This document shows, one piece after another, positions 1 to 50,214 of a DNA stretch of 50,214 bases. How positions within the stretch are numbered: position 1 is the first letter of the stretch; the number at the start of each line of letters is the position of its first letter. Below the pieces are notes generated by a model, which saw nothing but the letters and a program-made list of their open reading frames with translations, did no database searches and had not been told where the DNA came from. A program made the translations under genes and the position numbers. This stretch comes from Alphaproteobacteria bacterium (lineage in GTDB: Bacteria > Pseudomonadota > Alphaproteobacteria > Puniceispirillales > Puniceispirillaceae), in the NCBI GenBank assembly GCA_016780775.1, contig JADHLI010000015.1:1-50214 (forward strand), given 5' to 3'.

Positions 1-104
1 AAAAAGGGTTAAAATTAGTCGTCTTTGATAGAGGCGGTTTTAGATATCATGGCCGGGTGAAGGCGCTTGCAGATGCAGCGCGTGAAGCTGGTCTTGAGTT
101 TTAA
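1..104 (+). CDS. rplR: 50S ribosomal protein L18, C-terminal end (partial)
   Basis: Only the last 33 codons of this gene lie in the window; the 5' part is cut off at base 1. The reading frame begins with the codon at base 3 and runs to TAA at 102-104. It contains the L18 C-terminal signature [20 protein letters not shown] and ends EAGLEF. L18 is a large-subunit protein that binds 5S rRNA in the central protuberance. It is followed after 12 bases by rpsE, the usual L18-S5 order of the spc operon. The identification rests on this signature plus gene order. The partial state is due to the window edge, not to a mutation. Confidence 0.9.
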
Positions 105-116
105 AGGAGCATAGGA

Positions 117-671
117 ATGGCACGCAATAACGATAGAGCGGATCAGGCCTCTCTCAGAGATGAACCAGAGCTAATCGAAAAGCTTGTTGGTATTAACCGG
201 GTTGCCAAAGTGGTTAAAGGTGGTCGCCGGTTTGGTTTTGCTGCGCTTGTCGTGGTCGGTGATGGCAAAGGCCGTGTTGGTTTTGGCACAGGTAAAGCAA
301 AAGAAGTACCAGAAGCTATCCGCAAGGCCACTGATAATGCCAAGCGTGATATGGTGCGCATCCCGCTTCGTGATGGACGCACACTCCATCATGATATTTT
401 AGGGCGTTATGGTGCTGGCCGGGTTCAGCTTCGCTCTGCTCCTGCGGGTACTGGTATTATTGCTGGTGGTCCAATGCGTGCTGTGTTCGAAGCGCTGGGC
501 ATTCAGGATATTGTTGGTAAGTCTATTGGCACATCTAACCCGCACAATATGATTAAAGCGACTTTTGTTGCGCTGAAGAAGATTCAGGCACCACGTTCTG
601 TTGCGTCAAAGCGTGGCCGTAAAGTTGCCGAAATTCTGGGTAAGACATCAGAGCAGGCTGCTGCTTCTTAA
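117..671 (+). CDS. rpsE: 30S ribosomal protein S5
   Basis: S5 sits near the decoding centre and mRNA entry of the small subunit and contributes to translational accuracy. The 184-residue product has the N-terminal double-stranded-RNA-binding-like S5 domain, seen as [19 protein letters not shown] at about residues 46-65, and the C-terminal alpha/beta domain with [17 protein letters not shown] and NPHNMIKAT. An alphaproteobacteria-like N-terminal extension of about 20 residues precedes the core. ATG at 117 follows an AAAGGAG ribosome binding site at 103-109. The gene lies between rplR and rpmD in the spc-type operon and is co-transcribed with them. Nothing unusual was seen. Confidence 0.97.
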
Positions 672-693
672 AGACGTATAAAGGGTGACCGAA

Positions 694-882
694 ATGGCCA
701 AGAATACAGTAACCGTCGTACAGACACGCAGCCCTATCGGGCGTGAGGGCTCTCAGCGCAAAACCCTTATTGGGCTTGGGCTGAATAAAATAGGCCGTGT
801 GCGTGAGCTAGAAGATACACCAGCTGTCCGCGGAATGATTAATAAAGTAAAACATCTGGTGAAAGTAGAAGGTGAAGCCTAG
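694..882 (+). CDS. rpmD: 50S ribosomal protein L30
   Basis: L30 is a small protein of the large subunit. The 62-residue product begins [17 protein letters not shown] and carries the expected L30 motif [22 protein letters not shown]. An upstream in-frame GTG at 685 would add three residues, but the family normally begins with (M)AK and the AAAGGG at 680-685 is well placed for ATG 694, so 694 was chosen. It lies 22 bases after rpsE and about 58 bases before rplO, the standard S5-L30-L15 order. L30 is missing in some bacterial lineages; here it is intact. Confidence 0.95.
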
Positions 883-940
883 AGCTTTGCATCTAAGAAG
901 TCGCCGATATCAGGATTGTTAGGGCAGGAGCCTTTTGAAG

Positions 941-1411
941 ATGAAACTGAACGAAATTAGAGAAAATGATGGGGCAACCCGTAATCGCAAGCGTGTAGGC
1001 CGGGGTATAGGCTCAGGTCGCGGCAAAACCTCTGGTGCAGGTCATAAAGGCCAGAAGGCACGTTCAGGTGTGGCGATAAAGGGCTTTGAAGGCGGTCAAA
1101 TGCCTATCCATAGACGTCTGCCTAAGCGCGGCTTTACCAACATTTTCCGCAAAAATTATGTAGAGGTAAATATCGGCCGTATCCAGAGCGCCGTTGATGC
1201 TGGCAAGCTTGATAGCAAGAAGCCTGTTGATGCAGCTGTGCTGGTCGAAGCTGGCGTTATTTCTAAGGCGCGTGACGGCGTTCGCATCCTTGCTAAGGGT
1301 GAGTTGAAAGCAAAGGTTGAGCTTCATGCTGCTGGTGCTTCAAAGTCAGCAATTGAAGCGGTTGAGAAAGCTGGCGGTAAAATCGTGCTACCAGCACCCG
1401 CAAGCGAATAA
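941..1411 (+). CDS. rplO: 50S ribosomal protein L15
   Basis: L15 is an early-assembling large-subunit protein that contacts 23S rRNA. The 156-residue product begins [12 protein letters not shown] and shows the glycine/arginine-rich N-terminal extension that threads into the ribosome ([20 protein letters not shown]), then the globular domain with [22 protein letters not shown] two codons upstream (935) is possible, but ATG 941 matches family starts and lies after the purine-rich GGGCAGGAG at 921-929. The gene is followed by secY after 29 bases, as in most bacteria. Confidence 0.96.
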
Positions 1412-1440
1412 ATTAAAGAGCAGGGTATCAGAGAACGGCA

Positions 1441-2775
1441 ATGGCGCAGACAACAACCGCAAATCAGGGCTTTGGCCTCGGTGCATTAGGGAAGGCAGAT
1501 GACCTTAGACGTCGTCTGCTCTTTACTATTGGCGCGCTGATTATCTATCGCCTCGGTACTTTTATTCCGTTGCCCGGGATTGATCCTGTCGCGCTCGCTG
1601 ATGTGTTTAGCCAGCAATCTACTGGTATCCTCGGCATGTTTGATATGTTCTCTGGCGGCGCTCTTGGCCGGATGACCATTTTCGCTCTGAATATCATGCC
1701 CTATATTACAGCCGCCATTATCATGCAGCTGATGACCGCTGTTGTGCCTTCATTAGAAGCGATGAAAAAAGATGGTGAAGCTGGGCGCAAGCAAATTAAT
1801 CAATATACACGGTATCTGACGGTATTGCTGGCATCTGTTCAGGGATATGGCATTGCTGCCGCTCTTGAAGCTTCTGGCACAATCGTGCAAGATCCCGGCC
1901 TGTTTTTCCGTCTGACAACAGTTGTAACGCTTGTTGGTGGTACGCTTTTCTTAATGTGGCTGGGTGAGCAAATCACAAGCCGCGGTGTTGGCAATGGTAT
2001 TTCATTGATTATCTTCAGCGGTATTATCGCTGAAGTGCCATCTGCCCTTGTGGGGACGCTAGAACTAGGCCGAACTGGTGCATTATCTGCCTTTTTGATT
2101 GTTGCCGTGTTCTTTATGGCGGTTGCTGTCATCGCTTTTATTGTCTTTATTGAGCGGTCTTTGCGCAAAATCCTTATCCAATACCCAAAGCGTCAGCATG
2201 GGGCTAAAGTGTTTGGTGGCGAAGCCCAGCATCTGCCGTTAAAGATTAATGTGCCGGGTGTTATTCCGCCCATCTTCGCCTCCTCTTTGTTGTTGATGCC
2301 TGTATCCATTATCAATCTATCAGGTGGTCAGGATGGCGGTGCAGAATGGCTAGTCACGCTTAACGCGCTACTTGGTCGCGGCCAGCCTCTATATCTGGCT
2401 ATTTATATTGGCCTGATTGTTTTCTTTGCTTTCTTTTATACCGCGATTGTGTTCAATCCTGAAGATACAGCTGATAATTTGCGCCGGAATGGTGGGTATG
2501 TGCCGGGTATTCGCCCTGGCCAGCCGACAGCCGATTATCTGGATTATGTTCTTACCCGTTTGACCGTATTAGGGGCAGCTTATCTCTCAGCAGTGTGTAT
2601 CCTGCCGGAAATTTTAATCAGCTCTTATGCAATACCGTTTTATTTTGGCGGCACATCATTGCTGATTGTGGTAACGGTGACTCTAGACACAGTATCGCAG
2701 GTTCAGTCTCATATGTTAGCGCATCAATATGAAGGCCTGATTAAGAAATCCAAGCTTAGGGGACGAAATCGATGA
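1441..2775 (+). CDS. secY: Preprotein translocase subunit SecY
   Basis: SecY forms the protein-conducting channel of the inner membrane together with SecE and SecG; SecA or ribosomes dock on its cytoplasmic loops. The 444-residue product has ten predicted membrane segments, the N-terminal FIPLPGIDP loop that helps form the plug region, and the family signatures GGALGRMTIFALNIMPYI and KQINQYTRYLTV. The cytoplasmic C5 loop is seen near PEDTADNLRRNGGYVPGIRPG. Length is normal for the family. The stop codon overlaps the adk start (ATGA), so the two are translationally coupled, as is common in alphaproteobacteria. Confidence 0.97.
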   Translation: MAQTTTANQGFGLGALGKADDLRRRLLFTIGALIIYRLGTFIPLPGIDPVALADVFSQQSTGILGMFDMFSGGALGRMTIFALNIMPYITAAIIMQLMTAVVPSLEAMKKDGEAGRKQINQYTRYLTVLLASVQGYGIAAALEASGTIVQDPGLFFRLTTVVTLVGGTLFLMWLGEQITSRGVGNGISLIIFSGIIAEVPSALVGTLELGRTGALSAFLIVAVFFMAVAVIAFIVFIERSLRKILIQYPKRQHGAKVFGGEAQHLPLKINVPGVIPPIFASSLLLMPVSIINLSGGQDGGAEWLVTLNALLGRGQPLYLAIYIGLIVFFAFFYTAIVFNPEDTADNLRRNGGYVPGIRPGQPTADYLDYVLTRLTVLGAAYLSAVCILPEILISSYAIPFYFGGTSLLIVVTVTLDTVSQVQSHMLAHQYEGLIKKSKLRGRNR

Positions 2776-3347
2776 ATATCATTCTTTTTGGACCTCCTGG
2801 TGCAGGTAAAGGCACACAAGCTGAAATTCTGGTTCGTGAGCGGGGTTTGGTTCAGCTTTCTACAGGGGATATGCTCCGCTCTGCGATTGCGGCTGGTTCT
2901 GAGTTAGGGATGCAGGCCAAGGCAATTATGGATGCAGGCGAGCTTGTTTCAGATGATATTATGATCGGTATGATTGCTGAGCGTATGGAAGGTGCTGATT
3001 GCGCAGGCGGCGTTATCTTAGATGGCTTTCCGCGTACGGTTGCTCAGGCTCAAGCGCTGGATGCTATGTTTGCTGATAAAGGCATCTCGCTAGATAGCGT
3101 TATTGAAATAGCCGTTGATGAAACAGCTTTATTTGCGCGTATTGAAAAGCGTGCCGCAGAGACAGGCGGTGCTAGAAGCGATGATAATGCAGAAGTTTTG
3201 AAAGCGCGTTTGAAAGTCTATCATGAAAATACTGCCCCTGTTCTGCCTTACTATAAGGATAAAGGACAGCTTGTATCGATAGATGGTATGCAAACAGTTG
3301 AAGAGGTAAGCAGCCAGATTGCTTCTTGCCTAGATAGCGTTGCTTGA
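2772..3347 (+). CDS. adk: Adenylate kinase (short-LID form)
   Basis: Adenylate kinase interconverts ATP + AMP and two ADP and keeps the adenylate pool balanced in the cytoplasm. The 191-residue protein begins with the P-loop GPPGAGKGTQ at residues 7-16, then STGDMLR (AMP binding) and DGFPRT. The LID is the short type: after KRAAE only a few residues precede RSDD, so the roughly 27-residue zinc-binding-type LID of long bacterial forms is absent. Short LIDs are common in alphaproteobacteria. ATG 2772 overlaps the secY stop by four bases. Its TGA stop at 3345-3347 lies inside the -35 element of the promoter for the downstream rpsM group. Confidence 0.96.
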   Translation: MNIILFGPPGAGKGTQAEILVRERGLVQLSTGDMLRSAIAAGSELGMQAKAIMDAGELVSDDIMIGMIAERMEGADCAGGVILDGFPRTVAQAQALDAMFADKGISLDSVIEIAVDETALFARIEKRAAETGGARSDDNAEVLKARLKVYHENTAPVLPYYKDKGQLVSIDGMQTVEEVSSQIASCLDSVA

Positions 3348-3371
3348 CCTTGTCAGGTAACATTATATAAT
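3344..3371 (+). promoter_or_regulatory. Sigma-70-type promoter for rpsM-rpsK-rpoA-rplQ
   Basis: TTGACC at 3344-3349 and a perfect TATAAT at 3366-3371 are separated by 16 bases. This is the best housekeeping-type promoter match noticed in the window. The -35 box overlaps the adk stop codon. Transcription would start near 3379 and leave a leader of about 78 bases before the GTG of rpsM. It would give the S13-S11-alpha-L17 genes their own transcript in addition to read-through from the spc-type operon. Confidence 0.7.
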
Positions 3372-3420
3372 GCGGAACTTTTATAAGGTGCCGTTCGAAA
3401 CAAGATTTGAAATGTGAGAC

Positions 3421-3434
3421 GCAGCTTTTGCTGC
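3421..3434 (+). promoter_or_regulatory. Small hairpin in the rpsM leader
   Basis: GCAGC-TTTT-GCTGC forms a perfect 5-bp stem with a four-base loop, ending seven bases before the AAAAAAGGAG ribosome binding site of rpsM. In E. coli the corresponding leader folds into a pseudoknot bound by S4; rpsD is not in this window. Whether this simple hairpin has a regulatory role is unknown. Confidence 0.35.
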
Positions 3435-3456
3435 TAACATAAAAAAGGAGAGGCCA

Positions 3457-3825
3457 GTGGCACGAATTGCTGGTGTAAATATACCAACTAAAAAACGGGT
3501 CGAAATCGCCCTAACCTATATTCATGGGATCGGCACAACAAGCGCCCAATCTATCTGTGGTAAAGCAGGGATTGTCGCTGAGCGCCGTATCAACGAATTG
3601 ACTGAGGACGAGCTGGATAAGCTGCGCGATATTATCGATGCAGATTATCTGGTAGAAGGGGATTTGCGCCGGAAAACGTCTATGGACATCAAGCGCTATC
3701 TGGATTTGGGCTGCTTGCGCGGTCTGCGTCATCGTCGCAATCTGCCGGTTCGTGGTCAGCGTACACATACAAATGCACGCACACGCAAGGGTCCGGCAAA
3801 AGCGATTGCTGGTAAGAAAAAATAA
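3457..3825 (+). CDS. rpsM: 30S ribosomal protein S13
   Basis: S13 lies in the head of the small subunit and contacts the P-site tRNA and large-subunit bridges. The 122-residue protein starts [15 protein letters not shown], contains the helix-hairpin-helix-like [13 protein letters not shown] and ends with the conserved basic tail [20 protein letters not shown] followed by a lysine-rich end. The start codon is GTG at 3457, preceded by a strong AAAAAAGGAG at 3441-3450. It is the first gene after the promoter at 3344-3371. rpmJ and secY are not between adk and rpsM; secY lies before adk, the usual alphaproteobacterial order. Confidence 0.97.
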
Positions 3826-3846
3826 CAACGCATAAGAGCAGGACAA

Positions 3847-4242
3847 ATGGCAAAGCAACCTACACAAGCACGAGTGCGCCGCCGCGAGCGTAAAAACATT
3901 ACCAATGGTATCGCGCATGTTAATTCTACTTTTAACAACACCATGATCACCATTTCTGATGTTCAAGGCAATACTATTGCTTGGTCATCAGCTGGCACGA
4001 TGGGTTTCAAAGGGTCGCGTAAATCAACACCTTTTGCAGCACAAATGGCAGCAGAGGATGCAGGTAAAAAGGCATCTGAACATGGCGTGAAGTCAGTAGA
4101 TGTTGAAGTACAGGGGCCAGGGTCTGGGCGCGAATCTGCACTTCGTGCATTGCAGGCGATTGGATTTACCGTCACGTCTATCCGTGATGTTACCCCAATA
4201 CCGCATAATGGCTGCCGCCCTAGAAAGCGCCGCCGGGTTTAA
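3847..4242 (+). CDS. rpsK: 30S ribosomal protein S11
   Basis: S11 is on the platform of the small subunit and lines the mRNA exit region. The 131-residue protein has a basic N-terminus ([10 protein letters not shown]), the core [16 protein letters not shown], the [14 protein letters not shown] segment and the highly conserved end [18 protein letters not shown]. It starts at ATG 3847, 21 bases after rpsM, with a GCAGGACAA ribosome-binding stretch. It is followed by an 88-base spacer with an imperfect hairpin before rpoA. Confidence 0.97.
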
Positions 4243-4275
4243 TAGCTTAAAATACTCGCTATTTATCCCAAAACA

Positions 4276-4300
4276 GGGAGAAAGGGTTACGCCCTCTCCC
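4276..4300 (+). promoter_or_regulatory. Imperfect hairpin in the rpsK-rpoA spacer
   Basis: GGGAGAAAGGG (4276-4286) can pair with CCCTCTCCC (4292-4300) around a five-base loop, leaving two adenines bulged. It is followed by TT rather than a long T run, so it is a weak terminator at most. It could be an attenuator, an mRNA-stability element or a processing site that tunes rpoA expression relative to rpsK. This is seen in sequence only; no function is known. Confidence 0.35.
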
Positions 4301-4330
4301 TTACATGAATGACAAAAAGGAACTTTGTCG

Positions 4331-5347
4331 ATGATTGAACGAAATTGGCAGGAATTACAAAAGCCGGAAAAAATCGCTGTGACCTCGTCTGAGTATAACG
4401 AGCGTCAGGCGGTTGTCTCACTTGGGCCACTAGAGCGCGGATTTGGCACGACTTTGGGCAATGCACTTCGCCGTGTTCTTTTGTCCTCGTTGCAAGGTGC
4501 GGCGGTAAAAGCAATCCAGATTCAGGGCGTTGTGCATGAATTTTCTTCTGTTGCCGGTGTCAGAGAAGACGTAACGGACCTCGTGCTGAATGTTAAAGGC
4601 ATTTCAGTTGCGATGTCTGTTGAGGGAGAAAAGAAGCTACGCTTGCAAGCAGATGGGCCTGCTGTAGTAACTGCTGGCATGATCAGCGAAGCTGCTGGTG
4701 TTGAAATTATGAACCCTGACCATGTGCTGTGCCATTTGGATAAGGGCGGCTCTTTGGCTATGGAACTAACCGTTGATTCAGGTAAAGGCTACGTGCCAGC
4801 TACTCAGAACCGGTCGGAAGATGCGCCAATTGGCCTTATCCCTGTAGATGCGATTTACAGCCCTATTCGCCAAGTTGCCTATAAGGTTGAGAATGAACGT
4901 GTTGGTCAGATAACAGATTATGATAAATTGCTGCTGACCATCGAAACAGATGGCTCTATCTCGCCAGAAGACTCAATCGCTTATGCTGCGCGTATTCTGC
5001 AAGACCAGTTGCAGCCCTTCATTAATTTTGATGAGCCAACCATTGAAACACCAGAACAGGGCGTTGACCCCTTCCCGTTCAACAGAAATCTGCTGCGTAA
5101 GGTCGATGAGCTTGAGCTATCAGTTCGTTCAGCAAACTGCCTGAAAAACGATAATATCGTTTATATCGGCGATCTGGTGCAAAAAACAGAATCTGAAATG
5201 TTGCGCACACCTAATTTCGGGCGTAAATCATTGAACGAGATTAAAGAGGTTCTTAAAATTATGAACCTTGAGTTGGGTATGGATATCGAAAGCTGGCCAC
5301 CAGAGAATATCGAAGATTTGGTGAAACGCTTAGATGAGCCTTTCTAA
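4331..5347 (+). CDS. rpoA: DNA-directed RNA polymerase subunit alpha
   Basis: The alpha subunit nucleates RNA polymerase assembly through its N-terminal domain and contacts promoter UP elements and activators through its C-terminal domain. The 338-residue protein begins [35 protein letters not shown] is the hallmark of the N-terminal dimerisation domain; the C-terminal domain contains [15 protein letters not shown] and [20 protein letters not shown] two codons upstream (4325) is possible, but family starts and the AAGGAAC at 4317-4323 favour ATG 4331. It lies between rpsK and rplQ. Confidence 0.97.
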
Positions 5348-5364
5348 GGTAGGTAAATTTTAAC

Positions 5365-5393
5365 CCTTATGGGATAAGGCCGCATCAAAGCGG
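5365..5393 (+). promoter_or_regulatory. Two adjacent hairpins before rplQ
   Basis: CCTTA-TGGGA-TAAGG (5365-5379) is followed with no gap by CCGC-ATCAAA-GCGG (5380-5393). The pair would stack end to end, seven bases before the GGAG ribosome binding site of rplQ. They may tune L17 output or mark an mRNA processing point. No T run follows, so they are not a terminator. Confidence 0.4.
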
Positions 5394-5410
5394 TATAGAT
5401 GGAGACGAAT

Positions 5411-5848
5411 ATGCGGCATCGTATGGCTGGCAGAAAATTAAACAGAACGTCACAGCACAGACAAATGCTGTTTCGTAACATGGCACAAGCCCTTATCAAG
5501 CATGAGCAGATAATCACAACTTTGCCAAAAGCTAAAGCTTTGCGCCCAGTAGTAGAAAAGCTAATCACACTTGGTAAACGCGGCGATTTGCATGCAAGGC
5601 GCATGGCCTATGCCCAGCTTCGTGATGATGCAATGACAGCCAAGCTGTTTGAGGTGCTTGGCGTACGTTATGCAGAGCGCAAGGGCGGCTATACCCGTGT
5701 AATGAAGGCTGGCTTCCGTTATGGTGATGCGGCGCCAATGGCTGTGATTGAGCTAGTGGACCGGGATGAAGACGCACGTGGTCAGGATTCAGGCCCTGTT
5801 GAAATCAGAGAGACAGAAGAAGGTCAAGCGGTTGCTGCCAGCGCCTAA
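5411..5848 (+). CDS. rplQ: 50S ribosomal protein L17
   Basis: L17 is at the peptide exit side of the large subunit. The 145-residue product begins with the invariant [13 protein letters not shown] and continues with the family features [19 protein letters not shown] and GGYTRVMK, ending in an acidic/alanine-rich tail of about 25 residues typical of alphaproteobacteria. An in-frame ATG at 5399 would add four residues, but GGAG at 5401-5404 lies just inside that extension and is correctly spaced for ATG 5411. It is the last gene of the ribosomal cluster and is followed by a clear terminator. Confidence 0.96.
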
Positions 5849-5872
5849 ATGACTTTCTTGAAATATGGTATG

Positions 5873-5901
5873 AAAGGGCGTGCTACGGCAGGCCCTTTTT
5901 T
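5873..5901 (+). terminator. Rho-independent terminator after rplQ
   Basis: AAAGGGC (5873-5879) pairs with GCCCTTT (5892-5898) around a 12-base loop, and the second arm runs into TTT. It is 25 bases after the rplQ stop and ends the ribosomal protein transcript. Confidence 0.8.
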
Positions 5902-5966
5902 ATTGGCTAGCTTAATTGTTATATTTGAGTGTTGGTTAGATAGATGATTGCTGGCATGATAATCCC

Positions 5967-7250
5967 ATGACAACAGCTTCCCTTTTCTCAACCTCACCTT
6001 TGGCTGAAGCGATGCGCCCATCATGCTTGCAGGATGTTGTCGGTCAGCACGAGATTACCCAGAAATTGGCCCAGCGCCTCAGTGCCTCTGGCTCGCTTAT
6101 ATTGTGGGGGCCACCCGGCACAGGAAAAACGACGATTGCCCGTATCATCGGTGTGGAAGCTGGCCAAACTTTCCGGCCGCTATCTGCGGTGTTTGACGGG
6201 GTTGCTGAATTACGGCGTATTTTCAGTGATGCCCGCCCTGATTTTGAAGCTGGCAAGCGTACCTTATTGTTTGTTGATGAAATTCACCGCTTTAATAAAG
6301 CCCAGCAGGATGCATTGCTTCCCGCTATTGAAGAAGGAATGATAAGGCTCATAGGGGCTACTACAGAAAATCCTTCTTTCTCGCTAAATTCCGCACTGTT
6401 ATCACGGGTTCAGGTTCTTGTGTTGAACGCGTTGGATGATACCGCATTAGGCCAGTTGATTACGCGGGCAGAAAATCACCTAAGGCGCAGATTACCCCTA
6501 GATAAGGCAGCCCATCAAGCGCTAGTGGCGATGGCAGCTGGCGATGGTCGTTATCTGATTAATTTAATAGAAACGATTGATGAGCTTACCGATAAAGATA
6601 CACCAGAAATGGACGCAGCTAGCCTTGGCCAGCTATTGTCAAAGCGCGCGCTAAATTATGACAAAACAGGCGATGAGCATTTTAACCTTATCTCTGCATT
6701 ACATAAATCGCTGCGTGCATCAGATTGTGATGCGGCGCTCTATTGGTTGGCGCGAATGATGTTAGCAGGCGAGGATGCGCAGTATATTTTGCGCCGCCTA
6801 ACCCGCTTCGCCTCGGAGGATATTGGGCTTGCCGCGCCAGACGCCGTGGGAAGAGCGATTGCTGCTTGGCAATCTTATGAGCGTCTTGGTAGTCCTGAAG
6901 GTGACTTAGCTATTGCTGAATTAGTGATTTTCCTAGCCACATCCCCAAAATCGAATGCAGCTTATAAAGCTTGGAAAATAGCACAAAAGACAGCCCGTGA
7001 TGCGGGTCATTTGATGCCGCCAAAACATATCTTAAATGCCCCAACACAGTTGATGAAAGATTTGGATTATGGCAAGGGCTATGTTTATGACCATGACACG
7101 CAAGAAGGGTTTTCTGGCCAGAATTGTTTTCCTGAAAGCCTTGATCGTCTGTCTTTTTATCAGCCTGCTGAACGCGGATTTGAGCGTGAGATAAAAAAAC
7201 GCCTTGCTTATTGGAATCGTTTGCGTGATGGGGCTGGAACAGAGGAATGA
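5967..7250 (+). CDS. rarA: Replication-associated recombination protein RarA (MgsA), AAA+ ATPase
   Basis: RarA is a clamp-loader-like AAA+ ATPase that acts at stalled replication forks. The 427-residue protein has an N-terminal LRP-like start ([15 protein letters not shown]), Walker [10 protein letters not shown] at residues 48-56, Walker [11 protein letters not shown] near residue 100, sensor 1 [10 protein letters not shown], and a C-terminal tetramerisation domain ending [17 protein letters not shown]. Length is normal. No convincing Shine-Dalgarno precedes ATG 5967; the start is chosen because the residues before the VVGQ motif match the family. It begins a run of closely packed genes and overlaps the next gene by four bases. 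Confidence 0.93.
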
Positions 7251-8128
7251 TGCGTAAATTTGACTGTTTTGTGGGCATCGACTGGTCAGGTGCGCGCGGC
7301 CCCTATCAGGCAGGTTTGGCAGTGTTCATGGCAGAGGCGGGTGATAGTGCGCCGATGCGCGTCAAGCCGCCAAATAATAAACGCTGGAGCCGCTATGATA
7401 TAGCATGTTGGTTGCAGGAAATTAGCACTAAGCGGCGCGTTCTGGCTGGAATTGATTTTGCCTTTGCCTATCCTGTCTATGATATGGAGGGTGCTAATTG
7501 CGGTTATTTTCCCGGATTTGCGAATAGCCCGCAAGAAGCGCCTGCACTTTGGCAGTTGATTGAGGAAATTAACCAAGGTGAGGCGCATCTTTATGGCGGC
7601 GCTATTTGGGATCACCCAGAGTTAGGGGCATATTATAATGCGCCATCTGGCCGGCGAGGGGCCAAATTTTATTCTCGCCGCCGGCAAACTGAACAAGCGG
7701 CCAAAGCTATTAAATCGCCTAGCCCAACATTTAATTGTGTCGGGCCGGCTGGGGTGGGAACAGGGTCTCTGGCTGGAATGCGCCTGTTACATCATCTTGC
7801 AAATAAAGCAGAAATTTGGCCATTTGATAATCACCGTGCTAACGCTAAAAACCTGACTTTGGTAGAAATTTTTCCAAGCTATTATTTTGCTCTTGCAGGT
7901 ATTCGTGCGGTAAGCGGAAATCATGGCAAGCTGGAGGTGTTAAACAAAGCGCTCTCCTATTTTAACTCCAAAGGCCTAGCCTCTGATTTTAGCGCAGGCG
8001 GCCCTGACTTTGATGAAGCGGATGCGGCTATATCGGCGGCCGCATTAAGAAAGTTAGCCGCAGATCCAGCTATCTGGACAGCTTTTGATGCGGCGGCGCG
8101 TGAAGGCTGGATATTTGGCGTTAAATAG
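7247..8128 (+). CDS. DUF429-like protein, predicted RNase H-like fold
   Basis: The 293-residue product resembles the DUF429 family of predicted RNase H-fold nucleases. Visible features are FVGIDWSGA at residues 7-15, a second acidic motif GIDFAFAYP near residue 67, GPAGVGTGSLAGMRLLHHL in the middle, VEIFPSYYFALAG, and DEADAAISAAALR near the end. These acidic positions would form the metal site if the fold assignment is right. No biochemical role is established. Start ATG 7247 overlaps the rarA stop (ATGA); a second ATG follows immediately at 7250. The position between rarA and crcB suggests co-transcription, not necessarily a shared pathway. Assigned by motif reading only. Confidence 0.65.
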   Translation: MMRKFDCFVGIDWSGARGPYQAGLAVFMAEAGDSAPMRVKPPNNKRWSRYDIACWLQEISTKRRVLAGIDFAFAYPVYDMEGANCGYFPGFANSPQEAPALWQLIEEINQGEAHLYGGAIWDHPELGAYYNAPSGRRGAKFYSRRRQTEQAAKAIKSPSPTFNCVGPAGVGTGSLAGMRLLHHLANKAEIWPFDNHRANAKNLTLVEIFPSYYFALAGIRAVSGNHGKLEVLNKALSYFNSKGLASDFSAGGPDFDEADAAISAAALRKLAADPAIWTAFDAAAREGWIFGVK

Positions 8129-8142
8129 CTTAGAAATTAGCC

Positions 8143-8532
8143 ATGTTAGGCATGTTTTTATCAGTTGGCGCTGGCGGCGCAGTAGGGGCGATGGCACGTT
8201 ATGGCGTGGGCGTGTTATTGGCAGAACGGCTTGGTACAGCAGGCTGGATGGCTACGTTAGCAGTTAATGCGGCAGGGTGTTTGCTGATGGGAATGCTAGC
8301 AGCCTATATGGCTGGCTCTGCACAAATCTCAGAGCCTTTGCGCGGCTTTCTGGCGGTAGGATTTTTAGGCGGACTAACCACCTTTTCAACTTTCACTCTT
8401 GATGGGTATGGCTTTTGGTTGCGCGGCGATTTTGCTGGGGCAGCCGCCTATATTGTGGCTTCTTTACTGCTATCGATTGCTGGCTTTGCTATTGGATTCT
8501 GGCTACTACGCACAGCTCTGGGTTCGGCATGA
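8143..8532 (+). CDS. crcB: Fluoride ion channel CrcB/Fluc
   Basis: Fluc proteins are small dual-topology dimeric channels of the inner membrane that let fluoride leave the cell. The 129-residue product has four predicted membrane segments, the N-terminal GAGGAVGAMARYGVG motif and the pore signature GFLGGLTTFSTFTLDGY, including the phenylalanines and TTFS of the family. No fluoride riboswitch is seen upstream; the gene is only 14 bases after the preceding stop, so it is expressed as part of the rarA run. Its TGA overlaps the ATG of the next gene. Confidence 0.94.
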   Translation: MLGMFLSVGAGGAVGAMARYGVGVLLAERLGTAGWMATLAVNAAGCLLMGMLAAYMAGSAQISEPLRGFLAVGFLGGLTTFSTFTLDGYGFWLRGDFAGAAAYIVASLLLSIAGFAIGFWLLRTALGSA

Positions 8533-9512
8533 AGGAATTCAGCGTTACAGAAGCCGAGGCAGGCGTTCGCCTTGACAGGTTCTTACGCCGCGTTGCTGGG
8601 CCTATGGGGCAGGGTGTTATCGAAAAGGCCTTGCGCAGTGGTCAGGTGCGCATTGACGGGCAGAAGGCAAAATCTGGGCACCGCCTTGTTGCTGATCAAG
8701 TCGTAAGCGTTGCGCCTTATTTCTTGTCCTTTGCAGAAAGGCAGGAAGGGGTGCCAGCCCAGCCTAAAAAGCCTGTGATGAATAGCGAGAATGCTGCCAA
8801 GCAAATAGAGCAGATGACATTGAAACAGACATCTGAATGGCGCGCTTTGAATAAGCCATCAGGGCTTGCTGTGCAGGGTGGTACGCAAACGCATAAGCAC
8901 GTTGATGGTCTACTTAATGCAGGTTTTCCAAGCCGTGAGTATAAGTTGGTGCACCGGATTGATAAAGATACATCTGGAGTGCTGCTAGTTGCTGACGGTC
9001 ACCATGCTGCGCGCAACTTAACCGCAGCTTTTCGTAACCATAGCATCCAAAAATTCTATCTTGCTTTGGTGGTTGGCAGGTTGCCTGCCTCTGGTGTTAT
9101 ATCGGCTGGCCTCCGAAAATCTGGGGGCAAGGGGCTAGAAAAAATGATTGTTGATGATAGTGAAGGCCAGCAAGCGATAACCGATTTCATCTGTTTTGAC
9201 AGTGCAGGGGTGGTAAGCCTTGTTGGATTTAGCCCGCGGACTGGCCGTACACACCAGCTACGTGCACATGCGGCTCACCTTGGCACACCGATTTTGGGGG
9301 ATGGAAAATATGGCGGTGCGGCGGCGCATATTGGCGGCTTTGATAAAAAGCTGCACTTACATGCTTGGGGACTTAAACTACCGGAAGGTGTAGAAATTTT
9401 TGCGCCGCTACCGGTACATTTATCAAGCTCAGTTCAGATGGCCGGACTTCGCTTGCCAGCTGCAACTAATTTTCCCTGTTTTGGATTCGCTGGGCAGGAT
9501 AGAGTAATTTAA
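8529..9512 (+). CDS. rluC: Ribosomal large subunit pseudouridine synthase, RluC/RluD family
   Basis: This enzyme converts specific uridines of 23S rRNA to pseudouridine. The 327-residue protein has an N-terminal S4 RNA-binding domain (RLDRFLRRV ... LRSGQVRIDG, about residues 12-60) and the RluA-type catalytic domain. The catalytic aspartate is Asp145 in HRIDKDTSG; other motifs are ALVVG, GRTHQLRAHAAHLGTPILGD and KLHLHAW. The frame is open far upstream inside crcB, but ATG 8529 overlaps the crcB stop and gives the expected N-terminus. RluC versus RluD specificity cannot be fixed from sequence alone; gene order favours RluC. Confidence 0.88.
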   Translation: MKEFSVTEAEAGVRLDRFLRRVAGPMGQGVIEKALRSGQVRIDGQKAKSGHRLVADQVVSVAPYFLSFAERQEGVPAQPKKPVMNSENAAKQIEQMTLKQTSEWRALNKPSGLAVQGGTQTHKHVDGLLNAGFPSREYKLVHRIDKDTSGVLLVADGHHAARNLTAAFRNHSIQKFYLALVVGRLPASGVISAGLRKSGGKGLEKMIVDDSEGQQAITDFICFDSAGVVSLVGFSPRTGRTHQLRAHAAHLGTPILGDGKYGGAAAHIGGFDKKLHLHAWGLKLPEGVEIFAPLPVHLSSSVQMAGLRLPAATNFPCFGFAGQDRVI

Positions 9513-9542
9513 ATCAAGGTATAAGAGGGTTTTAAAAAAAGA

Positions 9543-10223
9543 ATGGATACGCCATTACGACTAGTATTATTTGATTTTGATGGCACGTTATGTGACAGCG
9601 CAACAACTATTATCCGGCTTATGCAGCAAGCTTGCGCCGATTGCGGCCTGCCAATACCAGATAGCCAGAAAATACGCGGTAATATTGGTCACGGGGTTAA
9701 TCATTCAGCACTAGATTATGTAGATGGGAACAGCGAAAAAGCCGCTGTTTTAGCAGATTGTTATCGCAGCTTATCCCGTGCTGAATATCTAAGCGGCAAT
9801 CCGCCATTAGATCCCCTCTTTGATGGGGCGTCTCGTGTCTTGCAAGCGCTATCTAGTGCAGGATATCTAACAGGCATTATCACTAATAAAAGCCGCACCG
9901 GCCTGAAAAGCCTCATAGAACGGCATGGGCTAGAACCTTTACTTGATGTATCGCTGACAGCAGATGATTGTATGGTAAAGCCGGCGCCAGATATGGCATT
10001 AGAGGCAATGCGCCAGCTTGGGGTAGATAAAGAAGATACCCTGCTCGTAGGCGATACTGAAATTGATGCAGGCTGCGCGGCGAATGCTGGTATTGGGTTT
10101 ATTGGCGTATCTTGGGGTTATCATAGTCCAGATTTGCTGCGGGAAAGGGGCGCAATAGCAATATTGGAGAGCTATGCAGAGCTGCCCCCTCTTATCCAGC
10201 AACATTTCTCACGCCCAAGCTAG
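9543..10223 (+). CDS. HAD-family hydrolase, phosphoglycolate phosphatase-like
   Basis: The 226-residue protein is a haloacid-dehalogenase-superfamily phosphatase of subfamily IA. Motif I is FDFDGTL with nucleophile Asp11 and acid/base Asp13; motif II is IITNKS; motif III lysine is in VKPAPDM; motif IV is LLVGDTEIDAGCAANAG. A helical cap domain lies between motifs I and II. It resembles Gph-type phosphatases, which remove phosphate from 2-phosphoglycolate formed during DNA repair, but substrates of this family cannot be read reliably from sequence. It lies 30 bases after rluC and 18 bases before atp12. Confidence 0.82.
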   Translation: MDTPLRLVLFDFDGTLCDSATTIIRLMQQACADCGLPIPDSQKIRGNIGHGVNHSALDYVDGNSEKAAVLADCYRSLSRAEYLSGNPPLDPLFDGASRVLQALSSAGYLTGIITNKSRTGLKSLIERHGLEPLLDVSLTADDCMVKPAPDMALEAMRQLGVDKEDTLLVGDTEIDAGCAANAGIGFIGVSWGYHSPDLLRERGAIAILESYAELPPLIQQHFSRPS

Positions 10224-10241
10224 GGCCAATGGATAGGGTAG

Positions 10242-10934
10242 ATGAAACGATTTTATAAAGATGTGAGCATCGAGACTTTGGAAGCAGGGTTTGGCATCGC
10301 GCTAGATGGGCGGGCGCTGCGCACGCCTGCAAAGACCGTTGTAACTTTGCCATCAGCAGCGCTAGCTAAGGCAGTAGCTGACGAATGGGCAGGGGCGGGT
10401 GACGAGATAAAGCCAGATGAGATGCCGTTTTTTTCTCTTTCTGTAACGGTCATAGACAGGGTGATGACGCAGCAAGATACCTTGCGCAAAGAGCTATGTG
10501 ACTATGCAGGTAATGATGTGCTGCATTACCGCGCTGGGCCTGAAGATAGCGCGCTTGATAGCCGCCAAAATGAGCTTTGGTCACCATGGGTTTCATGGGC
10601 TGGGAAGAAATTTGAGGCAGAGATTTTAGTAACCGCTGGTCTGATGCCAGCACGCCAACCTAATGCACTGTTGCAAGGGGCTGCAATGCAACTTGCCCCC
10701 CTATCAGATTGGAAATTGGGCGCTTTATATCGTGCTGTCACGCTTTCTGGCTCCTTTATTTTAGGACTGGCTTTTTTTGAGCGTGAAATTGATGCAGAAA
10801 CTCTATTCAGATTTGCCTTTCTTGAAGAGCTCCATCAAAATGAAACATGTGGACGGGATAGCGAAGCAGAAGCTAGGCAAAAACAAATTGAGCAGGAATT
10901 GAGAGATTTAGAACGTTTTCTTGTGATGCTATAA
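10242..10934 (+). CDS. ATP12-family F1-ATPase assembly chaperone
   Basis: ATP12 is the chaperone that binds the F1 alpha subunit during ATP synthase assembly in mitochondria; the family is shared with alphaproteobacteria. The 230-residue product begins KRFYKDVSIE, shows LDGRALRTPAK and LAKAVADEW, and includes the family-conserved segment PFFSLSVTVIDRV and the W-rich helical C-terminal domain (LWSPWVSWAGKKF). Presence of this gene is one of the better arguments for an alphaproteobacterial source. It is the last gene of the rarA run and is followed by an A/T-only hairpin with a T run. Confidence 0.88.
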   Translation: MKRFYKDVSIETLEAGFGIALDGRALRTPAKTVVTLPSAALAKAVADEWAGAGDEIKPDEMPFFSLSVTVIDRVMTQQDTLRKELCDYAGNDVLHYRAGPEDSALDSRQNELWSPWVSWAGKKFEAEILVTAGLMPARQPNALLQGAAMQLAPLSDWKLGALYRAVTLSGSFILGLAFFEREIDAETLFRFAFLEELHQNETCGRDSEAEARQKQIEQELRDLERFLVML

Positions 10935-10942
10935 GGGCTGTA

Positions 10943-10969
10943 AAATTTAAAGGTTTTTAAATTTTTTTT
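10943..10969 (+). terminator. A/T-only hairpin with T run, possible terminator
   Basis: AAATTTAAA (10943-10951) and TTTAAATTT (10956-10964) form a 9-bp stem with loop GGTT, followed by five T. The stem has no G-C pair, so it would be a weak terminator. It lies between atp12 and pccB on the same strand. Confidence 0.45.
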
Positions 10970-10996
10970 CAGAATAGAGGCGAGGGAGTTTGCGAA

Positions 10997-12529
10997 ATGA
11001 AACCGGTACTAGAAGAGCTGGAGAGACGCCGTGAGGGTGCGCGTAAGGGCGGCGGTGAAGCTCGGGTGGAAAAGCAGCATGAGAAGCATAAGCTGACAGC
11101 TAGAGAGCGGCTTTTGGTACTGTTGGATGAAGGTTCATTTGAAGAATGGGACATGTTTGTCGAGCATCGCTGCACAGATTTCGGGATGGAAGAAAATAAA
11201 GTTCCTGGCGATGGCGTCATCACTGGTTTTGGGCATATTTGTGGGCGGCCTGTCTTTGTATACAGCCAGGATTTTACGGTACTTGGCGGGTCATTATCTG
11301 AAACCCATGCCGCGAAAATCTGTAAAATTATGGATCAGGCTTTGAAAGTTGGCGTGCCGGTCATTGGACTGAATGATTCAGGCGGCGCACGTATTCAAGA
11401 GGGGGTCGCCTCATTAGGTGGTTATGCAGAAGTGTTTCAGCGTAATGTGCTAGCCTCTGGGGTAGTGCCGCAAATTTCGTTGGTGATGGGGCCATGTGCT
11501 GGTGGGGCGGTTTATTCACCTGCGATTACCGACTTTATCTTTATGGTTGAAGGCTCATCTTACATGTTTGTAACTGGCCCAGATGTGGTGAAAACCGTAA
11601 CCCATGAAGAGTTGACTGCCGAAGAGTTAGGCGGTGCCAGCCAGCATACTAAAACCTCTGGTGTGGCGCATGGATCTTTTGCAAGTGATTTAGATATGTT
11701 GATGGAAACCAGACGCTTATTGAGCTTCCTTCCGCTATCCAACCGCGAAGAAGCCCCTGTTCTGACATGTAATGATTCCGCTGACAGAGCCTCGCCAGTA
11801 TTAGATACGATTATCCCAGATAACGCGAATATGCCTTATGATATGCGCGCTGTTATCTCTGAAATGGTGGATGAGCAGGATTTCTTTGAGATTCATAAAG
11901 ATTTTGCATCGAACATTATTTGCTGTTTTGCGCGTATGGAAGGTAGAAGCGTTGGCATTGTGGCGAACCAGCCGCTGGTACTTGCCGGATGTTTGGATAT
12001 AAACGCCTCCCGCAAAGCAGCGCGCTTTGTGCGTTTTTGTGACGCGTTTAACATTCCTATTGTAACGCTGGTAGATGTGCCTGGATTTATGCCAGGCATG
12101 GCCCAAGAAGCTGGCGGTATTATTAACCATGGCGCAAAGCTTTTATTTGCTTATGCCGAAGCTACGGTGCCAAAGATTACACTGATTACGCGCAAAGCCT
12201 ATGGCGGCGCCTATGATGTTATGGCTTCTAAACATTTGCGCGGGGATGTCAATTATGCGTGGCCGTCTGCTGAAATTGCGGTGATGGGTCCAGAAGGGGC
12301 GGCGCGGATTATTTTCCGAGAGGCAGCCAAAGATGCTAATGCTTTGAAAAAAGCAACAGATGATTACCGTGAGAAATTTGCTAACCCGTTTGTAGCAGCC
12401 AGTCGGGGGTATTTGGACGATATTATTATGCCACGCAATAGCCGTAGGCGTATTATCCGTGCGCTGAACATGCTTCAAGATAAGGAATTAACCAATCCAC
12501 CGCGTAAGCATGACAATTTGCCTCTTTAG
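10997..12529 (+). CDS. pccB: Propionyl-CoA carboxylase beta chain (carboxyltransferase)
   Basis: PccB transfers carboxyl from carboxybiotin to propionyl-CoA, giving methylmalonyl-CoA, in the route from odd-chain fatty acids and branched amino acids to succinyl-CoA. The 510-residue protein has both crotonase-like halves of the family: the N-terminal half with KLTARERL and the acyl-CoA site [33 protein letters not shown]; and the C-terminal half with [13 protein letters not shown] and [11 protein letters not shown]. Length matches PccB. ATG 10997 follows GAGGGAG at 10982-10988. It is followed after 40 bases by the biotin-carrying alpha subunit. Other acyl-CoA substrates are possible but the pairing and length fit PCC. 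Confidence 0.93.
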
Positions 12530-12569
12530 AGCGGGTTTTCTTTAATCAGATATTTCAATTGGTATAGAT

Positions 12570-14564
12570 ATGTTCAAAAAAATTCTTATTGCTAACCGCG
12601 GCGAAATAGCTTGTCGGATTATGGCTACTGCACAAAAGATGAATATAAAAACGGTTGCTGTATACTCGGATGCGGATGCGGTTGCCCCGCATGTGCAAAT
12701 GGCGGATGAGGCGGTACATATTGGCGCACCACCTTCAGCGGAGAGCTATCTTCTAGGGGATGTAATTATCCAAGCCGCGTTGGATTGCAGGGCAGAAGCT
12801 ATCCATCCAGGATATGGGTTTCTGTCTGAAAATGCGGGTTTTGTTGAAGCTGTAAAGAAGGCAGGGTTGCAGTTTATTGGCCCAGATGTGCGCGCCATTA
12901 GCGTGATGGGTGATAAAATCGAGTCTAAGGCGCTGGCTGCTGCTGCTGGTGTATCTTGTGTTCCTGGTACAGACGGCGCCATTAGCGATGTTGATGAAGC
13001 GATGAAGGCTGCGGCTGATATTGGTTATCCGGTGATGGTGAAGGCTTCTGCTGGTGGCGGCGGTAAAGGTATGCGCGTGGTGCATAGCGAAGCAGAGATA
13101 GCTGATGCTATGCGTTCTGCGATGACAGAGGCTGCTAATGCCTTTGGCGATGATCGTGTCTTTATTGAGAAATTTGTTGTCTCTCCGCGCCATATTGAAA
13201 TTCAGGTGCTAGGCGATAGCCATGGCAATGTTATCTATTTAGGGGAGCGGGAATGCTCGGTTCAGCGCCGCCATCAAAAGGTTATTGAAGAAGCCCCTTC
13301 TAGCTTTATTAGTGATGATATACGCCGCGCGATGGGAGAGCAGGCGGTGGAATTGGCTAGGGCAGTAGATTATGTCTCTGCTGGTACGGTTGAATTTATT
13401 GTTGGCGCAGATCAGGATTTTTATTTCCTAGAGATGAATACGCGCCTGCAAGTAGAACATCCAGTAACTGAACAGGTCTATGGTTTGGACTTGGTTGAGC
13501 AGATGATAAACATCGCTGCTGGCAAGGCATTGACGTTGAAGCAATCTGATATCAAGGCTAATGGCTGGTCTATCGAAGCCCGGCTTTATGCCGAAGATTC
13601 GGCCAGAGGATTCCTGCCTTCTACAGGCCAGCTTCGCCGCTATAGTGAGCCACGTGGCAAAGGCATTCGCACCGATTCAGGGGTAGTTGAAGGTGGCATG
13701 ATCTCAATGTTCTATGATCCGATGATTGCCAAGCTAATCGCTAGTGCCCCCACCAGAGCAGAGGCTATCGACAGTTTGCGCCTCGCGCTTGATCATTATC
13801 AAATCGCTGGTGTGGCAACCAATCGGCAGTTTTTATCTGCGATTCTGGATGATGCAGATTTCAGGGCGGGCCATATCACTACTGGTTTTATTGCCGAAAA
13901 ATATGGTGATGCATTTGCCCCCTTCATCCCAACCGGCAATAGAGCGCACTATCTGATGGCACTGGCAACTGCTTTTCATGGGCGTGCGCAAGCGCGCTTG
14001 CAAGATAGTGGTGTTGCTGAAACTGAATTTGTTCTGCTTTGCCGTGAAATTGACGAAACACCTATTATGGCAAGCTGGCGTCATGAAGCCGGTGGTGAGC
14101 GTATCACCATAGGCGATGAAACAGTTTATGTTACGGGTACATTAGACCAGCCGTTGCAGCGCACAGGTATTCTGTTTGACGGTACGGTAAACGAAAACCC
14201 GATGGCGATACAAATTACGCCAGAAAATCATCATTACCGGCTTTATTCAGGGGCAGATAGCCTAATGGTAGAAATTTACCCTGCCCGTGCCGCCAACCTG
14301 TTACAATATATGCCGCCGCCCCAACAAGGGGCTGGACAGGATAAGGTTTGTGCGCCAATGCCAGGCTTGCTAACCCGCTTGATGGTTGCAGAGGGCGATA
14401 TTATTGAAGCTGGCCAGAATGTTGCGGTTATAGAAGCGATGAAGATGGAAAATACGCTGTCTGCGCAGATAAGGGGAACAGTACAGGAAATATCGGCCAA
14501 AATTGGCGATAATTTGAATGTAGATGATGTTATCATATCTCTTAAACCAGAGGATGAGGAATAG
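12570..14564 (+). CDS. pccA: Propionyl-CoA carboxylase alpha chain (biotin carboxylase + biotin carrier)
   Basis: The 664-residue subunit carboxylates its own biotin with ATP and bicarbonate. Order of domains: biotin carboxylase N-lobe (KILIANRGEIACRI), ATP-grasp domain with the glycine loop KASAGGGGKGMR and ERECSVQRRHQK, C-lobe (EHPVTEQVYG, RLYAEDSARGFLPSTG), a PccA-type BT linker at about 490-580, and a biotinyl domain with Lys625 in EAMKMEN. The last domain shows the protein is complete. It starts 40 bases after pccB and is followed 3 bases later by a GTG-started small gene. No methylmalonyl-CoA epimerase or mutase gene is in the window. Confidence 0.93.
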   Translation: MFKKILIANRGEIACRIMATAQKMNIKTVAVYSDADAVAPHVQMADEAVHIGAPPSAESYLLGDVIIQAALDCRAEAIHPGYGFLSENAGFVEAVKKAGLQFIGPDVRAISVMGDKIESKALAAAAGVSCVPGTDGAISDVDEAMKAAADIGYPVMVKASAGGGGKGMRVVHSEAEIADAMRSAMTEAANAFGDDRVFIEKFVVSPRHIEIQVLGDSHGNVIYLGERECSVQRRHQKVIEEAPSSFISDDIRRAMGEQAVELARAVDYVSAGTVEFIVGADQDFYFLEMNTRLQVEHPVTEQVYGLDLVEQMINIAAGKALTLKQSDIKANGWSIEARLYAEDSARGFLPSTGQLRRYSEPRGKGIRTDSGVVEGGMISMFYDPMIAKLIASAPTRAEAIDSLRLALDHYQIAGVATNRQFLSAILDDADFRAGHITTGFIAEKYGDAFAPFIPTGNRAHYLMALATAFHGRAQARLQDSGVAETEFVLLCREIDETPIMASWRHEAGGERITIGDETVYVTGTLDQPLQRTGILFDGTVNENPMAIQITPENHHYRLYSGADSLMVEIYPARAANLLQYMPPPQQGAGQDKVCAPMPGLLTRLMVAEGDIIEAGQNVAVIEAMKMENTLSAQIRGTVQEISAKIGDNLNVDDVIISLKPEDEE

Positions 14565-14567
14565 CGG

Positions 14568-14984
14568 GTGGTAGGGCCAGCTTTACGCGAATTTGAGGCC
14601 TTAATTGCTATTCCGGGCAAGCTGGATGTTGGTCCACATACCCAAGCCTTGATAGATGAATTGGTGGGTGCTGCACGCACAGGGCATTACTTGTCTGTGA
14701 TTATCATGGCGGCTGCACTGGTAGATGTGCTTGCGCATGAAGGGGCAGAGACTGTCTTTGATGAAGAAGAGGCCGAAGAGGAGGGGTTCGGCTTGTCTAT
14801 GCTGAGGGCAGGTGAGCGACGCGCCCTTGACCGATTAAGGGGGATGCGTAACCGCATTCTGCATTATCAAGGCCCTTCAGAAGGGTTGTCTGGCTATTCA
14901 TCTGATAAAGATTATCTGCAAGAACAGGCAGCAGCCGCGATAAAGGCTGTCTTGCCACTCTTAGAGCTTCAAGAGATGTATTAG
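14568..14984 (+). CDS. Small helical protein with an R-x4-H motif (HEPN-like?)
   Basis: I do not recognise a named family. The 138-residue product is predicted largely helical, with an acidic stretch DEEEAEEE around residues 65-72 and the segment MRNRILHYQG, in which Arg94 and His99 form an R-x4-H motif. Such a motif in a helical bundle is a mark of HEPN domains, many of which are RNases, but the short length and lone motif make this a suggestion only. It starts with GTG 14568, three bases after the pccA stop, with GATGAGGA at 14551-14558 as ribosome binding site, so it is very likely translated with pccA. It could equally be a small accessory protein of the carboxylase operon. Confidence 0.7.
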   Translation: MVGPALREFEALIAIPGKLDVGPHTQALIDELVGAARTGHYLSVIIMAAALVDVLAHEGAETVFDEEEAEEEGFGLSMLRAGERRALDRLRGMRNRILHYQGPSEGLSGYSSDKDYLQEQAAAAIKAVLPLLELQEMY

Positions 14985-15020
14985 AGTTAATAAACTATGC
15001 CTGCCCTCTATGGAGGACAA

Positions 15021-15710
15021 CTAACCTAAAGGATGGCTAAGGCCCATATTGCTATCAGCACCAAACCAGCGTGGAAAGCTTTCTTGTGCGGCCATCTCTA
15101 CCTCAGCACGGCTTGCAATAATCCCAAGGTCAGCAAGGCTCGTTACCCCGCCATCACGTACTCCGCAGGGTATAATACCATCAAAATGGTGTAAATCAGG
15201 GTCGATATTTAACGCTAGCCCATGCATGGTGACCCAGCGTGATACGCGCACGCCCACCGCCACAATTTTATCCATTTTATCAGGCAGGTGGATATCTTTG
15301 CGCGCAACCCACAACCCGGGAAAGCCTTCTCGTCTTACCGCCTCTACCCCAAAGCTTGAGAGCAGGTCTGACATCCAGCCTTCGAGATGATAGATATAGG
15401 CGCGAATATCGCGCTTGCGATTATTTAAATCCAATACAGGCCATAAAATCAGCTGTCCCGGCCCGTGATACGTCCACTGCCCCCCGCGCCCAGTCTTTAC
15501 CACATCAAAGCGGTTATGATTGAGCAGCTCATCATCCTTAGCGGACGTTCCAGCAGTGTAGACAGGCTTATGTTCGGTAATAAAGACAGCTTCGCCAGCG
15601 CGTTTATGGATGACTGCCTCTGCATGGCTGCGCATGATATCTGCTGCATGGCTGTACTCTGAGGGGCTAGCAATAGCCTGCCAGTCAGGGGCTGTCGGCG
15701 AAATGCTCAT
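15021..15710 (-). CDS. lipB: Octanoyl-[ACP]:protein N-octanoyltransferase
   Basis: LipB moves octanoyl from acyl carrier protein to the lipoyl domains of 2-oxoacid dehydrogenases and the glycine cleavage H protein; LipA then inserts sulfur. The 229-residue protein shows the signature GRGGQWTYHGPGQLI at about residues 74-88, the catalytic lysine Lys148 in KIVAVGVRVSRW, MHGLALNI, and the acyl-thioester cysteine Cys182 in IIPCGVRDGGVTSL. It converges on the gene at 14568-14984 with a 36-base gap. No lipA is in the window. Confidence 0.95.
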   Translation of the reverse strand: MSISPTAPDWQAIASPSEYSHAADIMRSHAEAVIHKRAGEAVFITEHKPVYTAGTSAKDDELLNHNRFDVVKTGRGGQWTYHGPGQLILWPVLDLNNRKRDIRAYIYHLEGWMSDLLSSFGVEAVRREGFPGLWVARKDIHLPDKMDKIVAVGVRVSRWVTMHGLALNIDPDLHHFDGIIPCGVRDGGVTSLADLGIIASRAEVEMAAQESFPRWFGADSNMGLSHPLG

Positions 15711-15839
15711 TTGTTTGGGCTGCCTTTATCTAACTTAGGGTCAGCAAAAATAGGGTTGCTTTGTTATAGCATAATGGCTGGGCAAACCAATAGCATTGGC
15801 ATTTTGGTAGCAAGCTGGATGGAAAGATAGGGACGGGAT

Positions 15840-16064
15840 TTATTCCGCTGGGAAGCAAAAACGCATCCGCACACCCTTTTCAGAAAGCATAATATAAGCT
15901 GGATCATAGCCAGTTTGCGTGCGTTTGATGAAATAATGTGCATTTCCAAGGATAGTGTTTTTTCTCTGAATAAGCCATTTATGCCCTGTTTTGACTTCAA
16001 TCAAATGGCTGTTCTGCTGCATCTCTTTTTTATCTTTATTTACAGAGGGGTAAAAATGGAACAT
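15840..16064 (-). CDS. Doubtful small ORF, hypothetical
   Basis: The frame is open on the minus strand up to a TTG at 16136; the first ATG is at 16064, giving 74 residues starting MFHFYPSVNKDKKEM and ending VRMRFCFPAE. The C-terminal half looks more protein-like (GHKWLIQRKN, FIKRTQTGYDPAYIML) than most chance frames, but no ribosome binding site is convincing, no family is recognised, and base composition here is A/T-rich like intergenic DNA. It is the only candidate in the 548-base stretch between lipB and the next plus-strand gene; otherwise that stretch shows only the tandem repeat at 16227-16250. Confidence 0.25.
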   Translation of the reverse strand: MFHFYPSVNKDKKEMQQNSHLIEVKTGHKWLIQRKNTILGNAHYFIKRTQTGYDPAYIMLSEKGVRMRFCFPAE

Positions 16065-16226
16065 AGGAAAATTTCTTGATAATATTTGCAGTATTTTGAA
16101 AAAATATTGGTCTTGATTATAGAGGTTTAACGGCAAGATAATCTCTGAATCAATTTCTGCCTAACCCAATTTGTGCATTAGGCCGTGCAATTTTGGTTAA
16201 TTCTTAGTTAAATATTAGGAATAGCT

Positions 16227-16250
16227 CAGGTAACAGGGCAGGTAACAGGG
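16227..16250 (+). repeat. Two perfect tandem copies of a 12-base unit
   Basis: CAGGTAACAGGG occurs twice with no gap (16227-16238 and 16239-16250). The copies end eight bases before the ATG of the helix-turn-helix gene and so duplicate its weak ribosome-binding stretch (CAGGG). Confidence 0.85.
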
Positions 16251-16258
16251 CTAATATT

Positions 16259-16747
16259 ATGAATAATGGTTTATCAGTACAAAAAATGCTCGGGGAAAAA
16301 TTCGCAAGCTTTTGGCCAGATTTTCAACAGTTTAATATCATGCGTACTAAGCGCATTAACGAGATTATGGGCCACCCGCTTGATGGGCAAATTATTCAAA
16401 TTGTTTGCTGGCACCATTTTTTAGCTTCGGTTAACAAGCAGGAAAAACAAATTTCAACTTACGATGAATGTTTTGATGCGTGGCACTATGCGTTAGAGCC
16501 ACAAAATGCCGATATTGAGGTGGAAAAAAAGCTTACGATAAGTTCTATTGCGATGACCACTGGAATGCCGTTTGAGACAGTACGCAGGCGCGTACAGAAT
16601 CTAAAGAAGTATGGCTGGTTGTCGGTGGATAAGAAAAAGGGTGTTATCTATAACCCCACCCAAGAAAATAACGCTAAAATTGTTGACGATATTATGGAAG
16701 AAGAAAAGAAACTTGTTGTCACTATGATTAACTGCTTTTTAAAGTAG
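16259..16747 (+). CDS. Unidentified protein with a winged helix-turn-helix-like C-terminal half
   Basis: The 162-residue product matches no family I can name. The N-terminal half is helical (FWPDFQQFNIMRTKRINEI; QIIQIVCWHHFLASV). From about residue 95 there is a plausible helix-turn-helix with wing: LTISSIAMTTGMPFETVRRR as the two helices, VQNLKKYGWL, then VDKKKGVIYNP as a beta wing. This suggests a DNA-binding regulator whose N-terminal half mediates dimerisation or sensing. It may start at ATG 16259 or the in-frame ATG eight codons on. Its last 20 bases overlap the 3' end of the convergent RraA-like gene. Targets are unknown. Confidence 0.7.
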   Translation: MNNGLSVQKMLGEKFASFWPDFQQFNIMRTKRINEIMGHPLDGQIIQIVCWHHFLASVNKQEKQISTYDECFDAWHYALEPQNADIEVEKKLTISSIAMTTGMPFETVRRRVQNLKKYGWLSVDKKKGVIYNPTQENNAKIVDDIMEEEKKLVVTMINCFLK

Positions 16748-17453
16748 GCAAATCAGGCGCTTCGATAAAGTCTATATCATCTTCTGCAAGCCGCTCTTCT
16801 AGCCAATCTGGCTGGCGATACCCGGCCTTTAATGCAGCATCCATTGCCTCTTCTTTAGCAGCAACAGTCTTTAATCCATCTAACGTCGCGGCAAAATCTG
16901 CCTGCGCGACATGAATAACCCCGTCATCATCCCCGCATATAATATCTCCCGAAGAAATGATTTTTCTGCCAATTTTTACCGGAAGGCCGCAACTACCCGG
17001 CCCTTCTTTAAAAGGGGCATTTGGCGTCAATCCAGCAGCAAAAACAGGTAGCCCAACCGCATCAAGGCCAATGCGGTCACGTACCATCCCGTTGGTGACA
17101 ATAGCTGAGATGCCGGCATTTTTGGCAAAGCCGGCAAGAATATCTCCGCAGAGAGAGCAGGGTGTAGAAGAAATATCCTCAGGGTCTATAGCAATAACAA
17201 GCACATCACCTGCTTTAGCAATAGATAGGGCGGCATAAATAGCTAGATTATCATTTGCTTTTGTTGCGACCGTTAGCGCAGAACCTGTAAAGACAGTGTT
17301 TCTGGTAATTGGTGATATGTGGGCTGGCAGGGCAGCTGAGCGGTCAAGCGCATCAGATATCCACCCAACTGAAAGACCCGATAAGACGTCTATCTTACCC
17401 GCATCTATGCGGGTGAAATCCCGTTTAATCTTTAGTGTGGGTTTCAGGGTCAT
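16728..17453 (-). CDS. RraA-like protein (HMG aldolase / oxaloacetate decarboxylase family)
   Basis: The 241-residue product belongs to the RraA-like family, which includes 4-hydroxy-4-methyl-2-oxoglutarate aldolases and oxaloacetate decarboxylases, besides the RNase E inhibitor RraA itself. Visible motifs are LSVGWISDALDR near the N-terminus, ALTVATKANDN, the glycine-rich CGDILAGFAKNAGISAIVTN, the substrate/metal-binding GMVRDRIGLDAVGLPVFAAG, and GDIICGDDDGVIHV. Length above that of E. coli RraA favours the metabolic branch. It starts 50 bases after the TRAP permease stop on the same strand and so is probably in the TRAP operon, which suggests a keto-acid substrate. Former annotations as a menaquinone methyltransferase are wrong for this family. 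Confidence 0.8.
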   Translation of the reverse strand: MTLKPTLKIKRDFTRIDAGKIDVLSGLSVGWISDALDRSAALPAHISPITRNTVFTGSALTVATKANDNLAIYAALSIAKAGDVLVIAIDPEDISSTPCSLCGDILAGFAKNAGISAIVTNGMVRDRIGLDAVGLPVFAAGLTPNAPFKEGPGSCGLPVKIGRKIISSGDIICGDDDGVIHVAQADFAATLDGLKTVAAKEEAMDAALKAGYRQPDWLEERLAEDDIDFIEAPDLPTLKSS

Positions 17454-17503
17454 ATCTTATGCGCTATGGGTAGAAGATTATCACGCTAAATTCCTAAAGT
17501 TTT

Positions 17504-20146
17504 TTAGTAATTCAGCGAGATATCTTTATGTACAGAACGGCAACGTGAGATGCGTGGTACCAAAAATTCAGGAAGTCTTTCTTGTCCACGAAGCCCAACA
17601 TTATCTGCTGTTTCCTGCTGATAGCTGGCTAGAACTGGCAGAACATCGCGTGTTGCACTTTCGCGCCAGCTAATCTCTGCAGCTACTAAATCTCTAGCCT
17701 CTGCCATCAGCTTGTCCGCTTTGTCATCCTGATCCTTTTTGTAAGCGCGGCGAGCCTTGCTTAGTAAGGATTTAACCTCGCTTGAGCCTGCCACATCACC
17801 CAGCATTTTAGAGGCATCTTTAATGGCCTGTTCTTGCGGCTTGCCATCTAGTGACTTAACAGTTGCCATCAATTCTTCTAAAACAGGCTGGAAAGCAACA
17901 ACGCCGCTACCTGAGCCAATAACGCTCATGGCTTCTTCTATACCATTATAGCTATCATCCATAGCACGGCGATACCCACGTTGTTCTTTGGCAAGCGCCT
18001 TTAGATGTTTTTGATATTCCGCAGATACAGTTTTCCAGTTTTCTGGAATTTGGGCTTCAAGCGCAGCTATATCGGTATCCACCTGTTCCATCTTCATGGT
18101 GATGGCCGCAATTTCATTCTCATCATCTGTGGTCTGCTTATCACTCTTATTACGCTTTTGCTGACCCTCTAACTTACCAATCTCACGTTGCAGAACACGT
18201 ACTTTGGTATGCAGTGAAGCATAAGAAAGGGTAGCTTCATCTAGCACAGCTTGCGCGGCGTCAATCGCTTCAAGGCGCGAGAATACGGATGCCGCGGCTG
18301 CTGCAGAAGCAGTGATGCTGCCGGCAAGTTTTTCTGGCAGGTTGTTAAGGTCAAGCGTATTGAGCTTCGAAATTGATGCTGTGATAGCTACTTTATCTTC
18401 TACAAATGTTTCCGCCAGATAGCTTTCCACACAAGATTGCAGGCGCGGGTTCATTGGCGGCGGTGCATTAAACGACGACAAATAGAACCGGTTCGGCAAA
18501 TAGTTTACCAGCGGCGGGAAGGCACCAACAATACCAAGCGCAATCAGCTGTAGGATAATGAAGGGCACAACGCCGCGATAAATCGAAATCGTTTTAACTG
18601 CTGATGATGCAACGCCGCGCAAATAAAACAGGGCAAAGCCGAAAGGCGGTGTAAGGAAGCTTGTTTGAATATTTACCCCGATCATTACCCCTAGCCAAAC
18701 AGCGGTAATGTTAGCACTAGGGTCGGCTAGCAGAATAGGGGCAATAATTGGCACTACAACAACAGCAATCTCGATAAAATCAAGAAAGAAGCCAAGGATA
18801 AAAATCACCGCCATTACAACGATAAACTGTGTCCAGAAGCCACCTGGAAGGCTTTGCAGGAAGTCTTTCACATAATGCTCGCCGCCAAACCCTCTAAAGG
18901 CAGCGGTAAGCATGGCCGCACCAAGTAGAATGATAAACACCATAGAGGTTGTTTTTGCGGTCTCGATCATCACCTCATTTAAGGTATTATCGACCTTATA
19001 TGTCCGGTAGCAAGACCATGCGATAGCCGCAATCATCGCGGCTGAGGCTATGATTGCTAGAATTACAGGTACATGATTCTGCGTAACAGCCAAATTCTTG
19101 ATATTCAGATCAAACATCGAAAGGAGCGTGAAAATCACTGCAATGGATGCAATCGCAAGAATAGTTGGGTTTAACGCGCCCTTTTTGTCTTCATAGAGCT
19201 TGTAGCCAGCCATAATGGTTGCACCGATAGCGCCGATAGCACCCGCCTGATTGACGGTAGCAATACCCATAATGATTGAGCCAAGAACAAGGAAGATAAG
19301 TACCAGCGGGGGTACCAGTGAGAACATCACCTTGACCAAAAATTCTTTTGTATATCCAGACGGATTTGGCACAGCAGGTGCCATGCTTGGGCGGATAAGG
19401 GCAGTTATCAAAATATACGCAAAATATACGCATACCAAAACCATCCCGGGCAGGAATGCGCCTAAGAACATATCCCCTGCTGACGTGGAGGTTACATCAA
19501 AAGCAGATGGCATCGTAAACTCGCCAGTAGCCGCTTTATAGGCAGACTGGCGCATAGCAGAGGCTTGGTCCGAAGCAGAACCAAGCTGATCAGCTAGAAT
19601 AATCAGCACAATCGAAGGCGGAATAATTTGTCCCAATGTTCCGGAGGCACAGATTGTTCCTGTAGCAAGAGAGGGCGAATATTTGTTACGCATCATTGAC
19701 GGCAGAGATATCAGCCCCATCGCCACCACGGTTGCGCCCACAATACCTGTGGTTGCGGCTAAAAGAGCGCCGACAAATACAACTGAAATACCAAGACCGC
19801 CCGGCACTGGCCCAAACAGCCCCGCCATCGTCATCAGCAAATCTTCGGCAATACGCGAGCGTTGAAGCATAATGCCCATAAAGATAAAAAGAGGGATCGC
19901 GATAAGCGTATCACGCTCAAAATCATAGAATATCGCCCTGAAATTCATCACCCCGGCCGATAGCCATTCAGCAGGGCCATCTTGAGCAAAGAATATCTTC
20001 ACGTCTCCAAAGAAAACCCAGCCAAACAAACCAGCAAGGCCAATAGACAAAATAGCAGAGCCGGGTAGGGCAAACGCTACTGGAAAGCCCATTCCCAGTG
20101 CAAGCATCATCAAAATAAATAGCAGAAGAAGAAAATAAAGTTCCAT
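17504..20146 (-). CDS. TRAP transporter large permease (DctM) with a long C-terminal coiled-coil-rich tail
   Basis: This is the M subunit of a sodium-driven tripartite importer. Residues 1 to about 549 are the membrane part, with DctM motifs GMGFPVAFALPGSAIL, IPLFIFMGIMLQRS, GATVVAMGLISLPSM, ASGTLGQIIPPSIVLIILAD and NIQTSFLTPPFGFALFYLRG. The middle is lengthened by an insertion with extra membrane segments, as in the large DctM subgroup. Residues about 550-880 are a soluble tail: helical, heptad-like stretches such as KVRVLQREIGKLEGQQK and MKMEQVDTDIAALEAQ, and KARRAYKKDQDDKADKLMAE. Typical DctM proteins are near 430 residues, so at 880 this is about double. It follows the Q subunit after 13 bases. 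Confidence 0.88.
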   Translation of the reverse strand: MELYFLLLLFILMMLALGMGFPVAFALPGSAILSIGLAGLFGWVFFGDVKIFFAQDGPAEWLSAGVMNFRAIFYDFERDTLIAIPLFIFMGIMLQRSRIAEDLLMTMAGLFGPVPGGLGISVVFVGALLAATTGIVGATVVAMGLISLPSMMRNKYSPSLATGTICASGTLGQIIPPSIVLIILADQLGSASDQASAMRQSAYKAATGEFTMPSAFDVTSTSAGDMFLGAFLPGMVLVCVYFAYILITALIRPSMAPAVPNPSGYTKEFLVKVMFSLVPPLVLIFLVLGSIIMGIATVNQAGAIGAIGATIMAGYKLYEDKKGALNPTILAIASIAVIFTLLSMFDLNIKNLAVTQNHVPVILAIIASAAMIAAIAWSCYRTYKVDNTLNEVMIETAKTTSMVFIILLGAAMLTAAFRGFGGEHYVKDFLQSLPGGFWTQFIVVMAVIFILGFFLDFIEIAVVVVPIIAPILLADPSANITAVWLGVMIGVNIQTSFLTPPFGFALFYLRGVASSAVKTISIYRGVVPFIILQLIALGIVGAFPPLVNYLPNRFYLSSFNAPPPMNPRLQSCVESYLAETFVEDKVAITASISKLNTLDLNNLPEKLAGSITASAAAAASVFSRLEAIDAAQAVLDEATLSYASLHTKVRVLQREIGKLEGQQKRNKSDKQTTDDENEIAAITMKMEQVDTDIAALEAQIPENWKTVSAEYQKHLKALAKEQRGYRRAMDDSYNGIEEAMSVIGSGSGVVAFQPVLEELMATVKSLDGKPQEQAIKDASKMLGDVAGSSEVKSLLSKARRAYKKDQDDKADKLMAEARDLVAAEISWRESATRDVLPVLASYQQETADNVGLRGQERLPEFLVPRISRCRSVHKDISLNY

Positions 20147-20159
20147 CTGTTTATCGCCC

Positions 20160-21167
20160 TTAACCCTTGACGTTTTCTGGGACGTTTTCTGATGCGTTAT
20201 CGTCCTGTTCCAGAACGTTTAACTGCGCCACTAAAAAACTCGAAAATTGAAACAACATTGATAATGCAAAAACAATCAAGAAACCTGACATGATATATTT
20301 CACATACATACCGAAGCCCTGCTGTGTGACCTCAAAATTAAGCAAAGCCAGATTGAATGCAGAAGTGTCATTCCACAATCCTCTGGTCAGCACAATCCAG
20401 CAAAGCGGACCGCCAAGCAGCAATGTACCCCATATATTAATCTTTGCTTTTACTTTTTTCTGAAAGCTCGCATATAGCACATCCACACGCACATGCCCGT
20501 CATGGATAAGGGTGTAAGCACTTGCAAACAAGAATAGAGCTGCATACCAAAAGCGGACTAAGTCGCCCATAAAGGCTTGTTCATAGGAGAAAATAAAGCG
20601 GGTAATAACAATCAGCAATTCAGCGAAAACAATCAGGGCAGCTAGCCAGATAAAATCAATGCCTCTGCGGAAGAACGCGATCAGCGCGCCGACCGCAATA
20701 AGCGGCACATGTACATAAACGCCGCGGAAAGCTGGCTTACCGAGCGATAGGGCTAGATCAGCCCCTACAATTGACGGCAACATATTTTCAATGCGCACAA
20801 ACGAAATAGCGGCATCGGCGATACCTACAAGCAGCACCGACCAGAAAGCAGCGGTAACGATAGCCTCAGCACCTCTATCTAGGGCTGCTATCTCGCGCAC
20901 GCCAACCGATTGCCGGCGTAATACAAAGAACGGAAAAACGATTGCGATAAGATATAAAGAAGATTGCAAGATCCCGACAATAGCTGCCATAGCACCAGAT
21001 GTTTCAGGGGCTTCAAGATCAAAACCTATCAAAGACAAAGTGCCGAATAGGCCGGGCATATCAAAAACAAATGTAATGAAATTATTAAAAACGTACGCGG
21101 CGCCACTAAACGCGCTTGCGAGAGCTAAATAATTGATAAACTGACGAAAAGAAAAGTTACTAAGCAT
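20160..21167 (-). CDS. TRAP transporter small permease (DctQ), extended form
   Basis: The C-terminal half (about residues 190-320) is a DctQ domain: RFWYAALFLFASAYTLIHDG and HVRVDVLYASF are the family signature, followed by GLWNDTSAF and two more membrane helices. The N-terminal 180 residues add several extra membrane segments without a recognised motif. At 335 residues the protein is well above the usual 160-220. DctQ pairs with DctM in the membrane and docks the binding protein. The gene sits between the P and M genes on the minus strand, in the order P-Q-M. Confidence 0.85.
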   Translation of the reverse strand: MLSNFSFRQFINYLALASAFSGAAYVFNNFITFVFDMPGLFGTLSLIGFDLEAPETSGAMAAIVGILQSSLYLIAIVFPFFVLRRQSVGVREIAALDRGAEAIVTAAFWSVLLVGIADAAISFVRIENMLPSIVGADLALSLGKPAFRGVYVHVPLIAVGALIAFFRRGIDFIWLAALIVFAELLIVITRFIFSYEQAFMGDLVRFWYAALFLFASAYTLIHDGHVRVDVLYASFQKKVKAKINIWGTLLLGGPLCWIVLTRGLWNDTSAFNLALLNFEVTQQGFGMYVKYIMSGFLIVFALSMLFQFSSFLVAQLNVLEQDDNASENVPENVKG

Positions 21168-21242
21168 AATTTATTTAGTGCTCCACAATGCTGGGCGACT
21201 GCAAATATATAGCAGCCGCCCAATAATTTTATCGTGGTGTTT

Positions 21243-22334
21243 TTACACGTCGTAGATACGGTTACGCTGTGTCAGATACTCACCTGTTGAAGTACCTAGC
21301 CAACCACCGATTTCTGCACGTGCATTCAAGAAGCTCTCGTGAATTTTGTTCGCGAGATCAGAATGTGCGCGGGCTTCTTCAAACACTTCATCAGCAGCTT
21401 CAGCCATTGCATCCCAAACATCATCATTGAATGAACGCACCTGAACACCATGGTCAGTTGTCAGACGCTTGAACGCCGCACCAGACTTACCGTTATATTC
21501 AGACATCATTAGCTCATTCTCAGATGTTGCAGCAGCAGAAATAATCGCTCTGTCCATGTCAGACAGGTCTGCCCAGAACTTCTGGTTGAAACCAGCTGCG
21601 ATCATTGAGCCCGGCTCATGCATACCAGCTGTGTAGTAGAATTTAGCGGCTTCATAGAACTTCATAATCTCATCGTTCCATGCGCCAACCCACTCAGTTG
21701 CGTCAATCGCGCCTGAAACAAGGTTTTCATAAATCTGACCACCAGGTACGGTTACTGGTGAACCACCAAGCTTACCGATAACATCACCGCCCAGACCAGG
21801 AATACGCATCTTCAGACCTTTAAAGTCGTCAGCTGAGTTGATTTCCTTGTTGAACCAGCCACCAGCTTGCGTGCCTGTTGAACCAGCCATGATACATTTC
21901 AGGCCAAATTCACCTGCTAGCTCGTCCCAAAGCTCCTGACCGCCGCCATGACGGATCCAAGCATTCATTTCACTGTATGTCAGGCCAAATGGAACAGCTG
22001 TGAAGTAACCCCAACCTGGGTGACGGCCTTTCCAGTAGTAATCTGCTGCGTGATAGCCTTGTGCGTTGCCTGAAGCCACTTCATCAAAGCTATCAAAAGC
22101 GCCAACACGTTCACCAGCTGCATAATAGCTAACTTGAATACGACCACCAGACAGATCTTGAATGGTTTGTGCATAACGCTGAGCCCCTGTGCCCAGACCC
22201 GGGAAATCCCGGCCCCAAGTTGCAACAATGGCCATTTCAATACGTTCCTGAGCAAGGGCAGGAGTAGCAAGAGGTGCGGCAACCGCCCCAATAGCTGCGC
22301 CCTTTACAAACGAACGACGATTAATTTTAGTCAT
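21243..22334 (-). CDS. TRAP transporter solute-binding protein (DctP family, TakP-like)
   Basis: The 363-residue periplasmic protein captures substrate for the Q and M subunits. It starts with a twin-arginine signal (NRRSFVKGA, Arg6-Arg7) and a probable AxA cleavage after residue 28 (PALA before QE). Family features include GLKMRIPGLGGDV, where the arginine binds the substrate carboxylate, and ATEWVGAWNDEIMKF, which resembles the substrate pocket of the 2-oxoacid-binding TakP and lactate-binding members. A Tat signal is common in this branch and fits folding or metal binding before export. A purine-rich AGGAGG-type site lies just before the start. Substrate assignment to a 2-oxoacid or similar carboxylate is inference. 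Confidence 0.88.
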   Translation of the reverse strand: MTKINRRSFVKGAAIGAVAAPLATPALAQERIEMAIVATWGRDFPGLGTGAQRYAQTIQDLSGGRIQVSYYAAGERVGAFDSFDEVASGNAQGYHAADYYWKGRHPGWGYFTAVPFGLTYSEMNAWIRHGGGQELWDELAGEFGLKCIMAGSTGTQAGGWFNKEINSADDFKGLKMRIPGLGGDVIGKLGGSPVTVPGGQIYENLVSGAIDATEWVGAWNDEIMKFYEAAKFYYTAGMHEPGSMIAAGFNQKFWADLSDMDRAIISAAATSENELMMSEYNGKSGAAFKRLTTDHGVQVRSFNDDVWDAMAEAADEVFEEARAHSDLANKIHESFLNARAEIGGWLGTSTGEYLTQRNRIYDV

Positions 22335-22757
22335 AATTTCCTCCGAAACCTATAAAGTTTAGACCTTCAAGGTAGTTTAACACCCGAGGTTGAGCAAGTG
22401 TTTTAATGCGAAGATTTTCTTATTTTTTCACCAAATTTGTAATTTATTTGAAATTTACGCATCAAATGTGCAAATAATCTTTCGATAAAGCAGATGTGGG
22501 CGCAGTTTGATAACCTTGGCGTTTCAAAAAGCAAACTTCTGGTGTTTGCGACTACCTCGCTCAGAAACATTTCTAGTCTGCGTCATGACACTATATTAGT
22601 GACCAGTGGAATTAATCTTTCAATTTACATTTTAATCTTCCTTCTTTTTCATTATATGATCTATTTTCTATACAGCCTTGCGACTGTGCGAGGTGTTTTA
22701 CGTTGGCTTTCGTGCCTGTTTTGATGCGCGCGCCATTGCGGCATAAGGGGGAATAAA
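22335..22757. other. Divergent intergenic region, no gene supported
   Basis: These 423 bases separate the TRAP binding-protein gene (minus) from the Gate-domain gene (plus) and must hold both promoters. The sequence is A/T-rich. One perfect hairpin is seen at 22531-22549 (GCAAAC-TTCTGGT-GTTTGC). A frame at 22494-22724 is open but lacks a ribosome binding site and protein-like composition, so it was not called. Confidence 0.6.
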
Positions 22758-23729
22758 ATGATGAATGTGAAAAAGGTAGGCAGAGATATCGTTGATGTCT
22801 CGGTTGAGCTTTTCAAAATCATGATACCCACATTGATCATAGTGAAAATCCTGCAAGAGCTGGGGATTGTAGATCTGCTCACTGCGGTCATGTCGCCCTT
22901 AATGTCTGTGATCGGCTTGCCAGCAGATATGGCTATTGTGCTAACCACCGCCATGCTGACCAACCCTTATGCGGGGCTGATTGTGCTCGCAGGTTTACCT
23001 TCGCTTGAAACTATGACGGTTGCACAGGCTAGTATTGCTGCTAGCTTTATTTTATTTGCCCATTCCCTGCCAGTCGAAGTGTTGATTTGCCGCAAGGCAG
23101 GTGTGCGGATGCGCATGTCGTTATTTGTGCGGGTAGGGGGCGGTTTTCTATTCTGTTTTCTGCTGCATCACTTTTTGCAAGCAACTGGCTGGCTGGCCGC
23201 AGAGGCGTTTGTCACCCTGCCCCAATTCACCCAAAGCACAAGCCTTATTGATTGGGGGGGTGACCAGATTAAGGGGCTAATCTTTGTTCAGCTGGTCATT
23301 ATTGTCTTGCTCTTTTTCCTTGAGTTTTTGCGTATCATAGGGGTGGAGCGCTTGATTCGCCTTGCGCTGAACCCGTTTTTGAAATTTATGGGCGTTGGCG
23401 ACAAAGCCGCAACGATCGCGGTAGTAGGCGTTACCTTAGGCTTAGGGTTTGGTGGCGGCTTGCTGATAAAAGAAGTCGCCACTGGAGATATTCCGCGAAA
23501 AGATGTGTTTGGCGTGCTTAGCTTCCTTAATCTTTTGCATTCGGTTTTTGAGGATACCTCAGTGGTGATGCTGATGGGCCCTAATCTGTTCATTGTGCTA
23601 GTGGGGCGCACATTATATGCAATGTTATTTGTCTATGTGCTGATGCGTGTTGCTAAGTCCCTTCCAGAAGCTGCATGGCATCGGTTCCTGACCAATAATC
23701 AAATACCTGCGCATAGCCCGGCACAGTAA
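22758..23729 (+). CDS. Gate (nucleoside recognition) domain membrane protein
   Basis: The 323-residue inner-membrane protein has about eight hydrophobic segments and two similar halves of the Gate type (IMIPTLIIVKILQELGIVDLL near residue 20 and FLEFLRIIGVERLIRLALNP near residue 190, each followed by a glycine-rich GLP/GVG segment). Gate domains occur in nucleoside transporters, spore maturation proteins and ferrous iron transporter FeoB. Conserved stretches include TTAMLTNPYAGLIVLAGLPS and GLGFGGGLLIKEV. Transport function and substrate are unknown. ATG 22758 (a second ATG follows) is preceded by AAGGGGGAA. It stands alone, divergent from the TRAP operon. Confidence 0.6.
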   Translation: MMNVKKVGRDIVDVSVELFKIMIPTLIIVKILQELGIVDLLTAVMSPLMSVIGLPADMAIVLTTAMLTNPYAGLIVLAGLPSLETMTVAQASIAASFILFAHSLPVEVLICRKAGVRMRMSLFVRVGGGFLFCFLLHHFLQATGWLAAEAFVTLPQFTQSTSLIDWGGDQIKGLIFVQLVIIVLLFFLEFLRIIGVERLIRLALNPFLKFMGVGDKAATIAVVGVTLGLGFGGGLLIKEVATGDIPRKDVFGVLSFLNLLHSVFEDTSVVMLMGPNLFIVLVGRTLYAMLFVYVLMRVAKSLPEAAWHRFLTNNQIPAHSPAQ

Positions 23730-23825
23730 CGCGCGCTGACATTTTGCAAATGCGTTAGATTTGCCAAATAAACATAGTAATAAAATCGTAATCTTTGCGC
23801 GCCATAGCTTAAAGAAAGTTACAAG

Positions 23826-24194
23826 ATGGAAAAGAAGTTCCCTATCATCGTAGCCGATTCAGATATTCATGGGCATGGCGTGTTTGCTACACGCAAAATT
23901 GCCAAAGGCGAAATTATAGAGCTTTGCCCTTATATCGTAATCGATGATGATGATGTGGCCGAGGCCAATAGATTGCAGGATTATTTATTTACTAGCCCAG
24001 ATGAAGAAGGCGATTATTTATGTGTTCTGGGCTATGGCATGATTTATAATCATAGCGATGTGCCAAACGCTGAATGGGAAATTGATGATGATGATATTCG
24101 GTTTGTGCGCTTCACTGCTTTGCAAGATATAAAAAAAGGCGCTGAAATTCTGCATAGCTATGGCGCGGAATATTGGAACACAAGGGCTTCATAA
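23826..24194 (+). CDS. Small SET-domain protein
   Basis: The 122-residue product is essentially a stand-alone SET domain, the fold of lysine methyltransferases. It has the N-terminal SET motif IHGHGVFATRKIAKGEII, the catalytic-core motif YGMIYNHSDVPNAEW (NHS at the SAM pocket) and the C-terminal IKKGAEILHSYG with the active-site tyrosine. A very acidic linker (IDDDDVAEA, EIDDDDIRF) flanks the core. Pre- and post-SET cysteine clusters are missing, as in most bacterial members. The methyl acceptor is unknown; ribosomal or DNA-binding proteins are possible. It lies 65 bases before the OlsF-like gene on the same strand. Confidence 0.82.
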   Translation: MEKKFPIIVADSDIHGHGVFATRKIAKGEIIELCPYIVIDDDDVAEANRLQDYLFTSPDEEGDYLCVLGYGMIYNHSDVPNAEWEIDDDDIRFVRFTALQDIKKGAEILHSYGAEYWNTRAS

Positions 24195-24259
24195 AATTGG
24201 ACTAAGAGGCTGTTGGTCAGTGCGAGCCAGAAATATCAATGGGTGAGGAGATAACGCGC

Positions 24260-26140
24260 ATGAAAAGCTATCCGCCTATCGATGATAAACACGCCAACCA
24301 AGCTGAAATTTTGCATGGCAAAGAGTCCCCAAACCTTGCCATTGATGTCGATGCCGCTTTGAAGAAGCATTATACCCCGTTCTTGAAATGGCCAAGCTGG
24401 TTTCAACAATTTGTCAGCTGGCTACTTCGCCTTATTATCCGGCAAGATAGGATTAACAAGTTTCTGCTCGAAAATAGCCACCTTCAATCCTTTGAGTTTA
24501 TTGAAAAGGCCTTTGATGAGCTTGGTTTTCGCTATCATTTCAATGCGCGAGATATTGAAAATATCCCTGCTAGAGGTGGGGTAATCATTTTCGCTAATCA
24601 TCCGCTTGGCGCTTTGGATGGGATGAGCCTGCTGCATCTGGTGTCGCTTGTGCGCCGGGATGTAAAAATCGTTGCCAATCAGCTTCTATCCAGTGTTACG
24701 CCGCTAGCTCCTTTGTTGCTGCCTGTCGACAATATGAAGGGCGATAGCCGGAAACAGGACTTAGCCAATATCGCCTGCGCGTTGGAGGCAGAGCAGGTGG
24801 TTATTTTCTTTCCCGCTGGTGAGGTGTCGCGCCTGTCGCCAAGCGGTATTCAAGATAAGCTCTGGGATGCTGGTTTTCTGCGCTTTGCAGAACGGCTTAA
24901 TTTGCCTGTGATGCCTATCTATATACGGGCGCGCAACTCTGGGCTGTTTTACACTATCGGGTGGTTAAGCTCGATGGCTTCTATGTTGTTACTGCCTTCT
25001 GAGATGATACGTTATTCTGGGCGATTTCAGTTTTTTACCTCCCCTGTAATAACGCCTGATCAGTTTACTACCCTGCCTTTATCCCGCCGGCAAAAGGTAA
25101 AATTACTGCGCAAACATCTCTATCAATTGCCCAAAAATAAACGCCCTGTATTTGCAACCAAAGAAAGCCTTATACATCCGCGCGACCGGCAAGCCCTTCG
25201 CCGCGAGTTAGAGTTAGCAGAAGAGCTGGGCAGTACCTCAGATGGCAAACGAATTTTGTTGTTTACCCCGCAAATGGATAGTGTGGTGTTAGATGAGTTA
25301 GGACGTTTGCGTGAAGAAGCGTTTCGTGCAGTGGGCGAGGGCACCGGACGCAAAAAGGATACAGACCGTTATGATATGTATTATCGCCATATCATTGTCT
25401 GGGATGATGCCTTGTTGGAAATTGCTGGGGCTTACCGTTTAGGTGAGGTGTGGAAATGGTGCAAACAAGAAACAGGCTTTCAACAGGCCAGTCAGCACCA
25501 TCTATCCAGCCTGCCACAAAAGCTTTATTCAGCTAGTCTGTTTCAGTTTCATAATGATGCAGATAAGGAGATAAATGACAATATTAACGCGGTGATGGAA
25601 GCTGGGCTTGAGCTTGGGCGTAGTTTTGTGCAGCCGCGTTTCTGGGGCAAGCGTAGTCTAGATTATTTATGGCAGGGTATTGGCGCTTATATTGTGCGCC
25701 ATCCTGAAGTGCGCTATTTGTTCGGCCCTGTATCTTTGTCAGCTAGCTTGCCGCCACGCGCCCGCGATATGCTGGTTTGGTATTATCAAAATTACTATTC
25801 TGAATGCCAGTTTTTGGCTACACCAAAGGCTCCCTTCAAACTTTTAGCAAGCGCTATGCTTGAAATTGAAAAGCTGATGGATGGCGATGATCCAGAGGGG
25901 GATTTTGTTAATTTACGCGAACAGTTAAGCCATATGCAGGTGCGTGTGCCAACCCTTTATAAGCAATATTCTGAGTTATGTGATTATGGCGGGGTTAGCT
26001 TTTCTGCCTTTAACGTGGATGCTGAATTTTCAATGTGCCTAGACTCGTTTGTCATGGTCGATTTGGATATGGTCAAACCAGCCAAATATGCCCGTTATGT
26101 TGCACCCTATCTGTTAAAGCAAGAAAAGTTGCCAAAATAA
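24260..26140 (+). CDS. Bifunctional ornithine-lipid-type acyltransferase (OlsF-like)
   Basis: The 626-residue protein joins two acyltransferases. The N-terminal part (about 80-300) is a PlsC/OlsA-like O-acyltransferase with FANHPLGALDG (His114 and Asp120) and FFPAGEVSRLSPSG. The C-terminal part (about 320-560) is an OlsB-like N-acyltransferase of the GNAT fold, with LREEAFRAVGEGTGRKKDTD, HIIVWD and AGAYRLGE. OlsF of Serratia has this order and makes ornithine lipids, phosphorus-free membrane lipids used under phosphate limitation, from ornithine in two steps. ATG 24260 was chosen because GAGGAG (24245-24250) precedes it; the upstream ATG 24239 has no such site. Lyso-lipid substrate identity is inferred. 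Confidence 0.85.
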   Translation: MKSYPPIDDKHANQAEILHGKESPNLAIDVDAALKKHYTPFLKWPSWFQQFVSWLLRLIIRQDRINKFLLENSHLQSFEFIEKAFDELGFRYHFNARDIENIPARGGVIIFANHPLGALDGMSLLHLVSLVRRDVKIVANQLLSSVTPLAPLLLPVDNMKGDSRKQDLANIACALEAEQVVIFFPAGEVSRLSPSGIQDKLWDAGFLRFAERLNLPVMPIYIRARNSGLFYTIGWLSSMASMLLLPSEMIRYSGRFQFFTSPVITPDQFTTLPLSRRQKVKLLRKHLYQLPKNKRPVFATKESLIHPRDRQALRRELELAEELGSTSDGKRILLFTPQMDSVVLDELGRLREEAFRAVGEGTGRKKDTDRYDMYYRHIIVWDDALLEIAGAYRLGEVWKWCKQETGFQQASQHHLSSLPQKLYSASLFQFHNDADKEINDNINAVMEAGLELGRSFVQPRFWGKRSLDYLWQGIGAYIVRHPEVRYLFGPVSLSASLPPRARDMLVWYYQNYYSECQFLATPKAPFKLLASAMLEIEKLMDGDDPEGDFVNLREQLSHMQVRVPTLYKQYSELCDYGGVSFSAFNVDAEFSMCLDSFVMVDLDMVKPAKYARYVAPYLLKQEKLPK

Positions 26141-26156
26141 GAAGAGTCGCTAGGGC

Positions 26157-27137
26157 TTAAACAGCCTGTTCAATAAAGGCTGCAATTGGTTTTTCTGGAC
26201 GCGCACCATAGTGGCAGATAACCTCGCCTGCACATAAGCTAGCAAGCTCTGCTGATTGTAAAGCAGATGCGCCAGTAGCCCGTCCGTATAGATAGCCAGC
26301 TGCAAATAAATCACCTGCCCCTGTAGTGTCAATAACTGCGCCTTCTGGCATGGCTGGCACGGATACTTGCGCATCCTCACAGCAGATAACCGCACCATCT
26401 GCACCTAGAGTGATGATAAGCTCATCTAGTTGTGCAGACATCTCCTGCTGTGCAGATATTCTGTCACTTCCGGTAAGCGTGGTAACTTCCTCTTCATTGC
26501 TAAATAGGATAGATACATGTTCACGAATAAAGTCAGAAAACTGCTCGTGATGGCGTTCCACACACCACGGGTCAGATAAAGACAAGGCAAGCTGGGCATC
26601 ATTTTGCGTTGCGATCTCTGCGGCTCTTTTGAAAATTTCTGGCCCTTCTGGGGCGTCAAACAAATAGCCTTCAAGATAGATGACGCTAGCCCCTGTATTG
26701 GCCGGAATATGATTGGCGGTCAAATTTAATGACGTGCCAAGATAGGTGTTCATGGAACGCACGCTGTCTGGTGTTACAAAAATCATTGAACGGGCGGTGG
26801 CAAGCCCGCCTTTTTGTTGTTGGCCAACAAAAGACACACCGCCAGCGACTAGATCCGCAATAAAAGCATCGCCGAGCGCATCATTGCAGACTTGCCCTGC
26901 AAAGGCTGCCTTTCCGCCAAGTGCAGCCAGACCATATGCGCTATTTGCAGCCGATCCGCCTGATTGCTGGGTTTTGTCCTGCATCGCATCATAAAGAGTG
27001 AGGGCGCGCGGCTCATCAATGAGGTTCATGCCACCTTTCTCGATTTGGTTATTTTCTAAAAAGGCATCATCGCATGGCGCGATAACATCCATAATAGCAT
27101 TGCCAACAAACAGCACGTCACAAGAAGGGCTAGACAT
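26157..27137 (-). CDS. PfkB-family kinase, adenosine kinase-like
   Basis: The 326-residue cytoplasmic enzyme is a ribokinase-type sugar/nucleoside kinase. Motifs are VGNAIMDVIAP near the N-terminus, GGSAANSAYGLAALGGKAAF (substrate-binding glycines, first PfkB signature), and DTTGAGDLFAAGYLYG with the catalytic Asp of the GAGD anion hole. The overall pattern, including MNLID and NEEEVTTLTG, matches the alphaproteobacterial adenosine-kinase group, which phosphorylates adenosine to AMP for purine salvage; other nucleosides or sugars cannot be excluded. It converges on the OlsF-like gene with a 16-base gap. Confidence 0.85.
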   Translation of the reverse strand: MSSPSCDVLFVGNAIMDVIAPCDDAFLENNQIEKGGMNLIDEPRALTLYDAMQDKTQQSGGSAANSAYGLAALGGKAAFAGQVCNDALGDAFIADLVAGGVSFVGQQQKGGLATARSMIFVTPDSVRSMNTYLGTSLNLTANHIPANTGASVIYLEGYLFDAPEGPEIFKRAAEIATQNDAQLALSLSDPWCVERHHEQFSDFIREHVSILFSNEEEVTTLTGSDRISAQQEMSAQLDELIITLGADGAVICCEDAQVSVPAMPEGAVIDTTGAGDLFAAGYLYGRATGASALQSAELASLCAGEVICHYGARPEKPIAAFIEQAV

Positions 27138-27259
27138 AAATTAATTTCTCGCTTTCAAAAATAACAAACCGCGAAACCCTATTAAAAAGCACGTCTTCTG
27201 ACAAGTTGCTTATTTGGAGAGTGAGATTATTAATAATAATTAGACAGACAAAAGCGCCA

Positions 27260-28033
27260 TCAAGAAGAAGAGACGCGGTTGCGGATATTGTTTAAGTATC
27301 CAGAAAACCGATATCGCTTTTGAAACGAATCCATCAGCCTGAAAGCACGCCGCGAAATTTTGTGCATAAGGCTATCTTTTTCCCAGATTGCAGTTTCAGT
27401 ATACCCAATACTGGAGGAGCGGCCATCTTCAGCGAATAGGGGCGGCATCAAATGCAGAATTTGACAGTCATGCATCCACCAGTGATGGATTAAAAAATCG
27501 ACTTCATATTCATATCTATTGCGATGATTTAGCAGCCTTTGTGCGGCGTCACTATTAATAAAGTAAGCCTCGGCGCCAATATCATTTCCGCGCAGGGCAT
27601 AGAGGGCTGTATCTTCAGTGCAAGTGGCAACCTTTTCCCGCTTCAATTTAGGTCTGCGGTTCGCCAGGCTAACGATATCTAGCTGGCCAGCCATATCCGT
27701 AAGCCGTGTAAGGGCAGTGGCAATATTATCTGACAGCGGCATCGCATCATCTTCAAACACAAATCCATAGCCATCACCGCTATCGATTAACATCTGCCAA
27801 GCCTTGTAATGGCTCAATGCGCACCCTACCACATTGTCTTTGAGAATATAGGGTGATTTTAGCTGGCGTCTGTTTTGGCGAAAGGGGGCTTTTTCTTGCT
27901 CATCAAGAGCTGAGCCACGCACCGCATCAACAAAAACAATTTCAAGTCCAGTATTTGAAAAACGCTCAACTAGCAGAGCACGACGCTCTTCATCTTCTTT
28001 GAAACTGATAATATAAGCTTTAACTAATCTCAT
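27260..28033 (-). CDS. Glycosyltransferase family 25 (LPS biosynthesis type)
   Basis: The 257-residue product has the family-25 layout: an N-terminal KAYIISFKEDEERR, the FVDAVRG region, VGCALSHYKAWQ and the acidic metal/donor site FVFEDDAMPL. Members transfer galactose or other sugars to the lipooligosaccharide core. The C-terminal section shows SLANRRPK, ALRGNDIGAEAYFIN and an HWWMHD segment. It stands alone, with no other surface-polysaccharide gene in the window, and its start is divergent from the small unit at 28192-28438. The exact sugar is unknown. Confidence 0.85.
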   Translation of the reverse strand: MRLVKAYIISFKEDEERRALLVERFSNTGLEIVFVDAVRGSALDEQEKAPFRQNRRQLKSPYILKDNVVGCALSHYKAWQMLIDSGDGYGFVFEDDAMPLSDNIATALTRLTDMAGQLDIVSLANRRPKLKREKVATCTEDTALYALRGNDIGAEAYFINSDAAQRLLNHRNRYEYEVDFLIHHWWMHDCQILHLMPPLFAEDGRSSSIGYTETAIWEKDSLMHKISRRAFRLMDSFQKRYRFSGYLNNIRNRVSSS

Positions 28034-28071
28034 AAAACTTATGTATCTGATCGTTAACGAATCATCAAATA

Positions 28072-28099
28072 TTTTGTCTGAACGTTTTTTGTTTATAAT
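28072..28099 (+). promoter_or_regulatory. Possible promoter of the 24-codon unit
   Basis: A perfect TATAAT at 28094-28099 is preceded by TTTTGT (28072-28077) with a 16-base gap. The -35 match is poor. Downstream, AAGCCT-TCACAC-AGGCTT (28120-28137) could form a hairpin in the leader. Transcription from here would give an RNA of roughly 330 bases ending at the terminator at 28399-28435. Confidence 0.35.
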
Positions 28100-28191
28100 G
28101 GATTATCCGAAAGTGGAAAAAGCCTTCACACAGGCTTGACAGCTTGGCTCGGTGTCTAGAGCGTATTAAGCATCGTTTTAACAGATAGTAG

Positions 28192-28202
28192 AGGAGGTGA
28201 TC
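28192..28202 (+). promoter_or_regulatory. Near-perfect Shine-Dalgarno sequence
   Basis: AGGAGGTGATC is complementary over 11 bases to the conserved 3' end of bacterial 16S rRNA. Its GGAGG core ends seven bases before the ATG at 28205. It is the longest such match noticed in the window, longer than those of the ribosomal protein genes. Confidence 0.8.
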
Positions 28203-28204
28203 AT

Positions 28205-28279
28205 ATGTCTAGTGAACAGACTAGCTTTGCAGATCAATTAGGGTTTTGGATGTGTTGTGGAGAGCAGCCTCTCTGCTAA
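28205..28279 (+). CDS. 24-residue peptide, unknown; possible leader peptide or peptide precursor
   Basis: ATG 28205 opens a 24-codon frame ending at TAA 28277-28279. The peptide starts MSSEQ, is polar in its first half, then has LGFW and ends MCCGEQPLC, so three of its last eight residues are cysteine and one tryptophan precedes them. The start is supported by the very strong ribosome binding site at 28192-28202. The end of the frame can form two competing hairpins (GAGAG/CTCTC at 28260-28273 or AGCAG/CTGCT at 28263-28277). No gene follows on this strand before a strong terminator, so an attenuation role would need a distant or lost target. A modified peptide, a metal-binding peptide or a small dual-function RNA are alternatives. 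I recognise no family. Confidence 0.55.
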   Translation: MSSEQTSFADQLGFWMCCGEQPLC

Positions 28280-28371
28280 TCATAATTCCAAATCATGGCC
28301 TGAGGGTGGGCGCTGATTGCCGCATGAGCAGCATCGATGCGCCTTTCAAAACACCCCTCTGATAGGCAGAG

Positions 28372-28387
28372 TTAGCGTACACGCTAA
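28372..28387. repeat. Perfect 7-bp inverted repeat
   Basis: TTAGCGT-AC-ACGCTAA is a palindrome with a two-base centre, lying 12 bases before the terminator. It may be a hairpin in the small transcript or a protein-binding site. Confidence 0.5.
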
Positions 28388-28398
28388 AAAACTTAAAT

Positions 28399-28435
28399 AA
28401 AAGGAGAGGCTAGGATACCCTGCCTCTCCTTTTTT
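28399..28435. terminator. Strong bidirectional terminator
   Basis: AAAAGGAGAGGC (28399-28410) pairs with GCCTCTCCTTTT (28422-28433); three more pairs can form inside the loop (AGG 28412-28414 with CCT 28419-28421). T residues follow on the plus strand, and the minus strand reads into TTTTATTTAAGTTTTTT. It can therefore end both the small plus-strand unit and the minus-strand lysR transcript, whose stop is about 75 bases away. Confidence 0.85.
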
Positions 28436-28467
28436 AATAAGACATCTTCTAATGCCGATCAGAACAT

Positions 28468-28527
28468 CTTGTTTCCGCTTATCTTGTTTCTGCTTATCGT
28501 GTTTCCGCTTATCGTGTTTCGTCTGGG
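28468..28527. repeat. 15-base tandem repeat, four copies, across the lysR stop
   Basis: Units at 28468-28482, 28483-28497 and 28498-28512 follow the pattern C(T/G)TGTTTC(C/T)GCTTAT; the fourth (28513-28527) begins CGTGTTTCG and then diverges. The lysR stop codon (28509-28511) lies inside the third unit, so the array covers the end of the coding region and its 3' flank. Confidence 0.85.
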
Positions 28528-29426
28528 AATCGTTCATTAATGCTTTGCAGCAATTGGTCTAGGAACTTGGCTGCGGCAACAGGCAGCACACGCCCCTTAG
28601 CCTGAACAAGGTGAACCAGACCTGTGCCCACATCGCGCTCATCCAACGGAATAAAAACCAACCCTTTTGGTGCCGCACCTGATTGTAAAAACCCAAGCGG
28701 TATATGGAAACCGATTATTGATTCATGGGCGGCATAGTTAAACATCATGTTAAAATCATCCGCTGTGACGGCCTCGTCAAGTTGCAGATTAGCTTGCAAT
28801 TGTCCGACCTCTAGAAGCGTGCGTAACCCCCCATTTGCTTGCGGCAACATTACTTTTGTGTTCAAGCAATCTTGCAGGCGCAAGCTTGTTTTTTCAGCAA
28901 GAGGATGGGTTTCATGCATAAAAGCATGCACGCGCTGTTCAACTGTGGCAACGATTTGAACATCTGATGGAATAACCGCGTCAAACAGCATTGCAATGTC
29001 AATTTCAAATTCACGAAGTGCGCGCAAAGAATCGCTTGGGTTGGCGGTGGCAATCTCAAAACTAACAGAATTAAATTGTCCCCGATACAGACCTATCTGT
29101 TCGGGAAGGAAGCTTGCAACTAGTTCTTGACCCGTACCTAGCCTGACATGACCGCGCCTGATCCCAGATAGGTCTGCGATTTGCGACAGTACCCGCGATA
29201 AATCAGTCATCTGATAGCGGATATGCTGGATAAATAACTCACCAGCTGTATTGAGCCGCACGCCCGAAGGTAAGCGCTCAAACAAACTTGTGCCCACTTC
29301 TTCTTCTAACGACAATATCCGCCTATTGAGTGCTGTGGAGGTGATGTTGAGTTTTTCAGCAGCTTTGCGAATAGACCCCTCACGTGCCACAACATCAATA
29401 TATTTCAAATGGGTAAGATGACGCAT
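28509..29426 (-). CDS. LysR-family transcriptional regulator
   Basis: The 305-residue protein has the LysR winged helix-turn-helix at residues 1-60 (FKYID-type start, VAREGSIRKAAEKLNITSTA, then LEEEVGTSLFERLPSGVRLN) and a periplasmic-binding-protein-like effector domain. ATG is at 29424-29426. The stop lies in a tandem repeat, so the last few residues (PDETR) may be variable. It is divergent from glnK-amtB, with a perfect inverted repeat 25 bases upstream of its start that could be its own operator. A role in nitrogen metabolism is suggested by position only. Confidence 0.92.
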   Translation of the reverse strand: MRHLTHLKYIDVVAREGSIRKAAEKLNITSTALNRRILSLEEEVGTSLFERLPSGVRLNTAGELFIQHIRYQMTDLSRVLSQIADLSGIRRGHVRLGTGQELVASFLPEQIGLYRGQFNSVSFEIATANPSDSLRALREFEIDIAMLFDAVIPSDVQIVATVEQRVHAFMHETHPLAEKTSLRLQDCLNTKVMLPQANGGLRTLLEVGQLQANLQLDEAVTADDFNMMFNYAAHESIIGFHIPLGFLQSGAAPKGLVFIPLDERDVGTGLVHLVQAKGRVLPVAAAKFLDQLLQSINERFPDETR

Positions 29427-29450
29427 GCTGAAAACACCTCATTTGGCATG

Positions 29451-29471
29451 GTGATGCAAAAAATGCATCAC
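29451..29471. promoter_or_regulatory. Perfect inverted repeat, probable LysR-type operator
   Basis: GTGATGCA-AAAAA-TGCATCAC is an 8-bp dyad with a five-base A spacer and contains the T-N11-A arrangement of LysR boxes. It lies between lysR and glnK, 25 bases upstream of the lysR start and about 130 bases before glnK. An NtrC-type site is less likely, since the TGCACC half-site sequence is missing. Confidence 0.6.
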
Positions 29472-29600
29472 TATAGATAATATTAAGCACAATATTTATC
29501 AACCTCTTTTCGGTATTAAAATATCAACGGTTTGCCTCCTCTGCACCTGACTTAAGGGATAAGCAGGCCGCGTAAAATCTGAAAAACTTACGAGGTTAAC

Positions 29601-29939
29601 ATGAAATATATCATTGCGATCATCCAGCCAGGTAAACTTGAGGCTGTGTATGAAGCTCTTGGGGCTATCGGTGTTTCTGGCATGACAGTTAGCGAGGTTC
29701 AAGGCTATGGCCGACAAAAAGGCAAAAGCGAAATTTATCGTGGCGCTGAATATGTCGTCAATTTTATGCCGAAGATTAAAATTGAATTAGCGGTGGATAC
29801 CAAAAAGGCATCAGAAGTTATCGCGACAATTCAAAAAACAGCTGAATCAGGCAAAATCGGAGACGGTAAAGTCTTCTCAATGGATCTTAAGGATGCCTTA
29901 CGCATTCGGACAGGTGAAACAGGGGCAGAAGCGCTGTAA
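29601..29939 (+). CDS. glnK: Nitrogen regulatory protein PII (GlnK type)
   Basis: PII proteins are trimeric sensors of 2-oxoglutarate, ATP/ADP and, via uridylylation, glutamine. The 112-residue product has the T-loop with SEIYRGAEYVVNFMPK, where Tyr51 is the uridylylation site, the B-loop KTAESGKIGDGKVF and the C-loop RIRTGETG. Linkage 30 bases before amtB, the ammonium channel that GlnK blocks by inserting its T-loop, favours GlnK over GlnB. It starts at ATG 29601 with ACGAGG upstream. GlnE, another target of PII signalling, is encoded further along the window. A sigma-54 promoter with correct spacing was not found upstream. Confidence 0.95.
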   Translation: MKYIIAIIQPGKLEAVYEALGAIGVSGMTVSEVQGYGRQKGKSEIYRGAEYVVNFMPKIKIELAVDTKKASEVIATIQKTAESGKIGDGKVFSMDLKDALRIRTGETGAEAL

Positions 29940-29969
29940 AGCGTGGCGCATTCATAAGGAGTAATTAAA

Positions 29970-31298
29970 ATGATAGGTTCCCTCATTAAATCCACGCTTA
30001 TAGCGGGTGCAACATTGGCGATTGCCAGCCCCGCTTTTGCGCAAGAAGTTCCCGAACATGGGATTTTCATTCTTAACTCATTGCTGTTTTTGGTAGGCGG
30101 CTTTTTGGTAATGTTCATGGCTTGCGGCTTTTGTATGCTGGAAGCAGGTCTGGTTCGTGCCAAGAACACCACCACACAGCTAACCAAGAACATCGCGCTA
30201 TTTTCTATTGCAGCTATTGGGTATTATCTGGTCGGTTACAATCTGATGTATCCGCTGGGCGATTGGGCCATTGAAGGGTATTTTTCTGCTTTGTTCCCAG
30301 CATTGGCCGTAATGGAGCCGGTTGGTGTGGCCGCAGAAGCAGCAGATGATATTGCTTATGCTTCTACTGCTTCGGATTATTTCTTTCAGCTAATGTTCTG
30401 TGCGGCGACCGCATCTATTGTCTCAGGTACAGTTGCAGAACGTATCAAGTTATGGCCATTCCTGATATTCACCTTTGTGCTGACCGCACTTATTTACCCG
30501 CTACAGGCAAGCTGGAAGTGGGGCGGCGGTTTCCTTGATGAGCTTGGCTTCCTAGATTTCGCTGGCTCAACAGTCGTGCATTCTGTAGGCGGCTGGGCAG
30601 CTCTAGCTGGTGCATTGGTACTTGGTCCGCGTTTGGGTAAATATGTACAAGGCCGGGTAATTCCGATGCCTGGTGCAAATCTGCCACTCGCAACCTTGGG
30701 TACGTTTATTCTTTGGCTTGGCTGGTTTGGCTTTAATGGCGGCTCACAGCTTGCTATGGGTACAATAGGCGATGTTGCGGACGTATCACGTATCTTTGCT
30801 AACACAAATGCCGCCGCGGCAGGCGGTGCGCTGACCGCACTTGTCCTGACACAAATCCTGTACAAGAAAATCGATTTGACGATGGTATTAAACGGCGCGC
30901 TAGCAGGTCTGGTATCTATCACAGCTGAGCCTCTAACCCCAACGCTGGGTGCGGCAACGCTAATCGGTGGTATTGGCGGTGTGATTGTCGTGTTTGCTGT
31001 ACCGTTGTTAGACAAGCTGAAGATTGATGATGTCGTTGGGGCTATCCCAGTTCACCTAATCGCAGGTATCTGGGGTACCTTAGCCGTGGTTATCACCAAT
31101 AGTGACGCAACTATCGGGGCGCAAATCACAGGTATTGTTGTGGTGGGTCTGTTTACCTTTATCGTCTCCTTCATTGGCTGGACAATTCTGAACCTTATAA
31201 TGGGTATCAGAGTAAGCGAGGAAGAAGAGTTGGTAGGTTTAGATAACTCTGAATTAGGTATGGACTCTTATCCTGAGTTCACCCGCGTATCTAAGTAA
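29970..31298 (+). CDS. amtB: Ammonium transporter AmtB
   Basis: AmtB is a trimeric inner-membrane channel that takes up ammonium. The 442-residue precursor has a signal peptide ending ASPAFA before QE (about residue 24), then eleven membrane helices. The pore twin histidines are His204 (VVHSVGGWAALAGA) and His362 (VHLIAGIWGTLAV). Other family motifs are CGFCMLEAGLVRAKN, GWFGFNGGSQ and AAAGGALTAL. The cytoplasmic C-terminal tail GIRVSEEEELVGLDNSELGMDSYPEF is where GlnK docks; it is intact. It is co-transcribed with glnK and followed by a strong terminator. Confidence 0.96.
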   Translation: MIGSLIKSTLIAGATLAIASPAFAQEVPEHGIFILNSLLFLVGGFLVMFMACGFCMLEAGLVRAKNTTTQLTKNIALFSIAAIGYYLVGYNLMYPLGDWAIEGYFSALFPALAVMEPVGVAAEAADDIAYASTASDYFFQLMFCAATASIVSGTVAERIKLWPFLIFTFVLTALIYPLQASWKWGGGFLDELGFLDFAGSTVVHSVGGWAALAGALVLGPRLGKYVQGRVIPMPGANLPLATLGTFILWLGWFGFNGGSQLAMGTIGDVADVSRIFANTNAAAAGGALTALVLTQILYKKIDLTMVLNGALAGLVSITAEPLTPTLGAATLIGGIGGVIVVFAVPLLDKLKIDDVVGAIPVHLIAGIWGTLAVVITNSDATIGAQITGIVVVGLFTFIVSFIGWTILNLIMGIRVSEEEELVGLDNSELGMDSYPEFTRVSK

Positions 31299-31322
31299 AC
31301 GTAACCTCAAAACATGAAATTC

Positions 31323-31356
31323 GAACAGGCAGGATTTTTCCTGCCTGTTCTATTTT
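31323..31356 (+). terminator. Rho-independent terminator after amtB
   Basis: GAACAGGCAGGA (31323-31334), loop TTTT, TCCTGCCTGTTC (31339-31350), a perfect 12-bp stem followed by TATTTT. It ends the glnK-amtB transcript 25 bases after the stop codon. Its 3' arm is the start of the tandem repeat at 31344-31403. Confidence 0.85.
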
Positions 31357-31403
31357 GGCCTGTTTCATTTTGGCCTGTTCTATTTTGGCCTGTTCCTTTT
31401 CTG
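31344..31403. repeat. 15-base tandem repeat, four copies, built from the terminator arm
   Basis: CCTGTTCTATTTTGG occurs at 31344-31358 and 31374-31388; the copy between (31359-31373) differs by a two-base swap, and a fourth (31389-31403) is diverged in its last half. The unit is the end of the amtB terminator stem plus its T run. Confidence 0.85.
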
Positions 31404-31500
31404 CTCTCTTTCATACAAAGTGATAGACAAATATAGTCTAGTTTTTCACACTAGGCGCATGCTAAATCCTATAATTCCGAACGATGCGGAGAATAGTTTT

Positions 31501-32529
31501 ATGTCAGATAAATTATTGCTTGATTTTCGTAGCGATACGGTAACAAAGCCAGATGCACCCATGCGCAAGGCCATGTATGAGGCGGAAGTAGGTGATGATG
31601 TATATGGCGAAGATGCCACCATCAACCAGCTAGAAGCGCAAGGTGCTGATTTGCTGGGCAAGCAAGCTGGCCTATTTGTCTCATCAGGAACACAAGCTAA
31701 TTTAATAGCTATTCTTACCCATGCTGGAAGGGGCGATGAATATATTACAGGCGACCATTATCACAGCTATTTTTATGAAGCTGGCGGTGCGGCCGCACTT
31801 GGCAGTGTGGTTCCCTGCACCCTGCCGGTAAATGAACATGGTCAGATAAATAAAGCAGATATGCTAGCGGCAATTAAACCTGATGATAGTCATCACCCCA
31901 TCAGCCGCCTACTATGCCTTGAAAATACGGTGAATGGGCAAGTTCAGCCAGCAGATCATCTAACGGATTTATGTGATACTGCGCATCAAAACGGCCTATC
32001 TACTCATTTGGATGGCGCGCGCTTAATGAACGCAGCGATTGCAAGCCAGCAGCCTGCTGCGCACATCTCTAAGGGATGCGATTCTGTCTCGCTATGCCTT
32101 TCCAAGGGGCTTGGTGCACCTGCTGGCTCTCTGCTTTGCGGGAGCGATGAATTTATCCGCAAGGCGCGGCGCTGGCGCAAGATGTTGGGCGGCGGTATGC
32201 GGCAAGCTGGTGTGCTGGCGGCGGCCGGACAATATGCACTTTTCCATAATGTTGAACGCCTCAAAGAAGACCATGATAATGCGCGTCAATTAGCGGATAA
32301 ACTGGGTGCTATTGATGGGGTAGATATCAATCTGCAGCAAGTGGATACCAATATGATTTATATGTATTTGCCAGCGGATAAGGTTGCTGATTTGCCAGCG
32401 TATCTGCGGGTCAAAAATATTATTATCAGCCCAGCAAAAAAAGGGTTTCGTCTGGTGCTGCATAAAGATATTCCAGCGTCCGAAATTGACCGTCTGGCGG
32501 TTGGGGTGCATGCCTATATGGCAGCCTAG
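31501..32529 (+). CDS. ltaE: Low-specificity L-threonine aldolase
   Basis: This pyridoxal-phosphate enzyme cleaves threonine or allo-threonine to glycine and acetaldehyde. The 342-residue product starts MSDKLLLDFRSDTVTKPDAP, with VGDDVYGEDATINQLE and the substrate-binding SSGTQANL, and the PLP lysine is Lys202 in CLSKGLGAPAGSLL. The frame is open upstream to 31420, but GGAG at 31488-31491 fits ATG 31501, and family members begin close to FRSDT. It follows the amtB terminator region by about 100 bases and is likely a separate transcript. Length is normal. Confidence 0.9.
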   Translation: MSDKLLLDFRSDTVTKPDAPMRKAMYEAEVGDDVYGEDATINQLEAQGADLLGKQAGLFVSSGTQANLIAILTHAGRGDEYITGDHYHSYFYEAGGAAALGSVVPCTLPVNEHGQINKADMLAAIKPDDSHHPISRLLCLENTVNGQVQPADHLTDLCDTAHQNGLSTHLDGARLMNAAIASQQPAAHISKGCDSVSLCLSKGLGAPAGSLLCGSDEFIRKARRWRKMLGGGMRQAGVLAAAGQYALFHNVERLKEDHDNARQLADKLGAIDGVDINLQQVDTNMIYMYLPADKVADLPAYLRVKNIIISPAKKGFRLVLHKDIPASEIDRLAVGVHAYMAA

Positions 32530-32636
32530 AGGGGTGGAATAATAGACAAAAAAATCAGGTTTTTTTTTGATCATAAAAATACAAATACAGTTTTTGTAAT
32601 TTTATTACCAAGAACACTCAGACCCCTCTGGCGGGT

Positions 32637-32665
32637 TTGTTTTCAACGTCTATCTGTGTTATACT
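32637..32665 (+). promoter_or_regulatory. Probable promoter of mgtE
   Basis: TTGTTT (32637-32642), 17 bases, then TATACT (32660-32665). It would give a leader of about 60 bases before ATG 32732. No magnesium-sensing M-box fold was recognised in that leader. Confidence 0.5.
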
Positions 32666-32731
32666 TCGCGTGCGCGCAAGCAGTATTTTATCTTTTGCCA
32701 ATATTTGGTTTCAGCTTTACGGAGGGTGCAA

Positions 32732-34138
32732 ATGGTTGACCTGCCAGAAAACGCTGATAGAGGTGTTCCTGAAAAGCCCGCCCCAGAAGTTGCCTCCATG
32801 TATGGCCTAACACCAAAGGTAGAAGCGGCTATCCGGGACTGTTTTGCCAGCCAGCAATGGCGGCGCTTACGTATGCTAATGGACCCATTACACCCAGCAG
32901 ATAAAGCAGATTTGCTGGAGCGTATTTCAATAGATGAGATTCAGATTTTAGTCAGCCAATATGGCAATGAGTTTGACCCAGAAATTCTGCCATATTTGGA
33001 CGAGGATGTGCGTGAAGATGTGGTTGAAATGCTGGAGCCAGATGTGTTGGCTGCCTCTTTGCCAGAGCTGGATTCGGACGATGTGGTTACCATCGCAGAA
33101 GAGTTGGAGCCAGAAGAACTTGATGATGCGCTCGCAGCCTTGCCGGCACGCGATAGGGTGCTAGTAGAGCAAAGCCTGTCCTATCCAGAAGATTCTGCGG
33201 GTCGTCTGATGCAGCGTGAAATGGTGGTTGTTCCGCCCTTCTGGACAGTTGGCCAGACGATTGATTATTTGCGTTCCACTGAATTAGATAATGATGATTT
33301 TTACCTGATTATGGTCACTGATACAGCCGGTCACCCAGTAGGGGAGGTGCGTCTGAATAAGCTGTTATGTGCCCAGCGTCCGCGCCGCATATCTGAAATT
33401 ATGGATACCGATATAAGGTCTCTTCCAGTGACCATGGACCAAGAAGAAGTGGCATTGCTATTTCGCCGCTATGGCATGGTCACCACGGGGGTGGTGGATA
33501 ATGAAGGCAGGCTAGCAGGCATTATCACATTAGATGATATTATTGATGTTATTGATGAGGAAGCAGAAGAAGATTTGATGGCACTGGCAGGGGTGTCTGA
33601 TGCTTCTATTCGTACCTCGGTTCTGGAAACATTGCGCGGGCGGACACCTTGGTTATTTGTTAATCTGCTGACCGCGATTGCAGCTTCTATCGTGATCGGG
33701 TTTTTTGAAAATACGATTGAGAAAATCGTTGCATTAGCCGTGCTGATGCCGATTGTCGCCTCAATGGGTGGAAATGCCGGAACACAAACCATTACTGTAG
33801 CGGTGCGGGCGATTGCGATGCGTGAATTTAGCCCTAAATTAGCGGTTACCTTCGGCTTGAGAGAGCTTTATGTGGGGGTTATAAACGGAGTGTTATTTGC
33901 CGGTGTTACTGCGCTCTTATCCTATATTTGGTTTGGTCAGGCGGATATCGCGCTATTATTGGCTGTTGCGATGTTTATCAATCTGATTGTGGCGGCGCTG
34001 TTTGGTACGTTGATACCGCTCTTACTGGTAAAATCAGGCGTCGATCCGGCCGTCGCCTCGTCTGTATTTATTACCACCATCACAGATGTTATCGGGTTTC
34101 TCGTCTTTTTAGGGCTGGCGGCTTTATATCTTCTTTAA
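32732..34138 (+). CDS. mgtE: Magnesium transporter MgtE
   Basis: MgtE is a dimeric, magnesium-gated channel of the inner membrane. The 468-residue product has the cytosolic superhelical N domain (MLMDPLHPADKADLLERI, LDEDVREDVVEML), a pair of CBS domains at about residues 150-270 (YPEDSAGRLMQREMV, FRRYGMVTTGVVDNEGRLAGIITLDD), the acidic plug helix VIDEEAEEDLMALAGV and five C-terminal membrane segments with MPIVASMGGNAGTQT in the pore region. ATG 32732 was chosen over an upstream TTG because GGAGGG (32721-32726) precedes it. It stands alone after its own promoter. Acidic residues that sense magnesium are retained. Confidence 0.94.
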   Translation: MVDLPENADRGVPEKPAPEVASMYGLTPKVEAAIRDCFASQQWRRLRMLMDPLHPADKADLLERISIDEIQILVSQYGNEFDPEILPYLDEDVREDVVEMLEPDVLAASLPELDSDDVVTIAEELEPEELDDALAALPARDRVLVEQSLSYPEDSAGRLMQREMVVVPPFWTVGQTIDYLRSTELDNDDFYLIMVTDTAGHPVGEVRLNKLLCAQRPRRISEIMDTDIRSLPVTMDQEEVALLFRRYGMVTTGVVDNEGRLAGIITLDDIIDVIDEEAEEDLMALAGVSDASIRTSVLETLRGRTPWLFVNLLTAIAASIVIGFFENTIEKIVALAVLMPIVASMGGNAGTQTITVAVRAIAMREFSPKLAVTFGLRELYVGVINGVLFAGVTALLSYIWFGQADIALLLAVAMFINLIVAALFGTLIPLLLVKSGVDPAVASSVFITTITDVIGFLVFLGLAALYLL

Positions 34139-34216
34139 AGGTTAAGATAGATATGCTTTGTTCTAACTTTTAAAATAGGCTTGCCGTTCGCTAGAGGACA
34201 GACTAGTTATTTTTAC

Positions 34217-34633
34217 ATGAGCGTTCATTTAAAAAAATTATCTGTCGGGTCGATTTCTATCGATAATCTTCGTAGCTGGCATTACAGAGCGGTGGCTCAG
34301 GGGCGCCCTATCATTCATCCTACTCGCAACTGGCCGCGCCGCGCCGATGAGCTGCTAGATGGTGGATGTATCTACTGGATTATTAAAGGTCAGATGATGG
34401 TGCGCCAGCCTATTGCCGATATGATCGAGGTTAAGCGCGAAGATGGACGCCCTGCCTGCGGGATTGTTCTAGAGCCAAAACTGATACCAATTTGGCCGCG
34501 CCGTGTGCGTATTTTTCAAGGCTGGCGGTATCTAGAGGTTGCAGATGCCCCCGAAGATTTACCGCAAACATCCGATAGCGAGCCAATGCCCACAGAACTC
34601 GCCTCAGAATTACGAGAACTTGGATTGCTTTAG
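34217..34633 (+). CDS. DUF1489 family protein
   Basis: The 138-residue product matches the DUF1489 family of alphaproteobacteria. It begins MSVHLKKLSVGSISIDNL and includes RNWPRRADELLDGGCIYWII, a tight GGC segment, KREDGRPACGIVLEP and the RAFQGWRYL-like end FQGWRYLEVADAPEDLP. No function is known; family proteins are soluble and cytoplasmic. A TTG at 34181 would extend it by 12 residues, but ATG 34217 fits the family start. No good ribosome binding site was seen. It converges on the nuclease gene with an 11-base gap. Confidence 0.8.
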   Translation: MSVHLKKLSVGSISIDNLRSWHYRAVAQGRPIIHPTRNWPRRADELLDGGCIYWIIKGQMMVRQPIADMIEVKREDGRPACGIVLEPKLIPIWPRRVRIFQGWRYLEVADAPEDLPQTSDSEPMPTELASELRELGLL

Positions 34634-34644
34634 GGCATTTATTA

Positions 34645-35184
34645 CTATTTTTGACGTTGTTGTCGCCGCCAAATTTCAGGGCGCGTGAAGCTGCCTTGCC
34701 AGATGCCGTGCTTTGCGGCCGCTGCCTGTTTTTCTGCAGTGATATATTCTTTTGCATAACGACGATAAGCAAGCGCCCAGCCCGCACGGACTAGTTGGGC
34801 GGCGATATCCTGTCCATGATGAAAACAGCGTACAATCAGGCGGCGATAGCGGTCTGTATCTAGATGCTGACATTCGATTTGTGCACCTATTTCAATAAAG
34901 GAACGCAGAAAATCCCTTGCCATCTGTCCGCAATTATAAGACCGTTTGGCCTCGTTCAGGCAGTGTTGTTTTAACTCTGGTGCATCAATGCCATGCAGGC
35001 GCAAGCGCAAATCACCTGCACGCAAGGAATCTGCATCCCAGATACTGGTTACTGTTAATTTTTTCAGCTCATCTAGGTTCTGGTCCGTAGCTGCTAGCGT
35101 CAAGGGGGATGTAAACGCAAGCATAACCAAAACAACCCAAGCCGAAGCTATCACCGAAAATCTATATTTTTGGGATTTAAGCAT
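34645..35184 (-). CDS. Secreted thermonuclease-like protein (SNase domain)
   Basis: The 179-residue product has an N-terminal signal peptide or anchor (VIASAWVVLVMLAFTSPLTLAA) and a staphylococcal-nuclease OB-fold domain. Catalytic-type residues are seen in LRLHGIDAPELKQHC (Arg-Asp-Glu), EAKR, and DTDRYRRLIVRC; the family usually has DRYGR here, so the glycine is replaced. The C-terminal part has GWALAYRRYAKEY and AAAAKHGIWQGSF, typical of the fold. It would hydrolyse DNA or RNA outside the cytoplasm, perhaps for nutrient scavenging. It starts 165 bases downstream (on the minus strand) of the MFS gene's stop and may form one transcript with it. Confidence 0.85.
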   Translation of the reverse strand: MLKSQKYRFSVIASAWVVLVMLAFTSPLTLAATDQNLDELKKLTVTSIWDADSLRAGDLRLRLHGIDAPELKQHCLNEAKRSYNCGQMARDFLRSFIEIGAQIECQHLDTDRYRRLIVRCFHHGQDIAAQLVRAGWALAYRRYAKEYITAEKQAAAAKHGIWQGSFTRPEIWRRQQRQK

Positions 35185-35349
35185 CTCAAAATACCCATCT
35201 CTAGCTTAACCAGAACCTAAACCAGAATCTAAATTAGTAAAAATTTTGGTTTGTCAGAGATAGAATAGCAGAAAAGGTTCGCTTATTTCTACTTGTTCAA
35301 ATGCGCTGGCTATAGGTATGAGCCAAATGCATTAACCAACAAGGCAGAT

Positions 35350-36663
35350 TTAGTCTTGTGAAGATGATGGCATCTGCAGATAGGGGTTATCTTCAAATAG
35401 CGGACTTTGTAGGTCTGTATCATCAGCCTCCTCATCCCACGCCGCTTCTGGATTCAAGGTAGCAGCAACAGCTGTTCCTACCTCAGGAACAGCCACAAAT
35501 GGGCCTTGTGCCTGCACGGGAACAGCGGCGCGGACACTCATCCTGAGCAGTGCAAGGCCAACCAGAACCGCGTGGACAAGCGCAATGATCCAGAAATATA
35601 CTTGCGTGCCAGCAATATCCATCAGCGCCCCTGCCACCGGCGGGCCAATGATGGCGCCAATCCCATTTACTGTGATCAGCGTAGAGGCAGTGCCTACCAT
35701 CTGGTTTGGCGTTAGATAATCATTCGCATGGGCGATACATAAAGAATAGATTGTCAGGCTAAAGCCGCCATAAAGGGCGGTTAGCAGAATTAAAAACCAA
35801 TAGTTGGCTGGTCCCATCAAGCTAGCAGCAAAAGCCGCTAGACCTGCGACAAGAGACACCATCATAATAATTTGCCGCCGGTCAAAGATGTCCGATAATC
35901 TGCCAACTGGATATTGCAACAGCATATTCCCTATGGTTACAGAGGCTACAAAAAGAGCGCTCTGAACGGAGGTTAAGCCAATGGCGGTTGCATAAATTGC
36001 GCCCAGTCCAAAGGTCATAGAGGCGGTCATACCTTGCAGTCCCATACCCAACATGGCTAGTGGTGAGATGCTATAAAGACGGCGTAATGACACACTTTCA
36101 GGTTCTGCAAATTCAGGGGCAGGCGCAGCTGAAATCAGAATAGGCACCACTGCAATTGAAACCAGAATAGAGGCCAGCAGAAACAAGTTGATAGCCGTAC
36201 CATCATCAAAACCACCTGTTATCTGGCCAAGCCCAAGCCCGCCCATGGTGATAATCATATAAATAGACAGCATCTGGCCGCGTGTCTCATTCGTTGCTTT
36301 GGCGTTCAGCCAGCTTTCCACGACGATATACATGCCAGCATAAGCAAAGCCGGTAAATACCCGCATCACTGTCCATAAAATGGGATCTATTTTTAGCAGA
36401 TGCACAAGCACTGCTGCAGAAGCGATAGCGGATAACGCGCCAAAAGTGCGGATATGGCCAACCGTTGACAGCATTTTAGGCACAATTTGCGAGCCACCAA
36501 AAAAGCCAAGGAAATAGCCGCCCATCATAATACTGGAAATAAAGGTGCCAAAGCCTGCATTGCTGGCGCGCACCCCAAGCATAAAAACCAGTAATCCATT
36601 GCCGATCATAATCAGGAAAAGGCCAAAAAACAGAGGCCAGCTTGCAATCAGCGACCGTAACAT
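35350..36663 (-). CDS. Major facilitator superfamily permease (YcaD-like)
   Basis: The 437-residue inner-membrane protein has twelve predicted membrane helices and resembles the YcaD-like MFS branch, with an N-terminal WPLFFGLFLIMIGNGLLVFML, GTFISSIMMGGYFLGFFGG, and a motif-A-like GRLSDIFDRRQI between helices 6 and 8. The C-terminal 40 residues are acidic and soluble. The substrate is unknown. The frame opens further upstream, but CTCTCCTC on the plus strand (GAGGAGAG on the coding strand) lies just before the ATG at 36661-36663, so this start was chosen. It follows glnE on the same strand after about 230 bases. Confidence 0.82.
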   Translation of the reverse strand: MLRSLIASWPLFFGLFLIMIGNGLLVFMLGVRASNAGFGTFISSIMMGGYFLGFFGGSQIVPKMLSTVGHIRTFGALSAIASAAVLVHLLKIDPILWTVMRVFTGFAYAGMYIVVESWLNAKATNETRGQMLSIYMIITMGGLGLGQITGGFDDGTAINLFLLASILVSIAVVPILISAAPAPEFAEPESVSLRRLYSISPLAMLGMGLQGMTASMTFGLGAIYATAIGLTSVQSALFVASVTIGNMLLQYPVGRLSDIFDRRQIIMMVSLVAGLAAFAASLMGPANYWFLILLTALYGGFSLTIYSLCIAHANDYLTPNQMVGTASTLITVNGIGAIIGPPVAGALMDIAGTQVYFWIIALVHAVLVGLALLRMSVRAAVPVQAQGPFVAVPEVGTAVAATLNPEAAWDEEADDTDLQSPLFEDNPYLQMPSSSQD

Positions 36664-36688
36664 GCAACCTCTCCTCAATGCTGGATAA

Positions 36689-36705
36689 ACAGGCAATCTG
36701 CCTGT
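36689..36705. repeat. Perfect 7-bp inverted repeat upstream of the MFS gene
   Basis: ACAGGCA-ATC-TGCCTGT lies 25 bases upstream of the MFS start. It may be an operator or a leader hairpin. No T run follows on either side, so it is not a standard terminator. Confidence 0.5.
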
Positions 36706-36895
36706 GTTATTGGTTAAATCTAGCCAGCCTTAATTCAACAATTTTGGAAAATAGATTATAAGCACCAAATGGATGCTTTCACCTTTGGCACTATCCCAAA
36801 ATAATTGAAGATGATCGTCAAAAAACGCCCTATGTGAGTCGCATCTGAAATAAAGTTAAGTTATTTTGCCCAATTTGGGAATAAAGCCATTGGAT

Positions 36896-39787
36896 TCAAG
36901 AGCTTTTTAAACACTCTAACAGTGTGTTTTCTATGCGCGTACAGCTGCTTTCAATGGCCGTTAATAACGCGTTCAAATTGGTATATCCGCTTGTTTCTGC
37001 TAGCGCCTGATAGGAAGGGGAGGGACCATCTTGCTTGGGCGCATCACCATAGCGCGGCAAGCAAATTTGGCTAAAAGCCTGTATGTCCTCAAGCTCGGCA
37101 ACTGCCTTGATACAAGCGGCTAGCTCGGGGCCGGGCTGTCGGGTTTGGCACGCCTTTAAAACCGCTAGTGGGGCAGAGGGAGAAACGCTGTTATCCAAGA
37201 CAATATCTGCGCGTATCTCAGCCCATTTTAGCATCGCCAGAAATTCGATATCCAGAAAGCCGCCACGCCGTTTTTTCAAATTCAGCCCGGCTTTCTTACC
37301 AGCTGCCGTTTCTGTTGCTAATTTATCCCGCATTTTCATAATATCGCCTGCCAATTCGATTTTTTTTGGCAGCTGAGTTTTGATATGCTGGATTTCCGTT
37401 TCAGCTAGTTTTGCGGCTTCATCACTTGATGAATAGATAAGCCTAGCTTTAGTAAAGGCGATATGCTCCCATGGCCAAGCTTCCTTCTCATAATAGCCTT
37501 TCAGGCGGCTTATATGGGTGGCGGCAGGCCCTGATTTTCCATCTGGGCGCAGGCGCGTATCTACCTCATACAGGCTGCCCTCACGGCTAGCAACGGTCAG
37601 CCAGCTTATGATAAGCTGGGTTAGCCTTATATAATAGGCTGAAAGTCCAAGTTGGCGCGCCCCATCTGATACCCTATCCCCCTCGCCATCATAGACAAAT
37701 AAAAGATCGATATCCGAGCGGCTAGTTAGGGTTTGGCACCCCAGCCTGCCAAGGGCAATTATGTGCATTGTGCTGCCTGTAATACGGCCATTACGGGCTT
37801 CAAAATCTTGTCGGGCAGCATCGGCAACCGCTTGAACACAAAGCTCAGCAATGCAAGAGAGGTGGGCAGATACCTCTTCAAGGGGCTGAAGTTTTTCTAG
37901 CAGATGCACATTAGCTCTGAAACGGGCTTCATGGGCCCATCTTTTTAACCTGTCTAGATACAATTCTGCCGGTTCGTCTGCGCCCATGACAGGGCAGTTT
38001 TCTGCCAGCGTATCGAAATCTTCGAGAGGGGTGAAAAAGCGCGGCTCCAGCAAAATATCTAATATATCTGTACGCCGGCTAATCGCATTTGTCAGTGCAG
38101 GGGCTTTGACCAGAATTCCAGTTATTAGACTGGCAAGTTGCGGGTGCTGGCACAATAAGGAAAAGGCTTGTGCCCCCGCAGGCAGCGCGGCAACAAAATC
38201 GGCAAAACGCGCAAAAGCTGCGTCTGGCTCACCAGCTTTGGATAGGCTGGTGATGAGCTCAGGTAGCAGGCGGAACAGATAATGGCGTGCGCGCTCACCT
38301 CTGGTGGCTGGGGTGCGCCCGCTGCTCCACCCGTCAATAATATCACGGATATCATGCGGGCGGGCAAACCCAAGCGAGGTAAGCCAATCCAGCGATAGCT
38401 GATGATCGCCGGCACTGACCAGCATCTGGGGTGTTGTCTCTTGTCTATCTGAGGCGCGCGCTACCATCTGGTCTAAAATAGGATGATGCGCAGCTTGCTT
38501 TATGCTGTCTTGCAGGCCTTGAATAGCTTTTATCAGCTTTTCTGCATTACTAAACCCGCAAAAGGCAGCAAAATCCGACATCGCGCTGCTATCACGCGGT
38601 AATTTGTGGGTTTGTGTATCACGCAGATATTGCAGCCGATGTTCAATTTCCCGCCATTGAAAATAATGCGTTTGTAGGGTCTGTGCCTGATCTAGCTCAA
38701 GCCAGTTAAGCGCAGCCAGACGTTCGAGGGCTGCGCTAGTATTATGAGTTTGAAGTTCTGGATGTCGTCCCCCGCCCAGCAATTGCAGGATATGAACCAG
38801 CAATTCAATATGCCTGATACCAAACTGGCCAAGCTTCACGTCAAAGCCGAAATAGCCTTCGGGTGCGGGCAGATGGCGTAGCCAGACTTGTAAATCATCT
38901 ATCACTGTATAATCAAATTTGCGTCGCCAGATAAAAGCAGAAATAGAAGCCAAAAACTGCTCACCTAGTGCCAAGTTTCCAGCAACTGGACGGGCACGAA
39001 TAAAGGCTGCACGCTCCCATGAGCGGGCGGTGGATTCGTAATAGCTAACCGCGGCTGAAAAAGAGAGGCTAAGGGGAGTGGCGGCTGGGTCTGGACGCAA
39101 ACGAAAATCAACGCGCCAGCCAAATCCGTCTTTTGTATCCTCTGAAAGTATTTTAGCTAATCTTCGTGTCAGCGAGATGAAATACTTGCTTTGCTTGTCT
39201 GTCGTTGCTGCTGTGCTATCTGGGCTAAATTGATGCAAAACAATCAAGTCTATATCAGAGGAATAATTTAGCTCCTTTGCTCCCAGCTTACCCAAACCCA
39301 AGATCACCCAGCTAGTCCTTGCTGCTGGGTCTGGTGCTGCCTGGCTGTTCGTCAAATAATTTACCACGCCCTGCAAGCCGATTTCAGCACATTCAGACAG
39401 TTTTGTGCAGGCGTTTGTAATATCCATCTGGCCCCATAGCTCGGACAGGGCAATAACAAAATGACAGCGGTTGCGAAATTGTCGAACCGCACTGGCTAGC
39501 GCTTCATCAGAAGGAGAGCTACTCCAAGCTAGCTTCCAATTTTCCTGCGCATTAAAAAAGATATCTTCTGCCTTGCCAGTGATGATGTCTGGTATATCAG
39601 ATGCAAAGCGGTTGGCCATTCTGTGTAAATGGCTGCTGCTAGCGATAATAGCGGCGAGTTGCCGCTTATCTGCATCTTTGAGCAAGGATAAAGCATCATT
39701 TGCCTCTATTTCGTCCAGCCAGCCTTGTTGTTGTACAGCAGAACAGCTGGCAGGGGTTAAGGGCTTTTGGCAGATAACATTGTTCAT
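36896..39787 (-). CDS. glnE: Bifunctional glutamine synthetase adenylyltransferase/deadenylyltransferase
   Basis: GlnE adds AMP to or removes it from glutamine synthetase in answer to glutamine and PII state. The 963-residue protein has two nucleotidyltransferase domains: the N-terminal one (deadenylylation) with GLGKLGAKELNYSSDIDLIV at about 168-187, and the C-terminal one (adenylylation) with ALGRLGCQTLTSRSDIDLLF near residue 688, each keeping the SDID metal site and each followed by a helical PII/uridylyl-binding region. FRLRPDP and TRLRPDGKSG follow the two domains. Length is close to the E. coli protein. Together with glnK-amtB it makes a nitrogen-control group in this window, though not contiguous. 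Confidence 0.95.
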   Translation of the reverse strand: MNNVICQKPLTPASCSAVQQQGWLDEIEANDALSLLKDADKRQLAAIIASSSHLHRMANRFASDIPDIITGKAEDIFFNAQENWKLAWSSSPSDEALASAVRQFRNRCHFVIALSELWGQMDITNACTKLSECAEIGLQGVVNYLTNSQAAPDPAARTSWVILGLGKLGAKELNYSSDIDLIVLHQFSPDSTAATTDKQSKYFISLTRRLAKILSEDTKDGFGWRVDFRLRPDPAATPLSLSFSAAVSYYESTARSWERAAFIRARPVAGNLALGEQFLASISAFIWRRKFDYTVIDDLQVWLRHLPAPEGYFGFDVKLGQFGIRHIELLVHILQLLGGGRHPELQTHNTSAALERLAALNWLELDQAQTLQTHYFQWREIEHRLQYLRDTQTHKLPRDSSAMSDFAAFCGFSNAEKLIKAIQGLQDSIKQAAHHPILDQMVARASDRQETTPQMLVSAGDHQLSLDWLTSLGFARPHDIRDIIDGWSSGRTPATRGERARHYLFRLLPELITSLSKAGEPDAAFARFADFVAALPAGAQAFSLLCQHPQLASLITGILVKAPALTNAISRRTDILDILLEPRFFTPLEDFDTLAENCPVMGADEPAELYLDRLKRWAHEARFRANVHLLEKLQPLEEVSAHLSCIAELCVQAVADAARQDFEARNGRITGSTMHIIALGRLGCQTLTSRSDIDLLFVYDGEGDRVSDGARQLGLSAYYIRLTQLIISWLTVASREGSLYEVDTRLRPDGKSGPAATHISRLKGYYEKEAWPWEHIAFTKARLIYSSSDEAAKLAETEIQHIKTQLPKKIELAGDIMKMRDKLATETAAGKKAGLNLKKRRGGFLDIEFLAMLKWAEIRADIVLDNSVSPSAPLAVLKACQTRQPGPELAACIKAVAELEDIQAFSQICLPRYGDAPKQDGPSPSYQALAETSGYTNLNALLTAIESSCTRIENTLLECLKSS

Positions 39788-39867
39788 GAACCTAACTCTA
39801 ACCCCCTCTTTGATAAATCTAGTTTTTCACTTATTTATGTGTTTTTAATTTAGGTGTTTTTAACTTT

Positions 39868-41268
39868 TTATCTGGCGGCGGTTTCCAACAACTGCCGTTG
39901 ACCTGCCTTTATAAGCGATAATTGGCGATACCATCTGCCTGTCAGGATAAGCGCATTTATGGTTAAACCCAATGCTAAACCTGACCAAACTGATACAGGT
40001 CCCCAATCAAGATATAGCGCCATATAAGCCCCAGAACCAAGCCCCACTCCCCAAAAACAAATCAGGCTATAGATAGCTGGCATGCGGGTATCGTTCAGGC
40101 CACGCAAATTTGCTGTAAAAATAATTTGGGCGCCGTCACTGGCTTGAAACAAGGCAGTAATCCATAACATAGGCACCACAATTGCCAGCGTCTGTTCTAT
40201 CAAGACATCCCCATCACGCAAAAATATCCCTGCCAAAGCTTCGGGGAACAGGGCTAATAACAAGGTAAGGGGCAGTGCGATAACAATTCCAGCTAATCCG
40301 CCAGCCCAGCCATAAGCCGATACATCTGACAGCCTACCTGCTCCTGCGGACTGGCCAACCATTATAGCACAAGATTGTGAGAGTGCTAGCGGGAACATAA
40401 ACACTACCGCAGCGATTTGATTGGCAATGGCAACAGCAGCGAGTGCGCCTGCTCCAAACAGTCCGATAATAAATGCGGCAACAATGAACATGCCAGTTTC
40501 TGATACCACAATACACGCATTCGGGGCGCCTATTTTCAGCATTGTTTTCATCAGGCCAAAATCAGGGCGCCACCAATTCTGATAGGGTCTAGTTTCCCGA
40601 AACGGGGGGAGCAGCCCAATGAAAATACCAAGTATAAGACAGGCAAGCGCATACGAAATCGAGGTGGCTAATGCAATACCAGCTAGCCCCATTTCTGGCA
40701 TGCCATATAGCCCATAAGCTAGAATAGGGTTTAATGCCATATTGACAACCAGCATAAGGATGCTGGCTATTAATTGCGGTCCAATACGCCGATGCCCCAG
40801 CGAGAAAAAGCGCATGGTAAGGAAAATCATCGTAAAGGGAAAGCCTATCGCCGCATAAATTAAAAACGTCTCCCCATAGGCGGCAATATCCCTATCTTGG
40901 CCTAGCAAGACTAGGATTTTTGCACCAAACAGGATAGGTAGCATGCAAAACCCGCCCAGAAAAACAGCTAATATTAGCCCTTGCCGAAAGATACGTCGGG
41001 CTATTTCTGGACGCTCTGCACCAATTGATTGTGCGACCATAGACGAGATGATGCTTAACAACCCTAATACAAGAAAATAGAGTGGCTGATACACCCGAAC
41101 AGCGAGGGAGCCAGAGGCTAAATCACGCGCACTAAGCTGCCCCATCATCCAGAAATCAGCTGTTAGGATGCTGATAGAGACAAGCTGGCCTAGGGCTATT
41201 GGCCCAGAAAGTTTGAGCAAGGCCGGCATAGCCCGTAAAATGGAGATGTAGGTTTCCATACCACTCAT
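39868..41268 (-). CDS. MATE-family efflux transporter (NorM-like)
   Basis: The 466-residue inner-membrane protein has twelve helices in two similar halves and the MATE features PIALGQLVSISILTADFWMMG near the N-terminus, SMVAQSIGAERPEIARRIFRQG, and in the second half IANQIAAVVFMFPLALSQSCAIMVGQSAGAG. Members export cationic compounds by sodium or proton antiport; the substrate here is unknown. ATG 41268 (MSGMETY) or the third codon could be the start. The upstream region carries a 23-base tandem repeat at 41301-41402, between the gene and any promoter further out. Confidence 0.9.
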   Translation of the reverse strand: MSGMETYISILRAMPALLKLSGPIALGQLVSISILTADFWMMGQLSARDLASGSLAVRVYQPLYFLVLGLLSIISSMVAQSIGAERPEIARRIFRQGLILAVFLGGFCMLPILFGAKILVLLGQDRDIAAYGETFLIYAAIGFPFTMIFLTMRFFSLGHRRIGPQLIASILMLVVNMALNPILAYGLYGMPEMGLAGIALATSISYALACLILGIFIGLLPPFRETRPYQNWWRPDFGLMKTMLKIGAPNACIVVSETGMFIVAAFIIGLFGAGALAAVAIANQIAAVVFMFPLALSQSCAIMVGQSAGAGRLSDVSAYGWAGGLAGIVIALPLTLLLALFPEALAGIFLRDGDVLIEQTLAIVVPMLWITALFQASDGAQIIFTANLRGLNDTRMPAIYSLICFWGVGLGSGAYMALYLDWGPVSVWSGLALGLTINALILTGRWYRQLSLIKAGQRQLLETAAR

Positions 41269-41300
41269 TGAGGTAAAATATCCTTGAATTTATGCTATCT

Positions 41301-41402
41301 AACATGGCGCAACATGGCGCACCAACATGGCGCAACATGGCGCACCAACATGGCGCAACATGGCGCACCAACATGGCCCAACATGGCGCACCAACATGGC
41401 GC
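41301..41402. repeat. 23-base tandem repeat, about 4.4 copies, upstream of the MATE gene
   Basis: The unit is AACATGGCGC followed by AACATGGCGCACC (10 + 13 bases). Copies: 41301-41323, 41324-41346, 41347-41369, 41370-41392, and a final 10-base part to 41402. Only one base differs (GGCCC at about 41378). The array starts 33 bases upstream of the MATE start codon. Confidence 0.9.
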
Positions 41403-41823
41403 AAAAAACTTTTAACAGCATCTTTAAATGACAAAGAGGCTGCGTGGCAGAAACAGGCGATTTCTTAATTAACATAAAGAGCGTTTTACGCAATTAATCC
41501 CACCTTGGGAAAATTACTTAGATAGACGCAAGTTTTTTTTTCTGATAATTGGTCTGGCAAGTGATTTATCCGCTATAAACATATAAAGACCCGCTCGATA
41601 ATTAGACGTATGGCTAGAGTAATGGGTTTTGCCGCTCAATCAATTTAGATTTGGTGTTTTATGGTTTTGGATATTGGATCTTTTTCAAGAAGGTTAACCA
41701 GCTTAAACTATCTTACAATGCCTGAACATAGTTGAATCTTTAAATAAAATAGCACCCTATTTGAATAGGTCTGCTTGCATTGCGGCTGCTAGCTTTACTA
41801 GCTTTAAAGGAATAAAATAGGAT
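41403..41823. other. Intergenic region upstream of the RND operon
   Basis: No gene is supported in these 421 A/T-rich bases. A palindrome CCTATT-TG-AATAGG is at 41756-41769 and two tandem copies of CTAGCTTTA are at 41789-41806, 18 bases upstream of the adaptor gene's start. These may be regulator sites of the efflux operon. Confidence 0.55.
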
Positions 41824-43005
41824 ATGAAATTCTCCCCAATACTGAATTTTCTAAAAAAAGGCCTCGTCACAATTGTTATTCTAGCAGGGTTTTTTGGCGG
41901 CTTTACCTATCTACAAAGCACTAAAAAAGAAGTGGTGGCAACCCCGCCTGAAGAACAGGTTTGGACTATTCAGGCTATTACGGCTGTGAGCGATGATATC
42001 AGCCCAACAGAACAGGCCTTTGGCACGGTCAGCTCGGGCCGTGGCGCGCAACTACGCTTTGGCGTAGCAGGTGAGGTTATTTCGGTATCTGAGCGCTTGC
42101 GCAATGGGGTGGATGTAGAAAAAGGCGAAATTCTAGCCCGTCTGGATAGTGAGCGCTCAGCTCTTGCTCTGGAGGAAGTGAAGCTTCAACTGGCGGCAGA
42201 AAAGCGGCAAATCAGCCAGCTTGAAACGCAGCTAGAAGTGCGCACTAGAATGTATGAGCGCGCGCTAACCTTGTTTGAAAAGGCGGTCGGCTCGCAAGCA
42301 GAAATAGATGCAAGTCAGCTGGCTGTTTCTAGCGCAGCAAATATGCTTGATCAGGCCAAAGCCCGACAAGCACAACTTAAAGTGGCCGCAAAACGACATC
42401 AAAAAGATATTGACGATGCAGAACTGAAAGCGCCGTTCGACGGAACTTTGTCAGCGGTAGAACTCGCACTTGGTAATCAAGTGAATAACAGCCATCTGGT
42501 CGCGCATTTAACCGACCTTTCTCGATTGGAAGTCAGTTTTGTGGCACCGGTTAGCATCTATCAGAATATTAATGCGCTTATCGGCAGCAAAGTGCAATTG
42601 CGCTGGACATCAGGCACTGCCGCTAGTGCCGAGGTAAGCGCGGTTATCACCCGAGCTGAAATTATCGTTGACCGCTCCGAAGGGGGCGGGCGGCTCTATG
42701 CAGAATTGCCAGAAAATGCGGCACGAAATATTCCGCCGGGGGCGTTTGTTGAGGTACTGTATAAAGGCCAGTCTTTTACGGATGTTATCGCTGTGCCAGA
42801 AGAAGCGTTATTTGGTAGTGATACAGTTTATGTCATCAAAGAAGGGCGCGCCAGAAAGCGCCTGATAGAGGTTAAGCACAGAAGCCCTGGTGCGGTCCTC
42901 ATAGCTGGAGACATTCAAGATGGTGAGCAAATTGTTGCCACTCGCCTGCCAGGTATTGGTGATGGTATTCGTGTACGGGTAGCGCCTGTGCAAAACGCAT
43001 CCTAA
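41824..43005 (+). CDS. RND efflux periplasmic adaptor (membrane fusion protein)
   Basis: The 393-residue adaptor links an inner-membrane RND pump to an outer-membrane channel. It has an N-terminal membrane anchor (TIVILAGFFGGFTYLQS), a lipoyl-type segment (GEVISVSERLRNGVDVEKGEILARLD), a helical hairpin at about residues 115-200 (LQLAAEKRQISQLETQLEVR), the second lipoyl half ELKAPFDGTLSAVELALGN, a beta-barrel domain and a membrane-proximal end with VPEEALFGSDTVYVI. No lipobox was seen. It is 21 bases before the pump gene, so the pair is one operon. No outer-membrane TolC-type gene is next to it. Confidence 0.9.
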   Translation: MKFSPILNFLKKGLVTIVILAGFFGGFTYLQSTKKEVVATPPEEQVWTIQAITAVSDDISPTEQAFGTVSSGRGAQLRFGVAGEVISVSERLRNGVDVEKGEILARLDSERSALALEEVKLQLAAEKRQISQLETQLEVRTRMYERALTLFEKAVGSQAEIDASQLAVSSAANMLDQAKARQAQLKVAAKRHQKDIDDAELKAPFDGTLSAVELALGNQVNNSHLVAHLTDLSRLEVSFVAPVSIYQNINALIGSKVQLRWTSGTAASAEVSAVITRAEIIVDRSEGGGRLYAELPENAARNIPPGAFVEVLYKGQSFTDVIAVPEEALFGSDTVYVIKEGRARKRLIEVKHRSPGAVLIAGDIQDGEQIVATRLPGIGDGIRVRVAPVQNAS

Positions 43006-43026
43006 AACAGAAAGCTTTGATTTTAG

Positions 43027-46000
43027 ATGTTTAATAGCGCCATAGAATTTTTTGCTCGCCACCGCACCGCTGCTAATTTGATCATGATCATCATGCTGGC
43101 AGTTGGGATGATGTCGGCAACGCGCCTGAATAAGCAATTTTTTCCAGATGTAGATGTTGAAATTATTGCTGTCAGCATACAGTGGTCTGGCGCAACAGCA
43201 GAAGATGTGGATAGCAATATCATCCAGCCTCTTGAACCAGAATTACGGACCATTGCTAATGTAAAGAAGGTCATGTCCTCTTCACATGAAGGGGTTGGAA
43301 CGGCGCAGGTGGAGTTTATTTTTGGCGCGGATATGCAAAAAGCGCTGGCAGATGTCGAAGCGGCTGTAGGCCAAGTTGAATTCCCCGCTGATGCTGAATC
43401 GCCTGATATCGTTAAGGCAGAGTTTTATGATACCGTATCGCGGGTGGTCCTATATGGGCCTTATTCGCTGGATTCTCTTCGCTATCATGCCAAAGTTATC
43501 AAAGAGGACTTGCTGCAACGCGGGGTTGATAAGGTTGAATTGGGCGGTCTGCCTGATGAAGAAATTCATATCGAGATTAGCGAGGCAGAACTAGCACGCC
43601 TCGGGCTGACCTTAAACGATATTTCTGCTGCGATTGCTAGAAGCTCGGTAGATGTGCCAGCTGGTAAGTTTGCCGATGGCGCCTTGCGTGTCCGCTCTAT
43701 TGGCTTGCGAAAAACAGCTGCAGAATATGGCGATATTAAAATCCTTATCCGTCCGGATGGCAGCGCTGTGCGCCTAAGCGATGTAGCAAGTTTGAGTGAT
43801 GCCTATGAAACACCGGCAATATTGCTGGAACATAATGGTATGCCAGCGGTTGAGCTGCATGTGCTGCGTGGCAGAACTAGTGATAGTTTGCAAACTAATG
43901 AGATCGTCCAGACCTATTTATCGGAAAAAGAATTAACCCTGCCGCAGGGACTGGAAGTTGCGCAATATAATGTCGCAGCAAACCTGATATCAGAGCGGAT
44001 ATTCTTGCTCATTGAAAATGGCTTTTTTGGGCTATTACTCGTGTTGCTGGTTTTGTTTGCATTTTTACCCGCCCGCATTGCTTTTTGGGTGGCAGTCGGT
44101 ATTCCTGTCGCGTTTTTAGCAACTTTTGGGGTGATGTTTGCCACTGGCCAAAGCATTAATATGATCTCGCTTTTTGGGCTGATTATGGCGCTAGGGATAG
44201 TTGTTGATGATGCAATTGTGATAGGTGAGCATGCCGAACATTTGCGTGTCAGGCGTAATCTGCCCATTCAAGAGGCAGCAATTTTATCGGCAAAAAGAAT
44301 GGGCCCGCCTGTCATTTCGGCCATGTTAACTACGGTTGCAGCCTTCCTGCCACTTTTTACCATCAAAGGAATTATTGGCGTTATTATTGGCGCGATACCT
44401 GCGGTGGTTTGCGCGGTTCTGGTGGCTAGCTTAATAGAGGTATTCTTTATTCTGCCTGCGCATTTAGCGCATCATGGGGTGGGTAAATCTACCCAGCCTT
44501 CATGGTTCAGGCGCAAGTTTGATAACGGCTTTAATTTCTTTCGCGACCGTATTTTTGCCCGGCTTGTGCGTATTACTTTAAGCTTCCGTTATGCCACGCT
44601 CGCTCTTGCGCTGGGTCTGTTGATGCTAGCTGTAGGCATGATGTCGAGCGGGCGTGTAGGCTTTGTCTTTTTCTCTGCTCCGGAGGCAGATAATATTTAT
44701 GTTAGCATGACCATGGCATCTGGCTCTACGCGTCAGCAAACGACTGTTATGGTTGATGAGATGGAGCGCGCACTTGCAGCGGTAGAAGAAGAGTTAACCG
44801 AAGGGCGAGGCGGCTTGATCTCTTTTGCCTATTCGGTCATTGGCACGCATATTACTGACGATCAGGGGGCGATGACCGGCGGGGCAAATGATTTGCGGGG
44901 CGGCATGATGGTAGAGCTGATAACAGCTGACCAAAGAGCGATAAGGTCCGCTCAGTTTGTTGCTGCTTTGCGCGAAGAGATCAGACCCATGCCTGGGATG
45001 GAACGGCTAATTGTGCGGGCGCCAGAAGGGGGACCACCGGGACGTGAGCTGGATATTCGTATCATGGGCAATGATCTGGATAAGCTGAAAGCCGCTGCAC
45101 AAGATATAATCTTGATAGCTGATGCTATTCCCGGGACAACTGATATCGAAGAAAATCTAAATTATGGTGCGGAGGAGCGTATTATCCGGCTCTCACCCCT
45201 TGGCCGCTCTCTTGGCTTTACTGTCCAGTCTATTGGCAGTCAGTTGCGCGCCTCTTTGGATGGGGCCGTGGTCAGGCGTTTCCCGCGCGGTGACGAAGTG
45301 GTTACGGTACGGCTGGCTTTGCCTGAAGATGAAGTGTCTAGCGATAATTTGGGTAGTCTGCGCCTGATTACACCGCAAGGGAATTATGTGCCACTTTCAG
45401 ATATTGCAACGATTGAGCAGCGGCTCGGCTTTTCTATCGTGCGTCGTCAAGATGGTTTCCGTGAAGTGGCTATTCAAGGAGATTTGGATGATGACATTAT
45501 CAATACTACAGGCGCAAAAGAAGCACTGGTCACTGGTGATTTTGGAGCCTACACTGAGGAAAATAATCTGCGCTACCGCTTTGATGGGCGGGATCAAGAA
45601 CAGGGTGAAGCCCTTGCGGACATGGCCAGTGGCGGCATTCTGGCGCTATTATGTATCTATACTATTCTTGCTTGGGTCTTTGCTAGTTGGACACGGCCTT
45701 TTGCGGTGATGATCATGATCCCATTCGGCCTTATTGGCGCTGTTGTTGGCCATTATGTGATGGGGATGAATTTAAATATCCTGTCTTTATTTGCCCTGAT
45801 AGCCCTGTCTGGCATTGTGGTGAATAATTCCATTATTTTGGTGGCGACCATTGAACGTCGCTTGCAGGAAACAGATGGCAGTCATGAGAAAGCCATAATC
45901 CAAGGCACGACAGACAGGCTGAGGCCGGTTATTTTAACCTCAATGACCACTATTGGGGGGCTTAGCACCCTGATGTTTGAGACCTCACTACAGGCACAAT

Positions 46001-46149
46001 TCCTGATCCCCATGGCAACGACAATTGTCTTTGGGCTAGCCTTTACAACGGCACTTGTTTTATTTGTTGTGCCTGCGACACTCGGTATTGGCCGGGATTT
46101 GAGTGCGTTATTTGGCGGTGTATGGCGATTTGCCCGTACCTTGTGGTAG
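43027..46149 (+). CDS. RND-family efflux pump, inner-membrane subunit
   Basis: The 1040-residue proton-driven pump has two repeated halves of six membrane helices with large periplasmic loops. Helix 4 carries the acidic pair in GLIMALGIVVDDAIVIGEHAEH, as in proton-translocating AcrB-type pumps; helix 10-11 shows SLFALIALSGIVVNNSIILV. The start MFNSAIEFFARHRTAANLIMII and the overall pattern place it with the less-studied RND members that pair with a short adaptor rather than with AcrB itself. Substrate unknown; detergents, fatty acids or drugs are typical. It follows its adaptor directly and is followed 51 bases later by rlmE. Confidence 0.92.
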   Translation: MFNSAIEFFARHRTAANLIMIIMLAVGMMSATRLNKQFFPDVDVEIIAVSIQWSGATAEDVDSNIIQPLEPELRTIANVKKVMSSSHEGVGTAQVEFIFGADMQKALADVEAAVGQVEFPADAESPDIVKAEFYDTVSRVVLYGPYSLDSLRYHAKVIKEDLLQRGVDKVELGGLPDEEIHIEISEAELARLGLTLNDISAAIARSSVDVPAGKFADGALRVRSIGLRKTAAEYGDIKILIRPDGSAVRLSDVASLSDAYETPAILLEHNGMPAVELHVLRGRTSDSLQTNEIVQTYLSEKELTLPQGLEVAQYNVAANLISERIFLLIENGFFGLLLVLLVLFAFLPARIAFWVAVGIPVAFLATFGVMFATGQSINMISLFGLIMALGIVVDDAIVIGEHAEHLRVRRNLPIQEAAILSAKRMGPPVISAMLTTVAAFLPLFTIKGIIGVIIGAIPAVVCAVLVASLIEVFFILPAHLAHHGVGKSTQPSWFRRKFDNGFNFFRDRIFARLVRITLSFRYATLALALGLLMLAVGMMSSGRVGFVFFSAPEADNIYVSMTMASGSTRQQTTVMVDEMERALAAVEEELTEGRGGLISFAYSVIGTHITDDQGAMTGGANDLRGGMMVELITADQRAIRSAQFVAALREEIRPMPGMERLIVRAPEGGPPGRELDIRIMGNDLDKLKAAAQDIILIADAIPGTTDIEENLNYGAEERIIRLSPLGRSLGFTVQSIGSQLRASLDGAVVRRFPRGDEVVTVRLALPEDEVSSDNLGSLRLITPQGNYVPLSDIATIEQRLGFSIVRRQDGFREVAIQGDLDDDIINTTGAKEALVTGDFGAYTEENNLRYRFDGRDQEQGEALADMASGGILALLCIYTILAWVFASWTRPFAVMIMIPFGLIGAVVGHYVMGMNLNILSLFALIALSGIVVNNSIILVATIERRLQETDGSHEKAIIQGTTDRLRPVILTSMTTIGGLSTLMFETSLQAQFLIPMATTIVFGLAFTTALVLFVVPATLGIGRDLSALFGGVWRFARTLW

Positions 46150-46200
46150 TTGCCAATTTATGTTGGAATCCAAAATGGGTAAAGGAAAAGGGACTGGGAT

Positions 46201-46938
46201 ATGGCAGAGGGTTCAGGACGCGATAAAAAAGGCTCATCAGGCCGGTCTTACCGCTCAAAGGCAGGGCTAACGCGCCAACCCAAGAAGATGCGAGGGCGTA
46301 AACCCTCTTCCCAGCGTTGGCTAACGCGCCAACTTAATGATCCGTTTGTTGCAGAGGCCAAGAAAAAGGGCTATCGCTCTCGTGCTGCGATAAAACTAGA
46401 GCAGATGGATGGCAAACATAAGTTTTTAAAGCCGCATATGCGGGTAGTAGATTTGGGCTGTGCGCCGGGAGGCTGGCTGCAATATGTGGCGCGTGAATGC
46501 CGTCTGGATGCAGGCAAGGGGTGTTTGGTTGGGATTGACTTGCTGGAAACAGACCCTGTGTCAGGCGCGGATATTATGGTCGGTGATATTAACGAAGAAG
46601 GTGTCTTAGAAGAGGTGGCAACCCGGATCGGCGGCAAGGCAGATGCGGTATTGTCAGATATGGCGGCAGCGACCACAGGCCACCGGCAAACCGACCATTT
46701 ACGCACCATGGCATTATTGGAACTCGCACTAGATTTTGCCGGCCAGATCCTGCAACCAGGTGGGTTGTTTTTGGCAAAAGCGTTTCGTGGTGGGGCAGAT
46801 GCCAATTTCATGAAGCTCTTAAATGAGCGTTTTGAGAAGGTGCGCTATTTAAAGCCTGATGCAAGCCGTGCTGAGTCTGTAGAAACCTATCTGCTGGCAA
46901 CAGGTTTTCAGCCACCTGAAAATGATGAAACAGGGTGA
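46201..46938 (+). CDS. rlmE: 23S rRNA (uridine-2552-2'-O)-methyltransferase RlmE (FtsJ/RrmJ)
   Basis: RlmE methylates the A-loop uridine of 23S rRNA late in large-subunit assembly. The 245-residue protein has a basic N-terminal extension of about 50 residues (RSYRSKAGLTRQPKKMRGRK) found in alphaproteobacteria, then the Rossmann methyltransferase: KKGYRSRAAIKLEQM with the first catalytic Lys, VVDLGCAPGGWLQY (SAM binding), VLSDMAAATTGH with the catalytic Asp, and GGLFLAKAFRGG with the second Lys, followed by the conserved SRAESVETYLLA. ATG 46201 gives a complete protein. Confidence 0.93.
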   Translation: MAEGSGRDKKGSSGRSYRSKAGLTRQPKKMRGRKPSSQRWLTRQLNDPFVAEAKKKGYRSRAAIKLEQMDGKHKFLKPHMRVVDLGCAPGGWLQYVARECRLDAGKGCLVGIDLLETDPVSGADIMVGDINEEGVLEEVATRIGGKADAVLSDMAAATTGHRQTDHLRTMALLELALDFAGQILQPGGLFLAKAFRGGADANFMKLLNERFEKVRYLKPDASRAESVETYLLATGFQPPENDETG

Positions 46939-47009
46939 AATGACTTAGAAGCCGTAGCTGAAAACTAGCCAAAAAATGTTGAAAATACGGGCAGAAATAG
47001 AAAAAATGA

Positions 47010-48575
<1,566 letters not shown>

Positions 48576-48655
48576 TCTATCGGTTAACGCGCTACTGGTT
48601 AATAGATGATAGGTTTGCAACCTCATAGCAGGTAAGTTGAGAAGTAAGATAGCCC

Positions 48656-50212
48656 ATGAAAAATGCCATTTTGATTATTGATTTCGGCTCGCAAGTCACC
48701 CAGCTGATAGCGCGGCGTCTGCGTGAAGAAGGGGTCTATACCGAAATCCTGCCAAGCACGTCTGCCAGCGATAGTGATATGGAGGCCCGGCTTGCCCATG
48801 TGGGTGGTGTTATCCTGTCTGGCGGCCCTAACTCGGTTACCGATGCAGCTAGCCTCCGAGCCCCGCAGGCTGTGTTTGATGCAGGCTTGCCAGTTTTGGG
48901 CATTTGTTATGGCCAGCAAACGATGTGTAGCCAGCTAGGCGGCGTGGTTGAAGCTGGTCTTAGCCGCGAATTTGGCCATGCTGAGGTTGAAGTTAAGACA
49001 GCTAGCCCGCTCTTTGAGGGGGTATGGCCTGCGGGCTCGAGCCAGTCTGTTTGGATGAGCCACGGTGATCATGTTTCCGCTTTGCCTGATGGATTTACAG
49101 TTATCGCTTCTTCTGCTGGCGCGCCCTATGCGGTTATTGCTGATGAGGGGCGCGGCTATTATGGGGTGCAGTTCCATCCAGAAGTGGTGCATACCGATGG
49201 TGGGGCAGGGCTGCTGCGCAATTTTGCCCTGCAAATTTGCCAAGTTGAGGCGAATTGGTCTATGGCCGCTTATAAAGGACAGGCAATTGCTAATCTGCGC
49301 CAGCAAATCGGTGATGGCAATGTGATTTGTGGTCTGTCTGGCGGGGTGGATAGCTCGGTAACTGCGGTTCTTATCCATCAGGCAATAGGCGACCAGCTGA
49401 CATGCGTATTTGTGGATACTGGGCTGTTGCGCAAGGGCGAGGCTGATGAAGTGGTATCGCTGTTCCGTGATCATTATAATATTCCGCTTATCCATGTAGA
49501 TGCCTCAGAGATGTTTTTGTCGCGTTTGGAGGGGGTGGATGACCCCGAAAAGAAGCGCAAAATTATTGGCAAAAGCTTTATCGAGGTATTTGATGCAGAA
49601 TCAGCGAAAATTGATAATGCCAATTTCCTAGCACAAGGTACGCTCTATCCAGATGTTATCGAGTCTATTTCCGCCGCCGGTGGTAATGCGGTCACGATTA
49701 AATCGCATCACAATGTTGGTGGTTTGCCAGAGGATATGGCGCTGGAATTGGTAGAGCCGTTGCGGATGCTTTTCAAGGATGAGGTGCGTGCGCTGGGACG
49801 GGAGTTGGGCCTGCCTGCTAGCTTTGTGGGGCGGCACCCATTTCCGGGACCTGGTCTAGCTATCCGAATTCCCGGCGCGATATCGCCTGAAAAGTTGGAT
49901 ATCCTGCGCGAGGCAGATGCAGTCTATTTGGATGAGATTCGAAAAGCTGGCTTGTATGACGAGATTTGGCAGGCTTTTGCTTTATTGCTGCCAGTGCGCA
50001 CCGTGGGCGTGATGGGCGATGCGCGTTCTTATGAATATGTCTGTGCATTGCGGGCGGTTACCTCAACCGATGGGATGACCGCGCAAAGCTATGCATTTCA
50101 GCATGATTTTCTTGCCCGTACAGCGACCCGTATCGTGAATGAGGTTAAGGGCGTGAACCGCGTGGTCTATGATGTAACCAGCAAACCTCCCGGCACAATC
50201 GAGTGGGAGTAG
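48656..50212 (+). CDS. guaA: GMP synthase (glutamine-hydrolysing)
   Basis: GuaA converts XMP to GMP using ATP and glutamine-derived ammonia. The 518-residue protein starts with the class-I glutamine amidotransferase domain, nucleophile Cys84 in [11 protein letters not shown], with the His-Glu partner in GVQFHPEV (about 175-182). The ATP pyrophosphatase domain has the PP-loop SGGVDSSV at 228-235, and the C-terminal dimerisation domain contains [13 protein letters not shown] and ends KPPGTIEWE at TAG 50210-50212. The gene is complete, ending two bases before the window edge. It follows guaB after 80 bases, so both steps from IMP to GMP are together. AGAAGTAAG upstream is a weak ribosome binding site. 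Confidence 0.96.
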
Positions 50213-50214
50213 TT

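Follow-up and report, generated by a model that had tools for sequence, protein, structure and literature searches.

A family of structured RNAs with an extended Shine-Dalgarno sequence and a predicted translated frame in Alphaproteobacteria

Positions ~28170-28435 of the window (the whole 50,214-nt stretch of DNA that was analysed) were identified by sequence comparison as a single member of a conserved RNA gene family. The locus very probably represents a new family of structured, translated RNAs. In the comparison of related genomes, selection is seen to keep the Shine-Dalgarno sequence, the start codon, the open frame and a hairpin, and hardly the amino acids. The reading preferred here, held tentatively at a probability of roughly two in five, is that the locus is an independent gene whose product is a small RNA, both structured and translated and ~265 nt long in the window by its predicted ends; this RNA would catch 30S ribosomal subunits, its folded frame serving as a gate or a sensor. 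We infer that the job of the RNA involves the ribosome itself.

The locus and its distribution

The element in the window and its downstream neighbour were annotated as follows.

28136-28141 and 28157-28162, + strand: promoter-like boxes, TTGACA and an imperfect TAGAGC with 15-nt spacing, read from the sequence by eye
28176-28183, + strand: conserved leader TTTTAACA (class form TTCAACAA), from blast conservation, alignments and column counts
28192-28202, + strand: long Shine-Dalgarno sequence AGGAGGTGATC, with 11 nt complementary to the 16S 3' tail
28205-28279, + strand: ATG at 28205 and a 24-codon frame with its stop, encoding MSSEQTSFADQLGFWMCCGEQPLC; the frame is kept open in the family and the peptide is unconserved
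28212-28230, + strand: 5' arm of the long closing helix, with P1 GUG at 28212-28214 and then mainly 28221-28230, from the fold of 28211-28383 and the family covariation of P1
28257-28276, + strand: P3 hairpin, with an 8-bp stem (28257-28264/28269-28276) and loop CAGC (28265-28268), in the minimum-energy fold
28366-28382, + strand: 3' arm of the long closing helix, 28366-28378 and P1 CAC at 28380-28382 (family motif NUCACG), from the fold and covariation
28372-28387, + strand: palindrome TTAGCGTACACGCTAA
28399-28435, + strand: intrinsic terminator, a 15-bp stem (28399-28433) followed by a T-run, from the sequence, its self-complementarity and the fold
28509-29426, convergent to the element: lysR (PF00126 and PF03466, by Pfam), with a P-II gene next after it

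The earlier note had described this region as a self-contained mini-gene, and the description holds for the Shine-Dalgarno sequence, frame, hairpins and terminator, to which the promoter-like boxes can be added. The 11-base match with its spaced ATG and 24-codon frame, a hairpin over the end of the frame, the palindrome and the 15-bp-stem terminator were all found in the sequence or its minimum-energy fold where that note had placed them. The TTGACA/TAGAGC pair was absent from the output of a promoter consensus scan of the window, and the intrinsic terminator at 28399-28435 from that of a simple scan. A motif search across 132 representative elements returned two motifs, CTTGnC at about -67 and an A...T box at about -44 relative to the start codon, with scores above those of shuffled controls, which were given 8 search restarts against 20 for the real set. 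The near-symmetry of the terminator stem means that lysR, on the opposite strand, may end there as well.

The distribution of the element was followed with sequence patterns and covariance models. The 17-nt pattern GGAGGTGATCNNATGTC occurred once each in 58 of the 136 genomes of the window's order, and its reversed control in none of the 136. A search allowing up to 3 mismatches took in 40 of the 78 order genomes without the exact pattern, and 13 of these 40 carried GGAGGTGGTC, a change that retains a G.U pair with 16S rRNA. Blast comparison of the stretch with its relatives delimited a conserved core of ~45 nt around the Shine-Dalgarno sequence and the start. Model R1 covers the element core and was derived from 51 order sequences, and the longer model R2 from 60 sequences class-wide; these building sequences match by construction, and the genome counts were made with the stricter filters of Infernal, under which weak members may be missed. 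R1 matched 94 of the 136 genomes of the order, 92 of 385 genomes in a sample of the class at E <= 0.01 (the weaker ones being short partial matches), and 66 of 398 in a sample of the phylum, 62 of them inside the class and 4 outside. R2 matched 51 of the 61 genomes of the window's family, including 27 of the 28 of high quality, and 94 of 398 in the phylum sample (92 in the same class and 2 outside). Ten family genomes gave no R2 match; nine of them are at most 80% complete and one is 95% complete. The matching family genomes carry one copy in 50 of 51 cases and two in the remaining genome. That genome (G006, of the same genus) is the only one in the family with two model matches, which could be a true duplication or an artefact of the draft assembly.

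A longer pattern, AAAGGAGGTGATCNNATGTCNA, was found in at least 118 stretches. Its carriers among the 80 matches listed include Mesorhizobium, Hoeflea, Aureimonas, Inquilinus, Ruegeria and Hyphomonas, and contigs labelled 'SAR116 cluster' and 'Candidatus Puniceispirillum' are also among the matches listed. Among records labelled Gammaproteobacteria, L206 (itself one of the R2 building sequences) has the full anatomy, and L198 and L239 have part of it only. The elements of L206 and L169 had no match in plasmid records, and the L338 stretch had one, of 36 nt. Among viral contigs, a 22-nt pattern occurred in a single contig, which was not counted as a member because its R2 match extends over 32 nt only. 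Family f174 gave only short partial R2 matches. By these counts, the element is conserved, mostly single-copy, scattered through the class and rarely found outside it. A contig labelled as a Klebsiella pneumoniae MAG (L224) holds an element with Shine-Dalgarno sequence, P1 and terminator; this bin is possibly mislabelled or contaminated.

The genomic context was compared for 213 elements, collected with a pattern that fixed GGAGGTG[AG]TC, [AGT]TG and TC and limited the frame to 40 codons; 100 of the 213 came from loci of the AAAGGAGGTGATCNNATGTCNA-type search, whose pattern also fixes AAA and ATG. Flanking genes vary between lineages, with 225 clusters of flanking proteins of which 175 are singletons. 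The downstream ORF (at least 100 aa) lies on the opposite strand in 123 cases and on the same strand in 65, and is absent in 25. A search of the 213 elements for a cis-acting context found no neighbour gene common across lineages. Neighbours are retained within lineages, examples being lysR, named by Pfam, and ParA and a rhodanese-like gene, both named by eye.

A leader-peptide attenuator was considered as a candidate and rejected on the convergent lysR in the window, and on the mixed orientation and the lack of a cross-lineage neighbour in the 213 elements. Simple attenuation had already been judged unlikely in the earlier note, in agreement with the convergent orientation of the next downstream gene.

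The Shine-Dalgarno sequence and the reading frame

The Shine-Dalgarno sequence is 11 nt long in the window and reaches 15 nt (GAAAGGAGGTGATCC) in other members. GAAAGGAGGTGATCC is the 15-nt complement of the 16S tail GGATCACCTCCTTTCT; a 53-nt query ending in that tail matched 237 plasmid records, 209 of them at >=99%, and the listed names were mostly alphaproteobacterial. The whole of GAAAGGAGGTGATCC is present in 105 of the 213 elements, and in 26 of the 113 elements of a subset that was not collected with an AAA-containing pattern. For this subset the search pattern had set every base between -12 and -3 except that at -5, which was A in 90 and G in 23, the G still pairing with 16S rRNA as G.U. 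Further upstream, A was kept at -15 in 102 of the 113 elements, at -14 in 107 and at -13 in 111. The start codon of the same 113 elements, for which only ATG, GTG and TTG were permitted, was ATG in 99, GTG in 12 and TTG in 2. As a control, the best Shine-Dalgarno match at any candidate start was determined for 124 long ORFs from the window and loci L004-L062, and was at most 9 nt, with a median of 5. Judged against these ORFs and by its retention, the long Shine-Dalgarno sequence is exceptional and conserved in its own right. In full-length folds of 61 elements with approximate transcript ends, the GGAGG core was engaged in pairing for the most part, with a mean unpaired probability of 0.19-0.47, and access to the site may therefore be restricted.

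Variants of the Shine-Dalgarno sequence occur in otherwise normal elements, with an extra A (GGAAGGTGATCC) in L300, L301, L303 and L305 and a lost A (GGAGGTGTCC) in L158 and L159.

Downstream of this site, the members share a start codon followed by a UCN codon and an open frame of 14-36 codons. An in-frame stop before nt 48 was found in none of the 213 elements, against 118 and 103 in the other two frames. After similar rows had been collapsed, early in-frame stops numbered 0 of 103, against 55 and 46 in the other frames, and for the 113-element subset the figures were 0 of 113 against 76 and 75. Such a conserved open frame points to probable translation. The earlier note had proposed looking for related genomes in which the frame is broken; it is unbroken before codon 16 in all 213 elements.

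The encoded peptide behaves differently from its frame. Over 93 nearest-neighbour pairs, dN/dS was 0.79, with 137, 145 and 163 differences at the three codon positions, and residues past Met-Ser-Ser vary freely between lineages. The closest full-length relative, L004, has MSCGEQPLY, so that two of the three cysteines of the window's peptide are changed. The EQPL codons of the window coincide with GAGCAGCCT, the sequence of the P3 hairpin, and KSSL or MSSL is read there elsewhere. Across the 172 elements with P3, the hairpin loop begins in frame 0 in 120, frame 2 in 47 and frame 1 in 5. No match was obtained for three of the peptides in Pfam or for five in NCBIfam. The near-neutral drift of the peptide, together with the presence of P3 in all three frames, indicates that RNA shape and translation are kept and the peptide is not. 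The metal- or thiol-responsive micropeptide, or peptide precursor, that the earlier note had offered as options therefore found no support in the comparison, given the lost cysteines, the dN/dS of ~0.79, the lack of conservation past Met-Ser-Ser and the identity of EQPL as one frame of an RNA hairpin. Its other option, a dual-function small RNA, fits the conserved frame and conserved hairpin seen in the alignments.

Two groups of variant frames were observed. In family f26 (L302 and L306-L313), a GTG start opens an 18-codon frame whose stop abuts a GGGCARCCC hairpin, which places the hairpin just past the frame rather than within its end; GGGCAAACCC is present in L309 and L311. In family f174, with genomes of 6-8 Mb, the 14-codon variants L363-L365 have AAGCGCTGTCACCTCGCTG common to their frames and seem to represent another architecture, in which the same Shine-Dalgarno sequence precedes a GTG start.

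The P3 and P1 helices

RNAalifold, run on the alignment of 51 order sequences alone, predicted a hairpin at GAGCAGCCT, termed P3, with 8 bp in its stem and 4 nt in its loop. Four further pairs near the start codon were uninformative, as they never vary. Pairing was seen in 89.7% of the P3 cells compared with 65.3% in shuffles, and 103 cells were changed on both sides compared with 36.1. P3 reached a covariation score of 0.739; shuffles gave 0.279, and sliding the helix by 1-3 columns gave no more than 0.262. The hairpin is present in 172 of the 213 elements, and 41 fail the criteria used here. Its loop is CAGC in 107 of the 172, CAAC in 26, CAGT in 23, CAAT in 8 and another sequence in 8, a C-A-R-Y tetraloop forming the cap in most members. 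Some of the members that lack P3 hold a copy of the anti-Shine-Dalgarno sequence able to pair with their own Shine-Dalgarno site, namely GGATCACCTCC in L318, downstream of the frame, and GATCACC in L280, L331 and L329.

The second helix, P1, joins the start of the frame to the 3' side of the element. A motif search of the 3' side, blind to the start region, returned TCACGGAAGG just ahead of the terminator. A scan of 462 column pairs, made on the 84 of 99 rows retained by a motif filter, placed the two best pairs and four of the best nine on one antidiagonal. These were d+11, d+10, d+9 and d+7 (with the A of AUG as 0) with motif positions -1, 0, +1 and +3, at z of 10.2, 6.3, 4.4 and 4.1, respectively; the fifth pair, d+8, was not among the 28 best. 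The antidiagonal indicates that AGUGAN pairs with NUCAC. Variants in which the pairing is kept were found by eye, with GTATT/AATAC and GTGTT/AACAC in L023 and L063, CATGGT/ACCATG in L318-L321, and CATTGTC/GACAATG and CACCAAA/TTTGGTG in L369 and L373.

Both helices were also scored in a class-wide alignment, A2, made from 60 of 89 candidates after 29 with a doubtful 3' end, including the window row L001, had been dropped. P1 and P3 together scored 0.535 in A2, compared with 0.234 when shuffled and at most 0.194 when slid, a comparison that favours P1 because the 3' ends were set by a complementarity search; the column scan is the less biased test. The hairpin region of the 60 selected elements had a mean z of -3.56, with 54 of 60 below -2, and their minimum-energy folds contained P1 in 39, P3 in 48 and both in 36. 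For 99 elements with rough ends that often cut the 3' arm, the mean z was -1.73 and 37% lay below -2. P1 begins at d+7 in both the column scan and A2, and is weak in the window itself. For the family, on this covariation, the frame from codon 3 onward is inside a long hairpin closed by P1, and a terminator after the hairpin is among the conserved features.

In the window, the predicted transcript region of 266 nt (28173-28438) had a folding energy of -92.4 kcal/mol (z -4.10), which beat 200 of 200 shuffles. Folded alone, 28211-28383 formed a closed hairpin, with GUG 28212-28214 on CAC 28380-28382 and 28221-28230 on the 28366-28378 arm; its z was -3.15 and was equalled by 1 of 200 shuffles. P1 here consists of three contiguous pairs and is missing from the minimum-energy fold of the whole transcript, and the centroid of that transcript retains only part of the closing helix. 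The R2 match in the window stops at 28356, compared with a 3' arm called at 28366-28382. The claim of a long closing hairpin in the window itself leans partly on kinship with the family.

Possible function and relation to known systems

A 30S subunit must hold the mRNA track around the start codon single-stranded, and the start of the hairpin lies inside this footprint. The first base of the start codon lies 7 nt ahead of the hairpin, so that a subunit would have to melt P1 before initiating. The proposed RNA would bind free 30S subunits very tightly through its Shine-Dalgarno sequence, and a subunit may sit docked on it, as with rpsO mRNA. Successful translation would open the hairpin, the translation of a throw-away frame serving as a reset. 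Should initiation fail, the hairpin would stay closed and the P3 loop could be displayed to a putative partner. In this way the RNA would act as a buffer for, or a readout of, free 30S subunits or the capacity for initiation. It is a more doubtful extension that this is an ancient, class-wide RNA that tests or buffers free, perhaps newly matured, 30S subunits through pairing with the 16S tail and a throw-away frame, the closed hairpin signalling failed initiation; it would then be a stand-alone sensor of ribosome capacity, with the peptide irrelevant.

Other readings account for parts of the same evidence. The element could be a small regulatory RNA that base-pairs with mRNAs, with the purine-rich leader or a hairpin strand as its seed and the frame as a by-product, and the arrangement of 5' leader, hairpin and terminator in a stand-alone gene of varied contexts would suit it. 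This is nevertheless unlikely, because this frame, unlike the other two, is open to nt 48 in 213 of 213 elements, the start position alternates between codons that can initiate, and the long match is exactly to the 16S tail, at the spacing used for translation. Small RNAs with anti-Shine-Dalgarno (CCUCC) loops occur in Rhizobiales, and the length of the GGAGG-centred match could be that of a decoy soaking up such regulators through its perfect GGAGG site. We consider a decoy improbable, however, as the complementarity, which takes in GAUC at one end and AAA at the other, exceeds what a CCUCC loop needs, and the site is correctly spaced to a start codon that is kept.

It also seems improbable that the locus is a micropeptide gene with a functional 24-residue product, such as a thiol or metal peptide or a precursor. 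Its translation signals are excellent and its frame is open, but the cysteines are lost, nothing is conserved past MSS, a dN/dS of 0.79 gives no clear purifying selection on amino acids, and the Pfam and NCBIfam searches returned no match. That the stretch amounts to no more than a terminator shared with lysR, the 3' flank of that gene and a frame arisen by chance has next to no probability: the nearly symmetric stem could serve lysR, but the same anatomy recurs in many genomes with different neighbour genes, and the GGAGGTGATCNNATGTC counts, the R1 matches and the varied flanking genes contradict it. The earlier note had raised this possibility as a check, and the element is retained beside neighbours other than lysR.

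At the gathering score, Rfam 15 gave 0 matches in the window, in 14 relative loci and in 10 class-wide loci, and at E up to 5 the region 28050-28480 gave only six sub-threshold matches, all of which overlap the terminator. No description of the element was found in searches of open-access text, and it is not described in the available text of PMC2704228, PMC11109978, PMC10117765, PMC5082802 and PMC3858243. What appears new about the element is the way its features are combined; a mechanism that would set it apart as a new kind is proposed, and members may stand unrecognised in tables of small RNAs and short ORFs. A single-copy RNA gene in 27 of 28 high-quality family genomes without an Rfam, Pfam or NCBIfam match is rare. 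It offers a clean case in which translation and RNA shape appear conserved and the peptide does not, a case that would escape surveys for small proteins that rely on a conserved peptide. If 30S subunits are engaged as the leader suggests, it would also give a handle on how bacteria gauge free ribosomes.

SgrS, RNAIII and SR1 are dual-function small RNAs whose peptides are functional. Like them, and like rnTrpL/peTrpL of Sinorhizobium as described in the available part of PMC10117765, the element would be one short transcript that is both structured and translated. The rnTrpL/peTrpL peptide is functional according to that text, whereas the peptide of the element drifts near neutrally; rnTrpL is also leaderless and corresponds to an attenuator (PMC10117765, same part); the element is distinguished by promoter-like boxes of its own and an extreme Shine-Dalgarno sequence. 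With leader-peptide (uORF) attenuators the element shares a short frame that overlaps RNA structure and is followed by an intrinsic terminator; it differs from them in that the window offers no downstream gene to be regulated and the codons show no conserved run.

The closest parallel for the proposed docking is rpsO mRNA, on which, in the accessible portion of PMC3858243, the Shine-Dalgarno sequence docks the 30S subunit on an mRNA that remains folded until melted by S1. Both have a Shine-Dalgarno sequence and structure at the first codons that has to melt for the start codon to enter the P site, predicted here and described for rpsO in that portion of the paper; structure close downstream of the AUG, as in an rpsO-like docking RNA, was found for the family. 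The rpsO leader differs in acting in cis on a real protein gene, in forming a pseudoknot, and in having a short Shine-Dalgarno sequence (GGAG) and S15 as ligand (PMC3858243, same portion), whereas the element has no downstream gene, a plain long hairpin and a Shine-Dalgarno sequence of 11-15 nt.

SEP1 of Sinorhizobium meliloti, a protein of 23 aa, has the top translation efficiency among non-annotated sORFs in the available part of PMC10117765. The element resembles it as a very short, strongly translated alphaproteobacterial frame, its own translation being deduced from the conserved frame. SEP1 is acidic (pI 4.18) and conserved in Rhizobiaceae by the same part of that source (PMC10117765).
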